This document shows, piece after piece, positions 1 to 64,000 of a stretch of DNA of 64,000 bases. Source of the DNA: Methanobrevibacter sp. (lineage in GTDB: Archaea; Methanobacteriota; Methanobacteria; Methanobacteriales; Methanobacteriaceae); NCBI RefSeq assembly GCF_030539875.1, contig NZ_JAUNXI010000001.1:62001-126000 (forward strand). Direction: 5' to 3'. Position numbers and translations under genes: made by a program. Under the pieces are notes generated by a model. The model was not told the origin of the DNA and searched no databases. It saw only the letters and a list, made by a program, of their open reading frames with translations. Numbering within the stretch: the stretch's first letter is position 1; each line of letters starts with the position of its first letter.

Positions 1-846
1 ACTCAGGCAGCAGGGCTTCTGGAATCAGACCATGGCGGGTCTATGGGTAAAGTTTTACATGTTGGAAAAGCAGCATTCAACGGTATTTTATCTGCAATGC
101 TTGCCAGAAATGGTTTTACAGGTAGCGGATCCATATTTGAAGGGGATGAAGGATTTTTAAAAGCAATGGTTTTTGATGATAGGAATCAGGATGATGATTT
201 CTCACTAGATGATGCATTAAAAAACATGGAAACAGTAAGAGTCCGTGACATTTACTTTAAAAAATACCCATTCTGCAGACATTTGCATTCCTCAATAGAT
301 ACTGCATTAAAACTTAAGGCAAGTATCGGGGATGAATATGACCACATTCAGAATGTAGCAGTTAAAACATATTCTGTTGCTGCACAGCATAATAATTTCC
401 ATCCTAAAAACCTGGAAGAATTAAAGCAAAGCCTTCCTTATGCTGTTGCTATTTCATTGGTTGTTGGGGAAATTAATGTTGATGTTATTAACCAGTTAAT
501 CAATTATGGTCTTTTAGAGAATTATTCCACCGTCGATACAGTAAACAGCATTAAGAATTTGGTAAACGGGATGGTCATATTATCAGATGATAAATTAGAT
601 GAACTGTATCCTGCAAAAAGACCATCAAATGTTATTATTAAATTGGATGACGAGTTTAGAAACGGTATTTTTCAAAACATCACATTTATTCCAAAAGGAG
701 ATTTTGAAAATCCGTTACAACTAAGGGAATTAATCGATAAATTCAAATCTCTCAACCCAAATTACAACGTTAAAAATTTAACAGTCATTGATTCTCTTGA
801 AGATTATTCTATGAAATTTGTTGTCCGTAAATTAAATGGTGGATAA
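1..846 (+). CDS. MmgE/PrpD family protein (5' partial)
   Basis: C-terminal part of an MmgE/PrpD-family dehydratase; the reading frame is open from base 1, so the start lies outside the window. The family contains 2-methylcitrate dehydratase and cis-aconitate decarboxylase, cytosolic enzymes acting on tricarboxylic acids. The visible part begins with the glycine-rich stretch around LLESDHGGSMGK and continues through GNGFTG-like text (ARNGFTGSGSIFEG), typical of the family middle, then the YPFCRHLHSSIDTAL segment. It is followed after one base by a U32-like gene, then a fumarase-type hydratase and a citryl-CoA lyase. That context suggests a role in a citrate-like acid pathway rather than a stand-alone PrpD. 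The substrate cannot be read from sequence. Confidence 0.8.
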   Translation, partial: TQAAGLLESDHGGSMGKVLHVGKAAFNGILSAMLARNGFTGSGSIFEGDEGFLKAMVFDDRNQDDDFSLDDALKNMETVRVRDIYFKKYPFCRHLHSSIDTALKLKASIGDEYDHIQNVAVKTYSVAAQHNNFHPKNLEELKQSLPYAVAISLVVGEINVDVINQLINYGLLENYSTVDTVNSIKNLVNGMVILSDDKLDELYPAKRPSNVIIKLDDEFRNGIFQNITFIPKGDFENPLQLRELIDKFKSLNPNYNVKNLTVIDSLEDYSMKFVVRKLNGG

Positions 847-847
847 T

Positions 848-1750
848 ATGGAAAATACAAAAAAATTCCTTAAAAAGATAGGCATAAATGATGTTTCAAA
901 GGATTATGTCTCTGATAAGCGTTTCGGTGATGGTGGACAGTATCGTTTTGAGGTTCCAGGTATCCAGTCTCCAAAAACAATGGATGCACTTTTAAAGGAA
1001 TCTGTTAAACAGGATATTTTTATCCATAGGGTCACTCAGACCAAAGGAATAATGATGCTGACTGATTCGGAAATTAAAGAAATGGTTAATCTGGCTAAGA
1101 ATTATGGTTGTGAGTTATTTTTGTCAGTAGGTCCAAGAGCAACTTACGATACTTCTGCAACTGTTCATACTCAAGAAGGAAGCAGAATAGGTTACCGCCT
1201 TAGAGGTTATGATAACTTAGTTTATGCAGTTGAAGATGTCAGGAGAGCCTGCAGGTTGGGAGTTCGCGGAATACTGCTTTATGATGAGGGATTGCTGTTT
1301 GTATTAAATCAAATGAGACAGAAAGGCGAAATGCCTGATAATGTTCATTTTAAATTGTCTGCTCATGCAGGTCATTGCAACCCTGCTTCTGCAAAACTGC
1401 TTGAATCCCAAGGTCTTGATTCATTGAATCCTGTAAGGGACCTGCAGATTCCAATGATTGGTGCAATCAGGGACGCTGTTGATATGGCTATTGACTTGCA
1501 TACTGAAAACCCCAAGTCTACAGGGGGATTTATAAGGCATTATGAAGTTCCCCAATTTATCAGAGTTGCATCTCCTGTTTACCTAAAAACAGGAGGATCC
1601 GTTGCATCAAACCATAACTGGGATACAACAGAAAAAGAAGCAATAGCTCGTATAAAGCAAGTTTCATTAGTAAAAAGGGTAATTGATGCATATTGTCCGG
1701 ATGCAGTTGTTTCTTCAAAAAAATCAGGAGATTTATCTATTCCTGTGTGA
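848..1750 (+). CDS. U32-peptidase-like TIM-barrel protein, function unknown
   Basis: 300-residue soluble protein resembling proteins annotated as U32 family peptidase, but much shorter than true U32 collagenase-like enzymes. It shows a barrel-like alternation of strands and helices, with conserved-looking blocks VPGIQSPKTMDALLKE, LFLSVGPRATYDTSAT, GYRLRGYDNLVYAVEDV and FIRVASPVYLKTGG. No signal peptide or membrane segment is seen. I place the start at 848, where a GGTGG sits just upstream; an in-frame ATG at 836 overlaps the previous gene. The gene lies between PrpD and fumarase-type genes with 1- and 4-base gaps, so it is almost surely cotranscribed. An enzymatic role on a small acid is as likely as proteolysis; no catalytic residue can be assigned. 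Confidence 0.7.
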   Translation: MENTKKFLKKIGINDVSKDYVSDKRFGDGGQYRFEVPGIQSPKTMDALLKESVKQDIFIHRVTQTKGIMMLTDSEIKEMVNLAKNYGCELFLSVGPRATYDTSATVHTQEGSRIGYRLRGYDNLVYAVEDVRRACRLGVRGILLYDEGLLFVLNQMRQKGEMPDNVHFKLSAHAGHCNPASAKLLESQGLDSLNPVRDLQIPMIGAIRDAVDMAIDLHTENPKSTGGFIRHYEVPQFIRVASPVYLKTGGSVASNHNWDTTEKEAIARIKQVSLVKRVIDAYCPDAVVSSKKSGDLSIPV

Positions 1751-1754
1751 TTTT

Positions 1755-2627
1755 ATGGATATTTTAGAAGATATTTCAAAAACAATCATTGATGCATCAA
1801 CCTCTATTTCCAAAGACAAATTCGATGCATTAAAAAGAGCTATCGATATTGAAGATAATGAAAATGCCAAATGGGTATTAAAACAAGTTTTAGAAAATTA
1901 TGGGGTGGCTCAAAAGACTAAATTTCCTCTGTGTGATGATACGGGCATTCCTCATGTGATTATTGAAATTGGTGAGAAAAGGGAAATTTCAGGAGATTTG
2001 TTAAATCAGATTCATAAAGGAATTGAAATAGGTTTGAATAATCTTCCTGCAAGGCCGATGGCTGTTAAGGGTAATGAATCTGAGAGAATCGAGCAAAGTA
2101 AAGGTTTATTTGAAAAACCGGGAATGCTTCGCCCTGCATCTGTTTTAATCGATAATGTTAATGATGAATCCACATATGCCAGGAACATAACTTCCGATAC
2201 ATTGAATATTCATTTTCTGCTTCAAGGGGGAGGTCCTGAAATAAGGGCAAAAACATTTAGGGTCTATCATAAGAGGTCTTTTGAAAATGTGGTTGATACT
2301 GTATGCGGATGGTTGGAGGAATCATTAAAAATGTTGGGATGCACTCCATCAATTCCTTCAATTGGTATTGGGCGAACTCATTTTGAAGCTGCTTCTCTTC
2401 TTTTAAAATCAACTGCTTATGGAAACTTGGATAATCAAAACGAATACGAACAGCTAATTGCTGATAGATTAAATCAGACAGGAATTGGCCCTATGGGTTT
2501 TGGTGGTAAAACTACGGTTCTGGGATCCTATTTGAATATTGGAAATCAAAGGGCCAGTGGTGTTAGAATAGTTTCAGTCAGGCCGTCATGTTTTGTCGAA
2601 CCTCGTGTTGCAACATTAAAATTGTAA
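1755..2627 (+). CDS. class I fumarate hydratase (fumarase/TtdA) alpha-subunit family
   Basis: 290 residues matching the alpha (N-terminal) domain of iron-sulfur class I fumarases and tartrate dehydratases. Visible family motifs are FPLCDDTGIPHV (usual form C-Q-D-T-G), LLQGGGPEIRAKTF (usual form GGGSEN) and LGCTPSIPSIGIG, which supply cluster cysteines and substrate contacts. The start at 1755 lies 4 bases after the upstream stop; a longer frame opening at 1683 is rejected because it overlaps the upstream gene and adds unrelated residues. No beta subunit is found nearby, although class I two-subunit enzymes need one; it may lie outside the window. The motif changes (CDDTG, GGGPE) leave open that the true substrate is not fumarate. 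Known role of the family: reversible hydration of fumarate or related acids. Confidence 0.75.
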   Translation: MDILEDISKTIIDASTSISKDKFDALKRAIDIEDNENAKWVLKQVLENYGVAQKTKFPLCDDTGIPHVIIEIGEKREISGDLLNQIHKGIEIGLNNLPARPMAVKGNESERIEQSKGLFEKPGMLRPASVLIDNVNDESTYARNITSDTLNIHFLLQGGGPEIRAKTFRVYHKRSFENVVDTVCGWLEESLKMLGCTPSIPSIGIGRTHFEAASLLLKSTAYGNLDNQNEYEQLIADRLNQTGIGPMGFGGKTTVLGSYLNIGNQRASGVRIVSVRPSCFVEPRVATLKL

Positions 2628-2686
2628 ATCTTTATATTATAAATTTAATATAAATTATTTTTAATTAATAAAAAGGGTACTAGAAA

Positions 2687-3487
2687 ATGCAGGAAAATAA
2701 TTTTAAAGTTAATAATCATTCTTTAAAAACAGCCATTTCAAATGTTGAAAAAGATAAAATTGTCACTAGAGGATATAATCAACGGGATTTAATTGAAAAG
2801 ATTAGATATAGTGATATGGTTTTTTTACTTTTAAAGGGAAGATTGCCTTCTGTTCTTGAAGGAAAAATCTTTAATCATGTTCTTGTTTCATTTTGCGACC
2901 ATGGAGTAACGCCGCCCAGCACTCAAGCAGCCCGCATAGTCTCTTCTGCAGGTTCACCAATGAATTCTGCAGTGGCAGGTGCATTGCTGTCTTTCGGACA
3001 TAAACATGCCGGAGCTATTGAAAAGACAATGGAGCTATACCAATCAAAAATTAATTCAGCACGAATTGCTGAAGATTCAGATATTAGCAACAAGCAAATA
3101 GCTGCTTTGGCTATTGAAATATATAATGAATATATTCTCTGGGATAAAAAAATACCAGGTTTCGGCCATAGGTATCATGATGTTGATCCCCGAGCAGATA
3201 AGCTAATGGAACTTGTTATAAAAAAGGGATTTATAGGCAATCATATTAAACTGGCGCTGGCCGTTGAGGATTTGGTTTTCCAAAAAAAACAGATCAGACT
3301 TAATGTGGATGGTGCAAATGCAGCCATATTATCTGATTTGGGATTTTCCCCTGATTTGGGTCTGGGAGTATTCATAATTGGCAGAATTCCCGGAATCATT
3401 GCACATATTCATGAAGAGCAAATGGATGAAGACGAATTTAGAAAATTTTGCGACCTTGATGATGTAATTTATCAAAGGAGAGGATAA
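2687..3487 (+). CDS. citrate synthase-family protein, probable citryl-CoA lyase
   Basis: 266 residues, about two-thirds of a normal citrate synthase, as in the short citryl-CoA lyase-type members. The clearest motif is KIPGFGHRYHDVDPRAD, the citrate synthase block carrying the catalytic His and the citrate-binding Arg/Asp; CDHGVTPPSTQAARIVSSAG and GALLSFGHKHAGAIEKT match the acetyl-CoA/oxaloacetate-binding helices. The family condenses or cleaves acetyl-CoA with a 2-oxo acid. A TATA-like stretch at about 2631-2641 suggests that the gene may also have its own promoter. The next gene starts one base after the stop. Lyase versus synthase direction cannot be decided from sequence. Confidence 0.8.
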   Translation: MQENNFKVNNHSLKTAISNVEKDKIVTRGYNQRDLIEKIRYSDMVFLLLKGRLPSVLEGKIFNHVLVSFCDHGVTPPSTQAARIVSSAGSPMNSAVAGALLSFGHKHAGAIEKTMELYQSKINSARIAEDSDISNKQIAALAIEIYNEYILWDKKIPGFGHRYHDVDPRADKLMELVIKKGFIGNHIKLALAVEDLVFQKKQIRLNVDGANAAILSDLGFSPDLGLGVFIIGRIPGIIAHIHEEQMDEDEFRKFCDLDDVIYQRRG

Positions 3488-3488
3488 G

Positions 3489-3998
3489 ATGGAGTTTATT
3501 GATGTAATCAATGAAAGGTATAGTGTTAGAGGATATCTTGATAAAGAAGTTGAAAAGGAAAAACTTGAATATGTTTTAAAAGCGGCGACAATAGCTCCGA
3601 CAGGAGTTAATGCACAGCCATTTAAAGTTTTTGTAATTGATACTGAAAAATACAGGGAAGAGCTGTCTGAAATTTATGCTGCAAAATGGTTTGTTGAAGC
3701 GCCTTATGTGTTGTGCGTTGTGGCATTAAGGGACAAGGCATGGGTAAGGCCGTGGGACTCTAAAAATATTGCAGATATTGATGCAACAATTGTAATGGAC
3801 CATATTATTTTGGCGGCCACCGATGTGGGTCTTGGAACTTGTTACATTGGAGCATTTAAGAAAAATAAAGCGCACAGATTCTTAAATTTAGATGAAAACG
3901 AAGAACCTGTTTTATTCACGCCTCTTGGATATGGCAACGCTGAGCCTCGTGAAACTCCGAGAAAAGAATTAGATGAATTTGTAGTATACGTGGATTAA
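3489..3998 (+). CDS. nitroreductase family protein
   Basis: 169-residue FMN-binding nitroreductase-type protein, short but complete. The N-terminal RYSVRGYLDKEVEKEKLE and APTGVNAQPFKVFV segments are the typical FMN-contact region; the C-terminal GLGTCYIGAFKK and PLGYGNAEP blocks are also family hallmarks. Such enzymes use NAD(P)H and FMN to reduce small molecules and usually form dimers in the cytosol. The start codon follows the citryl-CoA lyase stop by one base, with GGAG inside the end of that gene as ribosome binding site, so it is cotranscribed. The substrate is unknown; a second, more distant family member occurs at 29096. Confidence 0.85.
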   Translation: MEFIDVINERYSVRGYLDKEVEKEKLEYVLKAATIAPTGVNAQPFKVFVIDTEKYREELSEIYAAKWFVEAPYVLCVVALRDKAWVRPWDSKNIADIDATIVMDHIILAATDVGLGTCYIGAFKKNKAHRFLNLDENEEPVLFTPLGYGNAEPRETPRKELDEFVVYVD

Positions 3999-3999
3999 A

Positions 4000-4338
4000 A
4001 TGAAGTTTTATATTCTATCGGCAGACAATCCAAAAGAAATGGATAAAATATTTGAGGAATTGGCTTTAAAAAAATTTAAATCTATTCAGAATGACGAGGA
4101 TTATATCTTAATGCGTAAAAGAAGATACGGCAATATTTTAATTCAGGTTGTTTGTTTAATACTGGCTTTGCAGGTCAGCGTTATATTTTTAGCAATCAAT
4201 GTGGCCTATTTTACTTATTCATATCTGTGGGCTTCACCACATGTGCTGATTACAACTCAAAAAGTAGATGATGAAGGAAACCCTTTGGAATTTAGCCAAA
4301 TGGATGATGTGTTAAATCAGGCTAATGCTATTCTATAA
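4000..4338 (+). CDS. small single-pass membrane protein, unknown
   Basis: 112 residues with a hydrophilic N-terminus of about 45 residues, a hydrophobic stretch at about residues 48-76 (ILIQVVCLILALQVSVIFLA and beyond) and a polar tail. It starts one base after the nitroreductase stop, which suggests cotranscription. I recognise no family. The 3' end overlaps a convergent gene by 11 bases. Confidence 0.55.
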   Translation: MKFYILSADNPKEMDKIFEELALKKFKSIQNDEDYILMRKRRYGNILIQVVCLILALQVSVIFLAINVAYFTYSYLWASPHVLITTQKVDDEGNPLEFSQMDDVLNQANAIL

Positions 4339-4657
4339 TTTCATCTACGCTGTATTCCTCTATTTTTCTAATAACTAAAGGATTTAGTGCATGAACGTAT
4401 TCTGATTCTTCACCTATTTTCGCATCAGCGAATACTTTATCTGCATCAGGCTCACTAAATAACGAGACAATATCTAAAATAAATTCGTCATATTCCCTTT
4501 GAATATTCTCATCACTAAAAGCTAATTTCGGCAGTTGGCTTGTCCAAAGGTCCTCTCCAGGTGAAAATTTTTTATCACAGATTTTCCCGTCTTTTATTTC
4601 ACTATCTAAAATTAATGAAAAATTATTATTTAATATTATCCAAACAGCTCTTTCCAT
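4328..4657 (-). CDS. hypothetical protein, acidic
   Basis: 109-residue soluble acidic protein without recognised motif; it ends ...VIRKIEEYSVDEIIE. It is convergent with the previous gene (11-base overlap) and divergent from the 4722 gene, with 64 bases between. Codon use and the absence of a competing frame make it a plausible real gene, but no function can be assigned. Confidence 0.5.
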   Translation of the reverse strand: MERAVWIILNNNFSLILDSEIKDGKICDKKFSPGEDLWTSQLPKLAFSDENIQREYDEFILDIVSLFSEPDADKVFADAKIGEESEYVHALNPLVIRKIEEYSVDEIIE

Positions 4658-4721
4658 GTATACTACTTTAATATAAAATCATATAAATATTATGAAAGTA
4701 AAATAAGAATCTAGTGTTATT

Positions 4722-5072
4722 ATGGCAAATGTTAAAATGTTTAAAATATTAGGAGTACTGCTGGCTGTAATGTTGATGGCATGGGCGATTTACCCATTTT
4801 TAAAACACCAACCGGTAACTACCGAAGTTATTGCCACTGCTATTATATTAATTTTAATAGCAGTTGCATATTTGGTTATAATGTATAATCCGAGCTGGAC
4901 TAAAGCGGTTTTCTTTTTCGAAGGTGTTATTATTGGTGTAAGCGGATATGCATTATTGGATTTTCCATACAGTCTGGAATTTGCTATTGTTGGTTTAATC
5001 ATAATCATAATAGCTATTCTTGCTTATTTAATGAAATTGCCTCCTAGTGTCCTAAAATGGTTTTATAGATAA
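4722..5072 (+). CDS. polytopic membrane protein, unknown
   Basis: 116 residues forming about four closely spaced hydrophobic helices with very short loops (roughly residues 8-26, 33-54, 62-80 and 84-106). No catalytic or transport motif is seen. It stands alone between a divergent gene and the ATP synthase operon and is followed by a T-rich stretch (5073-5105) that could terminate transcription. Confidence 0.55.
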   Translation: MANVKMFKILGVLLAVMLMAWAIYPFLKHQPVTTEVIATAIILILIAVAYLVIMYNPSWTKAVFFFEGVIIGVSGYALLDFPYSLEFAIVGLIIIIIAILAYLMKLPPSVLKWFYR

Positions 5073-5190
5073 GTTTTTTATCTTTTATTCTTTTTTTTCT
5101 CATTTGTTTAAATATAAATATTAAAATTTAAATGCTCTTTTTTTATTTATTTTCAATTCTAGCTATTTTTACAATATTGAATAGTAAAAG

Positions 5191-5200
5191 ATATATATAT
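5191..5200 (+). promoter_or_regulatory. putative TATA box of the ATP synthase operon
   Basis: An A-rich element followed by an alternating TA run lies 36-45 bases upstream of the first ATP synthase gene. Archaeal transcription normally starts about 25 bases downstream of the TATA centre, which would give a leader of roughly 15 bases carrying the GGTGATT ribosome binding site at 5226-5232. In such AT-rich DNA the call is tentative. Confidence 0.45.
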
Positions 5201-5236
5201 TACACGATAAAAATAGATACACCATGGTGATTAATT

Positions 5237-5551
5237 ATGGCAGAGATATCAGACGCAATCGCAATGATAAAAAAAGCTGAATCTGATGCTGAACAAATTA
5301 TTGTCGATTCTGAAGCTAAATCTAAAGATTTAATTGCAGAATCAAATGCAGCAGCTGAGAAATTAATTTCAGAAGCTAAAATTGCAGCAGAAGAAGAAGC
5401 TCAAAAAACTGTTTTTGATGCAGAAGATAAAGCTAAAAAAGAAGCACTTGATATTGCTGAGCAGTCTAATGTTGATATTAAATCAATAAAAGACAAGGCT
5501 GTTGGTAATGTTGATGAAGCTGCTTCCATTATTGTCAAAAATATATTGTAG
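5237..5551 (+). CDS. ahaH: A-type ATP synthase subunit H (peripheral stalk)
   Basis: 104 residues, almost wholly a charged Ala/Glu/Lys-rich coiled coil, the expected form of subunit H, which pairs with subunit E to form the peripheral stalks linking A1 to AO. First gene of the HIKECFABD operon; GGTGATT precedes the ATG. The adjacent subunit I gene begins 11 bases downstream. Identification rests on operon position plus coiled-coil character. Confidence 0.9.
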   Translation: MAEISDAIAMIKKAESDAEQIIVDSEAKSKDLIAESNAAAEKLISEAKIAAEEEAQKTVFDAEDKAKKEALDIAEQSNVDIKSIKDKAVGNVDEAASIIVKNIL

Positions 5552-5562
5552 TGTGAGTTTAT

Positions 5563-7566
5563 ATGTTCAAGACAGCTAGAATGCGTAAAATTAGAATTGT
5601 TACACTGGATAAGTATGTAGCTCCTACAGTGGACGCTCTCCACGAGTCTGGGCTTATACAGGTCAGTGATATTTCTGAAAGCATTCAGCAAGATCCTGAA
5701 TTGGCGGAATTAGTAATTCCTTCAAAAGCTACTCCTTACACTGGCAAATTATCTTCACTTCTTATGAAAACAAACGGTATATCTGAATTATTAGGAAATT
5801 CTTTATCAGAAGGCCATGGGTTAAAAGACACTTTAATGTCTTTTATTAGTCCAGATTTACCTGTTCCAAAAGAAGTTGGAAAATTAGATACTCCTGCTTT
5901 TATTGAAAAAGCTGAAGATATTTTAGCACAGGTTGAAAGTAAAACTAGCGTTATTGAAGGCAAATTAGCCGCACTCGACACTGAAACAAGTGAACTAATG
6001 TCTAATAAAAGTTTGGCTAAACGTTTATCTAATTTTGACATGGATTTAGCTCTTTTAAAAGATTCAAAGTACACTTCTACTACTGTTGGAAGGATTAATG
6101 CTGAATCTACTTCAGAAATCAAAAATAAATTAAGTAACTTGACTGATGAATTTGATGTATTTACTGTTCCTATGGATGATGATGACGGCGTTATTATCGT
6201 TATAGTGACCTTAAAAGAATTTAGTGATGATGTTTATTCAACACTTCGTAAGTTTGACTTTGAGAAAATTGAAATAGGTGATGTTGAAGGTACTCCGCAG
6301 CAGATTATTTCAAAAGCCGACTCAAGATTATTAACTATTGAATCAGAACGTACTGCTGTTAAATCAGAATTAAAAGCAGTAGCTGAGCAATGGGATGATG
6401 AAATCTTAGCTCTCAAAGAACAATTAGAAAATGAAAAAGAAAAAAATGAAATTCTTTCTTCTTTTGTTCAAACTAAGGATGCTTATGTTCTTGAAGCATG
6501 GGTGCCTGTAAAAGACTCTGATAAAGTTGAACAATTAGTTGAAAAAAGTTCTGATGGACATTGTGCCTTTGAAACTATTGAAATTGAAGGTACTGATGAT
6601 GAAAATGTTCCTATTTTACAACAAAATGGATGGTATTCAAAACCTTTCGAATTCCTTGTAGATATGTACTCACCTCTACGTTACAACGAAATTGATCCAA
6701 CATTATTTGTTGCAATCTCATTCCCATTCTTCTTCGGTTTCTGTTTAACCGATGCATTTTATGGATTGTTCGTATCTTTAATTGGTGTAGTATTAGTAAG
6801 GGGAATAGGTAAAATCAAAGAATCCATGCGCTCATTTGGTTGGATTTTAATCTGGTCAGGTCTGTGGGCTGTTATTTTGGGTTTGCTGACTAATGGTTTT
6901 ATCGGGGACTTCCCGGAAAGGATTGCAGGATTCCGTTTGCCGACCGTATTTGCTCCAGTTGAAGCATTTGTACATCCGGATACTATTTTATTAATAGCTA
7001 TCGCTGTTGGTATTGTATACACTAACCTTGGTTTTATTGTTGGTGCTATTGACAACATAAGGTACGGTAATGTAAAAGAAGCTATCGGATCTCAAATCTG
7101 TTGGTTTGTTTTCGAAGCAGGTATTATCTTCATCGCTTTAGGTTTCCTTGTGCCTGCTATAGGCATGATTGGAATGATTTTAGGCGGAATTTTAATTCTT
7201 GTAACTATTGGAATGTTAGTTTGGGCTAACGGTGCATATGGTGTAATGGATATTTTCGGTTACATGGGAGATATTTTATCCTATGCTCGTCTTTTAGCAT
7301 TATGTTTAGCTACTGGTGGTATTGCTATGACTGTAAACATCTTAGCTGAAATGTTAAATAATATGGTTCCATATGCAGGTGTTGTTCTTGCAATACTTAT
7401 ATTCATATTCGGTCATATCGCAAACTTCGCTTTCCAAGTATTAGGTGCATTTATTAACTCTTTACGTCTTAACTATGTTGAATTTTTCTCACAATTCTTC
7501 ATGAGTGGTAAAGCTAAGTTCGAAGCTTTCAAAGCAAATAGAACATTTACAAAAATTAAAAATTAG
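5563..7566 (+). CDS. ahaI: A-type ATP synthase subunit I (membrane subunit a homologue)
   Basis: 667 residues: a cytosolic N-terminal half of about 355 residues with long coiled-coil regions, then about seven to eight membrane helices from residue 370 on. The helix containing SYARLLALCLATGG carries the conserved arginine (about residue 576) needed for ion translocation against the proteolipid ring. The length is normal for archaeal subunit I. It lies between the H and K genes; a 64-base gap with its own GGTGAA ribosome binding site separates it from K. Confidence 0.95.
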   Translation: MFKTARMRKIRIVTLDKYVAPTVDALHESGLIQVSDISESIQQDPELAELVIPSKATPYTGKLSSLLMKTNGISELLGNSLSEGHGLKDTLMSFISPDLPVPKEVGKLDTPAFIEKAEDILAQVESKTSVIEGKLAALDTETSELMSNKSLAKRLSNFDMDLALLKDSKYTSTTVGRINAESTSEIKNKLSNLTDEFDVFTVPMDDDDGVIIVIVTLKEFSDDVYSTLRKFDFEKIEIGDVEGTPQQIISKADSRLLTIESERTAVKSELKAVAEQWDDEILALKEQLENEKEKNEILSSFVQTKDAYVLEAWVPVKDSDKVEQLVEKSSDGHCAFETIEIEGTDDENVPILQQNGWYSKPFEFLVDMYSPLRYNEIDPTLFVAISFPFFFGFCLTDAFYGLFVSLIGVVLVRGIGKIKESMRSFGWILIWSGLWAVILGLLTNGFIGDFPERIAGFRLPTVFAPVEAFVHPDTILLIAIAVGIVYTNLGFIVGAIDNIRYGNVKEAIGSQICWFVFEAGIIFIALGFLVPAIGMIGMILGGILILVTIGMLVWANGAYGVMDIFGYMGDILSYARLLALCLATGGIAMTVNILAEMLNNMVPYAGVVLAILIFIFGHIANFAFQVLGAFINSLRLNYVEFFSQFFMSGKAKFEAFKANRTFTKIKN

Positions 7567-7630
7567 AAATTTTTCATTTATATCTTAAATTAAAATTAAA
7601 AATCAATATTATTTCAAAGGTGAATTAAAT

Positions 7631-8116
7631 ATGGTAGAAATTGCTTTAGGTACTGCTTTAGCAGCTATTGGTGCTGGAGTAGCAATTGGATTTGCCGGTT
7701 TAGGTTCCGGTTTAGGGCAAGGTATGGCAGCTGCTGGTTCTGTAGGTGCTGTTGCAGAAGACAATGACATGTTTGCAAGAGGTATTATTTTCTCCGCATT
7801 ACCAGAAACTCAGGCTATTTACGGGTTCTTGGTTGCGATCTTATTATTAGTATTCTCAGGATTATTAGGTGGCGGACAAGGATTACCTACTGAAGCAGGT
7901 ATTGTAGCTATCGGTGTAGGTGCATCCATTGGTTTTGCTGGTTTAGGTTCCGGTATGGGACAAGGTATTGCTGCAGCATCATCTGTTGGAGCTATCGTAG
8001 AAGACAATGATATGTTTGCTCGTGGTATTATTTTCTCTGCATTACCAGAGACACAAGCTATTTACGGTTTCTTGATTGCTATTTTACTTATGGTATTCGG
8101 TGGAATCTTAGGTTAA
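7631..8116 (+). CDS. ahaK: A-type ATP synthase proteolipid subunit K (two hairpins)
   Basis: 161 residues forming four membrane helices as two near-identical hairpins (residues 1-80 and 81-161), a gene-internal duplication of the classic c subunit. Both hairpins keep the ion-carrying glutamate in the motif LPETQAIYGF (E59 and E140). Each also has a helix-1 glutamine (Q30 and Q111), a following threonine (T60/T141) and a tyrosine (Y64/Y145). This pattern matches known sodium-binding rotor rings, so sodium is the likely coupling ion. Forms the AO rotor ring. Confidence 0.95.
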   Translation: MVEIALGTALAAIGAGVAIGFAGLGSGLGQGMAAAGSVGAVAEDNDMFARGIIFSALPETQAIYGFLVAILLLVFSGLLGGGQGLPTEAGIVAIGVGASIGFAGLGSGMGQGIAAASSVGAIVEDNDMFARGIIFSALPETQAIYGFLIAILLMVFGGILG

Positions 8117-8129
8117 GGAGGCAATTTAT

Positions 8130-8741
8130 ATGAGCTCAGGCACAGATAAAATTGTTTCAAGCATTATGTCTGAAGCCCAAGAGAAAGCTGATGTAATCAT
8201 TCAAGATGTTAATGCAGAAGTTTCAGCAATTAAAGCAAAAGCTGAAAAAACTGCTGAAGTTGAAAAAACAAAAATCTTAGAAAATGGTAAAAAACAATCT
8301 GATATGAGATATCAGCAAATTATCTCTGAAGCTAAGATGAATGCTCGTAGAGCAGAATTAAGCGCTAAAGAAGAAGTTATTGAAATGGCTTTTAATCAAG
8401 CTACTGGTGAATTAAAAGAAAAAGCTTCTTCAAGAAGTGTAGATTATGAAGATTCATTAATTAAAATGATTAAAGAAGCAGCTGATGAAATCGGCAGTGA
8501 TGATTTAATTATTCAGTTAAATGAAGCTGATACAAATCAATTTAAAAAAGAAATATCTTCAGACAATACTTTTGAAGTTGAAGGAATCAAATTCCAGTTA
8601 GGTGAACCTATCGATGTTATTGGTGGAGCTATCTTAAAAACAAGTAATGGAGATATTGAAGTTAATAACACTATTGAAGCAAGATTAGAAAGATTTAAAA
8701 GTATCTTACGTAGTGAAGTTGCTAACGTTTTATTTAAATAA
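8130..8741 (+). CDS. ahaE: A-type ATP synthase subunit E
   Basis: 203 residues: an N-terminal coiled coil of about 100 residues and a folded C-terminal domain ending LRSEVANVLFK, the layout of the peripheral-stalk subunit E that partners H. A strong AGGAGG lies just upstream of the ATG. 13-base gap to K and 15-base gap to C; part of the same operon. Confidence 0.93.
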   Translation: MSSGTDKIVSSIMSEAQEKADVIIQDVNAEVSAIKAKAEKTAEVEKTKILENGKKQSDMRYQQIISEAKMNARRAELSAKEEVIEMAFNQATGELKEKASSRSVDYEDSLIKMIKEAADEIGSDDLIIQLNEADTNQFKKEISSDNTFEVEGIKFQLGEPIDVIGGAILKTSNGDIEVNNTIEARLERFKSILRSEVANVLFK

Positions 8742-8756
8742 TTAGGAGGATAAATT

Positions 8757-9911
8757 ATGGCAGATGAAATTGCTACCTTAATAAGTTCTGTAGGGCTTAC
8801 ACAAGAAACTTTCTTAGTATTTTGTGTTATTGCATTACTTGTTGTTGGTGCAGTAGTTGTAATCATTACATCTAGACCAATTTTGGACATTTATCCTTAT
8901 CTTAATCCAAGTGCAAGAGTAAGAGCTAGAAAAGGAAGATTATTTGACGATAAACAAATTTCTGAAATTGTTGAAGCTAACAATGTTGAAGAAATTGAGA
9001 ATTACCTCAAAGGTGTTCCTGATTATGCGGATGTTTTAGACGAATATCCTCTTGATAAAGCATTAGATGTTGAGCGTGCTAATACTTACGATTTTGTTGC
9101 AAGATTGGCTCCTAAAGAGATTAAAGCTCCTTTTGTTGCAATGTCTAAAAAGACTGATATTAACAACATTAAAAGTCTTTTAACTGCAAAGGAAGTTGGA
9201 CTCACTTCAGAAGAAACCATGGAATTATTGATTCCATGCGGTTCATTATATGATGAGTTAGAATCTTTAGTTGATGTTGATAATGTAACTGATATTGTCA
9301 CAAGTTTAGACAACACTGAATATGCACAAGTTTTAGAAGATGCTCTTCCACAGTATGAAGATACTAATATGATTCTCCCATTAGAATCTGCTTTAGATAA
9401 ATATTATTTAGGCAAATTATTACGTTCTACTAGCGTTCCTTCAGATGAAAATAAACAAATTTTATATTCATATGTGGGAACTCAAGTTGATGTAGCTAAT
9501 CTTAAACTAATTATAAGGGCTAAAGAAGATGGCCTTGATTATGATGCAATCTCTCCTTATATATTAGAAGAAGGATACCAATTACGTGAATGGAAACTTA
9601 AAGATTTAATGGAATCTCCTGATGTTACAAATGTAATTTCCGGATTAGAAGGAACCAAATACTCCGATGCATTAACTGATGTAATGCCTGTTTATACTGA
9701 AACAGGTTCAGTTGCAGTATTTGAAAAAGCATTGGACGTTTACACTTCTAAATATTCAAAATCTTTAGCATCTAAAAAACCATTAGGTATTGGTCCAATT
9801 ATTGGTTATTTAAGTCAAAAAGAAAGTGAAATTAAAAATTTAAAAATTATTGCAAGAGCAAAAAGAGAAGTGGACTTCCCTAATTCTAAAATCATGGAGA
9901 TGTTAATATGA
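8757..9911 (+). CDS. ahaC: A-type ATP synthase subunit C
   Basis: 384 residues, the usual length of archaeal subunit C (V-type d homologue), the funnel-shaped adaptor that couples the central stalk to the proteolipid ring. A hydrophobic N-terminal stretch (about residues 16-38) precedes three repeated helical units, each with the LKLIIRAKxxGL-type segment (for example LKLIIRAKEDGLDYD and LKIIARAKREVDFP). AGGAGG ribosome binding site. Its stop overlaps the start of subunit F by four bases, showing translational coupling. The hydrophobic N-terminus is longer than in many homologues and may be a membrane anchor. Confidence 0.93.
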   Translation: MADEIATLISSVGLTQETFLVFCVIALLVVGAVVVIITSRPILDIYPYLNPSARVRARKGRLFDDKQISEIVEANNVEEIENYLKGVPDYADVLDEYPLDKALDVERANTYDFVARLAPKEIKAPFVAMSKKTDINNIKSLLTAKEVGLTSEETMELLIPCGSLYDELESLVDVDNVTDIVTSLDNTEYAQVLEDALPQYEDTNMILPLESALDKYYLGKLLRSTSVPSDENKQILYSYVGTQVDVANLKLIIRAKEDGLDYDAISPYILEEGYQLREWKLKDLMESPDVTNVISGLEGTKYSDALTDVMPVYTETGSVAVFEKALDVYTSKYSKSLASKKPLGIGPIIGYLSQKESEIKNLKIIARAKREVDFPNSKIMEMLI

Positions 9912-10225
9912 GTTCAGTAGCAATTATTGGTGATGTTGACACTGTTTCAGGATTTAGACTTGGTGGTGTCAAACAAGCAGAAGTAGTTACAACTTCTGAT
10001 GAAGCTATTGCAGCTTTTGATAAATTTTTAGAAGACGAAATTTCAATTATTATCATTACTCAATTAATGGCGAATGAAATAAGAGAACATATTAATAGAA
10101 AAATTGGTTCAAGTGTTTTACCAATGATAATTGAAATACCTGATAAAGATGGGTCCTCACAAGGATCATCTGATCAAATAAATGACCTTATTAAAAGAGT
10201 TATCGGGGTAGAGATGGTTAAATGA
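9908..10225 (+). CDS. ahaF: A-type ATP synthase subunit F
   Basis: 105 residues with the typical Rossmann-like fold of central-stalk subunit F: it begins [18 protein letters not shown] and later has [17 protein letters not shown]. It overlaps C by four bases at its start and A by four bases at its end (ATGA junctions), so all three are translationally coupled. The role is as part of the rotor shaft, with regulation of ATP hydrolysis known for homologues. Confidence 0.95.
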
Positions 10226-11964
10226 TTATTGAAGGAAATATTATTAAGATTGCTGGGCCTGTTATAGTCGCAGATGGTATGAAAGGGGCTCAGATGCTTG
10301 AGATGGTTAGGGTAGGTGACGAAAAGCTTATCGGGGAAATCATTGAGCTTGAAGGTGACACCGCAACTATCCAAGTATATGAAGAAACAGCCGGTATCCA
10401 ACCGGGTGAAGTAGTTGAATGTACCGGAGGAGCATTGTCTGTAGAACTTGGTCCTGGTGTAATGAGTTCTATTTTCGATGGAATTCAAAGACCTTTAAGA
10501 ATCATCAGAGATATTTCTGGTGATTTCATTGCAAGAGGTATTGATGTGGATTCCATTGACAAAGAGAAAAAATGGGAATTCAAACCTGTAGCTAAAGTTG
10601 GAGATGTTTTAAAAGCTGGAGACGTACTTGGTGAAGTGCAGGAAACCACTGCAGTTTTACACAAAATCATGGTTCCTCCATCTCTTGAAGGTGAAGTAAC
10701 TGAAATTGCAGCTGAAGGCGAATACACCATTTTAGAAGATATCGCTGAAGTCGGCGGACAAAAAGTACAAATGCTCCAAAAATGGCCTGTTAAAAAAAGC
10801 CGTCCTTTTGTAAGGAAATTGGATCCGGATATACCTTTAGTAACTGGTCAAAGAGCACAAGATACTTTCTTCTCCGTAGCTAAAGGTGGAGCAGCAGCTA
10901 TCCCAGGTCCTTTCGGATCAGGTAAAACTGTTACCCAACAGCAATTAGCTAAATGGGCAGATGCTGATATTGTTGTATATATCGGATGTGGAGAACGTGG
11001 TAACGAAATGACTGAAGTACTTACCGAATTCCCATTCCTCGACGACCCTAAAACTGGTAACCCATTAATGGACAGAACTGTTCTTATTGCAAACACTTCC
11101 AACATGCCGGTAGCAGCTCGTGAAGCATGTGTATATACTGGTATTACTATTGCTGAATACTACCGTGACCAAGGTTACGACGTAGCACTTATGGCTGATT
11201 CAACATCAAGATGGGCTGAAGCTATGAGGGAGATTTCAGGAAGATTGGAAGAAATGCCTGGGGAAGAAGGTTACCCTGCATATTTAGCATCCAGATTAGC
11301 TCAATTCTACGAAAGAGCTGGAAGAGTTGAAACTATCGGTTCAGAACCTAAAGTTGCATCTATTTCTGTAGTTGGTGCTGTATCTCCTCCTGGTGGGGAC
11401 TTATCCGAACCTGTTACTCAAAACACCTTACGTATCTGTAAAGTGTTCTGGGCGTTAGACGCATCTCTTGCTGATAAACGTCACTTCCCTTCAATCGACT
11501 GGTTACAAAGTTATTCATTATATGTAGACAGTATTGAAGGATGGTGGGCTGAAAACATAGCTGCAGATTGGAGAGCAACTCGTGACCAAGCTATGGGTTT
11601 ATTACAAAAAGAATCCGAGTTACAAGAAATTGTACAATTAGTTGGTCCTGATGCATTACCTGAAACTGACCAAGCTACATTAGAGACTACTCGTATGTTA
11701 AGAGAAGACTTCTTACAACAAAACGCATTTGATGATGTAGATACATACTGTGCACCTTCCAAACAGTACAAAATGTTAAAAACAATCCTTTTATTCTACA
11801 AAGAATCTCTTGCAGCTGTTAACAGAGGTGTTCCAATTGCAAACATTGTAGCTTTACCTGTTAAAGAAGAAATTGGTAAAATGAAATATATCCCACAAGA
11901 CGAATTTGATGCAAAAATTGAAGAAATTCAATCTGCAATTACTAAACAATGCAGTGAGGCTTAA
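10222..11964 (+). CDS. ahaA: A-type ATP synthase catalytic subunit A
   Basis: 580 residues. The Walker A motif is the archaeal form GPFGSGKT at residues 229-236, followed by the catalytic [29 protein letters not shown] and [15 protein letters not shown] blocks. The A-type-specific non-homologous region (about residues 115-190) is present. There is no intein, unlike some archaeal homologues: the Walker region is uninterrupted. Hydrolyses or makes ATP at the A/B interface of the cytosolic A1 head. Start overlaps subunit F by four bases; B follows after two bases. Confidence 0.98.
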
Positions 11965-11966
11965 AA

Positions 11967-13358
11967 ATGAATACAAATATTAAAACTAGAGAATATACTA
12001 CTGTATCCGAAGTCTCAGGTCCTTTAATGGTTGTTGAAGGAGTAGAAGGCGTTGGTTACAATGAAATTGTAGATATTGAAACACCTGCTGGTGAAAAAAG
12101 AAGTGGACAAGTTCTTGAAGTAAGTAAAGACGTTGCTGTTATTCAAGTTTTCGAAGGAACTAATGATTTAAACACTAAAGATACTAAAACCAGATTCACT
12201 GGTCAAACCGCTAAAATCGGTGTATCCAGAGATATGGTAGGACGTATTTTTAACGGTATTGGTAAACCTATTGACGGCGGACCAGAAATCATCCCTGATG
12301 AAGAATTGGATATTAACGGGGCTCCTATGAACCCTGCTTCTCGTGAATTCCCTGAAGAATTTATTCAAACTGGTATCTCTACCATTGACGGAATGAACAC
12401 ATTAGTAAGAGGACAAAAACTTCCTATTTTCTCAGGATCTGGTTTACCTCACAACGATTTGGCTGTACAAATTGCAAGACAAGCTAAAGTATTAGGTGCT
12501 GACGATGAATTCGCAGTAATTTTTGCAGCTATGGGTATTACAAACGAAGAAGCAAACTTCTTTATGAGGGACTTCGAACGTACTGGAGCTTTAGAAAAAT
12601 TAACAGTATTCATGAACTTAGCTGACGATCCGGCTATTGAAAGAATCTTGACTCCAAAAATGGCTTTAACTACTGCCGAATATTACGCATTCACCTTAGG
12701 TATGCAAGTATTAGTTATCTTAACAGATATGACTAACTACTGTGAAGCTTTAAGGGAAATTTCCGCAGCAAGAGAAGAAGTACCTGGAAGAAGAGGTTAT
12801 CCTGGTTACATGTATACTGACCTTGCTGGTATTTATGAGAGAGCTGGTCGTATCGACGGTAAAGAAGGTTCTATTACTCAAATGCCTATCTTAGTTATGC
12901 CTCAAGACGATATTACTCACCCAATTCCGGATTTAACCGGTTATATTACCGAAGGACAAATTGTATTAAGTAGGGAAATTTTCAGGAAAGGTATTTACCC
13001 TCCTGTAGACGTACTTCCTTCACTTTCTCGTTTGATGAGTGGTGGTATCGGTGGAGAAAAAACCAGAGATGACCACAGTGGTGTATCTGACCAACTTTAT
13101 TCTGCATATGCAGAAGGTCGTGAATTAAGAGACTTGGTTGCGGTTGTAGGGGAAGAAGCACTTACTGACAGGGATCAAAAATTCTTAGAATTTGCTCAAG
13201 AATTTGAAGATCAGTTCATTACTCAAAGTAAAGATGAAGATAGGACTATCTTTGAAACCTTAGACCTTGGTTGGAATTTACTTAAAATCTTACCTAAATC
13301 CGAGCTCAAAAGAGTTAAAGAAGAATTTATTGAACAATACCTTCCAAAAGATGACTAA
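11967..13358 (+). CDS. ahaB: A-type ATP synthase regulatory subunit B
   Basis: 463 residues. Clear B subunit: [17 protein letters not shown] replaces a Walker A loop, as expected for the non-catalytic subunit, and [21 protein letters not shown] and [21 protein letters not shown]-type blocks follow. It alternates with A in the A1 hexamer. Starts two bases after A. Confidence 0.98.
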
Positions 13359-13385
13359 TCTCATTACAGTAATGTAGGTGATTAA

Positions 13386-14063
13386 ATGGCACAAGATATT
13401 ATAGATGGAATTAATCCAACTCGTATGGAATTATTATCTCTTAAAAACAGAACTAAACTGGCTATTAAAGGGCATGGTTTACTTAAAGAGAAAAGAGATG
13501 CATTAATTAAAGAGTTTTTTGATATCTTGGATCGTGTCAAAGGTATTCGTGAAAATGCAGAACTCAGTCTTAAAGAAGCAAATGATGCTTTACTTGAAGC
13601 TCAAATTGCTATGGGTGATTTGGCTGTTAAAAAAGCAGCATTATCTGTTAAAGAATCTATTGATGTAGAAATTACATCAAGAAGTGTTATGGGTGTTGCT
13701 GTACCTGTAACCAATGTTAAAATGGAAGAAAATTCTCTTATTGATAGAGGTTACGGTTTTGCTGACACTACCATTCAATTAGACGAAGCTGCAAAGAAAT
13801 TCGAGGAATCTCTTAAGTATTTAATCGAACTTGGTGAAATAGAAAAAACAATTTTCTTACTTGCTGAAGAAATCGAAGCTACTAAACGTAGAGTAAATGC
13901 TTTAGAACACATTATGATTCCTAGATTCCAAAATACTGAAAAGTATATTGATATGAGACTCCAAGAAATGGAAAGGGAAAACTTTGTAAGATTGAAAATG
14001 ATTAGATCAACTATTGAGAAAAATGAAAAAGAAGCTGCTGCTTTAAAAAATGCAGACGCTTAA
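13386..14063 (+). CDS. ahaD: A-type ATP synthase subunit D
   Basis: 225 residues, the antiparallel coiled-coil central-stalk subunit. Hallmarks are [21 protein letters not shown] at the N-terminus and [21 protein letters not shown] near the C-terminus. GTAGGTGATT before the ATG is the ribosome binding site. Last conventional gene of the operon; T-rich sequence (14064-14120) follows. Confidence 0.96.
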
Positions 14064-14113
14064 CTTTTTCTCATAACTTTTCATTTTCTTTTAATTTTAT
14101 TTATTTTTTTAAT
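14064..14113 (+). terminator. T-rich archaeal-type terminator after subunit D
   Basis: Several T runs directly follow the subunit D stop without a clear hairpin, the usual form of archaeal intrinsic termination. If active, the small gene at 14211 would need readthrough or its own promoter. Confidence 0.4.
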
Positions 14114-14210
14114 TAAAGCTTAAATTTTTATTAATTTCAAAAAACAGTTATTATTATTTAGTTATTGTAATATATTTCTTTTACTCGAAATTCTAGAAAA
14201 TGGTGTTAAA

Positions 14211-14360
14211 ATGAAAAGAAATCCAATTGACCAATATTTGAAAGACCCTGATAATAAGGCTAACGTATTTATTTGGATTACTCGTCTTATGGTGATTACT
14301 ACTTTTATGATAACACTTGGGATAATATTATTCATATTATTTTTAGTTGGTGTTTTATAG
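14211..14360 (+). CDS. 49-residue membrane protein in the ahaG position
   Basis: Begins MKRNPIDQYLKDPDNKANVF and continues into one strongly hydrophobic helix (about residues 27-49) ending at the C-terminus. It is the first gene after subunit D, where Methanosarcina operons carry the small subunit gene ahaG; homology to AhaG is not shown, only position and size. GGTGTTAAA precedes the ATG. Its last 29 bases overlap the convergent ATP-grasp gene. It could be a small accessory subunit of AO or an unrelated tail-anchored microprotein. Confidence 0.6.
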   Translation: MKRNPIDQYLKDPDNKANVFIWITRLMVITTFMITLGIILFILFLVGVL

Positions 14361-15516
14361 CTTCTTCTTTTACTGTTTCACTTGACAATTCAACTTTTTC
14401 AAATAAATTTTTAAAATATCTGTCCTTATCGATTACTGTAAGCAGAGGCTCTGATTTTTCAGTAATTGATCCAATGTGGGGTAGGTCATAGATATTGTCC
14501 AAATCTATTTTTTGATATTTCATTCTTGTCGGTGAATAAATGATTTTTTTATAGGAATAATATTCAGGATAGGGGATTTCAATAATTTTGCCTTTACATG
14601 CATTGATATGTGCTTCAAGCATGTTTATTCCGAATGATTTTTCAACACATTCAAATGTTCCCTGTATTCTTGGATTGATCTCGATTACATACAGTCCTTT
14701 TTCATTAAGAATATAGTCAACTCCATTTGAACCGATTAATTTGAATTTTTGTATGAGTTTCTGTGAAGTTGTTTCCAGCTGCTTTGTTATTTCATCGGTA
14801 TATTTTATGCCTGCCATTATTGATTTATTTGTTAAAGGCAGTATGTTTCCAACATATTTAAAAGAGCTGTTTTTTTCAAAATCATTTATTGTTAATAATC
14901 TTGAACTGGTTATTGTCTTTGCATCACTTTCGGTTGAAAGCACTGATGAACTTAAACTGATTCCATTAATGCATTCCTGTAAAATAAATTCTCCCTCATT
15001 AAATTGTAAATCTGCATTATTATTTAATAGATTTACATCATACCCTCCACTTCCTTGAAGGGGTTTTAAGATAAATTGAGTGTCAGGGTAATTATTATTT
15101 ATTTCCCGTGCTTCACCTATATCACTTAACCTAAAAGTAACCGGTGTTGAAAATTCATCTTTTATATTCCTGTAAAATCTGAATTTGTCTTCGACATTTC
15201 CAACATCCTTATTTCCTAAAATTTTCTTTTGATGTTTTTTTGAAAAATCACTTGGCGAAACGCCGGATATGGGAATTATATTGTCAACTTCATCTAGGTA
15301 GTCATTTGATATTTCCAAAAGGGTTTGACTATTGAATTGACTATCAAAAACACCACAGCTTTCATCGCATTGCTCTTTTAGGACAATTTTTTGGTTTTTT
15401 ATAGAGGGTGAGTCTGATGTTGAAAAATAGCTTGCAGAATAAATATCATAATTTAATTTTAAGGCACTATTAACCATACTTCTTGTGTTAATTCCAATAA
15501 GCAATAGTTTTTCCAT
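14332..15516 (-). CDS. ATP-grasp domain carboligase-like protein
   Basis: 394 residues. N-terminal Rossmann-like segment (MEKLLLIGINTRSM), then the ATP-grasp core: QFILKPLQGSGGYDV (ATP-binding lysine and glycine loop), FILQECINGISLS, and YVIEINPRIQGTFECVE with the metal-binding Glu/Asn. It resembles the archaeal family annotated as biotin-carboxylase-related ATP-dependent carboligase. The likely reaction is ATP-driven ligation through an acyl phosphate; the substrate is unknown. I start at the ATG at 15516 because the longer open frame reads straight through a tRNA gene. That tRNA ends 26 bases upstream on the same strand. Confidence 0.8.
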   Translation of the reverse strand: MEKLLLIGINTRSMVNSALKLNYDIYSASYFSTSDSPSIKNQKIVLKEQCDESCGVFDSQFNSQTLLEISNDYLDEVDNIIPISGVSPSDFSKKHQKKILGNKDVGNVEDKFRFYRNIKDEFSTPVTFRLSDIGEAREINNNYPDTQFILKPLQGSGGYDVNLLNNNADLQFNEGEFILQECINGISLSSSVLSTESDAKTITSSRLLTINDFEKNSSFKYVGNILPLTNKSIMAGIKYTDEITKQLETTSQKLIQKFKLIGSNGVDYILNEKGLYVIEINPRIQGTFECVEKSFGINMLEAHINACKGKIIEIPYPEYYSYKKIIYSPTRMKYQKIDLDNIYDLPHIGSITEKSEPLLTVIDKDRYFKNLFEKVELSSETVKEEAIKHQLKII

Positions 15517-15542
15517 AAAATATCCAAAAAAAGTTTTTATAA

Positions 15543-15614
15543 TAGTCCCGAGCGGAGTCGAACCGCCGTCTCCGGGTCCAAAGCCTAGAAGGATTACCAC
15601 TACCCTACGGGACT
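15543..15614 (-). tRNA. tRNA-Gln (anticodon UUG)
   Basis: Cloverleaf read on the minus strand: acceptor AGTCCCG pairs with CGGGACT, T-arm GCGG-TTCGACT-CCGC, anticodon loop CTTTGGA giving UUG, discriminator A at 15543, CCA not encoded. The anticodon stem CTAGG/CCCGG has a U28-G42 wobble and an A29-C41 mismatch, which is unusual. The gene lies only 26 bases upstream of the ATP-grasp start on the same strand. Confidence 0.93.
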
Positions 15615-15664
15615 ATATTGTATTGTACAACATTTAATATATTTTTATCATGTAGTATTTAAAT

Positions 15665-16063
15665 TTATCGGTTATCTGATAAATTTTGATAAAATAAGCA
15701 TTTGTCATGCCAAATACAATTACAACAAATTTCAGATACGCTTTCTTCAGTATTAAAAATTCCATCGACTTTTTCAAATAATTCTACAGAATTAAACTCT
15801 TTTGAGGAATCTAATTTTTTTAACACTTCATTATCCATATTGGTAATTATCTCATTTGTTTTGCTGTTCTGGCATAATCCGTCTTTAAGGTTCGGACACT
15901 TCCTGCAAATATCATCTGGAGTGTTGGTTAATAAGACGGTTGTTTTTTTAAGTTTTCTTTTGGAGTTAACATCAGCCATGTTTAAAGCAAAGTTTTCATC
16001 GTAGCCGTATCCCTGAAAACCTTTAAGGCATAATAGGTGATGTCCTCTTAAAATAAGTTTCAT
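15665..16063 (-). CDS. DUF1284 family cysteine-rich protein
   Basis: 132 residues. The N-terminal LRGHHLLCLKGFQGYGYDE is the signature of the DUF1284 family, and paired cysteines (CRKCPNLKDGLC; CCNCIWHDKC) suggest a bound iron-sulfur cluster or zinc. Soluble. I use the ATG at 16063; a TTG nine bases upstream is possible. It lies downstream of bioY on the same strand but beyond a hairpin-plus-T terminator. Function unknown. Confidence 0.75.
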   Translation of the reverse strand: MKLILRGHHLLCLKGFQGYGYDENFALNMADVNSKRKLKKTTVLLTNTPDDICRKCPNLKDGLCQNSKTNEIITNMDNEVLKKLDSSKEFNSVELFEKVDGIFNTEESVSEICCNCIWHDKCLFYQNLSDNR

Positions 16064-16077
16064 ATTTCTCAAAAAAA

Positions 16078-16111
16078 TAAATAAAATAAAAAAAGAAGGT
16101 TAAAAAACCTT
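16078..16111 (-). terminator. hairpin plus T-run terminator of bioY
   Basis: On the minus strand an AAGGTT/AACCTT stem with a four-base loop (16096-16111) begins at the bioY stop and is followed by a CTTTTTTT run. It should end the bioY transcript. Confidence 0.6.
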
Positions 16112-16723
16112 TTAGTCTTTTGGTAAAAATACTTTGGAAACAGATGCCGCTCCTAATATTTTCACAATGTCTCCTACAATAAACGGTACAAGACCCATCA
16201 TTAAAAGATCAACAATACCAATTGCTGTACCTTGGGTTAAATTAAACCATAATGCGAGACCTGCAAGTCCTGGGATGTAGATTAAAGCAAAATTTGCAAT
16301 TCCAATAACAACTGCCATTTTTCTAAAACTACGTGATTCAGCATATTTTTCAGTTATCAATCCAATAAAGTATGCGGTAATGATAAATCCTATGAAGTAT
16401 CCTCCGGTTGAACCTAATAATGCTTCAAGTCCTCCGGTCATTCCTCCAAACCAAGGAATAAATGCAACACCTAAGACAACATATAAAACTTGACTTAAAC
16501 ATCCATATCTTTTACCTAAAAATAAACCAGAACATAATACTGCAAATGTTTGTGCAGTTATAGGAACGGGAGTCCATGGTAGTGGAATAATGATTTGCGC
16601 CATTATACCAGTTAAACAAGCCATCATTAATGACATGAGCAACTTAGTTGCGGTACTAGCGTCCTGAATTCTTTCAAAAACATTTTTTCTAGTACTATAA
16701 AAATTATCCATATTAATATTCAT
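16112..16723 (-). CDS. bioY: biotin transporter BioY (ECF S component)
   Basis: 203 residues with six membrane helices. The stretch IIIPLPWTPVPITAQTFAVL is the BioY hallmark, followed by GLFLGKRYGCLSQVLYVVLG and GGYFIGFIITAYFIGL. BioY is the substrate-binding membrane component of energy-coupling-factor biotin importers. No EcfA/EcfT genes are in the window, so it would share a general module encoded elsewhere or act alone. Start chosen at 16723, with GGAGG nine bases upstream; the longer TTG frame would contain that site. A hairpin terminator follows. Confidence 0.93.
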   Translation of the reverse strand: MNINMDNFYSTRKNVFERIQDASTATKLLMSLMMACLTGIMAQIIIPLPWTPVPITAQTFAVLCSGLFLGKRYGCLSQVLYVVLGVAFIPWFGGMTGGLEALLGSTGGYFIGFIITAYFIGLITEKYAESRSFRKMAVVIGIANFALIYIPGLAGLALWFNLTQGTAIGIVDLLMMGLVPFIVGDIVKILGAASVSKVFLPKD

Positions 16724-16781
16724 TGTTGTTTCCTCCAATTTCCAAGTTTTTAAATAAAATGAGAATTTAAATTCTCATATT

Positions 16782-18014
16782 TCAATCAATAGTTATGATT
16801 TTGACATTGTGCGGTTTTTTAACTATGTTGACGGATTTGAATGCGACCAATTTTTTAATTCCTTTCTCGGATGCCACATCCACTAATCTTTGACTAATAA
16901 CTCCGTCGAATATTACTGCATTGGCAGTGCCTTCTATGCCTTTGATTTCTTCATAGATGTTTTCCACTTCAACTTCTTTAGTCATATTTAATGCTTCGTC
17001 TAAGATTGCTCCAACACCTGTGCCTTCAAATTCTTTAAGCATATCTTTCATTAAGCTTACTTCATCATCTTCAATGACCGGTTCTTGAACAGCTTCATGG
17101 TTATTGTTGTTGTATCTTTGTTTTTTATTGTGTCTGCCATTTTTTCTGTGTTCTTTTTTATGATTGCTGTCATTGAGAATGTTGCTGGTAGCTAAGAATT
17201 GTGCAGTTGGGACCTTATCCCTAAGTGCAATTAAAACTTCGTCTTTTTCCAGATCTTCGACTTCTTTTCCTTTTGGAGCACGGGTAATAAAGTCGACGCT
17301 TCCAATTTGCAATAGTTCTTTTAATATGAGTTCTCCGCCTCTGTCACCATCAACAAATGCGGTTGTTGTTCTTTTTTTACTTAATTCGCCGATTGAATGA
17401 GGTACATTCACCCCTTCGACAGCTACGGTATTTTTAATGCCGTATTTGAGTAAGTTTAAAACATCGCTGCGACCTTCAACTACAATAATTGCGTCGGATG
17501 TGTGGATGCTAGGGCCGGCAGGAAGGCGGTCTTCACCATATTCAGAGATTTCATGAACTCTCATGGCTTCTCTGACTTCCTCAATCATTTTCATACTGGT
17601 AGGGCCAATGCTTTCAACCATGTTTTTATAAATTTCTTTAGCACGGTTAACAACTTGTTCTCTTTTGACGGCTCTTACATCTTCAACTTTAGTAGTTTGA
17701 ATTTCCGCTTCACAAGGACCTACTCGATTTATTGTTTCAAGAGATGCTGCAAGAATGGCGGTTTCAACTCTATCCAAACTGGAAGGAATTACAATTTCTC
17801 CTTTTGCTCTTCCACCATTGGATTGGATGTTGACTTGAATCCTTCCAATCCTTCCGGTTCTTTGAAGTTCTCTTAAATCTAAATCATTACTAAGTAAACC
17901 TTCAGTTTGCCCAAATACTGCACCAACAACATCAGGTTTTTCTACAATTCCGTTAGCGTCAATTTGAGCGTGAATTAAATATTTTGTTGTAGTTAATTCT
18001 TCACCTTTTCCCAT
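16782..18014 (-). CDS. dnaG: archaeal DnaG-type primase
   Basis: 410 residues. The TOPRIM domain is clear: AIIVVEGRSDVLNLLKYG with the catalytic glutamate at about residue 180, and AFVDGDRGGEL with the DGD at 222-224. The N-terminal TTKYLIHAQIDANGIVEKPDVVGAVFG-type region is archaeal DnaG-specific. A low-complexity linker rich in Lys, His, Arg and Asn (about residues 283-310) separates the TOPRIM core from a C-terminal domain. The archaeal protein has primase activity in some species and also associates with the exosome. Strong AGGAGG upstream of the ATG; long untranslated region upstream. Confidence 0.95.
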   Translation of the reverse strand: MGKGEELTTTKYLIHAQIDANGIVEKPDVVGAVFGQTEGLLSNDLDLRELQRTGRIGRIQVNIQSNGGRAKGEIVIPSSLDRVETAILAASLETINRVGPCEAEIQTTKVEDVRAVKREQVVNRAKEIYKNMVESIGPTSMKMIEEVREAMRVHEISEYGEDRLPAGPSIHTSDAIIVVEGRSDVLNLLKYGIKNTVAVEGVNVPHSIGELSKKRTTTAFVDGDRGGELILKELLQIGSVDFITRAPKGKEVEDLEKDEVLIALRDKVPTAQFLATSNILNDSNHKKEHRKNGRHNKKQRYNNNNHEAVQEPVIEDDEVSLMKDMLKEFEGTGVGAILDEALNMTKEVEVENIYEEIKGIEGTANAVIFDGVISQRLVDVASEKGIKKLVAFKSVNIVKKPHNVKIITID

Positions 18015-18437
18015 TTTTAAGCCTCCTAAGCTTATTAATCGGGATAATTTATGTAATTCTAAAAATTAAAATGATTTTTAATAGGTGAATTTGCATAAAT
18101 TACACGATAAACATGTTCTTGTCTTAAAGACCTAACATACATTAAAAAGAGCTTCTACATTCATAGAGGATTGCTATTAAGGTTCTACTATTAATACTTT
18201 GTATTGATTGTTCATATACGGTTATATTCCTTAATAATTGTTTTCACTCCTCTTAGATAATATAATGATAAATTAATAATGATAAATGTAAATTAACTCA
18301 AATGTGTATGTAATAAATATTAAGTATTTATAAATACTATAATTATTATTTATTGGTAAAACTAATATATAAACTGTGTCATGTGTAATTTGATTAATCT
18401 AAATTGCATAAACAGTGATGAAATTTATGGTGAAGTC
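18015..18437. other. 423-base intergenic region between divergent dnaG and rraA-like genes
   Basis: AT-rich region that must hold two divergent promoters. Apart from the dnaG ribosome binding site and a TATA-like run at about 18365-18374 before the rraA-like gene, the stretch 18100-18250 has higher complexity than typical spacer. On the minus strand it contains two micro-ORFs of 10-11 codons. No tRNA or known RNA was recognised; it could be a long dnaG leader or a small RNA. Confidence 0.4.
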
Positions 18438-19181
18438 ATGTCAATAAGTCCAAAAGATGTTTTAAATAAAAATAAAAATCTAAATAAGCGTGTAAGTATT
18501 GAAGAAATTAATTTAGATGATGTTACAATCGATGATTTAAAATTCAATGGTAAAAATTATGATAAATATATTAATTTATATTCCCTATTGGAGAACGTTT
18601 CAGCCTGCCAGGTCTCTGATGCATATAACGGAATATCTCACAGGTCAGGAACAGTTCAAAAAATAAAGTCCGTTAACAACAACAGGGTTTTCGGAAAAAT
18701 TTTCACTGCACAAACAACAAGCGATGACTGGGGAACTTCTGCTTTGGCTATCGATGATGCTGACGAGGGGGATATTTTATTTTTTAAAGTTGATAGTGAA
18801 GATAAGGCCATTTGGGGAGAATTGGCTTCTACCTGTGCAAAAAATAATGGAATTAAAGCCACTGTAATTTATGGATCAGCCCGTGACTTGGATGCGCTGC
18901 TCTATATGGATTTCCCTGTTTTTGCTTCTAATCACTGTCCTAATGCAGGTTCTGCTTTGGGTTTGGGCAGTTTAAATGAACCAATCGAAATTGAAGGTGT
19001 TGAAATAAATCCTGGCGACTTTTTCATTGGTGATGAGAACGGAATTGTCGTAATTCCAAAAAAATTATTCGCAAAAACAATGGCTGCGACACTTGCAGTT
19101 AAGGTCAAAGAATCTAAAATCATAAAAGACATTGGTTCAGGCACAACTTTGTCACAAATAGTTGGTCTTAGAAACAAATAG
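18438..19181 (+). CDS. RraA family protein
   Basis: 247 residues. After an N-terminal extension of about 45 residues comes the RraA fold: ENVSACQVSDAYNG, VFGKIFTAQTTSDDWG, GDILFFKVDSEDKAIWGELAS, ATVIYGSARDLDAL and PGDFFIGDENGIVVIP. In archaea this domain is often fused to hexulose-6-phosphate synthase; here it stands alone. Members range from RNase E inhibitors to aldolases/decarboxylases, and no RNase E is expected in this organism, so an enzymatic role is more likely. The start at 18438 has GGTGAAG just upstream; an earlier in-frame ATG at 18381 lacks one. Confidence 0.8.
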   Translation: MSISPKDVLNKNKNLNKRVSIEEINLDDVTIDDLKFNGKNYDKYINLYSLLENVSACQVSDAYNGISHRSGTVQKIKSVNNNRVFGKIFTAQTTSDDWGTSALAIDDADEGDILFFKVDSEDKAIWGELASTCAKNNGIKATVIYGSARDLDALLYMDFPVFASNHCPNAGSALGLGSLNEPIEIEGVEINPGDFFIGDENGIVVIPKKLFAKTMAATLAVKVKESKIIKDIGSGTTLSQIVGLRNK

Positions 19182-19230
19182 AAAAACATTTAAATAGAAT
19201 TTATATTTATATATAAATATATCGATAGAT

Positions 19231-19240
19231 TTATATATTA
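19231..19240 (+). promoter_or_regulatory. putative TATA box for gar1-tfb
   Basis: A TTATATATTA element preceded by A/G-rich bases lies 39-48 bases upstream of the gar1 ATG, a workable distance for an archaeal promoter with a short leader. AT-rich surroundings keep confidence low. Confidence 0.4.
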
Positions 19241-19278
19241 GTTTTTTATTATAATATAAATGATACAGATTTGATTTT

Positions 19279-19566
19279 ATGAAATTATTAGGTAAAAGTT
19301 TGCACATTGCAAGCTCTGGAAAATTAATAGCTCGAACTACTAAAACACCTTCACCGGGAGCTGTAGTATTTGATAGTAATAAAAAGAAAATAGGTAAGGT
19401 AAATTATATATTCGGACCTACTAGTATGCCTTATGTGTCTATTAGATTATTCGGGTCTGCTAATAAGGATCAAATTGAGAAGAACTGTGGTGAAAAACTA
19501 TTTGTATCAAAACCGAAATCCAAAAAGTCTAGAAAAAGGAGGATGAGACCACGACACAAAAAGTAG
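19279..19566 (+). CDS. gar1: H/ACA ribonucleoprotein core protein Gar1
   Basis: 95 residues with the Gar1 beta-barrel: [43 protein letters not shown] and PYVSIRL. The C-terminal tail is strongly basic ([16 protein letters not shown]), fitting RNA binding. Gar1 joins Cbf5, Nop10 and L7Ae in guide-RNA-directed pseudouridylation. Gar1 next to TFB is a well-known archaeal gene order. The gene's last codons contain AAAAAG followed by the stop, and overlap the open frame of TFB. Confidence 0.95.
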
Positions 19567-20543
19567 AAGAGATTCCTAAAAGGGGACGTAAAAGAACTCA
19601 AAGAACCAAAACACAAAATGATGCAAGCAATAAAAACGAACAAACTGTATGTCCTGATTGTGGTTCTACTGAATTGATAGGTGACTATGAAAGAGCAGAA
19701 GTCGTATGTGCTCGTTGCGGATTGGTCATTGATGAAAATCTTGTGGATATGGGTCCTGAATGGAGAGCATTTGACCACGAACAAAGAGACAAACGTACAA
19801 GAGTGGGTGCTCCGATTACATACACAATTCACGATAAAGGTTTAAGTACCATGATTGACTGGAGAAACAAGGATATCTATGGTCGTGACATTCCTGCAAG
19901 AAACAGGGCTCAATGGTACAGATTAAGAAAATGGCAAAGAAAAATCAGAATTTCAGGTGCTACTGAGAGAAATTTGGCATTTGCGTTAAGTGAACTTGAC
20001 CGTGATTCCTCAAGATTAGGCCTTCCAAGAAGCGTTAGGGAAGCTGCAAGTGTTGTATACAGAAGTGCAGTTGACAATAAACTGATTAGGGGAAGAAGTA
20101 TTGAGGGAGTAGTGGCCGCGTCATTATATGCTGCTTGCAGACGTTGTAATGTTCCCCGTACTTTAGATGAAATTGCAGAAGTGTCCAGAGTTACTAAAAA
20201 AGAAGTGGGTCGTACATACAGGTTTTTAACACGTGAATTAAACATTAAATTGCCTCCGACTTCTCCTGTAGATTATGTTCCTAGATTCGCATCTGAACTT
20301 GGACTTTCTGGTGAAGCACAATCCAAAGCAATTGAAATCATTGAAAAGGCAATGGAAAAAGGATTAACTTCCGGAAGAGGACCTACAGGTGTTGCAGCAG
20401 CTGCATTATATATTGCGTCAGTTTTACTTGGTGATAGAAAAACCCAAAGGGATGTGGCTGAAATTGCTGGTGTTACTGAAGTGACAATCAGAAACAGGTA
20501 CAAAGAATTAACTGAACAGTTAGATATGGGTGTTACTTTATAA
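19551..20543 (+). CDS. tfb: transcription initiation factor TFB (TFIIB homologue), non-canonical start
   Basis: About 330 residues. The zinc ribbon has CPDC and CARC pairs, then the B-reader/linker region ([18 protein letters not shown]) and two cyclin-like repeats ending with a helix-turn-helix ([21 protein letters not shown]). TFB recruits RNA polymerase to TBP-bound promoters. The frame is open from 19533 and has no ATG, GTG or TTG before the zinc ribbon. The first TTG (19674) would delete the first cysteine pair. I place the start at the ACG at 19551, eight bases after AAGGAGG (19536-19542), inside the end of gar1. ATT at 19572 or a minus-one slip from gar1 are alternatives. The body of the gene is intact and certain; only the start is in doubt. 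Confidence 0.88.
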
Positions 20544-20649
20544 ACACTCAATTATTTCTTTTTTTTGAATTAATCCCAATAATCATAGAACCATCCGCTA
20601 TTTGAGATGATAAATCAGATTAGAAATTTAAGCATAAAGTTCACTGACA

Positions 20650-22560
20650 CTAGGATGTGTCGTTTTTATATTTTGAATATTTGTCGATTCTATATTTTAA
20701 TTCGTGAACAATTCCATCGTTTCCTGTTTTTTTAACTTTTTCAAGCTTTTTTTGATATTTTGGAAGTCTTTTAAGGAATTTTTTAACATTTGGAGCATTC
20801 ATGCTTTCATGATATTCTCCATAACCTAACTTCTGAACATAAAATCCGTTTAATGTCTGTTCAAAATTTCCGATAGCCGGAACAGAATAAATTGGTTTTT
20901 TAAGGTATATTGCTTCTGAAATAAAGGTAAATCCGCCGTTGCAGATTACTGCTTTTGATGAAGCCAGATCATCATAAAATTCGTCTTCGTTAAACTCTTT
21001 ATAGGTTAAATTTTCATCCACTTCATTTTTATTAAATCCATAAACGATGAATTTTTCATCTTTAAGGGATTTTAATTTACGAACAAGTTTTCCACTTTCC
21101 TTACTTGTCTGATAAACAATTACGCAATCTCCGTTTTCAGGTTCTAACTTCAAAATATCTTCGCGTATGATTGGAGGATAAATCACCGCATTCTTTTTTG
21201 GCCTTATTTTTGGATAAAAGAAGCTGGTTAGAATATGCACCTTCGGCTTGACAACATATGTTTTGATTACTCCTTTTGCTTTAATCATGTCTGCATAATG
21301 ATTTTTAGGATAATCTATCTGGGTTTGCGTAATCATATGGATGTTGTCTAAACTTATCAGGGGGATGTTTAAAAGCTTTGAAACGACCGTTGCAAATATT
21401 TCGAAATCGGTTACTATCACGTCGGGTTTAAGCTTTCTTGCTTTTTTGTATAAGGTTTCATATCCAACTTTCATGTTGCTCGGATTTCTTTTTATGGCAT
21501 TTGCAAGTGTTTTTATATTATTTACCTTATTGTTGATGTAGACTGTATTGAATCCTCCGATTTTATAAACGTTGTCGAATTTGGAATTTAAGTATTCATA
21601 TGCCCTGTCGCTTGAGAAGAGATAAACATCGTAGTCCTCTTTAATTTTATCAACAATTACTCCTGTTCTTATTGCATGGCCCATTCCTTCACCACAAACA
21701 CAGTAAAAAACCACTTTTTTATCTCTTTCGATTTTGGAATTGATTTTAGACCTCACTGAACTGATCTTTTCTTTTGATTCGTCATAGGTTTCCTTAATCG
21801 TATTCAGTTTCTCGGCACTTTTTTCAAGCTTTGATAATTTGGTGGTGGTAAGTTTTTCATGGCCGTGGCCGAAGTTGTAGTTTAACTCACTTGCATCAGT
21901 TCTTTTTCCTAAAAAATCGTTGACAGTACTTTTGCCGTATTGCCTAATTAATGTGGTAATTCCTTCTTCTTCCAGTCTTCTTGTTGAAACACCAATTTTG
22001 GCATTTCTAAGTACTTTAAAAGGTTCTTCCTTTGCCAACCTTTCAATGTAGTCGGTATCTTCACCGAATGTCAGTGACTCGTCAAATCCGCCGCACTTGT
22101 CATGCAATTCTTTTTTTGCAATAATTCCGTAACACCCCGCACCGTGGGGCTTGATGTTTTCAACACTAATCATAAAGTAATTCGCAAAATCATGGAATAT
22201 TTTGTCCTGCATCTTATTTGATAATGGTTTCATCTGGGTAATTGCGATTCCAACCCTCTCCATTCTAAATTCATACAGGACATCTCTCAGGTAGTCTTCT
22301 GTAAGCTTTAAATCAGAATCCAGAAATAGCAGATATTCTCCTTTTGCAACATTGGCACCATTATTCCTACCTACGGCCGGAAGACCTCCGTCAACTACAA
22401 TACAACCGAATTCCTCTGCAATTTCCCGTGTTTTATCTGTGGAGTTGGCATCGGCTACAATAATTTCGTAATCATGAAAATTTTGTTTTTCAATACTCTC
22501 TAAAAGAACCGGAAGGTATTCTTCTTCATTATAGGTAGGTATGATAATGCTTAAAATCAT
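20650..22560 (-). CDS. fused glycosyltransferase: GT2 domain plus MJ1255/MurG-like domain
   Basis: 636 residues. Residues 1 to about 230 are a family 2 glycosyltransferase: ILSIIIPTYNEEEYLPVLLE, VADANSTDKT, and the DXD-like LLFLDSDLK. A charged helical linker (about 235-280) leads to a second GT-B domain starting KVVFYCVCGEGMGHAIRTG, with CNGGFTFISEAIYLKKPIYSVP as the typical donor-binding block of MurG-like and MJ1255-type enzymes. No membrane helices. It probably builds a surface glycan or glycolipid at the cytosolic face, with two transfer steps in one chain. It lies in a minus-strand group with an EamA transporter. Confidence 0.85.
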   Translation of the reverse strand: MILSIIIPTYNEEEYLPVLLESIEKQNFHDYEIIVADANSTDKTREIAEEFGCIVVDGGLPAVGRNNGANVAKGEYLLFLDSDLKLTEDYLRDVLYEFRMERVGIAITQMKPLSNKMQDKIFHDFANYFMISVENIKPHGAGCYGIIAKKELHDKCGGFDESLTFGEDTDYIERLAKEEPFKVLRNAKIGVSTRRLEEEGITTLIRQYGKSTVNDFLGKRTDASELNYNFGHGHEKLTTTKLSKLEKSAEKLNTIKETYDESKEKISSVRSKINSKIERDKKVVFYCVCGEGMGHAIRTGVIVDKIKEDYDVYLFSSDRAYEYLNSKFDNVYKIGGFNTVYINNKVNNIKTLANAIKRNPSNMKVGYETLYKKARKLKPDVIVTDFEIFATVVSKLLNIPLISLDNIHMITQTQIDYPKNHYADMIKAKGVIKTYVVKPKVHILTSFFYPKIRPKKNAVIYPPIIREDILKLEPENGDCVIVYQTSKESGKLVRKLKSLKDEKFIVYGFNKNEVDENLTYKEFNEDEFYDDLASSKAVICNGGFTFISEAIYLKKPIYSVPAIGNFEQTLNGFYVQKLGYGEYHESMNAPNVKKFLKRLPKYQKKLEKVKKTGNDGIVHELKYRIDKYSKYKNDTS

Positions 22561-22583
22561 ATGTTAAGATTTATTTTTAAAAT

Positions 22584-23489
22584 TTATAAGTTTTTGTAAT
22601 GGGATTTTTCATTTTCTGCTCTACTCAACATCATCATAGCGATTATTGTTAAAATAAATCCGCAAAACATCAGTAATGTCGGAATTTCTGAGTAAAATAT
22701 AAATCCGAAAATCAATGCGGCAAATGGTTCGGCTCCGGATAGGAATATTGAAGATATTCCGGAATCAATATAGTTTAAACTCACAGTGGAGAAGATATAA
22801 GGTAGTGCAAATGAAATTGTCGAATGAATGATTAAAAAAGCAACGATTAAAAGAGGATTAACTGAAATGAAATTCTCAATCTGGTTAAAATCAGTTAATG
22901 GGGCCAAAACCAGTGAAATAAACACGATTGAATAAATAAGGATGGTAAATGTATGTTTTTCATTTTCGATTAGTTTTTTAGAAGCCATTAGATAAACCGC
23001 CCAAAACAGTCCTGCCCCTGCACCAAAAACAATTCCGTGCATGGGAATGTTTTCTAAAGCTGTTTCTAAAATTCCGGTCATCAATACGCATCCGAAAATA
23101 GCTAAGGACATGCAAACTAACTTGTTTTTTGTAATCTTTTCTCCAAACAGGAAATATGCAATTATTAACACATAAACTGGAGCCAGTGATAATAAAACGG
23201 CCGCCAAGGATAATGGTATGGTATTCATTGATTCATTATAGCATAAATTAAGTCCTACGATGGACATTGCACAAACCAAAATTAAAGGTATGTCTTTTAA
23301 ATCTATTTTAAGCAATTCCTTCTCAGTAGCTATTATTGCTATTAATATGGGGACAATAGCTATTGAAAACCTTAAAAAAAGAATTGTAATTGAATCAATT
23401 CCATTATGCATTAGTGTTCTGATGAATACTCCGCCTGATCCGAACATCATACCTGCAAGAATTGGCAATATCAAATAGATTTTTTTCAT
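22584..23489 (-). CDS. EamA family (drug/metabolite superfamily) transporter
   Basis: 301 residues with ten hydrophobic helices as two EamA repeats of five. Typical blocks are GSGGVFIRTLMHNGIDSITILFLRF-type text in repeat 1 and GISSIFLSGAEPFAALIFGF in repeat 2. The family exports or imports small metabolites; the substrate is unknown. It lies 24 bases upstream of the fused glycosyltransferase on the same strand, so the two may be cotranscribed. Confidence 0.85.
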   Translation of the reverse strand: MKKIYLILPILAGMMFGSGGVFIRTLMHNGIDSITILFLRFSIAIVPILIAIIATEKELLKIDLKDIPLILVCAMSIVGLNLCYNESMNTIPLSLAAVLLSLAPVYVLIIAYFLFGEKITKNKLVCMSLAIFGCVLMTGILETALENIPMHGIVFGAGAGLFWAVYLMASKKLIENEKHTFTILIYSIVFISLVLAPLTDFNQIENFISVNPLLIVAFLIIHSTISFALPYIFSTVSLNYIDSGISSIFLSGAEPFAALIFGFIFYSEIPTLLMFCGFILTIIAMMMLSRAENEKSHYKNL

Positions 23490-23610
23490 AGAAATTATCT
23501 TTTTAATTTATTACTATAAATTTTTATCTGATTTATGTGATGTTAATGTATCTATCATTAAAAGTAATTGCATATTGTTTTGCTGTTAATGAAAAATAAT
23601 TTCATTCCGT

Positions 23611-24675
23611 TTAGGAATTTAAATAGGAATATACGTTCCATGAAACCGTGTAATACTCGCAGGAATTATTCAATGGCACTTTTAAATCATTAACTAATTC
23701 CATTTCATTATAATCTGAATCCACGATGTAGGTTTCATTGTTTATTTTCTCAATTGGAATGTCTCCAAAGTCAACATCGTCTGAAATATTTGCAATATTT
23801 ACAGTATAATGGTCTGTTTCAGCACCTGCAAGGGCTATTGTAAATCTCAGAGCTATTACTACAATGACTATTATGTATGGTAAGAAACGTTTGAGGAGAT
23901 ATCTTTTTTTGCTCAGACCGGTCCTTTTATATGGTGGCTGTTTTGATTCATTGTCTTCTAGTAATTTTTTATCTTTTAATATGGTGCCTGCAATTAAATT
24001 TAAGTAATATCCGTTTCTATAAACTAACCATAATCCCAATAGTCCAACAAGAGATGGGGTTGCCCACATTCCTCCGTCTATCGCACCAATAATCAGGCAA
24101 CTTGAAAATAAAGCAATTAAAAAGTTTGTAAACCATGCTCTTTTTTGAGAAGCCATAACCAATGTTGTAAATAGTATGGGGATTATTAGAATTATCAAAA
24201 ATCCTGCACTCGGAACATATGGATATAGGCCGATGCCGGTATTTATGTCCTGCTGGATAAAAGGTCCGATTATTTGAGTTAAAGCCGCTCCTAAAATTGA
24301 TTTTAGCATGTGGGTATGCAATATGCTTGTGGAACTCATTGTGCTGGTTACAGAACAGAATATGGTGTTAAGTTCGATGCCCATTTGCATCCTAAATAAA
24401 ACTTCTAAAAAAATACCTAAAACCAGTAAGGCAAATCCGATAACGATTGAAATCTTTAGATACTTTACATTATCAATTTCCTTATCTGTCAGCTGGGATA
24501 AAATTAAAAATAATCCTAAAAGACCAAAAAACAAAATGTCCTTTCCTTTAGATGATCCCATTAAAAATAAGTGGGTTACTGGTCTTATGACCGGATTTAG
24601 AATGTCACTTATAAAAAGTACTCCTGCAAGCAGCATGAATAAAAATCCGGCTATGATAGTTTTATTAAGTTTCAT
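23611..24675 (-). CDS. polytopic membrane protein with exposed C-terminal domain, unknown
   Basis: 354 residues: about seven hydrophobic helices spread over residues 6-290, including a final one around IIVIVVIALRFTIALAGA. A polar tail of about 65 residues follows (DHYTVNIANISDDVDFGDIP onward) that probably faces outside. ATG at 24675 preferred over a TTG two codons upstream. No recognised family. Divergent from the TSUP transporter with 40 bases between. Confidence 0.6.
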   Translation of the reverse strand: MKLNKTIIAGFLFMLLAGVLFISDILNPVIRPVTHLFLMGSSKGKDILFFGLLGLFLILSQLTDKEIDNVKYLKISIVIGFALLVLGIFLEVLFRMQMGIELNTIFCSVTSTMSSTSILHTHMLKSILGAALTQIIGPFIQQDINTGIGLYPYVPSAGFLIILIIPILFTTLVMASQKRAWFTNFLIALFSSCLIIGAIDGGMWATPSLVGLLGLWLVYRNGYYLNLIAGTILKDKKLLEDNESKQPPYKRTGLSKKRYLLKRFLPYIIVIVVIALRFTIALAGAETDHYTVNIANISDDVDFGDIPIEKINNETYIVDSDYNEMELVNDLKVPLNNSCEYYTVSWNVYSYLNS

Positions 24676-24715
24676 TAACAATAATTTAATATTAATACTT
24701 TAAATAAGTGATGTT

Positions 24716-25525
24716 ATGTTTACAATTGAATATTTCATAGGACTAATTCTAATTGGTACACTTGCAGGTTTTGCATCAGGACTTCTGGGAGTTGGTGGAG
24801 GTTTCTTAATCACTCCACTTCAGTTTTTCCTATTAAAATATATTGGAGTCGCGCCGGATCTTGCTATCCTGATTTCTTTCGGAACAAGTTTGGCCATTAT
24901 TATTCCAACATCCATTAGTGGTGCTTACAGGCACACTAAAACAATGGACAATATATTGCAGCCGGGAATCCGATTGGGTATTTTTGGAATAGTCGGAGGG
25001 GCTATTGGCGGTTTTGTTGCATCAGCACTTCCTTCAAGAACATTAGAAATAATATTTGGTCTTTTATTGTTATTCATAACTGTTAATAATGTTTTCAATA
25101 TTAATAAGGAGAGGGATGAAGCCAAAATTCCATTTAATTGGTTTACTATCGGAATTATTGGATTGACTGTTGGATTTTCATCAGGGCTTTTAGGCGTTGG
25201 TGGGGGAGTATTTTTAATAGCTATCTTAACTGCACTTTTAGGATTTTCAATAATAGAGGCAATTGGAACTTCTTCAATATTCATCAGCCTAACGGCTGTT
25301 GGAGGATTTTTATCCTACATGATTACCGGTTGGGGGGTCAGCACATTTCCATATTCAATAGGTTATGTAAGTATTGTTAACTTAATCTTAATTTCATGTT
25401 TTTCAGTGCCGATGGCTTCACTCGGTGCAAAAATGGCACATAAAGTCCCTCAAAAAAAGTTAAAAATAATCTTTTCAGTATTGATTTTCTATATTGCATT
25501 AAATATGTTAGGAATTGTACCATGA
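24716..25525 (+). CDS. TSUP family (TauE/SafE-like) transporter
   Basis: 269 residues with about eight membrane helices arranged as two repeats, each with the family signature (SGLLGVGGGFLITPL near residue 22 and SGLLGVGGGVFLIAIL near residue 155). TSUP proteins move sulfite, sulfonates, sulfur compounds or other anions; the substrate is not readable. A TPR-type gene follows nine bases after the stop. Confidence 0.9.
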   Translation: MFTIEYFIGLILIGTLAGFASGLLGVGGGFLITPLQFFLLKYIGVAPDLAILISFGTSLAIIIPTSISGAYRHTKTMDNILQPGIRLGIFGIVGGAIGGFVASALPSRTLEIIFGLLLLFITVNNVFNINKERDEAKIPFNWFTIGIIGLTVGFSSGLLGVGGGVFLIAILTALLGFSIIEAIGTSSIFISLTAVGGFLSYMITGWGVSTFPYSIGYVSIVNLILISCFSVPMASLGAKMAHKVPQKKLKIIFSVLIFYIALNMLGIVP

Positions 25526-25534
25526 GGTGATAAT

Positions 25535-25891
25535 GTGGGTGAGAGAAAAGTCGGCGAAAATTTTGATGCTAAAAAGGCAGAAGATATTTTTGATAAGTTA
25601 AAAAATGTTGAAGGAAAAATTAAACCTAAAAGGCAGGGCGAATTCGATAATATTAAAAACATGATGAATGAAGCCCAATATCTATTTGATTTGGGTAAAT
25701 TAGGCCGGGCAATCGAATTATATAAACAGGTTATATTTGTTTTGCCGGATTCAAGTAAGGCATATGAGAATTTAATAAAGATTTATCAAAAACAAGAAGA
25801 CTTGGACAGTGAAAAAGACATACTGAAGAAAGCCATTAGTAACTGTAAGAAAAATGAGGATTTTAAAAAGAGATTAAAAGAAATAAGCTAA
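25535..25891 (+). CDS. TPR-like small protein
   Basis: 118 residues. The central part (about residues 45-105) has two tetratricopeptide-like helical pairs: LFDLGKLGRAIELYKQVIFV and SKAYENLIKIYQKQEDLDSE. GTG start with GGTGA four bases upstream; nine-base gap to the TSUP gene. Likely a scaffold or interaction protein; partner unknown. Confidence 0.7.
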   Translation: MGERKVGENFDAKKAEDIFDKLKNVEGKIKPKRQGEFDNIKNMMNEAQYLFDLGKLGRAIELYKQVIFVLPDSSKAYENLIKIYQKQEDLDSEKDILKKAISNCKKNEDFKKRLKEIS

Positions 25892-25939
25892 TGTTTAATG
25901 AAGATATTCTCATCAAACATTTAATCCTGCTTATAATGA

Positions 25940-26143
25940 TCATATAATAATTATTTTTATTAATGTAGTGACAACAAATATTATAATTGAAAAATAAATT
26001 ATTAATCTGCCGTGTTTGCGATATAACTCCACATCTTCTTTAAAGAAAAATAATAGCGCACCGTATACCAATCCAGCAATCGGAATTATTAATGTAAGGA
26101 CATATCCGATAATAGGTATGATTTTGCTTCCTTCATTTCCCAT
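25940..26143 (-). CDS. 67-residue two-helix membrane protein
   Basis: Two hydrophobic helices (about residues 8-32 and 46-67) joined by a charged loop FKEDVELYRKHGR. Starts 12 bases after the upstream minus-strand gene, so probably in that operon. Resembles small DUF4870-like or interferon-induced membrane-type proteins only in general form. Confidence 0.5.
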   Translation of the reverse strand: MGNEGSKIIPIIGYVLTLIIPIAGLVYGALLFFFKEDVELYRKHGRLIIYFSIIIFVVTTLIKIIII

Positions 26144-26155
26144 TTTTCCACCTGC

Positions 26156-27004
26156 TTATTTTATATACACTCCAGTTCCCATGGAACTTATCTGGTAATT
26201 GTCACCGCCAAGTCCGATTAAACAATATTGGATGTCTAAGTCAATCACGCCGTTTCCGCCGGATGCTTTTATTTTTTTAGTTAAATTGATTAAACATTCA
26301 TCCTTTCCGGATTTAAGTCTTTTTAATGTTTCTTTTTCATTCTGTTTAGGATTTAAATTAATTAAATTTTTATCCTTTTCTAAAATCACGGTTGATTGAA
26401 ATTGGCCTAAATTGATAACATTTTTGTCTAAAACATCGGTGCTTGTTATAAAGATAAAATCAAGGCTATTCAGCTTTTGATTGCTTCCCATTTCATCAAA
26501 ATCTTCAACAACTTTAGTTTTAATTTCAAATGGTTTTTTGAGAATGTATTTATATATGATGTATTTTATTTTATAATAAAATTTGTAGATGATCTTCTTA
26601 AAGACGCTTATAATATAGACAACAGCTCCAATTCCCACAACAATCAGCACATAATTGATTAATGTCGGAAAAGCGGCCTGCAATATTACTGCAACTGATC
26701 CGACTGTTATAAAATTCACGCCCAGCAGGGGATTTGCCACTATAAAGCTGTAATATGTTGTACCTATAAACAGGATAAATGCGCTTATTGCACCTGTTGC
26801 CTCATCCATCAGCTTGTCTGCAAGCAATGTTTCACAGTATCCTGCAAGGAGCGGTGCGAAAATCAATCCTAAATTCCAGCCAAATATGGCTATTTTGAAA
26901 TAAAGGAATATTGCATAAATTCCGATACCAATTATGGTACCAAAAACAATGCAAAAAACTTTTTCTTCCATATTTTCAGGCCAATCAGGCATTTTAATTT
27001 TCAT
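26156..27004 (-). CDS. membrane protein with C-terminal YbjQ-like domain
   Basis: 282 residues. The N-terminal half has about five membrane helices (residues 20-165), a basic stretch follows, and the C-terminal 100 residues (from LDFIFITSTDVLDK to SSMGTGVYIK) resemble the UPF0145/YbjQ fold, in particular the closing pattern GNGVIDLDIQYCLIGLGGDN...GTGVYI. The next gene upstream encodes a free-standing UPF0145 protein, so this looks like a membrane-bound relative. ATG at 27004 chosen; a GTG at 27013 would overlap the upstream stop. Function unknown; YbjQ proteins are thought to form pentamers. Confidence 0.6.
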   Translation of the reverse strand: MKIKMPDWPENMEEKVFCIVFGTIIGIGIYAIFLYFKIAIFGWNLGLIFAPLLAGYCETLLADKLMDEATGAISAFILFIGTTYYSFIVANPLLGVNFITVGSVAVILQAAFPTLINYVLIVVGIGAVVYIISVFKKIIYKFYYKIKYIIYKYILKKPFEIKTKVVEDFDEMGSNQKLNSLDFIFITSTDVLDKNVINLGQFQSTVILEKDKNLINLNPKQNEKETLKRLKSGKDECLINLTKKIKASGGNGVIDLDIQYCLIGLGGDNYQISSMGTGVYIK

Positions 27005-27005
27005 G

Positions 27006-27329
27006 CTATTCACATTTTACAGCAGTACCATAGGCAGTTACAAGAATTGTATTTCCCATGGTGCCGCCAAGATTGTCATAAGAGATTTTAAGCCCTATTA
27101 TTGCATTTGCACCTAAACTTTCAGCTTTTTCTTCCATACTTTTCAAAGCAATATCACGTGCTTTCTGCAGTTCTTCTTCGTATTTTGAGGTTCTTCCACC
27201 TACAACGTCACGCACGCCGGAAAACAAATCTTTATAAATATTTGCGCCGATTAAGGATTCTCCAGTTACCAATCCTTTATATTCGATTATCTTTTTTGTA
27301 ACCAGAGTGTTTGAAGACGATAAAATCAT
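27006..27329 (-). CDS. UPF0145 (YbjQ/DUF74) family protein
   Basis: 107 residues. Family hallmarks are [10 protein letters not shown]-like text ([18 protein letters not shown]), the [20 protein letters not shown] helix and [18 protein letters not shown] with the closing [11 protein letters not shown]. The family is described as a putative heavy-metal-binding domain. The start at 27329 is chosen by the nearby GGGATAAT and the family length; the longer open frame overlaps the upstream zinc-ribbon gene. Confidence 0.85.
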
Positions 27330-27337
27330 TATTATCC

Positions 27338-27529
27338 CTATTTTACAAATGTCATTATTGCCCAAACAATTAAAAAGATTGCAATAATCACGTATAGAAC
27401 TATTCTGGTTCTTCTGGTTTGCGCCAATCTTGCATCCCAGACAGTCTGACAATCCGGTGAGCATACAAGTTCATTTAACGGGATTGGGGTTCCACAAATC
27501 GGACAATGTTTATGAGGTTCTATTGACAT
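27338..27529 (-). CDS. DUF2116-type zinc-ribbon membrane protein
   Basis: 63 residues. An N-terminal zinc ribbon ([19 protein letters not shown]) is followed by a basic segment and one C-terminal membrane helix (residues 42-62). Matches the small archaeal family annotated as Zn-ribbon domain containing, DUF2116. Part of the minus-strand group from pyrH to the YbjQ genes. Confidence 0.8.
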
Positions 27530-27544
27530 TTTTAATCACTTCCT

Positions 27545-28333
27545 TTATATTTTGAAAAATTCTTTTGTATTTTTATTAATCTGTGTTGCAAGTTCTTCTA
27601 CATCAAGACCCATGCAAAGTGCAACTGTTTTGAGGATATGAGGTAAATATTTTGGTTCATTTCTATTCTTTTTAGGTTTAAAATCAAAATTCTTAGGTAT
27701 TAAAAATGGAGCGTCTGTTTCGATCATTAATCTTTCGGGAGGAATCACGCTTACAGCATCTTGCAGGTATCTTCCTCTTTTCATATCGCAGATCCATCCT
27801 GTAATTCCAATATAGCAACCTAAATCAATATAATTTTGTGCTTCCTGTTTTGTTCCGGTAAAACAGTGAACTACTGATTTTTCAATAACACTGTCATGCC
27901 TTTTTAAGATATTGTACAAATCTTCATGGGCTTCCCGCTCATGTAAAAATAATGGCATGCCGGTTCTCTCGGCCACTTCCACCTGGGCTTCAAACCATTT
28001 TCTCTGAATATCTTGCGGAGAATAGTTTCTGTTGTAATCTAATCCGCACTCTCCAATGGCAACAACACAATCGCTTTTAGCTATTTTTTCAAGTTCAAAC
28101 ATTGTGTGCCCATTACATGTTTTGGCATCATGGGGATGAACACCTGAAGTTGAAAATAATGTTCCAGGATATTTTGAAGCGTATTCAGCTGCAATATGGC
28201 TTGAATGCACGTTGGTTCCGGTGATAATGAATTGTTTAACACCGGCTTTTTTTGCTTCTTCAATGATTTCGGCCCTGTCTTTTCTAAATGAAGAATGCAT
28301 TAGGTTCAGGCCAATATCAACAAGATTATCCAC
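27545..28333 (-). CDS. tatD: TatD family metal-dependent hydrolase
   Basis: 262 residues. It matches classical TatD: VDIGLNLMHSSFRKDR, FIITGTNVHSSHIAAEY, STSGVHPHDAKTC, CVVAIGECGLDYNRNYSP, MPLFLHEREAHED, VVHCFTGTKQEAQNYIDLG and MIETDAPFLIP supply the metal-binding His, Asp and Glu residues of the TIM barrel. TatD proteins are cytosolic 3'-5' DNA/RNA exonucleases. GTG start with GGTGA upstream; eight-base gap from pyrH. Confidence 0.93.
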   Translation of the reverse strand: MDNLVDIGLNLMHSSFRKDRAEIIEEAKKAGVKQFIITGTNVHSSHIAAEYASKYPGTLFSTSGVHPHDAKTCNGHTMFELEKIAKSDCVVAIGECGLDYNRNYSPQDIQRKWFEAQVEVAERTGMPLFLHEREAHEDLYNILKRHDSVIEKSVVHCFTGTKQEAQNYIDLGCYIGITGWICDMKRGRYLQDAVSVIPPERLMIETDAPFLIPKNFDFKPKKNRNEPKYLPHILKTVALCMGLDVEELATQINKNTKEFFKI

Positions 28334-28341
28334 TAAATCAC

Positions 28342-29019
28342 CTATTCGTTAATAATTTTAGTTCCTATTTTTTCTCCGTTAACTGCTTTAATTAAGTTTT
28401 CCGGCTCAAAACCATTTGTGATAACAGTTTCCAGATCAGACCTTTTAATCATCTGAACAGCAGTTGTGTCAAAGAACTCGTAAGTTCCGGCTTTAACGTC
28501 TTTGCCGCTTAAAAAGTCAAGTAAATCTGTTGCTGTAATTTCAGGAACAAGTTCGGCATCATCGAATTTATTCGGATCTTTTGTATACATTCCATCAACA
28601 GAAGTTAGGTTGATGAGTTTATCTGCTTGAATGTATTCTGCCAGGATTGCAGATACTGCATCAGTACTGTGTGCAGGTTCAGTTCCACCCATCACAATTA
28701 TTTTTCCGGCAGCTGAGAATTCCAAAGCTTCCTGGAAATTGTGGGGCACTCTTTGATAGGCAACGTCGCCAAGTGCAGACAACATCAGTTTTGCATTAAT
28801 TCTTGTAACTTCAATTCCGATATCGTCACATTGTGCTTCACCAGCACCTAAATCACGCACCACTCCAATATAGTCTCTTGCAGGTCTTCCGCCACCTACA
28901 ACAACAAATAATTCGTGGTCATTAGCCAATTCTTTTAAAATAGTACTGTATTCCTGGAATTTTTTACAATCATATTCTTTAAGTAAAATTGATCCTCCAA
29001 TTGCAATAACAATTTTCAT
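28342..29019 (-). CDS. pyrH: uridylate (UMP) kinase
   Basis: 225 residues of the amino-acid kinase fold, archaeal UMP kinase type. Motifs: [14 protein letters not shown] (phosphate loop), [36 protein letters not shown] and [15 protein letters not shown]. Phosphorylates UMP to UDP in pyrimidine synthesis. Followed by tatD with an eight-base gap. Confidence 0.95.
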
Positions 29020-29095
29020 ATATTCACCTTATATGGAATATATCTTTTAGATATTATTTAAATTTTAATAAGGATTAACTTAATAAGTACTGTTA

Positions 29096-29785
29096 ATGAA
29101 TTTAGAAGAACAAATCTACATCAGAAAATCCTGTAGAAATTATTCTGATGGGGCTGTTGACATGGATTTGATTCATAAGTTTATGGAATCTGCAAAGTCC
29201 CTGAATAATGAAATCAACTGCTATTGGGAAATTTTAACAAGAGATAAGGTTGCTGTTCGAAATTCATGGTCAGCTCCCTATTATTTGGCGATATATTCCG
29301 AGAAGAAGGATAATTACTTAACAAATATCGGTTTTATTTTTCAGCAGCTTTGCCTTTGTCTTCAAAGTATGGGCATCGGCAGCTGTTGGGTAGGACTTGA
29401 TGTTCCTAAGAGAAAAAATTCCGAATTTGTAATTGCAATAGCTTTTGGAATGTCCAGGGACATTTCAAGAGACCTGTCTGAATTTAAAAGAAAAGAATTG
29501 TCTGAAATTTCAGATTTTGAAGATGAAAAGTTAATTCCGGCACAGCTTGCTCCATCAGCCATCAATTCACAGCCATGGTATTTTAAACATTCCAATGTTG
29601 GTTTTGATGTTTATCAAATAAAACATAATATTTTAAAACGTCAAATCCTTAAAAGATGGAATCCCATTGATGTGGGGATAGCTTTGGCTCATATGTATGT
29701 GGCCAATAAACATTCCTTTGAATTTGAGATTAAAGATAATGAAAACATCAAAGGTTATTCATACATCGGAAGTATTAAAATTTAA
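29096..29785 (+). CDS. nitroreductase-like protein, divergent
   Basis: 229 residues. IYIRKSCRNYSDGAVDMDLI, GFIFQQLCLCLQSMGIGSCWVG and LAPSAINSQPWYFKH are nitroreductase FMN-site motifs, but in a permuted order for the SxxNxQPW block, as in the subfamily annotated as putative TM nitroreductase. Probably FMN-dependent and cytosolic. No clear ribosome binding site precedes the ATG, so the mRNA may be leaderless. Convergent with aqpM. Confidence 0.75.
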   Translation: MNLEEQIYIRKSCRNYSDGAVDMDLIHKFMESAKSLNNEINCYWEILTRDKVAVRNSWSAPYYLAIYSEKKDNYLTNIGFIFQQLCLCLQSMGIGSCWVGLDVPKRKNSEFVIAIAFGMSRDISRDLSEFKRKELSEISDFEDEKLIPAQLAPSAINSQPWYFKHSNVGFDVYQIKHNILKRQILKRWNPIDVGIALAHMYVANKHSFEFEIKDNENIKGYSYIGSIKI

Positions 29786-29798
29786 AAAAAGAAAAGGT

Positions 29799-29818
29799 AG
29801 AGGATTTAATCATCCTCT
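29799..29818. terminator. short hairpin between convergent genes
   Basis: AGAGGAT and ATCCTCT form a seven-base stem around a six-base centre just after the nitroreductase stop; the right arm lies in the last codons of aqpM. Possible terminator for the plus-strand gene. Confidence 0.35.
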
Positions 29819-30489
29819 GTGTTTAATCCTTTGTATATTAAACCTGCAATGACCGCACCGACAATAGGTGCTAAAATAAATACCCAAACCTGTTGTAAAG
29901 CCTGACCGCCTAGGAATAATGCAGGTGCTAGACTACGTGCAGGGTTAACGGAAGTTCCGGTTAATGGAATTCCCATAATGTGTACGAATGTAAGTGTCAA
30001 ACCGATTACAATACCTGCAACAGCTCCGTTTTCCACTTTTTTTGTAACGCCAAGAACAGTAAATACAAATACAAAGGTTAAAATAATTTCAACAATTATT
30101 GCTCCAATCACATCTAAACCTACGGCAGATGCTGATCCAAATCCGTTTTGACCTAGTCCTGTAGCAGTATATCCTCCAAGACTTGGTGCAGAGTTTATAA
30201 TAGCTGCTAAAAGAGCTATACCAATAACTGCTCCGATACATTGGAATATGATGTAGATAATTAAATCTTTGGATTCTAATCTTCCATCAACCCACATACC
30301 AATTGAAACAGCAGGGTTTATATGGCATCCGGAGATGTCTCCTATTACATAAGCCATGGCAACAATGGATAAACCAAATGCCAATGCAATTCCAAGTGTG
30401 CCCAACATGGAACCGGCTATTGCCGCACTTCCACAACCAAATAGGACAAGCACCATTGTTCCTATTAATTCGGATATATATCTTTTCAT
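29806..30489 (-). CDS. aqpM: aquaporin (MIP family), AqpM-like
   Basis: 227 residues with six membrane helices and both NPA boxes (GCHINPAVSIG and GTSVNPARSLAPALF). Such channels move water, glycerol or other small neutral solutes; archaeal AqpM has been studied in Methanothermobacter. Start at 30489 with GGAGG nine bases upstream; a longer ATG frame contains that site. Confidence 0.93.
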   Translation of the reverse strand: MKRYISELIGTMVLVLFGCGSAAIAGSMLGTLGIALAFGLSIVAMAYVIGDISGCHINPAVSIGMWVDGRLESKDLIIYIIFQCIGAVIGIALLAAIINSAPSLGGYTATGLGQNGFGSASAVGLDVIGAIIVEIILTFVFVFTVLGVTKKVENGAVAGIVIGLTLTFVHIMGIPLTGTSVNPARSLAPALFLGGQALQQVWVFILAPIVGAVIAGLIYKGLNTEDD

Positions 30490-30510
30490 AAATTTTTCCT
30501 CCATTAATTT

Positions 30511-31644
30511 TTAAAATCTACCTATCCTTTTCATAAATGAATATGCAAGGATTAATACGATTAATATTAAAATAAATGGAAATATGTGCAGTAATATTGA
30601 ATCATTAACTTTATCGAATTCATATTCGCTTTCAAAGCCCATATGTTGTGCGTCAGTATGATTTTGAACGATTTTAGCAAAATTATATGTTAAATCATAA
30701 TAGCTGATATGTGCTCCTTCATATTCAATTGAATCAGGGGCTCTTCCATTTTCATCCATGTAATTTTTAACAGTTCCGGCCATCTTGAAATAATCATAAA
30801 CTGAATATTTGTCTTTTGTTAAAAATGAAATTCCTAACGGATTTTCCGGTCCGTCATAGGTTTTCGGAATATCGATTCCATCACCATTTAAATAAGCACT
30901 GGTTTGATAAAGCAATTGGGGAGTTGTATATGATCCATATGGGCCTTTCAATTCACTGTCTCCACTATTTACAAGCAGTTTGCTTGCATCGGCCATTCCT
31001 TTAGGGGATAGCTTGTTTGTTGTAATTAAATTGTCACTTAAAACTTTACTTTCGTTTCCGGGATTATTGACTATATCAACAATTTTCTGTGCAATTTCAC
31101 GATTCATATCCTCATCATATTTTGATAAATAACCGTCATCGGTATTGTCGGGATAGTCTTTTGCAACTTGAATATATTGTATTCCTGCGTTTTTAAGGAA
31201 TGTTCCGGGATTGCGCATTCCTGCTAGGGATTCATTTGAATAATTGTCGTCCCATGCTCTTCTTAAAAAACTGGACTGGTTATCTAAATCATAACTGCCG
31301 GTATTAATGAAGATTATTTGTTTATCGCTGTTAACGGTGGCTTTTCCAAGCTGCAGGAAATTGCCTGCATCTGATGCTGCAATGTCTATGCTTATGTCAC
31401 TTGTCACGTTTATTGATCTCCATCCTTCTCCGGGAGATGGGGACTGGTTATCAACTATTACTTGAATTTCACCATTACTTATTTCTTCGATGTATTTTTT
31501 AATCGAATTTAACATTTTTATGTCATTTTCCTGATCTATTATGTTGTCGGAGGTTATAAATGCTGTTTTTGACGCACTTACTCCCTGCACAATCGGTGCG
31601 GCTATTAATAGAATCATTAATAATATTGCAATTTGCTTTTTCAT
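30511..31644 (-). CDS. exported, membrane-anchored protein with pseudomurein-binding-like motif
   Basis: 377 residues: N-terminal signal peptide (residues 1-24, ending VSASK), a large outside domain rich in Asn/Asp/Ser, and a C-terminal helix (about 352-371) with a basic tail. Around residues 300-335, VKNYMDENGRAPDSIEYEGAHISYYDL resembles one pseudomurein-binding repeat (form: NYIETNGKLPxYVTVxGKxxSMxxFL). Likely attached to both membrane and wall. Divergent from the large adhesin gene. The remaining outside domain is not recognised. Confidence 0.7.
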   Translation of the reverse strand: MKKQIAILLMILLIAAPIVQGVSASKTAFITSDNIIDQENDIKMLNSIKKYIEEISNGEIQVIVDNQSPSPGEGWRSINVTSDISIDIAASDAGNFLQLGKATVNSDKQIIFINTGSYDLDNQSSFLRRAWDDNYSNESLAGMRNPGTFLKNAGIQYIQVAKDYPDNTDDGYLSKYDEDMNREIAQKIVDIVNNPGNESKVLSDNLITTNKLSPKGMADASKLLVNSGDSELKGPYGSYTTPQLLYQTSAYLNGDGIDIPKTYDGPENPLGISFLTKDKYSVYDYFKMAGTVKNYMDENGRAPDSIEYEGAHISYYDLTYNFAKIVQNHTDAQHMGFESEYEFDKVNDSILLHIFPFILILIVLILAYSFMKRIGRF

Positions 31645-32108
31645 ACTTTTTGTCCTTGATGTTAATTAATTATATATTTATCAACTTTATCCATAAAATA
31701 TTTTTTTAAGATAAGTTTATAATATTTCTTTTTAAATCAATTATTTTTTAATTTAAAGAAATTTAAATCATTTATAAGAAAAAATTTAAATAAATTATTA
31801 ATTAATAGATTTTTTGAGGATTTAAAGAGATTATCTTTTATTTTCAGTAAATTTTGCACTGATTTGAAAAAGTATATTTCTTTGCATTAAATTGGAAAAT
31901 AATTCTTGGTTATGGCAATAAATTTAATCAAAAATATATTGTGCAGGGCAACCTAATTTCTAGTTTGCCTTTTAGTTAAGGTTATTTTTTTAAAATTGAT
32001 GTTGTGATTTGTTCTTTTTAAATGCTGGCTTAAAATAAAAAGTTAATTGCTGATTGATAACTTCTGTTAATTAATAGTGGTAATAATGTCCTCGATGGAG
32101 GTTATGCA
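31645..32108. other. 464-base AT-rich spacer between divergent surface-protein genes
   Basis: Contains the two divergent promoters and the GGAGG (32097-32101) of the adhesin gene. No ORF or RNA was recognised. Runs of A and T dominate 31690-31900; a long leader for the adhesin mRNA is possible. Confidence 0.4.
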
Positions 32109-35100
32109 ATGTTTAACAATATTCAAAAGATAATTATTAGCAAACCTTTTCTTATTTCATTAATCCTTGTTTGCATGATGTTTATGTCTCTTGGAGTCGA
32201 TACTAATCATGCATATGCTGTAAATTTAAATGAAAGTGGTGAAATGGGATTGAAGACAGATGTTGAAGATAAACTGGAAAATTCTCAGGAAAATGATGCA
32301 ATGCAAGTGACCAGTCATGAAAACTACATATTGCAGGCAAACTCATATTCATTAAATGGAGGTATGTTTAAAGATATTCAGGATGTAATTAACAAAGCAA
32401 AAAGTGGGGATACAATAAAATTAAAAGGCAATTTTGTTTCAACAGGTGGGGACACCATTTCTCTATCAAAGAAATTAACATTTACTTCATCATCACAAGC
32501 AACATTGGATGGTAAAAGTTCGGCTGTAATTCTTAAGATTTATTCCGGAGGAGCCCAATCTAAATTTTCTAATTTGAAATTTATTAATGGTTATTCAAAT
32601 GACAGGGGAGGTGCTGCATTCATAGCGGCAAAATCTGTTACCTTTGACAATTGTGTGTTTGAAAATAATCATGCGGATGTAACTTCAGGTGCGATACATA
32701 CGCCCTATAAGGCAGATTCGGCTCAGGGTTTAACAATTAAGAATTGCAACTTCACTAGAAATGATGCGGGAATTGCAGCAGGTGCTGTTGGAGCATATAG
32801 CCACGGGTTTTTAGTGGATCACTGCATTTTTGATTCAAATTATGTTGAATTTGAAAATGAAAGTTATGGCGGAGCAATTCAGGTTGGATTGGATATAATG
32901 CCATCTTATGGTGTCGTTAAAAACTGCATATTTAAAAATAATAAGGCCATATCCTCTAATGGCATATCTCATGGAGGTGCGGCATGTGTTAGAAACGGTT
33001 CTACATATTATAACTGTGTATTTATTAACAACAGTGCCGATTATGGTGGCGCTTTAACATATCATGCATCCGGAAATTTAAATAACTGTACATTAATCGG
33101 CAACACGGCAGGTAAGTATGGTGGAGGAATATCAATATTGATGGATTATTTGGATTTGATGAATCTAAATATTACAAACAGTATTTTTAAAGGAAATAAG
33201 GCTCCTTTGGGAGGTGCTGTTAAATTAGACGGGTTTAATATAACAATAAAAAATTCAACCTTTGATGATAATTATGCATCATGGTATGGCGGCGCCGTTA
33301 ATATTAATGCAAGCAATGTTAAAATCATGTATTCTGAATTTAACAGAAACATTGCAAATATTGATGGGGGAGCGGTATTTATCAAAGGAAGGGATACTGT
33401 AATTGAGAATTCAGGATTCATATCAAATGAGGCGATACCTGATGTTAATAAATTAAAAGATGGATTGGGCGGAGCCATTTATGTAAATAGTACAAAGGTA
33501 TTGGCTCAAAATAATGTATTTAAATTCAATACTGCAAGAAACGGCAGCGCGATTTACTTTGATAAATCGGGCCTTGAATTTAAGTTAAAGAATAATACAT
33601 TTTACCAAAATCAGGCATGGGTTTATCATCTGCCGGTTTTCGCTCATGATATTTACTATGGTGAAGTGGAAAACTTCAAATCAGTAATATATGGCGGAAA
33701 CAATATTGCAAATTTTGATAACTTGAATGTATCAAATGCCATTTATAATGCTGCCGGCGGCGATAGAATCGAAATTGATGGTGAAAATCCTATCGTGGGA
33801 GCTACCGATAGCGGTGAATTGTATCAGGACGACAGGGAATATAACGTGAACATACTGGTAATGGTTCAGCATGAAGACGGAACTGTAGTTTATAATAAAA
33901 CCTTGAACTCCAGCTATTTGGGAGAGGTGGCTGATAATGTAGATAACTTAAAGCCTGGAAAGTATTATGTAACGGCTAAGCATCTTGAGGATAATTACTA
34001 CAAAGCAATCACCAATACAACCGTGTTTAATGTAATTCCGAAAACAGATAATAAGATTCTAAAGACAAGTAATAGGGATTCAATCGATTATGGCGATACA
34101 GTTGTTTGGACACTGAATATTACTAATAATGGGCCAAATGATGCAACTGGTGTTGTAGTATATGATGTGTTGTCTGAAGGACTGATTTGGTTAAATGATG
34201 ACAGTAATGGGGCTTATAATCCAAAAACTGGTGTTTTAACAATAGGATCTCTTAAAGTTGGTGAAACTTTAATTGTAAATATATTAACCAGAGTTAATGC
34301 TACTGGAGATATTGTAAACAAAGCTAATGTTACAGGCAACGAATTTGATATAGACCTGGATAATAATTATGATGAAGAACAGATTAATGTTCCAGCGGCC
34401 GTTGATGTGGCGGTTAGCAAAAATGTCAATGTTTCCAATCCTAATTTTGGAGATTTAATCATGTGGAATATAATAGTTTCTAATTATGGTCCGGATGATG
34501 CTCATGAAGTAATCCTGAGAGAGGTATTTTCAGAATCTTTAATTTGGATTGGTGATGATTCTCAGGGAAAATATAATCCATCTTCCGGAATCTGGAATAT
34601 CGGAACTTTAAGCAAGGGAGAGTCTATTGAACTTAATATTATATCAAAGGTTAATCAGACAGGAAACATCACAAATAATGTTTCGGTCACCTCCCGCGAA
34701 TTTGACATCAATTTAACTAATAATCATGACAGTGAAATTATTGTAGTTAATAAATCTGGTGATTTGGCTATTGTAAAAACAGTTAATACAAGTACTGTTG
34801 ATTATGGGGGGATTATTAAATGGACTTTAACAGCTTCAAATAATGGTCCTGATAAAGTGACTGATGTTATTGTTGAAGATGAGATTCCAGATGGGTTAAT
34901 TCTTCTTAACTATACTGCCAGTAAAGGATTTTATGATATGGGGATGTGGGCTTTATGCTGTCTTGAAAATGGTGAAACACAAACCTTGGAGCTAATCTGT
35001 AAGGCGGTTAAATCTGGCAGCATTACAAATATTGCCAGCATTTCTGGAATGGAATGTGACCCGATACCTGACAATAATGTGGATAACGAATCTGTTGACG

Positions 35101-36374
35101 TATCAATGGCTTGTGATATTGCTGTTTTAAAACAAGTAGATATTGAAAATCCCTTTTTTGGAGATATTGTAACTTGGATGATTGAAGTTAGAAATAACGG
35201 CCCTAATCCTGCAACCAATGTTGAAGTCTTTGATATGCTGTCTGGAGAATTAATTTTTAAAGATTATGTCTCAACTAGGGGAATTTATGAAAACGGCATT
35301 TGGAGCCTTGATTATCTGGATGTAGGGGAATGTGAATATCTAAATATCAGTTGCTATGTTAATGGATTGGGAAGCATTGTAAATAATGTATCTGCAACAT
35401 CAAACGAATATGACCTTGACATGTCTAATAATTATGCTGAGAAGCTGATAGATTCGTTTCCAATCTCAGACCTTTCAATTGAAAAAACAGCTAATGTTTC
35501 GAATGCTAATTATAATGATTTGGTCAAATGGACATTAATTGTTTCAAATCATGGCCCCAATAATGCAACAGGAGTTACTGTTGATGATCACTTGCCCGAT
35601 TCGTTACAGCTCATTGATGTGGTATGTGATGGAATTTACATGGAAGGTATTTGGCGCATTGGTGATTTGGATGTTGGTGAATCTAAAAAATTGGAGATTA
35701 TTACAAAAATCATAAAAACAGGTGATATTGCCAATAATGCTATGGTATATGGAAATGAAATGGATTTGAATCCTTCTAATGATGAGGATGAATATGTTGT
35801 GCATGTCCCGCCGGCAGTTGATTTATCAATTACAAAAACTGTTTCAAAATATGAATATCATGTCGGAGACATTATTGATTATGCAATTGGAATAAGAAAT
35901 GGTGGTCCCGGAGATGCTTTAAATGTCAAAGTCAGTGAAAATTTTCCGGATTCATTAGTTTTAAAATCAGTTAAAAAATCAGCTGGTACATTTGACACTT
36001 TAAAAAATGAATGGTTAATTGATAAACTTGCCGCAGGAGCAGAAGAAAAGTTATATATGAAATTTGAAGCTGTTCGGAGTGGAATATTTGAAAATCTGGT
36101 TTCTGTTGTTAATGATATATTTGACTATAATTCTGATAATAATTTTGATTCCGCATTGGTTAAAGTTGTTAGTTGGAGTAATAATTCCTCAATTAATCTC
36201 ATCAATAACATTACAGAAAATTCAACTGATAATAGCATTGTTAAGGCAGGAAACGTTAAATATCCGATTTATAGTCTGGAGAGAAATCTTACTTCCAATC
36301 TTATAGCTTTGCTTGTTGTTTCTGCATTGGGGTTCATAATTTTTGGCGGTAGCAATATTTTTAGAAAAAGGTAA
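32109..36374 (+). CDS. adhesin-like surface protein: beta-helix plus six DUF11 repeats
   Basis: 1421 residues. Signal peptide to about residue 37 (...THAYA-like end NHAYA). Residues about 80-540 form a right-handed parallel beta-helix with repeated NNxFxxNxAxxGGA-type turns (for example CVFENNHADVTSGAIHT and ADYGGALTYHASGNLNNC). A linker domain follows, then six DUF11 repeats of about 118 residues starting near 645, 763, 882, 1001, 1117 and 1235, each with YGDxVxWTLxxxNNGPxxAT and a final DxxxxNN. A C-terminal helix (1393-1415) and FRKR tail anchor it. Many potential N-glycosylation sites (NxS/T). Such adhesin-like proteins are typical of gut Methanobrevibacter and thought to mediate cell contact. 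Confidence 0.92.
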   Translation: MFNNIQKIIISKPFLISLILVCMMFMSLGVDTNHAYAVNLNESGEMGLKTDVEDKLENSQENDAMQVTSHENYILQANSYSLNGGMFKDIQDVINKAKSGDTIKLKGNFVSTGGDTISLSKKLTFTSSSQATLDGKSSAVILKIYSGGAQSKFSNLKFINGYSNDRGGAAFIAAKSVTFDNCVFENNHADVTSGAIHTPYKADSAQGLTIKNCNFTRNDAGIAAGAVGAYSHGFLVDHCIFDSNYVEFENESYGGAIQVGLDIMPSYGVVKNCIFKNNKAISSNGISHGGAACVRNGSTYYNCVFINNSADYGGALTYHASGNLNNCTLIGNTAGKYGGGISILMDYLDLMNLNITNSIFKGNKAPLGGAVKLDGFNITIKNSTFDDNYASWYGGAVNINASNVKIMYSEFNRNIANIDGGAVFIKGRDTVIENSGFISNEAIPDVNKLKDGLGGAIYVNSTKVLAQNNVFKFNTARNGSAIYFDKSGLEFKLKNNTFYQNQAWVYHLPVFAHDIYYGEVENFKSVIYGGNNIANFDNLNVSNAIYNAAGGDRIEIDGENPIVGATDSGELYQDDREYNVNILVMVQHEDGTVVYNKTLNSSYLGEVADNVDNLKPGKYYVTAKHLEDNYYKAITNTTVFNVIPKTDNKILKTSNRDSIDYGDTVVWTLNITNNGPNDATGVVVYDVLSEGLIWLNDDSNGAYNPKTGVLTIGSLKVGETLIVNILTRVNATGDIVNKANVTGNEFDIDLDNNYDEEQINVPAAVDVAVSKNVNVSNPNFGDLIMWNIIVSNYGPDDAHEVILREVFSESLIWIGDDSQGKYNPSSGIWNIGTLSKGESIELNIISKVNQTGNITNNVSVTSREFDINLTNNHDSEIIVVNKSGDLAIVKTVNTSTVDYGGIIKWTLTASNNGPDKVTDVIVEDEIPDGLILLNYTASKGFYDMGMWALCCLENGETQTLELICKAVKSGSITNIASISGMECDPIPDNNVDNESVDVSMACDIAVLKQVDIENPFFGDIVTWMIEVRNNGPNPATNVEVFDMLSGELIFKDYVSTRGIYENGIWSLDYLDVGECEYLNISCYVNGLGSIVNNVSATSNEYDLDMSNNYAEKLIDSFPISDLSIEKTANVSNANYNDLVKWTLIVSNHGPNNATGVTVDDHLPDSLQLIDVVCDGIYMEGIWRIGDLDVGESKKLEIITKIIKTGDIANNAMVYGNEMDLNPSNDEDEYVVHVPPAVDLSITKTVSKYEYHVGDIIDYAIGIRNGGPGDALNVKVSENFPDSLVLKSVKKSAGTFDTLKNEWLIDKLAAGAEEKLYMKFEAVRSGIFENLVSVVNDIFDYNSDNNFDSALVKVVSWSNNSSINLINNITENSTDNSIVKAGNVKYPIYSLERNLTSNLIALLVVSALGFIIFGGSNIFRKR

Positions 36375-36379
36375 AATTA

Positions 36380-36413
36380 AAGTAGCTTTTAAGCTACTTA
36401 TTATTATTTTTTT
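36380..36413 (+). terminator. hairpin and T-run after the adhesin gene
   Basis: AAGTAGCTT and AAGCTACTT (36380-36388 and 36391-36399) are a perfect inverted repeat, followed by TTATTATTTTTTT. A likely intrinsic terminator five bases after the stop. Confidence 0.6.
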
Positions 36414-36642
36414 AAAACGATTTTTTAAAATTCATGAAGTATACGAATTATTAATTTTTTGATAAATTATTTTATAAGTTGATTATATAAACACTACAAT
36501 AATTCTTCGTTTTTTTAATTTAAACAAAACATTTAAATAAAACTTTTGACAAATATGCAACTAGATATTGGTGAAATTATATTTTTTTTAAAAAATAGTG
36601 GTATGAATCAATATTTTTAAATAAAACAGATGAGGTGTAATT

Positions 36643-37080
36643 ATGTCTGAAGAAGAAATGATTGAAGAAACTTCTGAAGAATTCGTCGATGAAGACGAAG
36701 AAAAATTGCCTTTCGCTAAAGCAGAAGTTGTTCGTTTAATGAAAGAAAATCTCGACGATGACAAAATGATTAGGGAAAGAGTAAAAGTGGAAATGAACAA
36801 ATTCTTAGGCGAAGTTTTAAAAAATGTATGTAAACAATTAAATGAATATCCATACACTACTATTGAATATGAAATGCTTAAGGAATCCACTTATCCATAC
36901 ACTAATATAGAAAGAATCAATCAAGAAAAAGAAAGAATTTTATTACATTTAGAAGCTATTAAAGCAGATTGTAATGCATTGGCTATGGATGTTCAAAAAA
37001 CATTAAAATTAAAAGACGTTGTTGAAGAAGATACTTTTAGTTTTTCAGCAAGCAACGGTGAAGAAACTGAAGAAGAATAA
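36643..37080 (+). CDS. acidic protein with possible histone-fold core
   Basis: 145 residues with acidic tails at both ends (first 21 residues and last 20 are mostly Glu/Asp). Residues about 22-85 follow a histone-fold-like order: short helix [15 protein letters not shown], loop, long helix from [18 protein letters not shown] to about residue 66, then [13 protein letters not shown] in the place of the T-V-x-x-x-D-V loop and third helix. A coiled helix (95-125) follows. The fold is my inference from spacing, not a database match. Alternatives: a simple helical-bundle protein. Good GAGGTG ribosome binding site; convergent with the ZPR1 gene. Confidence 0.55.
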
Positions 37081-37088
37081 TTCTTCTT
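37070..37088. terminator. inverted repeat at convergent gene ends
   Basis: AAGAAGAAT and ATTCTTCTT around one base form a perfect nine-base inverted repeat that includes the plus-strand stop codon, and lies just downstream of the ZPR1 stop on the other strand. Could act in both directions. Confidence 0.4.
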
Positions 37089-37091
37089 TAA

Positions 37092-37670
37092 CTATTCTTC
37101 AATATGGCTAAAACCTGTTTTTAGATTATGCAATTCCTCTTCGGGAATTTCTGAAATTTCAACATTTTCACTTACAATGTTGCTCTGACCAAACGGATCT
37201 AACATAATTAATGTTGCAGTTCCATTTCCTTTTTTAAGTTCTCTTATCCTATTTAGAGTATTTTTTCCATTTTCTTGTGATTCTAAATCGTCAAATAAGT
37301 TCAAAGCTTTTTTTACAGCATCTTCAAAGCGAGTGAGAACACCTTCAACATTTGTTACATATCCTTCAGATTTTGGTCCAGGTTCCACTTTAACACCAAG
37401 CTCCGGAATTACAACAGTTGATGACTGTGATCTGACAACTCTAACGGATAGGTTGTTTTTATTAATGCCAATAACATATTTGGCAGGATCATTTTGCTCT
37501 AAAGCTATAATGTCGCTGTGCTTGAATCCGCATTCAGGACATTTGATTGTTGTTTCTAAAACTTTTCCAAAATGAGGTATTTCTATTTCTTTCATTATTG
37601 ATTTGGCAATACCTTCAACAGAGCAAGCAGGACATTTAATAACCATTTCATTAATTTCACTTTCATTCAT
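37092..37670 (-). CDS. ZPR1-type zinc-finger protein
   Basis: 192 residues. A four-cysteine zinc finger CPAC...CPEC (residues about 10-45) is followed by the ZPR1 domain: YVIGINKNNLSVRVVRSQSS, VIPELGVKVEPGPKSEGYVT and NVEGVLTRFEDAV. Archaeal proteins carry one ZPR1 unit where eukaryotic ZPR1 has two; the eukaryotic protein binds and helps fold elongation factor 1A. Starts inside the last eight bases of the upstream kinase gene, so it is translationally coupled. Confidence 0.9.
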   Translation of the reverse strand: MNESEINEMVIKCPACSVEGIAKSIMKEIEIPHFGKVLETTIKCPECGFKHSDIIALEQNDPAKYVIGINKNNLSVRVVRSQSSTVVIPELGVKVEPGPKSEGYVTNVEGVLTRFEDAVKKALNLFDDLESQENGKNTLNRIRELKKGNGTATLIMLDPFGQSNIVSENVEISEIPEEELHNLKTGFSHIEE

Positions 37671-38607
37671 TTAAAACATATCCTTTTTCATCTAGTTCTT
37701 TTATTATTTTATCTAATTTTTCTTTATTTGGAGCACAGATTCTAGTTTCCCTATACTCGGATAAGCTGTATAATTGGGATAAATATTCTTTTTTATCTTT
37801 ATTTTCATTAAGAGTATTTATAAATCTATTGGCGGATTTTGTATCATAAACATTAATATTTCTAATTAACGGTTCTTTAAATCCTTTGAAATTATATATG
37901 ATTTTTTCAAGGGTTCCGTTGTTTTTATTGCTTACAATATCAACAACATCTTCCAGCTCCTCAATTGTATTGACCAATTTGATTGTGGTACAGGATTTAT
38001 TGATTATTGTTAAAATGCTGTCCAGGGTAGATTCAATAGATTCGGAGTTGATGATGGTAACATTATTATTTTTTGCCTGGTCTAATAAATGATTGTGAAT
38101 AATTCTATTTTCTTTAAAGAAATCCAGTTGTTTTCCTCCTCTGTGGATTCTGATGGCTCTTTTAACAAATCTTTCTTTGTGGGACTCTTCATCAGAACTT
38201 AATATGAAAAAATAAATGTTTGCGTCATCTTTAAATTGTTCTATATTTATCAAACCCGGAACGAGATGGACTCCCTCAATAATGATGTCGTCATAATCAG
38301 TAATCGCTCTTTGAATAATTTTTTCTAGGGCGGGAATTACATATGCTGCATGGTCATCAAATCCGGCAGATACAAGTTCCTCATAGTTTTCATATCTGCT
38401 TTTATTTCTGATATGTTTATATGCATCATAAGAGGAGCTATGGAGGGCAGGCGCATATTCCTTACCGATAATTCCGCGAACAACCGCTCTTATAAAGTCA
38501 CTTTCGATTAAATGTTTAATGTTTAACGATTTGGCAAGTTCAGCAGCAATCGTCGACTTTCCAATTCCGGATGCACTTCCAATTAGTATAACATAAGGCT
38601 TTCTCAT
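37663..38607 (-). CDS. 2-phosphoglycerate kinase
   Basis: 314 residues. P-loop GSASGIGKST near residue 10 and the blocks LIESDFIRAVVRG, ITDYDDIIIEGVHLVPG and HKERFVKRAIRIHRGG match archaeal 2-phosphoglycerate kinase. The enzyme makes 2,3-diphosphoglycerate, precursor of the cyclic diphosphoglycerate that Methanobacteriales accumulate. GGAGG precedes the ATG. The C-terminal 100 residues are more variable. Confidence 0.88.
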   Translation of the reverse strand: MRKPYVILIGSASGIGKSTIAAELAKSLNIKHLIESDFIRAVVRGIIGKEYAPALHSSSYDAYKHIRNKSRYENYEELVSAGFDDHAAYVIPALEKIIQRAITDYDDIIIEGVHLVPGLINIEQFKDDANIYFFILSSDEESHKERFVKRAIRIHRGGKQLDFFKENRIIHNHLLDQAKNNNVTIINSESIESTLDSILTIINKSCTTIKLVNTIEELEDVVDIVSNKNNGTLEKIIYNFKGFKEPLIRNINVYDTKSANRFINTLNENKDKKEYLSQLYSLSEYRETRICAPNKEKLDKIIKELDEKGYVLNE

Positions 38608-39467
38608 GCTAATTATCCTCCAAAATTTTATTTTAGTTACTTTTTTATTTATGTTAATTTACTAATTAATTTTATTATTTTTCAGTTTATTTTTGATTGT
38701 GCCGGATTTTGTAGTGGATTTTTTAAAGTATAATTTATAAAATATATTTTTTAACTTTATATTTAATTAACAGTAATAAATTTTCATTTAATCTTTATAA
38801 ATACTATTAGTATGGAGGGATATTGCTATTTGTTAGGGCGTGCTGATGTGGGGAACTTTAATAAATTATTTGTACTTGAATCTTTTTTATTTGTTTGAAA
38901 TGTATTTGTGCAGTTTCGGATAATGTGGTTTAAATGATGGTTGTCGAAGTGAGGAGTTATAATATGTTTTTTTGTTGATTTAGACCTTACGGGGTATTGT
39001 CATATCATGGGATTTTCATTAATGAAAGTTATAACAAGCATAACTGAAAGTAAATTAAATATAAACTGTCAGATTTACTTTATCTGTCCGTACTATTTGT
39101 TTCATCCATATTTTCTCCAGATATAGCAAATAGGATATTGCCTTTTTAATTAAAGGGAAGTGATGGTGTAAAATAATTTTTAATAATGGAATAATGCTCA
39201 TGGCAGTAATGGGGTATTATTTGTAAGCGGGTAATGCAATTTGATATCGATTATTTCAATGTGTTTAAATGTTGTAAAAAACAGGATTTCTGCAAGGCCG
39301 GTTAATAAATAAAAATAAAATCATTTTATTTCAATGTCACTTAAAAACATTTACATTTATTAATATGGAAAAGTATAATATAAAATTAATAGTAACGTTT
39401 TTTAGATTATAAAAAAAATATTAGGATAATAAATTTACGTGTTGTTATATGATTATAAAATATAGGG
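38608..39467. other. 860-base region without recognised gene
   Basis: The longest gap in the window. It is AT-rich, with islands of higher GC at 38812-38870, 38920-38965 and 39150-39240. A TATA-like site at 38795 precedes a 28-codon ORF (38812-38898). No tRNA, rRNA, CRISPR or known riboswitch form was recognised. It could hold a small RNA, a decayed gene, or only spacer. Confidence 0.5.
38795..38804 (+). promoter_or_regulatory. candidate archaeal TATA box in the 860-base gap
   Basis: ATCTTTATAAATAC is close to the archaeal consensus TTTATATA form and is unusually clear for this gap. Transcription would be expected near 38820-38828, over the GC-richer stretch, with no downstream long ORF on this strand until 39468. 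Confidence 0.4.
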
Positions 39468-40529
39468 GTGAAGTTGTTGTATTCAGTAAAATCAGTTAAG
39501 GATATTCAAAATTTAAATCCATTCATTGTTGTAGGTTGCGGAGGAGGAGGAGAAAAATTCTCCAATCTTGAAGGTGTAGAAACAGTAGGTTTCATTGACG
39601 ATAATGTAAAAAAGCAAGGAAAAGAATTTTGCGGCTGTGTTGTTTCAGGCAGTTTAGAGGAATGTCTTGAATGTGCTAAAAACGCAAAATCTGTTGTAAT
39701 CATGCTTCCAATAGGCGCGGAAGGGACTGCTTTAAAATATGCTGTTCAAGCTATTGACGCAGGATTAAATGTAATCACTTCATTTAGATCATTATCTGTT
39801 GCTGAAAATATATCTTTGAAGAAATTTGCAGATGCGAAAAATGTCGTAATCAAAGATATCGGCCCCAGACTGGATGTTATTGAAAAAATAGCCGGGGTGG
39901 CTCCTGAAAAATCATGTGAAGTATTGCCAAAAATTTCATATAAGCCAAAAGCACCTGTAATCTTTGTTGGCGGAACTTCCCAGGAATGCGGCAAAAGAAC
40001 CACAACTAAAATGTTAGGTCTTGCATGTATGGAAAGAGGCATTACTCCCGCCATTATTTCAACTGATGAAATGGGATTGGAAGAACCGACAGATTTTAAC
40101 TTTAGGGCAGGAAGCTTATCTGCAATGGATGTTCCGGCAGCAATTTTATCTTCAATTAAATATGCCGAAGAAACAAAACATCCGGACATTATTTTCATTG
40201 AAGGCCAATCCAGTTTAACTGAAAAAGGAAATCCTCATCCAAGAGGTTTGTCTGCAGCCATTTTAATCGGTTCGGCTCCTGATGCAGTTATTGTTGGACA
40301 CAGACCAAATCACCCATACAGAGAACCTAGGGGAATTGAAGAGGAAATTAAAGCTATTGAGGCTGTTGAACCTACAAAAGTTGTTGGTTTATCAATAAAT
40401 CTTAAAAATGCTAGCTTAGATTTATGCCCTGAATTCTTTGAATCTAAATTCAATTTACCTGCTGAAGATGTTTATACAAATGGTGCTTCCAAATTATTAG
40501 ATGCAATATTTGAATATTTAGAGGAGTAG
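39468..40529 (+). CDS. DUF1611 family P-loop protein
   Basis: 353 residues. N-terminal Rossmann-like part ([20 protein letters not shown]) and a C-terminal P-loop-type domain ([20 protein letters not shown]), with [21 protein letters not shown] and [14 protein letters not shown]; this is the DUF1611 layout. Related bacterial proteins take part in D-glutamate or dipeptide metabolism, but the archaeal substrate is unknown. Start is uncertain: GTG at 39468, or TTG at 39474/39477, which sits better behind GGTGA (39467-39471). Five-base gap to sepF. Confidence 0.75.
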
Positions 40530-40534
40530 TTTAA

Positions 40535-41038
40535 ATGAGTTTTATGGATACTTTAAAGAGAAGTTTAGGTTTTGAAGAAACAGAATCTCCAAAGAAAGAT
40601 GAAGAAAGTTTTAACTTGACAGATTTTATAAATGGTTTTACTAAGTCTTTTAAAAATGCGGAACCTCGACAAAATAATTCACAGCAGTATGAATCAACTC
40701 CTAAACCGCAAAATCGTCCGCAGCATCCTGTTTATGATGATTATGATGATTATGTAATTACTCCTGAACAGCCATTTTACGAAATTGTATTAATTAGGCC
40801 TAAGACACTTGATGACATTAATTATGTTGTTGATCAGGTAATTGAAGAAATGAATCCTGTTATCCTTGATTTATCATTTTTAGAAAAAGAAAGTGAACCT
40901 AACTTCAGATTAGCCGGAGATAAAATTAAACAGATGAGGGCGAAATATGGTGCTCAGGCATTGTTGCTTTCACGTTCTGAAGATAAAAATTTAATTGTCA
41001 TATCTCCTAAAAAAGTAAAATTAATCAATAAAGGATAA
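40535..41038 (+). CDS. sepF: SepF, archaeal cell-division protein
   Basis: 167 residues: an N-terminal amphipathic membrane-binding helix (MSFMDTLKRSLGF), a disordered polar linker to about residue 75, and the SepF globular domain (EIVLIRPKTLDDINYVVDQV, NPVILDLSFLEKE, FRLAGDKIKQMRAKYGA, LIVISP). In Methanobrevibacter SepF anchors FtsZ to the membrane at the division site. Five bases after the DUF1611 gene, so probably cotranscribed. Confidence 0.92.
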   Translation: MSFMDTLKRSLGFEETESPKKDEESFNLTDFINGFTKSFKNAEPRQNNSQQYESTPKPQNRPQHPVYDDYDDYVITPEQPFYEIVLIRPKTLDDINYVVDQVIEEMNPVILDLSFLEKESEPNFRLAGDKIKQMRAKYGAQALLLSRSEDKNLIVISPKKVKLINKG

Positions 41039-41062
41039 GAGGATTAATTTCTGCTTTTTTTA

Positions 41063-41962
41063 TTATTTTTTTAAGAAGTTCACATATTCGGTTATCACAT
41101 AAAATACAGTAATTACCGATATTAATGTTTCTATGGTTAAAATCGATGATAAAATCAGATTTTCGCCAGCTATTTTTATAACTCCTTTTGTTGCAAGTGC
41201 GCTTATTACAAATGGAAATGTAAATGCCGAAAAACTTGGATAAAACTCCAGTGTTCTATATTCAACTAATTTATAAAATGCAAAAATATAAAATATGCAC
41301 GCAATGCAGTATAAAGCCATTAAAAATTCGGGATATATTTTCGGTGCTGAATTTAAATATCCTACTATCAGTATGCTGAATAATGCTGTGTAAATGCATG
41401 TTGTTGGTTTATTGGCATCTGAAATATCGGGATATTTAATATGTCTGTATGTTATTAATGGTAGAGTTATCAGCATGGAAGCAAATCCTATAATTATGCA
41501 TGCAGTTCCTATTTTGTTGAGTCCGTGAAATGGTGCTGTAACTGCTCCCATTGAAATTCCAACATAAACAATCCAGTATGTAGGATTGACTGCCAGTATA
41601 TCAAAATCACGTATTATAAAATGATAGGTAAAGTAAATCATTAACAAAATATGTAAGCCAATTCCAATTATCCATATGCCTTGCGAAATAGTCGGCATAA
41701 ATCCTAATGTATATGTAGATAAAAGCATCAAACTCATTGAAAAAGTACCTGAACTGCTTGCGGTTACCGGATTTTTAAAGTCATCTTTAATATCTTTCGG
41801 ATATGTTATTGCCTTAACAACCAGTAAAATAATCAATATTGCACTAATCATTCCCAGGAAATATTTTATTCCTGGATTAATATCATGTAAAAGATTGCCT
41901 AATGATAATAAAGCAAGGATTAAACCTGCAACGGTAATGGGTAACCTTTTGGTGATATTCAT
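41063..41962 (-). CDS. TDT-family (TehA/SLAC1-like) membrane transporter
   Basis: 299 residues with ten membrane helices. The pattern matches the tellurite-resistance/dicarboxylate transporter family: KRLPITVAGLILALLSLGNL at the start, DFKNPVTASSSGTFSMSLML, and YPSFSAFTFPFVISALAT. These are anion or dicarboxylate carriers. Lies nine bases after the TatD-like gene on the same strand. Confidence 0.8.
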   Translation of the reverse strand: MNITKRLPITVAGLILALLSLGNLLHDINPGIKYFLGMISAILIILLVVKAITYPKDIKDDFKNPVTASSSGTFSMSLMLLSTYTLGFMPTISQGIWIIGIGLHILLMIYFTYHFIIRDFDILAVNPTYWIVYVGISMGAVTAPFHGLNKIGTACIIIGFASMLITLPLITYRHIKYPDISDANKPTTCIYTALFSILIVGYLNSAPKIYPEFLMALYCIACIFYIFAFYKLVEYRTLEFYPSFSAFTFPFVISALATKGVIKIAGENLILSSILTIETLISVITVFYVITEYVNFLKK

Positions 41963-41971
41963 GGTATCAAG

Positions 41972-42727
41972 TTATATTTTAAAGTATTTCTCTGCATTTT
42001 CATGTGATACTTTATCTATTTCTGCTTTTTTATAACCTAATCGGGTTAATTCACGAACGGTTTTAGCAACGGAAAGGGGGTCTGATGGTTTGTTGCTTAT
42101 GTCGCTGTTTAAAATGAATTTATCAAATCCATAATTGTCTAAAATATCTACTGCACTTTCAATGTCAAGTTTTTGTGGCTGCACGGTCAGTCCGAGCATA
42201 TAATCTTTATCAATAACTTCGTTGATAATGTCTAGGTTAATATGATCAATAACTGCTTGTGATTCATCTAAATGTTGGGGAACAATGTCTAAAATAACTT
42301 TTAGGACTTTTGATTTATTTTTCCTTGGAGTATGAATAATCACTTTTGAGTTGGTCTCATCTGCAATATCTAACTGCTTTTTAAATGTATTAATCTCCAG
42401 GTCAGTTAAATCTTCAAGACCTATTTCGCCTATTGCAACGATTTGCCCTCTTTCAGTCCATCTGTATAATTCATTAAAAATCATTTCAGGTTTTTCGATA
42501 CTGTTTGTTGGATGAATTCCTAAGGCCACCTTTAAATCCATCCCATACTGTGATGCTCTTTTAGTATCATATTCTAAAATTCTATTCAAATGATTTAAAA
42601 GAACAATTTCCGAATCTATTCTGTAAGGGTAATAACTGCAAGTTATTGCACTGTCTATTCCGGCCAGATACATGTCCTTAAAATCTTCACTACTTCTTGA
42701 ATCGGCATGAATATGTGTATCAATCAT
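41972..42727 (-). CDS. TatD-related metal-dependent hydrolase, archaeal type
   Basis: 251 residues. Amidohydrolase-like motifs MIDTHIHADSRSSEDF (HxH metal site), ALGIHPTNSIE, VAIGEIGLEDLTD, KVIIHTPRKNKSK and FILNSDISNKPSDP. It belongs to the TatD-related archaeal branch rather than TatD proper (see 27545). ATG at 42727 preferred; a GTG nine bases upstream is possible. Substrate unknown. Confidence 0.8.
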   Translation of the reverse strand: MIDTHIHADSRSSEDFKDMYLAGIDSAITCSYYPYRIDSEIVLLNHLNRILEYDTKRASQYGMDLKVALGIHPTNSIEKPEMIFNELYRWTERGQIVAIGEIGLEDLTDLEINTFKKQLDIADETNSKVIIHTPRKNKSKVLKVILDIVPQHLDESQAVIDHINLDIINEVIDKDYMLGLTVQPQKLDIESAVDILDNYGFDKFILNSDISNKPSDPLSVAKTVRELTRLGYKKAEIDKVSHENAEKYFKI

Positions 42728-42899
42728 TTTACTCACTATTTTGTTATTTGTGGTAGTTTAGATATAAATTTTTACTCATGTCTGTTTTTATTTATAAGCT
42801 TTTTGCAAGTTCACTTTTTCATATTTTCTCACTTCAATAGATTTTATATTTTTCAGTATTAATAATATTAGTACAAGTAATACGACATTGGTGATTTAT

Positions 42900-43676
42900 T
42901 TGGTAATTAATAAAAGTTATTTAAACAGCTACGAATCGATTTCAGAAGAACTAAAATACATGACTAATTCAATAATCAGATTAAAAATATTAGCAACTTT
43001 ATACAAGTGTCCGCTGAACATGAAAGATTTAAATCAGATTACATCTTTAAGTTACAGTTCAATATCAAGTAATATGCATAATTTGGAGCTGAAAGGATAT
43101 GTATATAGGGAATATAATAAATATTTTTTATCAAATTCGACTAAATTGAAAATTGACCAGGTCATGAAACTCGGTTATATAATTAATTTATTAAATGATT
43201 TTTTTAATATTTTGGACAAGCATCTTGTTAATATGATTCCAAATCAATCTGTTGCAGAGTTATACCTTCTTGGCAATGCCCATCTTATTGAATCAGACGG
43301 TATTGATGTATATAGGATTTATAATTTCATTGAAAATAGTTTAAGCAGTGCAAAACAGGTCAAATGTGTTCTGCCATTTTATTATGAAAATTTCAATGAC
43401 AAACTAAACGAACTTGTTGAAAATAATAATGACGTTGAAGTTATGATTCCATCAGGCATTTCGAAAATATTTAATAAAAAGTCTAAAATTAAAAATTTAT
43501 CTTATTTTGCAGGTGAAAACACATTTCTGTTAATAGTCACTGACCAGCTAATGATTTTAGGTTTGTTTAAGGAGGACGGTTATTTTGATCAAAACAGATT
43601 GCTGACATCAAAAAATAGTGATTCAATAAAATGGGCCAGTAATCTTTATGAAAATTTTAAAATTAAAAATAAATGA
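42900..43676 (+). CDS. winged-helix regulator with FilR1-type domain
   Basis: 258 residues. N-terminal ArsR-like winged helix (residues about 25-85): TNSIIRLKILATLYKCPLNMKDL-type helices, then recognition helix SYSSISSNMHNLELKGYVYR. The C-terminal half fits the methanogenesis-regulator FilR1 domain (DUF1724), with SVAELYLLGNAHLIES and NTFLLIVTDQLMILGLFK. Likely DNA-binding with a ligand-sensing C-terminal part. TTG at 42900 is five bases behind GGTGA (42890-42894); earlier in-frame codons lack a site. Targets unknown. Confidence 0.85.
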   Translation: MVINKSYLNSYESISEELKYMTNSIIRLKILATLYKCPLNMKDLNQITSLSYSSISSNMHNLELKGYVYREYNKYFLSNSTKLKIDQVMKLGYIINLLNDFFNILDKHLVNMIPNQSVAELYLLGNAHLIESDGIDVYRIYNFIENSLSSAKQVKCVLPFYYENFNDKLNELVENNNDVEVMIPSGISKIFNKKSKIKNLSYFAGENTFLLIVTDQLMILGLFKEDGYFDQNRLLTSKNSDSIKWASNLYENFKIKNK

Positions 43677-43693
43677 GTTTTAAACTCATTTAT
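43669..43693. terminator. palindrome shared by convergent stop codons
   Basis: ATAAATGAGTTT and AAACTCATTTAT form a perfect twelve-base inverted repeat around one base. It contains the stop codons of both the regulator (plus) and GlyRS (minus) genes, and T-rich DNA follows on the plus side, so it probably ends both transcripts. Confidence 0.5.
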
Positions 43694-45380
43694 AATATTT
43701 TTCCAAATAATCTTCTAATTCAGCTATTGGAATTCTTTCTTGAGCTTCTGTATCTCTGTCTCTGACAGTCACCTTTTCATCTTCTATTGATTCAAAATCA
43801 ACAGTGACTGCAAGGGGGATACCAATTTCATCGGCTCTGGCATATCTTTTACCAATAGTTCCGGTTGCATCATATTCTACAGTAAAACCTGCCATTCTCA
43901 ATTGTTCTGTTAATTCTTGAGCAATTTCACGAGGGCCTTCTTTATTGACAAGCGGAAATATTCCAAGCTGAACCGGAGCAATTGATTTGTCAAATTTAAA
44001 GTATTCTTTTTCTTCTGTTTGTGTAAATGAATGTAATAAAACAGAGTAGGTAATACGGTCAATACCAAATGAAGGCTCAATAACGTGTGGTATGATTTTC
44101 TCACCGGTTATTTCTTCTTCAACATCTTCAAAGATAAGCAAATCTTCACTTACTTCATATGTTTTGTCCAATTCAATGGTGAATTTGCCTTCAGTTTCTA
44201 TTGCAGTTCTTATATCTTCAACATTCGCATCTTCAATAGCCTGTTTTACCTTAGGAGAGTCCCCTTTAAATACCGGTCCGAATTTGGACAAGTTTGGTTT
44301 AACTACAGTTTTTCTGACTTTTTTAGGTTCATCATATTCAATAAATATGTTCAATTCTTCATTGCTAAACTCGGAATGTGATGATAAATCGTAATCTCCT
44401 CTATCTGCTATACCGATGATTTCAACCCATCCGTATTTGTCGGTTTTAACTTCAACGTCCCAGCAATCAAGTGCATAGTGGGCCATTTCTCCGGCTAAAT
44501 GTTGTCTGAATCTTAAAACATCTTCGGGAATTCCAAGCTCAATTAAAAATTTGCGGGCTAAGTACAGCTGATAGATTAACATTTCATTTGCCACGATTCC
44601 TTTTTCAAGGGCTTCACGGGCAGTAATTTCCAAAGGTTCCAAATCGTTTTCCTGAACCTCCTGTGAGTTTAAGCGCAATACCACATCTTCGATTTGTGAA
44701 AATTTGGGATGTGTTTTTTCTTTGGGATTTAAAAAGATTTCCGCTTCTGCTTGAGTGAATTCTCTAAGTCTGATAACTCCTTGTCTTGGTGAAATTTCAT
44801 TTCTGTACGCTTTACCAAGCTGAACTGCTCCAAATGGAAGTTTTCCTCTGAAAAATCTTTCCAAACGTTTGAATAAAATGAAGATTCCCTGTGCAGTTTC
44901 AGGTCTCATGTAACCTACTTTATCTCCCTTAGCACCGATTTCGGTTTTAAACATTAAGTTGTAGTTCCATATGTTGGACAGGTCTCCGCCACAATCAGGA
45001 CACTTTATATTGTTGTCAGTGACTATCTGGTCAAGTTCCTCGTTTTCGAGGCTTTCCACATCTTCTCCGATTACTGCTTCAATTATGTGGTCTGCTCTGA
45101 AAACTTCTCCGCAGTTTTCGCATTTGCACATCGGATCTGTGAAGTTATCCACGTGTCCTGATGCCTTTAAAACTTCTTTGGGCATTACGGTAGGGCCTTC
45201 AATTTCGTAAAATCCTTCACCTGAAACATATTGCTTTCTCCATTTTTGCATGATATTATTTTTCAGGCTGGCTCCAAGAGGGCCGTAATCTGTAAAACCG
45301 GACACTCCGGAATATATTTCAAAGGACGGCCATAAAAATCCTCTTTTTGCACTAATATTTGACATTTTATCATGATTCAT
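43686..45380 (-). CDS. glyS: glycyl-tRNA synthetase, archaeal/eukaryotic type
   Basis: 564 residues, single-chain class II GlyRS. Motif 1 region (FEIYSGVSGFTDYGPLGA), zinc-like cysteine set (CKCENCGEVF and CPDCGG), motif 2 (GKAYRNEISPRQGVIRLREF) and motif 3 (IEPSFGIDRITYSVL) are all visible. Charges tRNA-Gly in the cytosol. Start at 45380 with GGAG twelve bases upstream; the ATG at 45395 lies on the dcd stop. Confidence 0.96.
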   Translation of the reverse strand: MNHDKMSNISAKRGFLWPSFEIYSGVSGFTDYGPLGASLKNNIMQKWRKQYVSGEGFYEIEGPTVMPKEVLKASGHVDNFTDPMCKCENCGEVFRADHIIEAVIGEDVESLENEELDQIVTDNNIKCPDCGGDLSNIWNYNLMFKTEIGAKGDKVGYMRPETAQGIFILFKRLERFFRGKLPFGAVQLGKAYRNEISPRQGVIRLREFTQAEAEIFLNPKEKTHPKFSQIEDVVLRLNSQEVQENDLEPLEITAREALEKGIVANEMLIYQLYLARKFLIELGIPEDVLRFRQHLAGEMAHYALDCWDVEVKTDKYGWVEIIGIADRGDYDLSSHSEFSNEELNIFIEYDEPKKVRKTVVKPNLSKFGPVFKGDSPKVKQAIEDANVEDIRTAIETEGKFTIELDKTYEVSEDLLIFEDVEEEITGEKIIPHVIEPSFGIDRITYSVLLHSFTQTEEKEYFKFDKSIAPVQLGIFPLVNKEGPREIAQELTEQLRMAGFTVEYDATGTIGKRYARADEIGIPLAVTVDFESIEDEKVTVRDRDTEAQERIPIAELEDYLEKYYK

Positions 45381-45394
45381 AAATATTATCTCCA

Positions 45395-45979
45395 TTATTT
45401 TTTTAATTCGTAATCTAATTTGACCCTGCTGCTTTCAGGACGGGTCTGTCCCATATATTTGCTATTTCTAGAAGGATGTCCGTAAGGAATTTCTGAAGGT
45501 GTAGTCATTGTTTCAAATACAATCTGACATACTCTTTGACCAGGGTATAGCGCTACAGGCATTGCACCGATATTTGATATTTCCAAAGTGATTTTACCTT
45601 CAAAACCCGGATCAATAAAACCTGCTGTAACGTGCATTGTAACACCGAGTCTTCCCATACTTGAACGGCCTTCCACTCTTGCAACCAGGTCATCAGGTAT
45701 TTTAACGTATTCTAAAGTGGTGGCCAAAGCAAATTCATTAGGATGGATTATAAACGCTTCGCCTTCTTTAACAATAGATGATTCCATATATGATGCAATG
45801 TCTTCTTCATCTTTAGGATTGATATAGGGTTTTCTAATAACTTTAAATACTTTAAATTCATCTCCTAATCTCATATCAACAGAAGATGGTTGTATTTGCT
45901 TTTCATCTAAAAGAGGTTCAATACCAATTTTGCCTTCTTTTAAATATTCTTTTATAGTTTTATCACTTAAAATAGCCAT
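45395..45979 (-). CDS. dcd: dCTP deaminase
   Basis: 194 residues. The trimeric dUTPase/dCTP deaminase fold is shown by IQPSSVDMRLGDEFKVF, VARVEGRSSMGRLGVTMHVTAG with the catalytic Glu/Arg/Ser set, GKITLEISN and LYPGQRVCQIVF. Methanogen homologues can be bifunctional (deaminase plus dUTPase), giving dUMP directly; this cannot be decided here. Start at 45979. Confidence 0.95.
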   Translation of the reverse strand: MAILSDKTIKEYLKEGKIGIEPLLDEKQIQPSSVDMRLGDEFKVFKVIRKPYINPKDEEDIASYMESSIVKEGEAFIIHPNEFALATTLEYVKIPDDLVARVEGRSSMGRLGVTMHVTAGFIDPGFEGKITLEISNIGAMPVALYPGQRVCQIVFETMTTPSEIPYGHPSRNSKYMGQTRPESSRVKLDYELKK

Positions 45980-46000
45980 ATTCTCACACAAGTAATTTTT

Positions 46001-46828
46001 TTATAATTCATTTATTTCAATTAAATCGTTAATTCTATTAATTATGCTGTCTACACTTTTTTTAGTGTAGTCAAGGGTAATAGCATCAAATTTGCATGCA
46101 TTAACGCAAAGTCCGCATCCTTTGCAAATATCATGATTGATAGTTATTTTTTCATTTTCTAAACTGATGGCCTGATAAATACAAACCTCTAGGCATTTAT
46201 TGCAATTCCTGCATTTGCCTTCATGAAACTTTACTTCAACACCTTCAAGTTTTTCTATCTTGCTGCTTATATCTTCATCTAAATTAGGATAAACTTTCCA
46301 TAAACAGCAGCACGGACAGCAGTGACAAATCGTTAACAGGCCTTTTCCAGGTCTTATGTTCATCCAGATTGAATCAAGTTTATTTCTGCCGATAATGTGG
46401 CTTAATCCTGCTTCGTCCGCCCTGTCAATATGGACTAACGCTTCTTCAACTGTTGCTTTTTTTCCGATGTTTTCTGGAATCTTTCTAGCTGTCGGTCCAA
46501 GGAAAATGCATCCAATATCCTGAGGATAGTCCCGGCAGTTATTTGAAGTTCTACAAAGACAGGTATTCATAATTACAATGTCTCTGCTATGTTTTACAAC
46601 TTCTTTAATAATGTCTGTCGGTAAGAATTCAGAACCTTCAGTTTCAATTTTTTTATTTATATTGATTGTATTTGGCACAACAACGATGTTGTCTTCATCA
46701 AAAAGCGTTTTGTCAATAATTTTTTTATAAACTTTTGATTTCCGGGTTATTTCAGCTATCCAAAATCTCCAGTTGAAAATATATTTAAGGACAAATATGC
46801 TGATGTCTGCAAATCTAATTCTTCTCAT
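46001..46828 (-). CDS. cysteine-rich ferredoxin-like iron-sulfur protein
   Basis: 275 residues. The C-terminal 70 residues hold two 4Fe-4S sites (CRNCNKCLEVCIY and CKGCGLCVNACKF). Earlier clusters CLCRTSNNC and CHCCPCCCLWKVYPN suggest additional metal binding, as in a family of methanogen and clostridial proteins annotated only as 4Fe-4S dicluster. Probably soluble electron carrier or sensor; partner unknown. Its start overlaps the end of the methyltransferase gene by four bases, so it is translationally coupled. Confidence 0.8.
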   Translation of the reverse strand: MRRIRFADISIFVLKYIFNWRFWIAEITRKSKVYKKIIDKTLFDEDNIVVVPNTININKKIETEGSEFLPTDIIKEVVKHSRDIVIMNTCLCRTSNNCRDYPQDIGCIFLGPTARKIPENIGKKATVEEALVHIDRADEAGLSHIIGRNKLDSIWMNIRPGKGLLTICHCCPCCCLWKVYPNLDEDISSKIEKLEGVEVKFHEGKCRNCNKCLEVCIYQAISLENEKITINHDICKGCGLCVNACKFDAITLDYTKKSVDSIINRINDLIEINEL

Positions 46829-47733
46829 TGTTCACCAAGTTTATTTTTTAAACGCCTCAATATTCCTTTAAAGGTGTGCGCTTCTCTTGAAGTAATGAAT
46901 GCTCTTGAAATAATGTTGTTGAAGGTTTTAATGCCGTTTCTTTTTTTATGATCTGGAATGTCCAGACTATCGATTAAATCGGTCATGTCATTTAACAAAT
47001 ATTTTTTTTCTAATTTAGTGCTTTCATCAAGCCCTTCAACACCAAAATCATGTTTGTTCTTAAATAATTCATAAAAAATTATTGCAGCTGCATGGGAAAT
47101 ATTCATTATAGGATAAGTCGGATCTGTTGGAATAGAAACGCATATGTCGCAATCTGCGACTTCCTTGTTAGTAAGTCCATTTCCTTCTCTTCCAAAGAGT
47201 ATTGCTATTTTATTTGAAACATTCATTGACCTTCCAAGTTCTTCTGGTCTGATTGGAATTCGTGACAGATTATAACTTCCTCCCGCCATTCCAGTTGAAG
47301 CAACTTTAAAATCAATCTGTTGGGACTGGTAGAAATCATCTAGTGTAGGAAATATTTTTGCATTTTCAACAATGTATTTTCCATGGGTAGCCTGATAATA
47401 TGCTTCTTTTGTTAATGTGGGAGGGTTAATCAATATTAAATTTTTCAATCCAAAGTTTGCCATAGTTCTTGCAAGAAAACCAATGTTTCCAGGAGTTTCG
47501 CATTCAACAAAAACAATATATATGTTTTCTTTAAAGAGACTAACTTCCTTTTCCTCTTGCTGTCTTATAATTTTTGCTCTGACAGTTCCTCTGGACTGGG
47601 TTGTGGATTTGGCTTTTTTTGTAGAAGTCGATTTTTTTTCACTGTCTGATTCTTCTTTTTCTTTAGGTGAGTTTAAAGAGGCAGTTTCAACTACTTTTTC
47701 TTCACCTACAGCAGTATCTCCTATTATAATCAA
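46825..47733 (-). CDS. SpoU/TrmJ-type RNA 2'-O-methyltransferase
   Basis: 302 residues. After a lysine/serine-rich extension of about 65 residues comes the SPOUT core: IYIVFVECETPGNIGFLARTMANFG, AILFGREGNGLTNKEV and ISIPTDP-like text (CVSIPTDPTYPIMNISHAAAI), the knot and AdoMet site of TrmJ-like tRNA ribose methyltransferases. The only conventional start in the frame is TTG at 47733, which directly abuts its GGAG with no spacer; ATT or ATA just downstream would be better placed. No ATG, GTG or other TTG occurs before the conserved core. Confidence 0.85.
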   Translation of the reverse strand: MIIIGDTAVGEEKVVETASLNSPKEKEESDSEKKSTSTKKAKSTTQSRGTVRAKIIRQQEEKEVSLFKENIYIVFVECETPGNIGFLARTMANFGLKNLILINPPTLTKEAYYQATHGKYIVENAKIFPTLDDFYQSQQIDFKVASTGMAGGSYNLSRIPIRPEELGRSMNVSNKIAILFGREGNGLTNKEVADCDICVSIPTDPTYPIMNISHAAAIIFYELFKNKHDFGVEGLDESTKLEKKYLLNDMTDLIDSLDIPDHKKRNGIKTFNNIISRAFITSREAHTFKGILRRLKNKLGEQ

Positions 47734-47745
47734 CTCCTAATCCAA

Positions 47746-49221
47746 TTATTCATAAGCTTTATCCAGCAGTTCTAAAATGTGCATACATTTTATATCTCCA
47801 CAGCCTATTTCATTTAAACCGTCCTGTATGTTTAATTGACAAAATGGGCATATGGTAATTACTGCATCAGCACCTGTGTCTTTAATCATTTCTGCTTTTG
47901 ATTTAGATAGTTCCATTGCAATTTCAGGTTTTCCGGATTTTATTCCTCCGCCGGCACCGCAGCACTGGCAAGGATAAAGCATCTCTTTAAATTCAATGCC
48001 CGGAATTTTTTCAATAACTTCTCGGGGAGCATCTTTAATGCCCTGCCCTCTTCCTAAATGACATGGATCGTGATATGTAACGGTCATGTTCAATTCTTTT
48101 AGTTTGTCTTCATCAAGCTTGTCTACTAAAAACTCACTAATGTCCATTACATTTAAGTTAGAGCCAAATTGCGGATGGTTGTTCTTTAAAGTAGATCCGC
48201 AGCCGGAACAGATTGTAATTATAGTATCATAATCCTTAAATACTTCCTTATTCTTATCAACAAGTCCCTGTACGACATCTGTCTGACCAGTTCTTAAAAG
48301 GGGAGAACCGCAGCAAACTTGGCCTTCAGGAACATCAATGTCTATTCCATTTTCTTTTAGAACTTTAACTAATTTATGGCCAATTTCAGGGAATTTGTAA
48401 TCAACCATACACCCGGTAAAGAAAGCTATTTTGGACCCTGTTTTATTTTCAGCTTCTTCGATAAATGACGGTTTATCGGTTGTTATTGACCTTCCTCTTT
48501 TCTGAATATTTTCCTTAAATGCAACATGTTTTGGAAGAGGTCCTGAACCGTTGGCAACTGCAAGAGCCCTCATTTTTTCTATTGCATCACCGAACGTATT
48601 GATATTTTTAGGGCAAACTGCCAAACATTTGCCGCAACTGGTACAATTGTATAAACCTTCATCAAGTGCTTCTTTAAGCCTATCAAAATTATCTCTCGGG
48701 TCGGTATCAAATTTGTTGATGTATCTCATTAAATATGGTCCACCAAATTCTTCTGTTGCAATATTGACCACCGGACAAGTTGAATAACAGGAATAGCATT
48801 CAATACAGCTTCTCACCTTTTTAGTATCTTGAGTGTCCTCTTTGGTTATGCTTGTGTCTAATTCCTCGCAAGTGTGGTCGCATTGCAAAGACAGTTCCAG
48901 GTCTTTTACTTTTGCTTCGATACTTGATTTATCAACAATTAAATCTTTAATGACTGGGAAATTAAGAGGTTCAATAATTGCTCCATCTTTAATTTCTTTT
49001 TGACAGGCAAGAGCTCCATTTCCTTTAAATAAAATGCCGCAAGACCCGCATTGTCCTGCTCTGCAGGAGCTTCTAAAACTAATATCTGCATCATATTTTT
49101 CATTAATAGCTTGAAGGGCGTCAAGAACTTTCATATGAGGTGTTTGTTCAATTTCATAACACTCCAAATGAGGCTCTTTGTCGGTTTCTCTATTAAATCT
49201 TGAAACATAAACTTTAATCAT
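47746..49221 (-). CDS. tfrB: thiol:fumarate reductase subunit B
   Basis: 491 residues. N-terminal 2Fe-2S domain (SSCRAGQCGSCGILFKGNGA), central 4Fe-4S pairs (CIECYSCYSTCP and CTSCGKCLAVCPKN), and two C-terminal CCG domains (CCGSPLLRTG and CQCCGAGGG), a layout specific to TfrB-type proteins and related HdrB-like reductases. In Methanobacteriales TfrAB reduces fumarate to succinate with coenzymes M and B, yielding heterodisulfide. TfrA is not in the window, as expected for a dispersed gene pair. Confidence 0.93.
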   Translation of the reverse strand: MIKVYVSRFNRETDKEPHLECYEIEQTPHMKVLDALQAINEKYDADISFRSSCRAGQCGSCGILFKGNGALACQKEIKDGAIIEPLNFPVIKDLIVDKSSIEAKVKDLELSLQCDHTCEELDTSITKEDTQDTKKVRSCIECYSCYSTCPVVNIATEEFGGPYLMRYINKFDTDPRDNFDRLKEALDEGLYNCTSCGKCLAVCPKNINTFGDAIEKMRALAVANGSGPLPKHVAFKENIQKRGRSITTDKPSFIEEAENKTGSKIAFFTGCMVDYKFPEIGHKLVKVLKENGIDIDVPEGQVCCGSPLLRTGQTDVVQGLVDKNKEVFKDYDTIITICSGCGSTLKNNHPQFGSNLNVMDISEFLVDKLDEDKLKELNMTVTYHDPCHLGRGQGIKDAPREVIEKIPGIEFKEMLYPCQCCGAGGGIKSGKPEIAMELSKSKAEMIKDTGADAVITICPFCQLNIQDGLNEIGCGDIKCMHILELLDKAYE

Positions 49222-49327
49222 TATTCTTCCCCATTCTTAAAAACTTATAAATTATTATAATATAATATTTATATCTAAAACTATTATATAATTTATATGT
49301 ATTAATGATTATTTTGAGGAAAATATA

Positions 49328-51220
49328 ATGAATTTAAAAAAATTAGTCACAGGAGTATCTGGTGAAAAAGAATTTTTACTGGGTAATGAAGCTGCTGTAA
49401 GGGGAGTTATAGAAGCTGGCGTTTCTATTGCAGCTACATATCCAGGAACTCCTTCATCAGAAATTGGAAATGTGTTATCAGTATTGGCCAAGGATGCTAA
49501 TATTTATTTTGAATTTTCTACTAATGAAAAAGTCGCAATGGAGGTTGCAGCAACTGCAGCTGCCTCAGGTCTCAGGTCATTTACATTCATGAAGCATGTA
49601 GGTATGAATGTTGCATCTGATTCATTTATGACAACTGCCTATTCAGGCGTAAATGGCGGGATGGTTATATTGTCAGCTGATGACCCGTCACTTTTCTCAT
49701 CTCAAAATGAGCAGGACACCCGTAATTATGCAAGATTGGCCAATGTACCTATTTTAGAGCCTTCTAACTGTCAGGAAGTAAAGGACATGGTTAAATATGC
49801 ATTCGATTTGTCCGAACAGTTTAACATACCGGTAATTGTCAGAACAACCACTCGTGTATCTCACATGAGGGGTGTTGTTGAATTTGGAGATGTGGAGGAT
49901 AATTCATCAAATAATGAAAATCACTGGAAAAGAGGTCATTTTAACAAAGACCCTTCCAAATATGTTCCTGTACCTGCATTTGCAGGTGATATGCATGTAA
50001 CTCTTTGGGATAAAATCCATAAGATTGAAGATTCAACTAATAAAAGTGATTTAAACCGTGAAATCGAGTTTTCAACCGATAAAAAATATGGATTAATCGC
50101 TTCAAGCAGCGCTTATAATTATGCTTATGATGTTGTAAAATTCAACGGTTTGGATGTAAATATTTTAAAATTAGGATTTTCATATCCTTTCCCAAAGGAA
50201 AGGGTTGTTGAATTCTTAAAGGATTTGGATGAAGTATTTATTGTAGAGGAAGTTGACCCGATTATTGAAAGGGATACTCTGGCATGTATCGGTTCTGAAA
50301 ATCTAAATGTGGAAGTCCACGGTAAATTAGATGGAACTTTTCCGATTTATCATGAATTTAACTCTGATATCGTAGCTGACGGATTAAATAAAATATTGAA
50401 CTTTAAAAAGGATGAGGACATTGCATTTTCACAAAGCCTGGAAAAACTAAACGATGAAATTCCATCAAGAGTTCCTGTTTTATGCGCAGGATGTCCTCAC
50501 AGAGCAATGTATTACGGAATAAACGTTGCAATTGAGGAATTGGGCCTAAAACCCTCTGATGTAATCTTTGCTTCAGATATTGGGTGTTATACATTAGGTA
50601 TTAATCCGCCTTACAATGCTGCGGATTACTTATTGTCCATGGGTTCTAGTGTAGGGGACGGTTGCGGATTTTCAGTTTCAACAGACCAGAAAGTGGCCAG
50701 TTTTATAGGTGACTCCACATTTTTCCACAGCGGAATTTCTCCATTAATAAATGCAGTACATAACAAACACAACTTTGTTTTAACAGTATTGGATAATAGG
50801 ATTACCGCAATGACCGGAGGACAGCCAAACCCAGGAATTCCTGTTGATGGGATGGGGGATGAGGCTCCCGAAGTATCTATTCGTAAGTTGGCTTTAGCTT
50901 GCGGTTGTGATTATGTACGTGTAATTAATCCGTTTAATTTAGAACAGGTTGTTAAGACTTATAGGGAAGCACTTGAAAGAGATGATGTGGCTGTAATTAT
51001 ATCAAAAGCTCCATGTACTTTAATTAAAGGTTTAACTAAAAAACCTCCAGTGAAATTCATTGAAAGTAATTGTAATAAGTGTGATAAATGTGTAAATGGA
51101 TTTGCATGTCCGGCAATTTCCAAAATCAATGGTAAAATCATAATTAATGAATCTCAATGTGATGGATGTGGGGCATGTATTCAGGTTTGTAAATATGGAG
51201 CTTTAGAGGCAGGCAGGTGA
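49328..51220 (+). CDS. iorA: indolepyruvate:ferredoxin oxidoreductase alpha subunit
   Basis: 630 residues. Pyrimidine domain (PGTPSSEIGNVLSVLA, NEKVAMEVAATAAASGLRSFTF), TPP domain (PVLCAGCPHRAMYYGINVA, DIGCYTLGINPPYNAADYLL, DNRITAMTGGQPNPGI) and two C-terminal 4Fe-4S sites (CNKCDKCVNGFACP, CDGCGACIQVCKYG). IorAB interconverts aryl-2-oxo acids with aryl-acetyl-CoA and CO2 using ferredoxin. The beta gene follows after four bases; the convergent partners PaaK and ACT protein fit an aromatic-acid pathway. Confidence 0.96.
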   Translation: MNLKKLVTGVSGEKEFLLGNEAAVRGVIEAGVSIAATYPGTPSSEIGNVLSVLAKDANIYFEFSTNEKVAMEVAATAAASGLRSFTFMKHVGMNVASDSFMTTAYSGVNGGMVILSADDPSLFSSQNEQDTRNYARLANVPILEPSNCQEVKDMVKYAFDLSEQFNIPVIVRTTTRVSHMRGVVEFGDVEDNSSNNENHWKRGHFNKDPSKYVPVPAFAGDMHVTLWDKIHKIEDSTNKSDLNREIEFSTDKKYGLIASSSAYNYAYDVVKFNGLDVNILKLGFSYPFPKERVVEFLKDLDEVFIVEEVDPIIERDTLACIGSENLNVEVHGKLDGTFPIYHEFNSDIVADGLNKILNFKKDEDIAFSQSLEKLNDEIPSRVPVLCAGCPHRAMYYGINVAIEELGLKPSDVIFASDIGCYTLGINPPYNAADYLLSMGSSVGDGCGFSVSTDQKVASFIGDSTFFHSGISPLINAVHNKHNFVLTVLDNRITAMTGGQPNPGIPVDGMGDEAPEVSIRKLALACGCDYVRVINPFNLEQVVKTYREALERDDVAVIISKAPCTLIKGLTKKPPVKFIESNCNKCDKCVNGFACPAISKINGKIIINESQCDGCGACIQVCKYGALEAGR

Positions 51221-51224
51221 AAAA

Positions 51225-51809
51225 ATGGATAATCATTATAGTATTTATATTTGCGGTGTTGGAGGTCAGGGAATTATTAAAACCTCAACAATCATTGGCG
51301 AAGCTGCAATGAATCAAGGTTTGGATGTGGTAATGAGCGAAATTCACGGTATGTCACAAAGAGGAGGATCTGTTTCTACCGAGTTAAAAATAGGTGGTTA
51401 CAACTCATCAATCATACCTAAGAAAGGTGCAGACATGCTGCTTTCCTTTGAACCTATTGAAACAATAAGGGGATTGGATAAAGTAAACAGTGAAACTAAA
51501 ATCGTGTATAATACTCATCCGATTATTCCGTCTTCAGCCAATAAGCCATATCCTAATGTGGATAATATTACAAAAACTTTAAAAGAGAATTTTAAACATG
51601 TCCTCCCCATTAATGGAACACAATTGGCTATTGATGCTGGAAGCGTATTATCATTAAACATGGTTCTTTTAGGTGCTGTTACAGCTGATGACAAATTCCC
51701 TCTTACAAAAGAATCAGTTATTGAAGCTATGAAAAATAATCTAAAACCTAAATTCCATGAAATGAATTTAAAAGCTATTGAAAATGGATATAAATCAATC
51801 AAAAATTAA
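51225..51809 (+). CDS. iorB: indolepyruvate:ferredoxin oxidoreductase beta subunit
   Basis: 194 residues. Begins with IYICGVGGQGIIKTSTIIGEAA and EIHGMSQRGGSVSTELKIGG, the gamma-domain signature of 2-oxoacid oxidoreductases. Normal length for IorB. Cotranscribed with iorA. Confidence 0.96.
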   Translation: MDNHYSIYICGVGGQGIIKTSTIIGEAAMNQGLDVVMSEIHGMSQRGGSVSTELKIGGYNSSIIPKKGADMLLSFEPIETIRGLDKVNSETKIVYNTHPIIPSSANKPYPNVDNITKTLKENFKHVLPINGTQLAIDAGSVLSLNMVLLGAVTADDKFPLTKESVIEAMKNNLKPKFHEMNLKAIENGYKSIKN

Positions 51810-51863
51810 AAATTTAAATACTATTTAAACTAAAGACCTATATAGATATTAAAGTGTGATATT

Positions 51864-52142
51864 ATGGCTTACAAAATTGACAATGCTATTATAAAAAAAG
51901 ACATTAATGGGCAGGTAACATTAATTGATCCAGAAAATGTTTTTGGTGATGAGGATGCTTTTATTGCAATTAAAAGTGATGATTTAATTACTATTCAACT
52001 TTTAATCAATGGCATTATGAGAAACGATTTTAAAAATTGGAGAGAAGTAGGGGCTATTCCTGAAAGAGAACCAATTAAAAGCCTTTTTGTCCGCTTAGGT
52101 TATTCAAAAGAAGATATAGCTAATATGTTAAAAGATTTCTAG
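51864..52142 (+). CDS. small hypothetical protein downstream of iorB
   Basis: 92 residues, soluble, mixed charge, no recognised motif; the C-terminal part (PIKSLFVRLGYSKEDIANML) looks helical. TATA-like sequence and GTGATA lie upstream, so it may be separately transcribed. A hairpin terminator follows. Confidence 0.6.
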   Translation: MAYKIDNAIIKKDINGQVTLIDPENVFGDEDAFIAIKSDDLITIQLLINGIMRNDFKNWREVGAIPEREPIKSLFVRLGYSKEDIANMLKDF

Positions 52143-52174
52143 CTGTATCTGATTATTTTTTAAAAAAAATAGTT

Positions 52175-52197
52175 TAGAAAAGATTAAATCTTTTCTA
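52175..52197. terminator. inverted repeat between convergent genes
   Basis: TAGAAAAGAT and ATCTTTTCTA around three bases form a perfect ten-base stem. The right arm overlaps the stop of the ACT-domain gene on the other strand, so it may terminate both directions. Confidence 0.5.
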
Positions 52198-52626
52198 TAA
52201 ATTTTTAATGTCTTCTGTTTCTAAAATTTTAACATTGCTGTTATTTAATACTTTGATGGCTTTTTCCATATCCTCTAGTCTCATAACAACAATGGCTTCA
52301 TCACTTTTGCTGCTTACAAATGCATATAAATATTCCAAATTAATGCCCTGTTCATCGAATATTGCCAATGTTGAGTTCAAACCGTTTGGCCTATCAGGAA
52401 CTGATAAAAGAATGACCTCATTTTCTTTTACAATAAAACCATCTTTTTCAAGAGCTTCTATTGCTTTTTTGTTATCAGAAACGATTAGTCTTAAAATTCC
52501 ATATTTTGTCGTATCAGCTATTGATAGTGCACGGATATTGATATTTTCTTGAGCTAATGTGTTAATAGCTTTTTTAATCCTTCCTTCTTTGTTTTCCACG
52601 AAAATTGAAATTTGTTTAACTACCAT
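52195..52626 (-). CDS. tandem ACT-domain protein
   Basis: 143 residues as two ACT domains: KQISIFVENKEGRIKKAINTLA and LLSVPDRPNGLNSTLAIFDEQGINLEYLYAF-type text. ACT domains bind amino acids; this family is commonly found beside phenylacetate-CoA ligase, as here (eight-base gap). Likely senses an aromatic or branched amino acid and regulates the ligase. Confidence 0.85.
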   Translation of the reverse strand: MVVKQISIFVENKEGRIKKAINTLAQENINIRALSIADTTKYGILRLIVSDNKKAIEALEKDGFIVKENEVILLSVPDRPNGLNSTLAIFDEQGINLEYLYAFVSSKSDEAIVVMRLEDMEKAIKVLNNSNVKILETEDIKNL

Positions 52627-52634
52627 TTTATCAC

Positions 52635-53936
52635 CTATTCAAAATTCCTTTCATCAATTACACGAACAGCTTTACCTTCACTTCTCGGGAGTGAATCCGG
52701 TTCACAAATGGTCACATCAACTCTAAGTCCAGTTTCAGACCTGATGGATGCCTGGATTTGTTTTTCAACCTTTTCCATTTCTTTCATTTCATCGAAGAAT
52801 AATTCTTTTGTTGCTTCTACTTTAACCTCTACTTCATCTAAAATGTCAGGTCTTGTTACATGAATCATGTAATTAGGGCTAATGCCCTGAATTTTAAGTA
52901 ATGCTTTTTCAATTTGTGATGGGAACACCATAACTCCTTTGATTTTCAGCATATCGTCACTTCTGCCGGTGATCCTTGTCATTCTGACGGTTGTTCTTCC
53001 GCATTCGCATGGCTCCTCAATTAAAGAAGTTAAATCCTTTGTTCTAAATCTTAAAATAGGCATTCCGGTTTTTGTCAGGGAAGTAAGCACAAGCTCTCCT
53101 TTTTCACCGTGATCCAATGTTTCGCCAGTCTCGGGGTTGATGATTTCGGGATAAAAATAATCATCTTGAATGTGCATTCCATTTTGCTCACTGCACTCCT
53201 GAGCAACGCCCGGACCCATAACTTCTGTTAGACCATAGATATTGTGGGTTTTAATTCCAAGAGATGATTCGATTCTTTTTCTCATCTCGTCAGTCCACAT
53301 TTCTGCTCCATGGATTCCTGCTTTTAAATTAATCTCGTCTAAGGAGATTCCTGCTTTTTCACGGGATTCTCCAAGATACATTGCATAAGATGGTGTACAG
53401 GTCAGGATATCGCTTTGAAAGTCAATCATTGTATCAAGTTGTCTTTTAGTGTTTCCTGCTGAAATCGGAATTGTAATTACGCCCATCTTATTTCCTCCAT
53501 GGTGAATTCCAAATCCTCCGGTAAATAGGCCATACCCGTATGCATTTTGAAGAATGTAATCCTTTTTAGCACCTGCCATTTTAAGGCCGCGCGCAATACA
53601 TTCTCCCCAGATTTCTAAATCATTTTGAGTATATGCTGTAACGGTTGGTTTTCCGGTTGTTCCTGATGACGCGTGAACTTCAACAATATCATCCCGCGGA
53701 ACTGCAAGCAGACCTAAAGGATAAGCTTCTCTTAAATCGCTTTTGGTTGTAAATGGAATTTTTTCTATGTCTTTTAAACTTTTGATGTCTTCAGGTTTTA
53801 AACCTGCTTCGTCGAATCGTTTTTTGTAAAACTCTACATTTTCATATGCAAGTTTTGCTGTTTTTTGCAGTCTTTCTAGCTGTATTTTTTCTTTCTCATC
53901 TTTACTCATACATTCGGCTTTCTCGTCCCAAAACAT
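52635..53936 (-). CDS. paaK: phenylacetate-CoA ligase family protein
   Basis: 433 residues of the adenylate-forming superfamily: [18 protein letters not shown] (P-loop-like), [33 protein letters not shown] and [11 protein letters not shown]. Activates aryl-acetates to CoA esters with ATP. Together with IorAB, arylacetyl-CoA could be reductively carboxylated to aryl-pyruvates for Phe, Tyr or Trp synthesis, a known capacity of methanogens. Function inferred from family and context. Confidence 0.9.
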
Positions 53937-54247
53937 ACTATCCCTATTTTTATCAAATTTTTCTTAAATAACATTATAAATATTTCATCTTATTATTATA
54001 AAAGTTTATTATTATAATGAAATCCTTCTGAAAAATATTATTTTATTTTGTTATTGCTTATAAAATGTTGTGGTGAAGGATAATTGATTTTTAGAGTCAT
54101 GAAGTGATATTGTGATGTTGGGGTAATTTATTTTTAAAAAATGCTCCGGCTGAATACTTTAATCCTGACTAGTAATTTTTATATAATTCGCATATCAAAT
54201 AAATATATTGTATACACTTTTTTGTATTTTTTTTAGGAGAATTATTT
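53937..54247. other. 311-base spacer between divergent paaK and symporter genes
   Basis: AT-rich; contains a TATA-like run (about 54176-54187) before the symporter and AGGAG (54235-54239) as its ribosome binding site. The GC-richer centre (54060-54170) has no ORF or RNA I can recognise. Confidence 0.4.
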
Positions 54248-55861
54248 ATGAACGTGATGATTTTAACAATCGTATTTATAATCTATATATTTTCGCTTGT
54301 TTTAGTAGGATATTATGCCTATAAAAAAAATGATTCCTCCGAAGACTTCATGATTGCCGGTAAAGATACCCACCCTTTCATTATGGCAATGAGTTATGGT
54401 GCGACTTTTATTTCAACGGCAGCTATTGTTGGTTTTGGAGGAGTTGCCAGTGAATATGGTATGAGTGTTTTATGGTTGGCATTCTTAAACATTATCATTG
54501 GTGTATTTATTGCATTTGTATTTTTAGGAAAGAGAACTCGTAGAATGGGGCATGCTTTGGATTCTTTGACTTTCCCTGAGTTTTTAGGTAAACGTTTTGA
54601 CTCAAAATTTATACATTATGTCTCAGGTTTAATAATTTTTTGCGCAATGCCGATTTATGCGGCAGTAGTATTGATTGGAGCTGCCAGATTTTTGGAATCT
54701 TCATTATTAATCGATTTTAGCATTGCTTTACTTATATTGTCAATTATTATTACATTCTATGTATTGTTTGGTGGTATTCGTGGTGTAATGTATACTGATG
54801 CATTGCAGGGAAGTATTATGGTTGTAGCCATGGTATTCCTGCTTGTATTTGTATACTGGTTACTTGGGGGTGTTGAAACAGCAAACACCGCATTGACAAA
54901 CATGGTTCATTTATACCCTGCCAGCGCCACTGCAACGGGAGGAACCGGGTGGACGGCATTTCCGGAGTTCGGATCTCCATTCTGGTGGTCACTTGTATCA
55001 TCCACTCTTGTTGGTGTAGGTATTGGGGTGCTTGCTCAACCTTCATTGATTGTAAGATTCCTAACAGTCAAATCAGATAAAGAATTAAACAGGTCTGTTT
55101 TGATTGGAGGTATTTTCATTGCAATCATGCCAACAACCGCTTATATTGCAGGTTCACTTTCAAATGTATACTTCTTTGATAAGCTGGGCAAAATTGCAAT
55201 TGATGTAGTTGGTGGAAACATTGATAAGGTCATTCCAACATTCATTACAATGGCGCTGCCTGAATGGTTTGTATATATTTTCTTGCTTTCATTAATTGCA
55301 GCTGCAATGTCAACAATTTCTTCACAACTGCACACTCAGGGTACCTCATTTGGTGTGGATATCTATGGAACAATAAGAAACAAATCCAAACAAAAAATAG
55401 ATCAGGTAACTATTACAAGGATAGGTATCTTAATAGCTATTATCTTGGCGTTAGTAATGGCATTTTTACTTCCTGGAAGCGTAATTGCACTTGGAACAAG
55501 TCTGTTTTTCGAAGTTTGTTCAGCAGCATTCCTGCCTGTATTTTTAGGAGCGCTTTACTGGAAAGGAATTACAAAGCTAGGAGCAATTGCAGGAATTCTT
55601 TCAGGAACATTTGTCAGTTTATTCTGGTTAGCATTTGTATTTAAGAAGACCGCTGTAGGACTTGGAATCTGTAAAATGATTTTTGGTGTTGAAACATTAT
55701 TGCCTGCAGCGCCATGGCCGTTTATTGATGTAATGCTGATTGCAGTACCGATTTCAGCCTTATTTACAATTATTGTAAGTCTGCTTACCAAACCTCCTGC
55801 TCAGGAGGTAATCGATAAAGCATTTTCAGACATAGATAATAAAGGAAGTGAAGCGCAATGA
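54248..55861 (+). CDS. sodium:solute symporter (SSS family)
   Basis: 537 residues with about thirteen membrane helices. SSS signatures include YKKNDSSEDFMIAGKDTHPF after helix 1, YVLFGGIRGVMYTDALQG, and LSLIAAAMSTISSQLHTQGT with sodium-site serines. The family couples sodium entry to uptake of pantothenate, proline or organic acids; the substrate is not readable. The stop codon overlaps the ATG of a 37-residue accessory protein. Confidence 0.9.
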   Translation: MNVMILTIVFIIYIFSLVLVGYYAYKKNDSSEDFMIAGKDTHPFIMAMSYGATFISTAAIVGFGGVASEYGMSVLWLAFLNIIIGVFIAFVFLGKRTRRMGHALDSLTFPEFLGKRFDSKFIHYVSGLIIFCAMPIYAAVVLIGAARFLESSLLIDFSIALLILSIIITFYVLFGGIRGVMYTDALQGSIMVVAMVFLLVFVYWLLGGVETANTALTNMVHLYPASATATGGTGWTAFPEFGSPFWWSLVSSTLVGVGIGVLAQPSLIVRFLTVKSDKELNRSVLIGGIFIAIMPTTAYIAGSLSNVYFFDKLGKIAIDVVGGNIDKVIPTFITMALPEWFVYIFLLSLIAAAMSTISSQLHTQGTSFGVDIYGTIRNKSKQKIDQVTITRIGILIAIILALVMAFLLPGSVIALGTSLFFEVCSAAFLPVFLGALYWKGITKLGAIAGILSGTFVSLFWLAFVFKKTAVGLGICKMIFGVETLLPAAPWPFIDVMLIAVPISALFTIIVSLLTKPPAQEVIDKAFSDIDNKGSEAQ

Positions 55862-55971
55862 TGGTTTTGGGAATAGAAGACCCGCTGATTTGGGGAGTAT
55901 ATGTGGGAATTATCTTATCAACACTTCTATGTATTGTTTATGGTATTGTAAACTGGAATAAAGGAGATTAA
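55858..55971 (+). CDS. symporter small accessory protein
   Basis: 37 residues, MMVLGIEDPLIWGVYVGIIL then STLLCIVYGIVNWNKGD: one membrane helix with a GIEDP-type N-terminus and a W-N-K-G-D tail, which matches the tiny accessory proteins encoded directly after SSS symporters. The ATG overlaps the symporter stop by four bases (ATGA), so it is translationally coupled. Probably assembles with the symporter. Confidence 0.85.
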   Translation: MMVLGIEDPLIWGVYVGIILSTLLCIVYGIVNWNKGD

Positions 55972-56519
55972 AACCAACTTCTCCCGGAGAATGTTGAAAT
56001 ATCTTTCTCTGTTAAATTGGTTTAATGGAAAAACATTTAAATTAATTTCCTTTGTTGTCTTAAGACATATGCAGTATTGAGTTATTTCAATAAATAACTC
56101 ATAATTTTTTATTTTTTTTATATTTGGTGCATTATTGAATGCATTTTTTTTTAAATCTTATCTCACTTTTGCTTTTTTTACTGTCTGCGGTTGCAGGGTA
56201 GAATTTTTCTTGTTAAACATTTATTTTTCCGATTAGCTTATTTGCACTTCCATATCTTAAAAATTCATAAGTAAAGTTTTTTAATTAATCTGATGTGCAG
56301 TATCATTGTTCAGTAAAATAATAACGATATATTGATTTAATTTAATTAAAACAAGTCATTTTATAATTTATATATGATTTAATTCATTGTTATTTAATTA
56401 ATTTTTATTTAATGTTATATTTGTTAATTATTTTTTCTTTTATTTTTTTTAGAAAGATTATTAAATAACTTAGTGAATATATATTCCTATCGAATATTTT
56501 TTTTATTTGGGGGTTTGTA
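55972..56519. other. 548-base AT-rich spacer before the ABC importer
   Basis: T-rich runs occur throughout. A 20-codon frame at 56139-56201 looks like a signal peptide followed at once by a stop, possibly chance. The importer promoter should lie near 56470-56500 (TATATATTC run). No RNA or riboswitch form, such as a cobalamin or molybdenum-cofactor element, could be recognised. Confidence 0.4.
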
Positions 56520-57623
56520 ATGGAAAGGAAAATTAAAGTTATAGTTTTAATGTTAGTTGTTTTGGTGGCGATTGGCGTTGCTACTCATTTATTTTTAAGT
56601 CCCTCCACTACCGGCAGTGAAGGTTCTCAAAATATAACTGATATGATTAATAGGACAGTGGAAATACCTGCCGTTAAAAATGTTGTAGCCACTGCTCCTC
56701 CGATGACTACTGTGGTTTATATGATTGCTCCTGATAAATTAAAAGCGGTTAACTTCCAGTGGACTGATGAAGAGTTGAAATATGTGCCGAATGAATATGC
56801 AAACTTCCCCGTTGTTGGCGGTTGGTATGGTACTCAGGATGGAAGTTATGAAGAATTTATCGCAGCAGAACCTGATGTTGTAATAGAATCCATTGATGAA
56901 GGCAGCGGAGGAGATTTGTCCACTGTTAATCAGCGTCAGGAAAAATTCGGTAAAATTCCTGTTATTGGAGTTCGTGACACTACCAATGTCAAAAAAGTAG
57001 GAGAATCCATACTGTTCATGGGAAAAGTTATAGGGGCTGAAGATAAAGCCAATCAGCTTAATGATTTTAATAATAAATATTTGAATATTGTACATGATAA
57101 ATCATCTAAATTGTCTGATGGTGAAAAAAAATCGGTTTATTATGCCTGCGGCAGTGATGGTTTACAGACTTATCCTTCAGGTGCTTCTCACGGTCAGTTA
57201 ATTGATTTGGTAGGTGGAAAGAATGTTGCAGATTCTATAAATCAGGGCAATACTACAACAGGTGCACAAATATCTATCGAACAGGTCATTAAATGGAATC
57301 CTGATTTGATTATTACCAGTGATATGGATTTCTATAATAAAGTTTATAATGATTCAAATTGGGCGCATATTAAAGCAGTTCAGAATAAAGAGGTTTACCT
57401 GTCACCACAATCTCCGTTCAAATGGTTTGATAGGCCTGTTGGTGCTAATATGATTATTGGCGTTCCATGGACTGCAAAAGTAATTTATCCTGATGATTAT
57501 AAAGAATTCAACATGGTTGATGTTACTAAAGAGTTTTATAGTAATTTTTATCATTTTGATTTAAGCGATGATCAGGCAAGGGATATTCTAATCAGTTCAG
57601 GACTTGATGAATCAAATTTTTAG
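56520..57623 (+). CDS. ABC importer substrate-binding protein (FecB/BtuF-like)
   Basis: 367 residues. An N-terminal membrane anchor (residues 5-28) and an outside domain of the helical-backbone metal/cofactor-binding class: MINRTVEIPAVKNVVATAPP, AAEPDVVIES, DLVGGKNVADSI and WNPDLIITSDMDFYN. No lipobox cysteine, so a membrane-helix anchor is likely. Binds an iron chelate, cobamide or metal oxyanion. First gene of a four-gene set. Confidence 0.88.
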   Translation: MERKIKVIVLMLVVLVAIGVATHLFLSPSTTGSEGSQNITDMINRTVEIPAVKNVVATAPPMTTVVYMIAPDKLKAVNFQWTDEELKYVPNEYANFPVVGGWYGTQDGSYEEFIAAEPDVVIESIDEGSGGDLSTVNQRQEKFGKIPVIGVRDTTNVKKVGESILFMGKVIGAEDKANQLNDFNNKYLNIVHDKSSKLSDGEKKSVYYACGSDGLQTYPSGASHGQLIDLVGGKNVADSINQGNTTTGAQISIEQVIKWNPDLIITSDMDFYNKVYNDSNWAHIKAVQNKEVYLSPQSPFKWFDRPVGANMIIGVPWTAKVIYPDDYKEFNMVDVTKEFYSNFYHFDLSDDQARDILISSGLDESNF

Positions 57624-57633
57624 GGTAGTGATT

Positions 57634-58647
57634 ATGGATAAAGAATCAAGGGAAATTATAAGTATCTTGCTTTTGGTTTTCTTACCGGTTATTTTATTTT
57701 TCGCATCATTTCTGCTTGGAAGATATCCCATTAGTCCGGTTGATGTTATAAAAACAATATTGTGTCCACTATTTCCTCAATTGGAAGTTTCATCAACAAT
57801 AACCACCATTGTTTTTGAAATAAGGCTTCCAAGGATAATTGCAGCATTTGTTGTTGGAGCATCACTTTCAATGGCTGGAGCAGCATTTCAGAGTATTTTT
57901 AAAAACCCTCTTGTATCTCCGGATTTGCTTGGCGTATCTAATGGTGCAGGTTTTGGAGCGGCATTGGCTATTTTGTTAAGTGGTGTTGGCTTTGTAACTC
58001 AGATATTTGCGTTTATATTTGGAATCATTTCAGTTTCAATTACTTATCTGATTTCAAAAGCTTATAAGGCCGGCGGAATATTGGTCTTAGTATTGTCAGG
58101 GGTTGCCATTTCGGCATTTTTCAGTGCGTTAATTTCTGCTATAAAATTCATTGCAGATCCTGATGATAAGCTCCCTGAAATAGTATACTGGTTAATGGGA
58201 AGTTTAGCTTCTGTAACTACAGACCAGCTGATAATGATTCTCATTCCGATAATTATAGGTTTTATAATTCTTATAACTCTCAGATGGCACATGAATCTAC
58301 TTGCGATGGGTGATGAAGAAGCACAATCATTAGGCCTTAATCCGACAAAAGTCAGGTTATTGATTATTGCGGGATGTACTTTACTCACTTCCGCTTCAGT
58401 ATCTGTAAGCGGTATTATCGGCTGGATTGGACTGGTTATTCCTCACATGACTCGTATGATTGTCGGTCCTGATAATAAAATATTGATTCCTGCATCATTA
58501 AGTTTAGGTGCAAGTTTCCTATTATTGATAGATAATATTTCACGTGCATTAATATCAATAGAAATTCCGATTGGTATTCTGACAGCCATTATTGGTGTGC
58601 CGATATTTTTATATCTACTTAAGAAGGGGTATTCAGAATGGGCTTAA
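57634..58647 (+). CDS. FecCD-type ABC permease
   Basis: 337 residues with about ten membrane helices. SMAGAAFQSIFKNPLVSPDLLGVSNGAGFGA and GIIGWIGLVIPHMTRMIVGPD are the family signatures. Start at 57634; the longer frame overlaps the upstream gene. Its end overlaps the ATPase start by ten bases. Confidence 0.93.
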   Translation: MDKESREIISILLLVFLPVILFFASFLLGRYPISPVDVIKTILCPLFPQLEVSSTITTIVFEIRLPRIIAAFVVGASLSMAGAAFQSIFKNPLVSPDLLGVSNGAGFGAALAILLSGVGFVTQIFAFIFGIISVSITYLISKAYKAGGILVLVLSGVAISAFFSALISAIKFIADPDDKLPEIVYWLMGSLASVTTDQLIMILIPIIIGFIILITLRWHMNLLAMGDEEAQSLGLNPTKVRLLIIAGCTLLTSASVSVSGIIGWIGLVIPHMTRMIVGPDNKILIPASLSLGASFLLLIDNISRALISIEIPIGILTAIIGVPIFLYLLKKGYSEWA

Positions 58648-59441
58648 ATGATAAACTGTTTGATGTTAAAAATATTTCATTTTCCTATGGCGATGTGGAA
58701 ATTTTTTCAAAAATTAGCTTTTCTGTTGAAAAAGGAGACGTATTATGTATTTTAGGTCCGAATGGAACTGGAAAAACAACTTTAATCAAGTGTCTTAACG
58801 GATTGCATGATATAAATGATGGTGAAATTTTAATTAATGGCGAAAATATCAAAAAATTATCTTTTAAGGAAATATCAAGACACATCGGTTACATTCCTCA
58901 GTCCCACGTTCCGTCATTCCCATTTAAAGTTTTGGATGTTGTAGTTATGGGCAGGGCACCATACCTGAATCTAACGGATTCTCCCAAAAAGGAAGATATT
59001 GAAATTGCCATAAATTCCCTAAAGATTTTAGGTATTGAAAATCTTAAGGATAAGGAATACACCAATTTAAGCGGTGGAGAAAGGCAGCTGGTGTTTTTAG
59101 CAAGGATATTGTGTCAGCAACCCGACATTCTGATATTGGATGAGCCAACTTCACATCTGGATTTTGGAAATCAAATCAAATTTTTAGAAATTGTCGATAA
59201 TCTGGCAAAAGAAGGTCTTTCAATTATAATGACATCCCATTTTCCTGATCATGCATTTTTAAGTTCAAATAAAGTGGCAATAATGAAAGAAAAAAAATTC
59301 ATAGATTTTGGAAGTCCGGATGATGTTGTAACTGAAGAAAATTTAAAAGAAGCTTATTCAATTGATGCGAAATTAATTGAATTGGATAATGAAAGGAAAG
59401 TCTGTGTTCCTTTAAAAACAAATTTAGAATTAGATTTATAA
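58638..59441 (+). CDS. ABC transporter ATPase (FecE-like)
   Basis: 267 residues. Walker A GPNGTGKTT, Q-loop GYIPQSH, signature LSGGERQLVFLARIL and Walker B ILILDEPTSHLD are intact. Powers the FecCD-type permease encoded just upstream; ten-base overlap indicates translational coupling. Confidence 0.95.
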   Translation: MGLNDKLFDVKNISFSYGDVEIFSKISFSVEKGDVLCILGPNGTGKTTLIKCLNGLHDINDGEILINGENIKKLSFKEISRHIGYIPQSHVPSFPFKVLDVVVMGRAPYLNLTDSPKKEDIEIAINSLKILGIENLKDKEYTNLSGGERQLVFLARILCQQPDILILDEPTSHLDFGNQIKFLEIVDNLAKEGLSIIMTSHFPDHAFLSSNKVAIMKEKKFIDFGSPDDVVTEENLKEAYSIDAKLIELDNERKVCVPLKTNLELDL

Positions 59442-59450
59442 GGTGATTAT

Positions 59451-60020
59451 ATGAATGAACAAGATTATGATGAACAGTTAGCAAAAGCAGCAGAATTTCA
59501 TGGCCATATTTGTGGAGGAATTGCAATCGGAACTAAATTGGCAATGTACGGTCTTGAATTACTTGGATTGGGATTTAATCAAAGACATAAAAACCTCATT
59601 GTCTTTTTGGAAATTGATAGGTGTATGTCTGACGCAGTTCAGTCTGTTACCGGTTGTTCCATGGGTAAAAGAACCCTTAAACAAATGTATTATGGTAAAT
59701 TTGCAGCCACATTCTATAATACAGATACTGATGAAGCATTAAGGATTACTGATGCTGATGCAAATAAAAAGTTCAAGGATGAAGAAACAAAAGATGAAAT
59801 GATTGCTCGTTTTAGAAGAACTCCTCCTGAAGAACTGTTTAAAGTAGATAGGGTCAAAATAGAATTGACTCCTGGAGACATGCCTGGCAAACCATATACA
59901 ACCACATTCTGTTCTGTATGTGGTGAAAAGGTATCTGACGGTCGTCATGTTCTTAGAGGTGGAAAACCGGTCTGCAAGTCATGTGCTCAAGAGTCATATT
60001 ATGAATTGATTGAAGATTAG
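59451..60020 (+). CDS. FmdE family protein
   Basis: 189 residues. AEFHGHICGGIAIGTKLAMYG and EIDRCMSDAVQSVTGCSMGKRTL form the FmdE core, and the C-terminal CSVCGEKVSDGRHVLRGGKPVCKSC is a zinc finger. FmdE copurifies with molybdenum formylmethanofuran dehydrogenase, the first enzyme of methanogenesis. Nine bases after the ABC ATPase, so in the same operon; this suggests a link between the imported metal or cofactor and FmdE. Confidence 0.9.
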   Translation: MNEQDYDEQLAKAAEFHGHICGGIAIGTKLAMYGLELLGLGFNQRHKNLIVFLEIDRCMSDAVQSVTGCSMGKRTLKQMYYGKFAATFYNTDTDEALRITDADANKKFKDEETKDEMIARFRRTPPEELFKVDRVKIELTPGDMPGKPYTTTFCSVCGEKVSDGRHVLRGGKPVCKSCAQESYYELIED

Positions 60021-60029
60021 TTTATAACC

Positions 60030-60075
60030 TTATTCTTAATTCTTTTTATATTTTTTATTTTTTTAATTTTTATTT
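60030..60075 (+). terminator. T-rich terminator after the FmdE gene
   Basis: A series of T runs without a clear stem begins shortly after the stop, typical archaeal-type termination, separating this operon from the next. Confidence 0.4.
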
Positions 60076-60235
60076 CTAATTCCTTTTTATTGCTGTTTTA
60101 TTGATTTTTAGACTATTTTTTTTAATTTGGATTAGTTTTACTTCATTAATTTATTTTTTAATAAATAATTGCGATATGTTTATATATTCATATTTAGAAA
60201 TATTATTCCATAACAAAGAATTTGGGTGTTGAAAA

Positions 60236-60889
60236 ATGGATTTGATTGGGGGTTATTTACTAATTGCTTTATTGTTATTTTCAGCTAATTTAGCTCTTTT
60301 ACTTGGCAATTATCAGATTAATAATAAAAGGACAGCAGCTATTGGCTTAATATTTTCAATAATGTTATTTTTAGCGATGAGCGTCTCCAAATATTTAAGT
60401 AATCCATTATCCTTTCTAACTGATTATTTTAACTATTTATTTTTCATTATTTCAATAATCCTATTTGTTTTAATGGTAATTTATATGAAAAATAGTAATA
60501 ATTTAGTTTATTTGATTTATTCAATTTCAGTAATGTTTTTTATTTCAACTTTATTATTGTCATCTCAGGCAAATTTATTATTTTCTGATGTGATTATTTA
60601 TTCTTTGTTAGTTTTAATTACTGTATTTATTGTTTATCAAATTTCAAAGTTTTTAACTCATGCAAAAAGACAATACCCTGTATTAGTTGGCGAATTTATG
60701 AGTTTATTTTCAATTCTGGTCTTTATTTTTGCTCTAACATATGATTCTACAAGAAATATTGACTACACCATGTTTAGTTCATTTTTGATTTTAACTCCAA
60801 CTTACCAGTTAATTTATCTTATAATTGGAATAGTTGCACTGATGATTTTGGGTGTCCTTTTAAATGAGAGTAAAGGAGGAAATTCATGA
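60236..60889 (+). CDS. polytopic membrane protein, first gene of the MotA/DUF2149 operon
   Basis: 217 residues, about seven membrane helices with short loops; the final helix ends LGVLLNESKGGNS. No catalytic motif or known family recognised. GGTGTTG ribosome binding site. The gene overlaps the next by four bases (ATGA), so it is coupled to the proton-channel gene and probably part of the same complex. Confidence 0.7.
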   Translation: MDLIGGYLLIALLLFSANLALLLGNYQINNKRTAAIGLIFSIMLFLAMSVSKYLSNPLSFLTDYFNYLFFIISIILFVLMVIYMKNSNNLVYLIYSISVMFFISTLLLSSQANLLFSDVIIYSLLVLITVFIVYQISKFLTHAKRQYPVLVGEFMSLFSILVFIFALTYDSTRNIDYTMFSSFLILTPTYQLIYLIIGIVALMILGVLLNESKGGNS

Positions 60890-61527
60890 TAATTCAAGGA
60901 ACTGAAACATTAACTTCATTGATTCATATACTTTCGGAAAGTTTATTGACTCCAGTTGTCGTTTTAATTATTATATCTGTTGTAATAGTTATTTTGTCAT
61001 TTGGCGGTCTTATTAATGAGTACATATCAAGAAAGCCAATCAGTTCAAATGAATTGGAGCAGTTAATAAGAAATGTTTCATTTTCAAATGATGTTTCAAA
61101 GCTGAGAAATGAGATTGAAAATAGTAATCTGTTCACTTTTCAAAAGGAAATCCTGATTAAAATAGCTAATAATTATGATATAGGTCAGGATGCAAGAAAA
61201 GCGCTGGCTAGTGAACTAATTTCAAATGAAGAAACAAAATTAATTAAAAAGACTAATAAAACTGATATTCTGATAAGAGTAGGTCCGATTTTAGGTCTTT
61301 TGGGAACATTAATTCCTTTAGGTCCTGGTCTGGCGGCACTGGGTACCGGAGATATTTTAACTCTTGCCCAGTCACTAACTATTGCATTTGATACAACTGT
61401 AACAGGATTGTCTGTCGGGGCATTGTCTTATTTAATATCAAAATTTAAAAAACAGTGGTATGAATCAGATTTGATTAATGTCGAATCTATTGTTGAGGCG
61501 GAACTTGAAGCTATAAACAGGTGGTAG
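60886..61527 (+). CDS. MotA/TolQ/ExbB family proton channel
   Basis: 213 residues. One helix near residues 24-45, a cytosolic segment, then the family core ILIRVGPILGLLGTLIPLGPG and SLTIAFDTTVTGLSVGALSYLI forming two helices. The TolQ/ExbB fold uses proton or sodium flow, with a partner aspartate, to energise distant envelope proteins. The partner is the DUF2149 protein four bases downstream. Function in this single-membrane archaeon is unknown. Confidence 0.9.
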   Translation: MIIQGTETLTSLIHILSESLLTPVVVLIIISVVIVILSFGGLINEYISRKPISSNELEQLIRNVSFSNDVSKLRNEIENSNLFTFQKEILIKIANNYDIGQDARKALASELISNEETKLIKKTNKTDILIRVGPILGLLGTLIPLGPGLAALGTGDILTLAQSLTIAFDTTVTGLSVGALSYLISKFKKQWYESDLINVESIVEAELEAINRW

Positions 61528-61531
61528 ATTT

Positions 61532-61834
61532 ATGCTTAGAAAAAGACGAAGGATTTCACAGGACTATGATGATGATCCTATGGGAGGATTAAATAACCTT
61601 TCGGATGCTATGCTTGTTTTAGCTTTAGGATTTTTAATCTTTGCAATTATGGCTCTGTCTGTAAATCCTGATTTAGTTTCAAATCAGCAGACCACACAAG
61701 ATGTATCGACTGCAAATACGTTTACCCAAAATTACACTAGTGCCGGAGGTATTGAGGATAGCGGATATAGTGAAGTGGGTAAAGTTTACGAAGATCCAAG
61801 TACCGGTAAACTGGTTCTTGTATCTGGAGGGTGA
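61532..61834 (+). CDS. DUF2149 protein, TolR/ExbD-like partner
   Basis: 100 residues: a basic N-terminus, one membrane helix (about residues 28-47) containing LSDAMLVLALGFLIFAIMAL, and a small outside domain ending GYSEVGKVYEDPSTGKLVLV. The aspartate at the start of the helix is placed like the ion-carrying Asp of ExbD/TolR. DUF2149 in archaea travels with MotA/TolQ/ExbB genes. Confidence 0.85.
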   Translation: MLRKRRRISQDYDDDPMGGLNNLSDAMLVLALGFLIFAIMALSVNPDLVSNQQTTQDVSTANTFTQNYTSAGGIEDSGYSEVGKVYEDPSTGKLVLVSGG

Positions 61835-61876
61835 TTTATATTTATTAATTAACTAGAACATTTAAGGAGGTGAAAA

Positions 61877-63964
61877 ATGAATAAGAAATGTTTCGTGATT
61901 ATATTGATTCTGTGTGCATTAGTTTCATTAAATTTCTGTGCCGCTCACGAAATTGATAATTCAACAGAGATTATTGCTCAGCAGGACAATTCTACCGGAA
62001 TTCTTGAAAGCAGTAATGCTGAGATTCTGTCTGCATCAGATAAGCCGAATACTTATATTGATGCTGTAAGCAATACTACATTTGACGTGGTCGGCGAGTA
62101 TTTCAAAGTGAAATTGTCTGATGGGAATAACAAATCAATTTCTAATGTTAAGGTGGTATTTACAGTAAATGGAGTCAGTTATACTAAAAATACTGATTCC
62201 AAAGGTATTGCTTCACTTCAAATTAGACTGGCTGATGGTTCATATAAGATTACTTCAAAATTCGCTGGTAATTCCATGTATAAGGCGTCATCATACACAA
62301 CTAAGATTACTATGAATAATACTCGTGTTGTTGAAAGCGGTTTGACCAACGCCGAGATTCAAAATATTATTGATAATGCTAAAGTAAACAATATCATTTT
62401 GTTTAAAGGAGCCAGCTATTCAGATATTAATCTTGTAATCACTAAAAGTTTGACTCTACTTTCCAATGTTAATACTGTGTTAAAATCTACTTCAAATTCC
62501 CCAGTCATTACTATTAAAGGAAAAAATGCTTCTTTAACTTCCGTTAAAGGCTTTAACATACAGGGTAATGGTGATGGTGTCAAAGTAGATGGATCAGATT
62601 ATGTGACTATTATTAAAAATGACATTACAACCAGAGGCAGCGGGATTGTTGCATCAAATGTAAAATATCTAAATATTACCAAAAATAATATTGTTAAGAA
62701 TGGCAAATGCGGAATAATCCTCTCTTCAGCCAACAACTCTTATATTGTTAATAATAAGATCACAAATAATGGTGAAAACGGTATTGTTTTGACAAAATCC
62801 AACATGATTTATATTCATGAAAATACTGTTTCAAATAATGTTCGAAACGGCATTCTTCTAACTAATAAGTATAACGGATTCAGTCATAAGACAGGTCCTC
62901 AAAATGTATTTATTACCAAGAATACTGTCAATAAAAATAAATGGGACGGTATTTCAGTGGATTTTGCAGGAGATAATATAAATATTAGGGGAAATACTAT
63001 AGATTCAAATGCGGATAATGGAATTTCTCTTAATAAAATCGGACATAACAACATTCAGTCCAATGTTATTACCAACAATTATGTGGGCATAAAATTCGCT
63101 GAAGAATATGCAAAACCTAAAAACCAGAAAATTGAATATAATGCAATTTATGGCAGCTCTCATGTTGAAATTGAAGCTAAAGAGACATATGCTACTGAAA
63201 ATGGTGAAAAGTTAACTGTTGGTGATAATTGGTATACTGACAATGGATTGCTATGTCCTAAAATCAGTACAAATAATTTAAAGTTTACTGTAACACAAAT
63301 TGGTAAAAACCAATTTCAGGCATCATTTGTTGATTCAAAAGGAAATATTGCAACCTTGCTTCCTGATAGGGTTTTAACTTATAAGACTAATGACGGCAAA
63401 ACATTTTCTGTCACAATAAGTGGAGGTATTGGAACGTTCACTGTAGATGCAAAAGATGCCGACATTATTAAGGCCACTGTAGACCGCAGTAGTAGAAAAA
63501 ATGTTTTTGATTCAAAAACACCTTCTTCTGCTCCAATCAACGGCCAATCTCCAACATATAATCTGCCAAGTATTCCTCAATATGGTTTATTTGAAGATAT
63601 TGGAAATGGAGGAGGTTCTGGAGATGGCAACGGTCAAGGATCAAACGGCAATGCCAATAGAGGTAACGAATCTTCACATCAGTCTAGTGACAATGCTGGA
63701 AATAGTTCCCATAGTCAAAAAATGGAACCGAATGACAGTCCTGCAAATCAGGTAAATGATGTTTCACAAAGTTATGACTCATTAGATGTGGCACAGGCAA
63801 GTGCATCTGAAAGCAGCGGTGCAAATGCAGATTCTGGTTCTACTGCAAAACAGATTATTATAGATGATGAAATTTTTAAGGTTAAAGGTACATTCTTAAT
63901 CATTCTGTTAATAATTTTAACAATCGGTTTGTATTACCGTGATGATATAAAAGATATTATCTAA
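61877..63964 (+). CDS. adhesin-like surface protein with Ig-like and beta-helix domains
   Basis: 695 residues. Signal peptide (1-23), an Ig-like domain (about 60-150: VKVVFTVNGVSYTKNTDSKG, LADGSYKITSKFAGN), and a right-handed beta-helix (about 155-440) with NNxIxxNxxxGIxL repeats. A second beta-rich domain follows (450-535), then a Ser/Asn/Gly-rich spacer (560-660), and a C-terminal membrane helix (about 668-688) with the short tail YYRDDIKDII. AGGAGGTG ribosome binding site. It follows the DUF2149 gene by 42 bases, so it may be cotranscribed and functionally linked. Confidence 0.9.
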   Translation: MNKKCFVIILILCALVSLNFCAAHEIDNSTEIIAQQDNSTGILESSNAEILSASDKPNTYIDAVSNTTFDVVGEYFKVKLSDGNNKSISNVKVVFTVNGVSYTKNTDSKGIASLQIRLADGSYKITSKFAGNSMYKASSYTTKITMNNTRVVESGLTNAEIQNIIDNAKVNNIILFKGASYSDINLVITKSLTLLSNVNTVLKSTSNSPVITIKGKNASLTSVKGFNIQGNGDGVKVDGSDYVTIIKNDITTRGSGIVASNVKYLNITKNNIVKNGKCGIILSSANNSYIVNNKITNNGENGIVLTKSNMIYIHENTVSNNVRNGILLTNKYNGFSHKTGPQNVFITKNTVNKNKWDGISVDFAGDNINIRGNTIDSNADNGISLNKIGHNNIQSNVITNNYVGIKFAEEYAKPKNQKIEYNAIYGSSHVEIEAKETYATENGEKLTVGDNWYTDNGLLCPKISTNNLKFTVTQIGKNQFQASFVDSKGNIATLLPDRVLTYKTNDGKTFSVTISGGIGTFTVDAKDADIIKATVDRSSRKNVFDSKTPSSAPINGQSPTYNLPSIPQYGLFEDIGNGGGSGDGNGQGSNGNANRGNESSHQSSDNAGNSSHSQKMEPNDSPANQVNDVSQSYDSLDVAQASASESSGANADSGSTAKQIIIDDEIFKVKGTFLIILLIILTIGLYYRDDIKDII

Positions 63965-64000
63965 ACTTTAAAAACTTTTTTTCTTTTTTTTTTAAATTCA
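63965..64000 (+). terminator. T-rich terminator at window end
   Basis: Two long T runs, interrupted by one C, start 16 bases after the adhesin stop and fit an archaeal terminator. Confidence 0.45.

Follow-up and report, generated by a model that had tools for sequence, protein, structure and literature searches.

ExbB/TolQ-type motors are explained by their work on the outer membrane, and Methanobrevibacter, a methane-making gut archaeon, has a cell wall of pseudomurein and no outer membrane. The conserved occurrence of such a motor in walled archaea, together with a specific wall-spanning partner and a promoter element in common with an importer, raises the question of what motors of this kind do at a single membrane. 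In the window (the whole 64,000-nucleotide stretch of Methanobrevibacter sp. DNA analyzed here), four ORFs follow each other on the + strand (60236–60889, 60886–61527, 61532–61834, and 61877–63964); the first two overlap by 4 bases, and the gaps after them measure 4 and 42 bases, so that the layout given in the initial annotation is borne out by the ORF coordinates. The earlier observation as a whole was confirmed, and the interpretation attached to it, according to which an ion motor works a surface adhesin, is partly supported.

The first ORF (60236–60889, +) encodes a seven-helix membrane protein, probably of the DUF2162 family, as assigned by Pfam score, AF2 model, and motif survey. Its score of 31.8 bits on the DUF2162 profile (PF09930) lies below the curated cut-off of 34.4, and the DUF2162 paralogues from the same genome score 52–226; the position and the seven helices of the cassette protein agree with the family. 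The AF2 model shows seven long helices (mean pLDDT 85.5), just as had been read from the sequence. Fold comparison against the PDB yielded no match at E < 0.001 and thus gave no functional hint, and the literature available for searching had no papers on DUF2162. The second ORF (60886–61527, +) codes for the MotA/TolQ/ExbB-type channel subunit that had been claimed, whereby MotA_ExbB (PF01618) scores 36.3 bits against a cut-off of 22.9 and two alignments were consulted. The third ORF (61532–61834, +) encodes a DUF2149 single-helix subunit (PF09919, 40.5 bits, cut-off 27.1). The aspartate noticed before at the start of its single TM helix, Asp25, proved invariant in an alignment of 12 orthologues and is proposed as the predicted ion-coupling residue. 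Pfam ExbD did not match this subunit, DUF2149 being the sole family at E up to 0.1, and profiles of close DUF2149 and MotA orthologues gave nothing useful against PDB sequences. The motor subfamily is distinct from the three other DUF2149 motors of the genome. DUF2162 is the constant third member of the cassette, which agrees with the suggestion that the polytopic protein is a third core subunit.

The fourth ORF (61877–63964, +) encodes an anchored Ig/beta-helix surface protein, whose assignment draws on Pfam, AF2, and orthologues in three gene orders. Beta_helix scores 73.4 bits (cut-off 25.9), and the Ig match is sub-threshold. AF2 predicts a signal peptide followed by an Ig domain, a beta-helix, and another Ig-like domain; a disordered stretch of about 130 residues then leads to a TM helix at residues 664–686, so that the description as a membrane-anchored Ig/beta-helix protein holds. 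Fold matches of the beta-helix include GH87, C5-epimerase, tailspikes, and NosD structures; since these matches are generic, we make no enzyme claim. An identity as NosD was rejected, as the equivalog model scored 43.7 against 300 and thus far below the cut-off. The region around the anchored protein is full of unrelated adhesin-like proteins. With the adhesin-like proteins (ALPs) of Methanobrevibacter the protein shares a signal peptide that is followed by Ig and beta-helix domains, but most ALPs have an N-terminal anchor or a C-terminal wall domain, whereas here there is a C-terminal TM tail that occurs once per genome. Genome search and alignment delimited this conserved tail to 63797–63961 (+), with the pattern ..DDE..KV.G...ILLI..I.LYYRDD..; a tail search of the own genome gave a single match (79 bits), and one copy per genome is the normal state. 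A Y[ED] motif precedes the TM helix in many anchored proteins; the idea that it serves for docking was discarded, since the motif is not universal.

Directly 5′ of the motor, and not stressed in the earlier reading, lies an operon for a MolABC/BtuFCD-type ABC importer and FmdE on the same strand (56520–60020). It begins with a BtuF/MolA-type substrate-binding protein (56520–57623, +; Peripla_BP_2, 78.6 bits), which was not found to be closest to MolA, since among solved structures 4pag scores 165 bits and MolA HI_1472 only 71 bits; it also resembles iron-complex proteins. The FecCD-family permease (57604–58647, +; FecCD, 301 bits) has MolB HI1471 (2nq2) as its closest solved structure at 247 bits, with FhuB, HmuU, and BtuC at 180 bits or less, a similarity that orders the solved structures but is no proof of a substrate. 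For the ATPase (58638–59441, +; ABC_tran, 112 bits), MolC HI1470 is among the best solved matches with 150 bits. The last gene encodes an FmdE-domain protein with a C4 zinc finger (59451–60020, +; FmdE 103 bits, zf-dskA_traR 38 bits).

The computational comparison of gene content, orthology, and co-occurrence across 67 genomes of the genus revealed the tail in 42 of the 43 genomes that carry the motor and in 7 of the 24 that lack it (Fisher p = 1.6e-9, uncorrected for kinship). One genome (G076) has the motor and no tail match, and seven have the anchored protein but not the motor; a contig of G015 shows a clean absence of importer and motor, with FmdE and the anchored protein left in place. 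Tail protein and motor lie on one contig in 25 genomes, whereby they are adjacent in 11, 17–34 kb apart in 13, and 575 kb apart in one, the complete genome G044. Adjacency comes in three orders, namely protein-motor (class B), motor-protein (the window and L196), and importer-FmdE-protein (L145 and L194). The order with the protein upstream occupies those branches of the MotA tree that are nearest the paralogues. In most relatives the immediate neighbour of the motor is the importer-FmdE operon, with the anchored protein 17–34 kb upstream or on another contig, and for this reason we describe the link as one of three modules. Downstream of the motor, ModA and ModB are found above cut-off in sister genomes and formate dehydrogenase in other relatives. 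It had been named as a counter-case that the adhesin might be unlinked in relatives and the motor tied elsewhere; this is half true, since the ABC importer/FmdE adjoins the motor in most relatives, but the tail still tracks the motor. With its unique tail, its co-occurrence, and its upstream adjacency in the deepest branches, the anchored protein is the specific companion of the motor, and a random neighbouring adhesin as sole explanation is ruled out by the tail and the co-occurrence.

Importer and motor also have a promoter element in common, which was likewise established computationally. A genome scan located this 19-bp element upstream of the importer operon (56474–56492, −; CGATAGGAATATATATTCA) and, together with the relatives, upstream of the motor (60172–60190, +; CGATATGTTTATATATTCA); at up to one mismatch these are the only two sites in the 1.82-Mb genome. 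Across the 67 genomes there were 93 matches compared to 5 for a reversed control. Almost every DUF2162 gene of the motor subfamily has the element 59–73 bp ahead of it; the element also lies at the same place before the importer in 19 of 25 loci with BtuF, and before the anchored protein in two relatives (L145 and L194). Relatives have it ahead of the tungsten formylmethanofuran dehydrogenase (fwd) operon as well; in the own genome it was not found before fwd at up to one mismatch. Since the motor has its own conserved element, separate from that of the importer, co-transcription of motor and anchored protein is considered here as a possibility and not as a result. Published RNA-seq data show that importer, anchored protein, motor, and modAB are induced together in M. 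ruminantium M1 by lauric acid, with log2 changes of +2.06, +1.71, and +1.97 for mru_0251–0253, +1.73 for mru_0327, +1.56 for mru_0329, +2.83 for modA, and +2.04 for modB (PMC5816558). According to the gene order in the M1-matching genome, mru_0251–0253 correspond to the importer, mru_0327 to the tail protein, and mru_0329 to MotA; by this order the client of the motor is mru_0327 and not mru_0326 (+5.04). About 25% of all adhesin-like proteins were also induced by lauric acid (PMC5816558).

At the paralogous motors, the slot of the anchored protein is taken by an anchored CobN/HmuS-like, FmdE-domain, or 2187-aa protein. The CobN-like client of paralogue C12 is nearest to HmuS 9d26 (311 bits); such a chelatase client is absent at the motor copy studied here, so that a consistent tie of the motor to a chelatase holds for C12-type paralogues and not for this subfamily. 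In the motif survey, all 19 DUF2162b copies carried a PCxCC motif and none of the 63 copies of the motor subfamily did; the motif is a feature of chelatase-linked DUF2162 copies, which the cassette DUF2162 lacks.

The best reading is that of a motor with interchangeable anchored clients, which here serves Mo/W acquisition. The eight genes at 56520–63964 would form one functional unit of importer plus FmdE, motor, and wall-spanning surface protein. Ions would pass between the MotA-type channel and Asp25 of DUF2149. Just as ExbBD acts on TonB, the motor would act on the C-terminal TM tail of the surface protein, and the flexible linker of about 130 residues would pass the movement on to the Ig/beta-helix head. 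The head might then capture or release a substrate, which the binding protein and importer would take in, probably molybdate or tungstate, either free or in a complex, as required by formylmethanofuran and formate dehydrogenases. We infer the physical contact between tail and motor, the energy transfer, and the substrate. That the three modules work together is very probable. For the motor acting on the anchored protein we see an even chance. The proposal as a whole is supported by the co-occurrence, the unique tail, the three adjacency orders, and the slot replacement at the paralogues. The evidence also points to Mo/W, which had not been proposed before, because the permease is nearest to MolB, ModA/ModB and formate dehydrogenase lie downstream of the motor in some relatives, and the element precedes fwd in relatives; as the actual substrate, Mo/W might equally well turn out right or wrong. 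The proposal in its entirety is tentative, with slightly less than even prospects. Among the options offered in the initial annotation, the evidence favours a drive for uptake across the wall rather than movement of the adhesin as an end in itself. If the Mo/W link is true, this system supplies the enzyme with which methanogenesis begins in rumen and gut methanogens.

It could be that the motor works for the importer and FmdE alone, e.g., by energizing substrate release from the binding protein or the wall, and that the anchored protein is a mere neighbour in an adhesin-rich region. The motor does directly follow FmdE in most loci with no anchored protein nearby, the anchored protein persists without it in 7 genomes, and unrelated adhesin-like proteins crowd the region. 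However, no other protein has the tail, which accompanies the motor in 42 of 43 genomes, and protein and motor adjoin each other in the branches nearest the paralogues. Other motors likewise have an anchored client at this position, and the motor-type element stands before the anchored protein in two genomes, so that we regard this explanation as unlikely. The option placed first in the initial annotation, that the motor serves adhesion or wall remodelling apart from uptake by moving, exposing, or stretching the beta-helix protein, would leave unexplained the persistent linkage and common promoter element with an ABC importer as well as the ties to modABC, fwd, and fdh; although motor and protein are specific companions and the beta-helix is like those of carbohydrate-active proteins (GH87, C5-epimerase, tailspikes), it appears improbable.

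A different substrate within the same architecture, i.e., a tetrapyrrole, corrinoid, or iron complex, is suggested by the homologous cassette in the Bacteroidota hmu heme operon, by the paralogue with an HmuS-like client in the own genome, and by the likeness of the binding protein to iron-complex proteins. Against this stand a motor copy with neither chelatase nor the PCxCC of chelatase-linked copies, a permease nearest to MolB, and the element before fwd in relatives, and we judge such a substrate to be rather improbable here. Finally, induction by lauric acid alongside many adhesin-like proteins would fit a device against envelope stress, by which the wall is repaired or tensioned upon membrane damage; since the promoter element goes specifically with importer, motor, and fwd and not with stress genes, this is very improbable.

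MolABC (HI1470–1472), a molybdate/tungstate importer, is likewise a type II ABC importer, and its MolB is the best solved match of the permease; here, by contrast, the best solved match of the binding protein is another protein, and the substrate is a prediction. MolABC has nothing that corresponds to the motor or the surface protein. TonB-ExbB-ExbD and TolA-TolQ-TolR also combine an ion-channel subunit with a single-helix partner bearing an Asp at the helix start, and TonB and TolA resemble the anchored protein in their long flexible linker, but their anchor is N-terminal and not C-terminal. The archaeon has no outer membrane, its DUF2149 subunit is unmatched by Pfam ExbD, and neither TonB nor a TonB-dependent outer-membrane receptor was found in this cluster or in those of the relatives. 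We know of no TonB-like powered uptake in walled cells without an outer membrane. As a wider and rather doubtful generalization, walled single-membrane cells, such as Methanobrevibacter and possibly gut Bacillota and Actinomycetota with similar clusters, might power metal or cofactor acquisition by an ion motor with interchangeable wall-spanning clients, TonB-like but without an outer membrane, and for Mo/W in the present case.

HmuSTUV from the Bacteroidota hmu operon acts in heme acquisition, with HmuS as a de-chelatase, and combines MotA-type HmuU, DUF2149 HmuV, and the membrane protein HmuT in one operon alongside a large extracytoplasmic protein (PMC10434189, PMC12583661, PMC13227078). 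DUF2162, MotA, and DUF2149 genes were found together in the same manner here, whereby HmuT and DUF2162 are compared as the membrane proteins of a cassette and not as one family. In contrast to HmuSTUV, the cluster contains neither a TonB-dependent receptor nor HmuY, and the archaeon has no outer membrane. In place of a chelatase the client is a beta-helix/Ig protein, the motor is joined by an ABC importer and FmdE, and DUF2162 is without PCxCC. The role of archaeal HmuS/CobN homologues has been described as unclear on the ground that their species are without complete hmu operons (PMC12583661); the CobN/HmuS-like gene within an HmuSTUV-like operon of the present genome bears on this question. 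NosDFY, finally, is also a membrane machine that acts on a right-handed beta-helix protein, but it is driven by ATP, whereas the motor proposed here would be driven by ions.

The four genes that the initial annotation had read as an ion motor linked to an adhesin are present exactly as it described them, all on the forward strand: a DUF2162 protein (60236-60889; seven long helices, model mean pLDDT 85.5), a MotA/TolQ/ExbB channel (60886-61527) and a DUF2149 protein (61532-61834), which constitute the motor, followed by an Ig/beta-helix surface protein (61877-63964), here called the tail protein. Asp25 at the helix start of DUF2149 was invariant in 12 orthologues, and comparison of the DUF2162 model with solved structures yielded no clear relative. 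The tail protein is predicted to comprise a signal peptide, an Ig domain, a beta-helix (~155-420), an Ig-like domain, a disordered stretch of ~130 residues and a TM helix at the C-terminus. The proposed tie between motor and surface protein is genuine, yet it forms part of a larger unit with three modules instead of two, since an importer-FmdE operon (binding protein BtuF, permease, ATPase and FmdE-domain protein; 56520-60020, forward strand) lies directly upstream of the motor. Just past the window, a second C-terminally anchored beta-helix protein is encoded (locus L006, 9076-10626, reverse strand); in most relatives such a protein, in opposite orientation, adjoins the tail protein directly or a few genes away.

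In other clades, orthologues of the tail protein adjoin the motor, and they have in common a C-terminal tail of approximately K.[IL].[IV]D[DE]E..[KR][IV].G...LLI..I..YYR[DE]D, whereby a profile of this tail matched a single gene in the whole genome, the beta-helix gene of the window. The motor was present in 43 of 67 genus genomes, 42 of which also carried the tail protein, compared to 7 of the 24 genomes without motor (Fisher p = 1.6e-9, a statistic that ignores kinship). Both lay on one contig in 25 genomes, with the protein directly upstream of the motor in 9, directly downstream in 2 (the window and genome G042), at 17-34 kb in 13 and at 575 kb in 1 complete genome; the other 17 have them on separate contigs, which give little information on distance. 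Three main gene orders occur among relatives: importer-FmdE-motor and a tail protein located elsewhere (class A); tail protein-motor-formate dehydrogenase genes, preceded at 10-16 kb by importer-FmdE (class B); and, in the ruminantium clade, tail protein, often a further adhesin-like protein (ALP), then motor (class C). In two genomes (L145, L194) importer-FmdE is followed by the tail protein and the motor is missing from that place. As the MotA tree placed the protein-upstream orders nearest to the paralogues, with class A nested and the window within class A, the window order is a rearrangement, which is common to G042 (L196). Class A genomes carry a conserved set after the tail protein: tocopherol-cyclase-like, six-helix and 2TM proteins, a LytTR regulator and DUF3021 (loci L131, L132, L134, L136, L137, L139, L140, L142, L197).

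Importer and motor also share a promoter element. Nearly all DUF2162 genes of the subfamily have CGATATGTTTATATATTCA or a near match 59-73 bp ahead of their start, and a related sequence lies on the opposite strand ~43 bp before BtuF. At ≤1 mismatch, the joint pattern CGATANGNNTATATATTCA had just two matches in the 1.82 Mb genome, one preceding the importer and one preceding the motor, and shuffles of the 64-kb window gave 0.05 matches at ≤2 mismatches. Since this pattern was drawn from these same two sites and includes a TATA box, the other genomes constitute the independent test: the 67 genomes yielded 93 matches versus 5 for the reversed pattern. Recurrent further sites precede a ferredoxin and FwdF (412 bits, cut-off 375) of the tungsten formylmethanofuran dehydrogenase operon; of the 8 loci of this kind that were inspected, one (L192) lies on a contig that stops short of the operon. 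In several relatives (L187-L193, L199) the 19-bp element lies between coaD and this operon. In L145 and L194 it stands directly before the tail protein, and the fwd operon of the source genome lacks it at ≤1 mismatch. A palindrome near AAGTTATTTAAATAACTT, ahead of the importer promoter (56400-56520) and in several relatives, might be a second operator.

Published expression data on M. ruminantium M1 cover these genes, whereby mru numbers were assigned via gene order and a 62-kb prophage fitting M1 (PMC2812497): importer (mru_0251-0253), FmdE (0254), ALP (0255), prophage (0256-0325), opposite-strand ALP (0326), tail protein (0327), motor (0328-0330), ALP (0331) and fdhC (0332). Being inserted between importer-FmdE and tail protein-motor, the prophage breaks up the class B/C order here. 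Under lauric acid, which altered 147 of 2280 genes, the importer genes rose by log2 2.06, 1.71 and 1.97, the tail protein gene by 1.73, MotA (mru_0329) by 1.56, modA by 2.83 and modB by 2.04; a quarter of the ALPs were likewise up, which calls for caution (PMC5816558).

The best solved match of the permease was MolB (HI1471; 247 bits), compared to FhuB (180), HmuU (161) and BtuC (155). Molybdate is the substrate of MolBC-A, whose MolA binds tungstate as well (PMC4031551); FmdE is named after the molybdenum formylmethanofuran dehydrogenase operon (PMC3087415). Downstream of the motor, sister genomes encode ModA (194, cut-off 62.5) and ModB (226, cut-off 183), and other genomes formate dehydrogenase. 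Because MolA was not the closest solved match of the binding protein, we can only infer molybdenum or tungsten as the substrate. Of the two uses initially suggested for the motor, driving uptake across the wall fits better than moving, exposing, stretching or remodelling a wall-spanning adhesin for its own sake. The motor may be energetically coupled to the tail protein.

The source genome contains five MotA-type genes. Three of them have canonical DUF2149 partners at ~76 bits, compared to 39 for the window copy, which falls into a separate group of Methanobrevibacter sequences in the MotA tree; named relatives are Methanobrevibacter, chiefly from rumen and gut. In a motif survey, PCxCC occurred in 19 of 19 DUF2162b copies and in 0 of 63 DUF2162 proteins of the window subfamily. 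One of the five, on contig C18 (L010, 2646-5351), is more ordinarily ExbB-like (96.7 bits) and is accompanied by an ExbD-like gene, in a cluster with an apparent F420 ligase gene cofE.

At paralogous loci, the gene directly upstream of DUF2162 (or MotA) usually encodes a large protein carrying a TM helix at its C-terminus: a CobN-like protein at ten Methanobacteriales loci (L008, L156, L157, L161, L164, L166, L168, L170, L172, L173), an FmdE-domain protein at L169 and, with one small gene between, at L007 and L162, and a 2187-residue protein at L165. C3-type copies (L009, L160, L167, L171) had no large anchored upstream neighbour. A second motor (L007, contig C2, 7536-12753) has two anchored proteins beside it, one of 949 residues in which FmdE domains are repeated and a small Ser-rich one whose sequence begins ...AHPGHGS. 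Anchored proteins with unrelated ectodomains (L007, L156, L157, L159, L162, L164, L165, L131-L145) repeatedly, though not universally, have a short [SA]Y[ED][VLT] motif 15-50 residues ahead of their TM helix that might be a docking or processing signal. The DUF2149 search also led to loci of monoderm bacteria (gut Bacillota/Actinomycetota; L098-L103) in which DUF2149 is accompanied by large surface proteins and mostly by MotA, and in L099, L101 and L103 by BtuCDF genes too; in L099 a Big_2 (Ig) protein that has a TM helix at its C-terminus immediately precedes MotA.

The source archaeon also carries an HmuSTUV-like operon (L008, contig C12, 7686-14562), in which a CobN/HmuS-like protein that bears a signal peptide and is anchored by a C-terminal TM helix is encoded together with a PCxCC-containing DUF2162, MotA and DUF2149. 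The best match of its CobN-like protein was HmuS (311 bits versus 253 for CobN), and this operon bears on the open question of archaeal HmuS homologues. The class B beta-helix protein holds the slot taken by HmuS-like proteins at other motors, and it is mainly for this reason that we consider it the client of its motor. The window cluster is a variant of an already known cassette, and it is the variant that is new.
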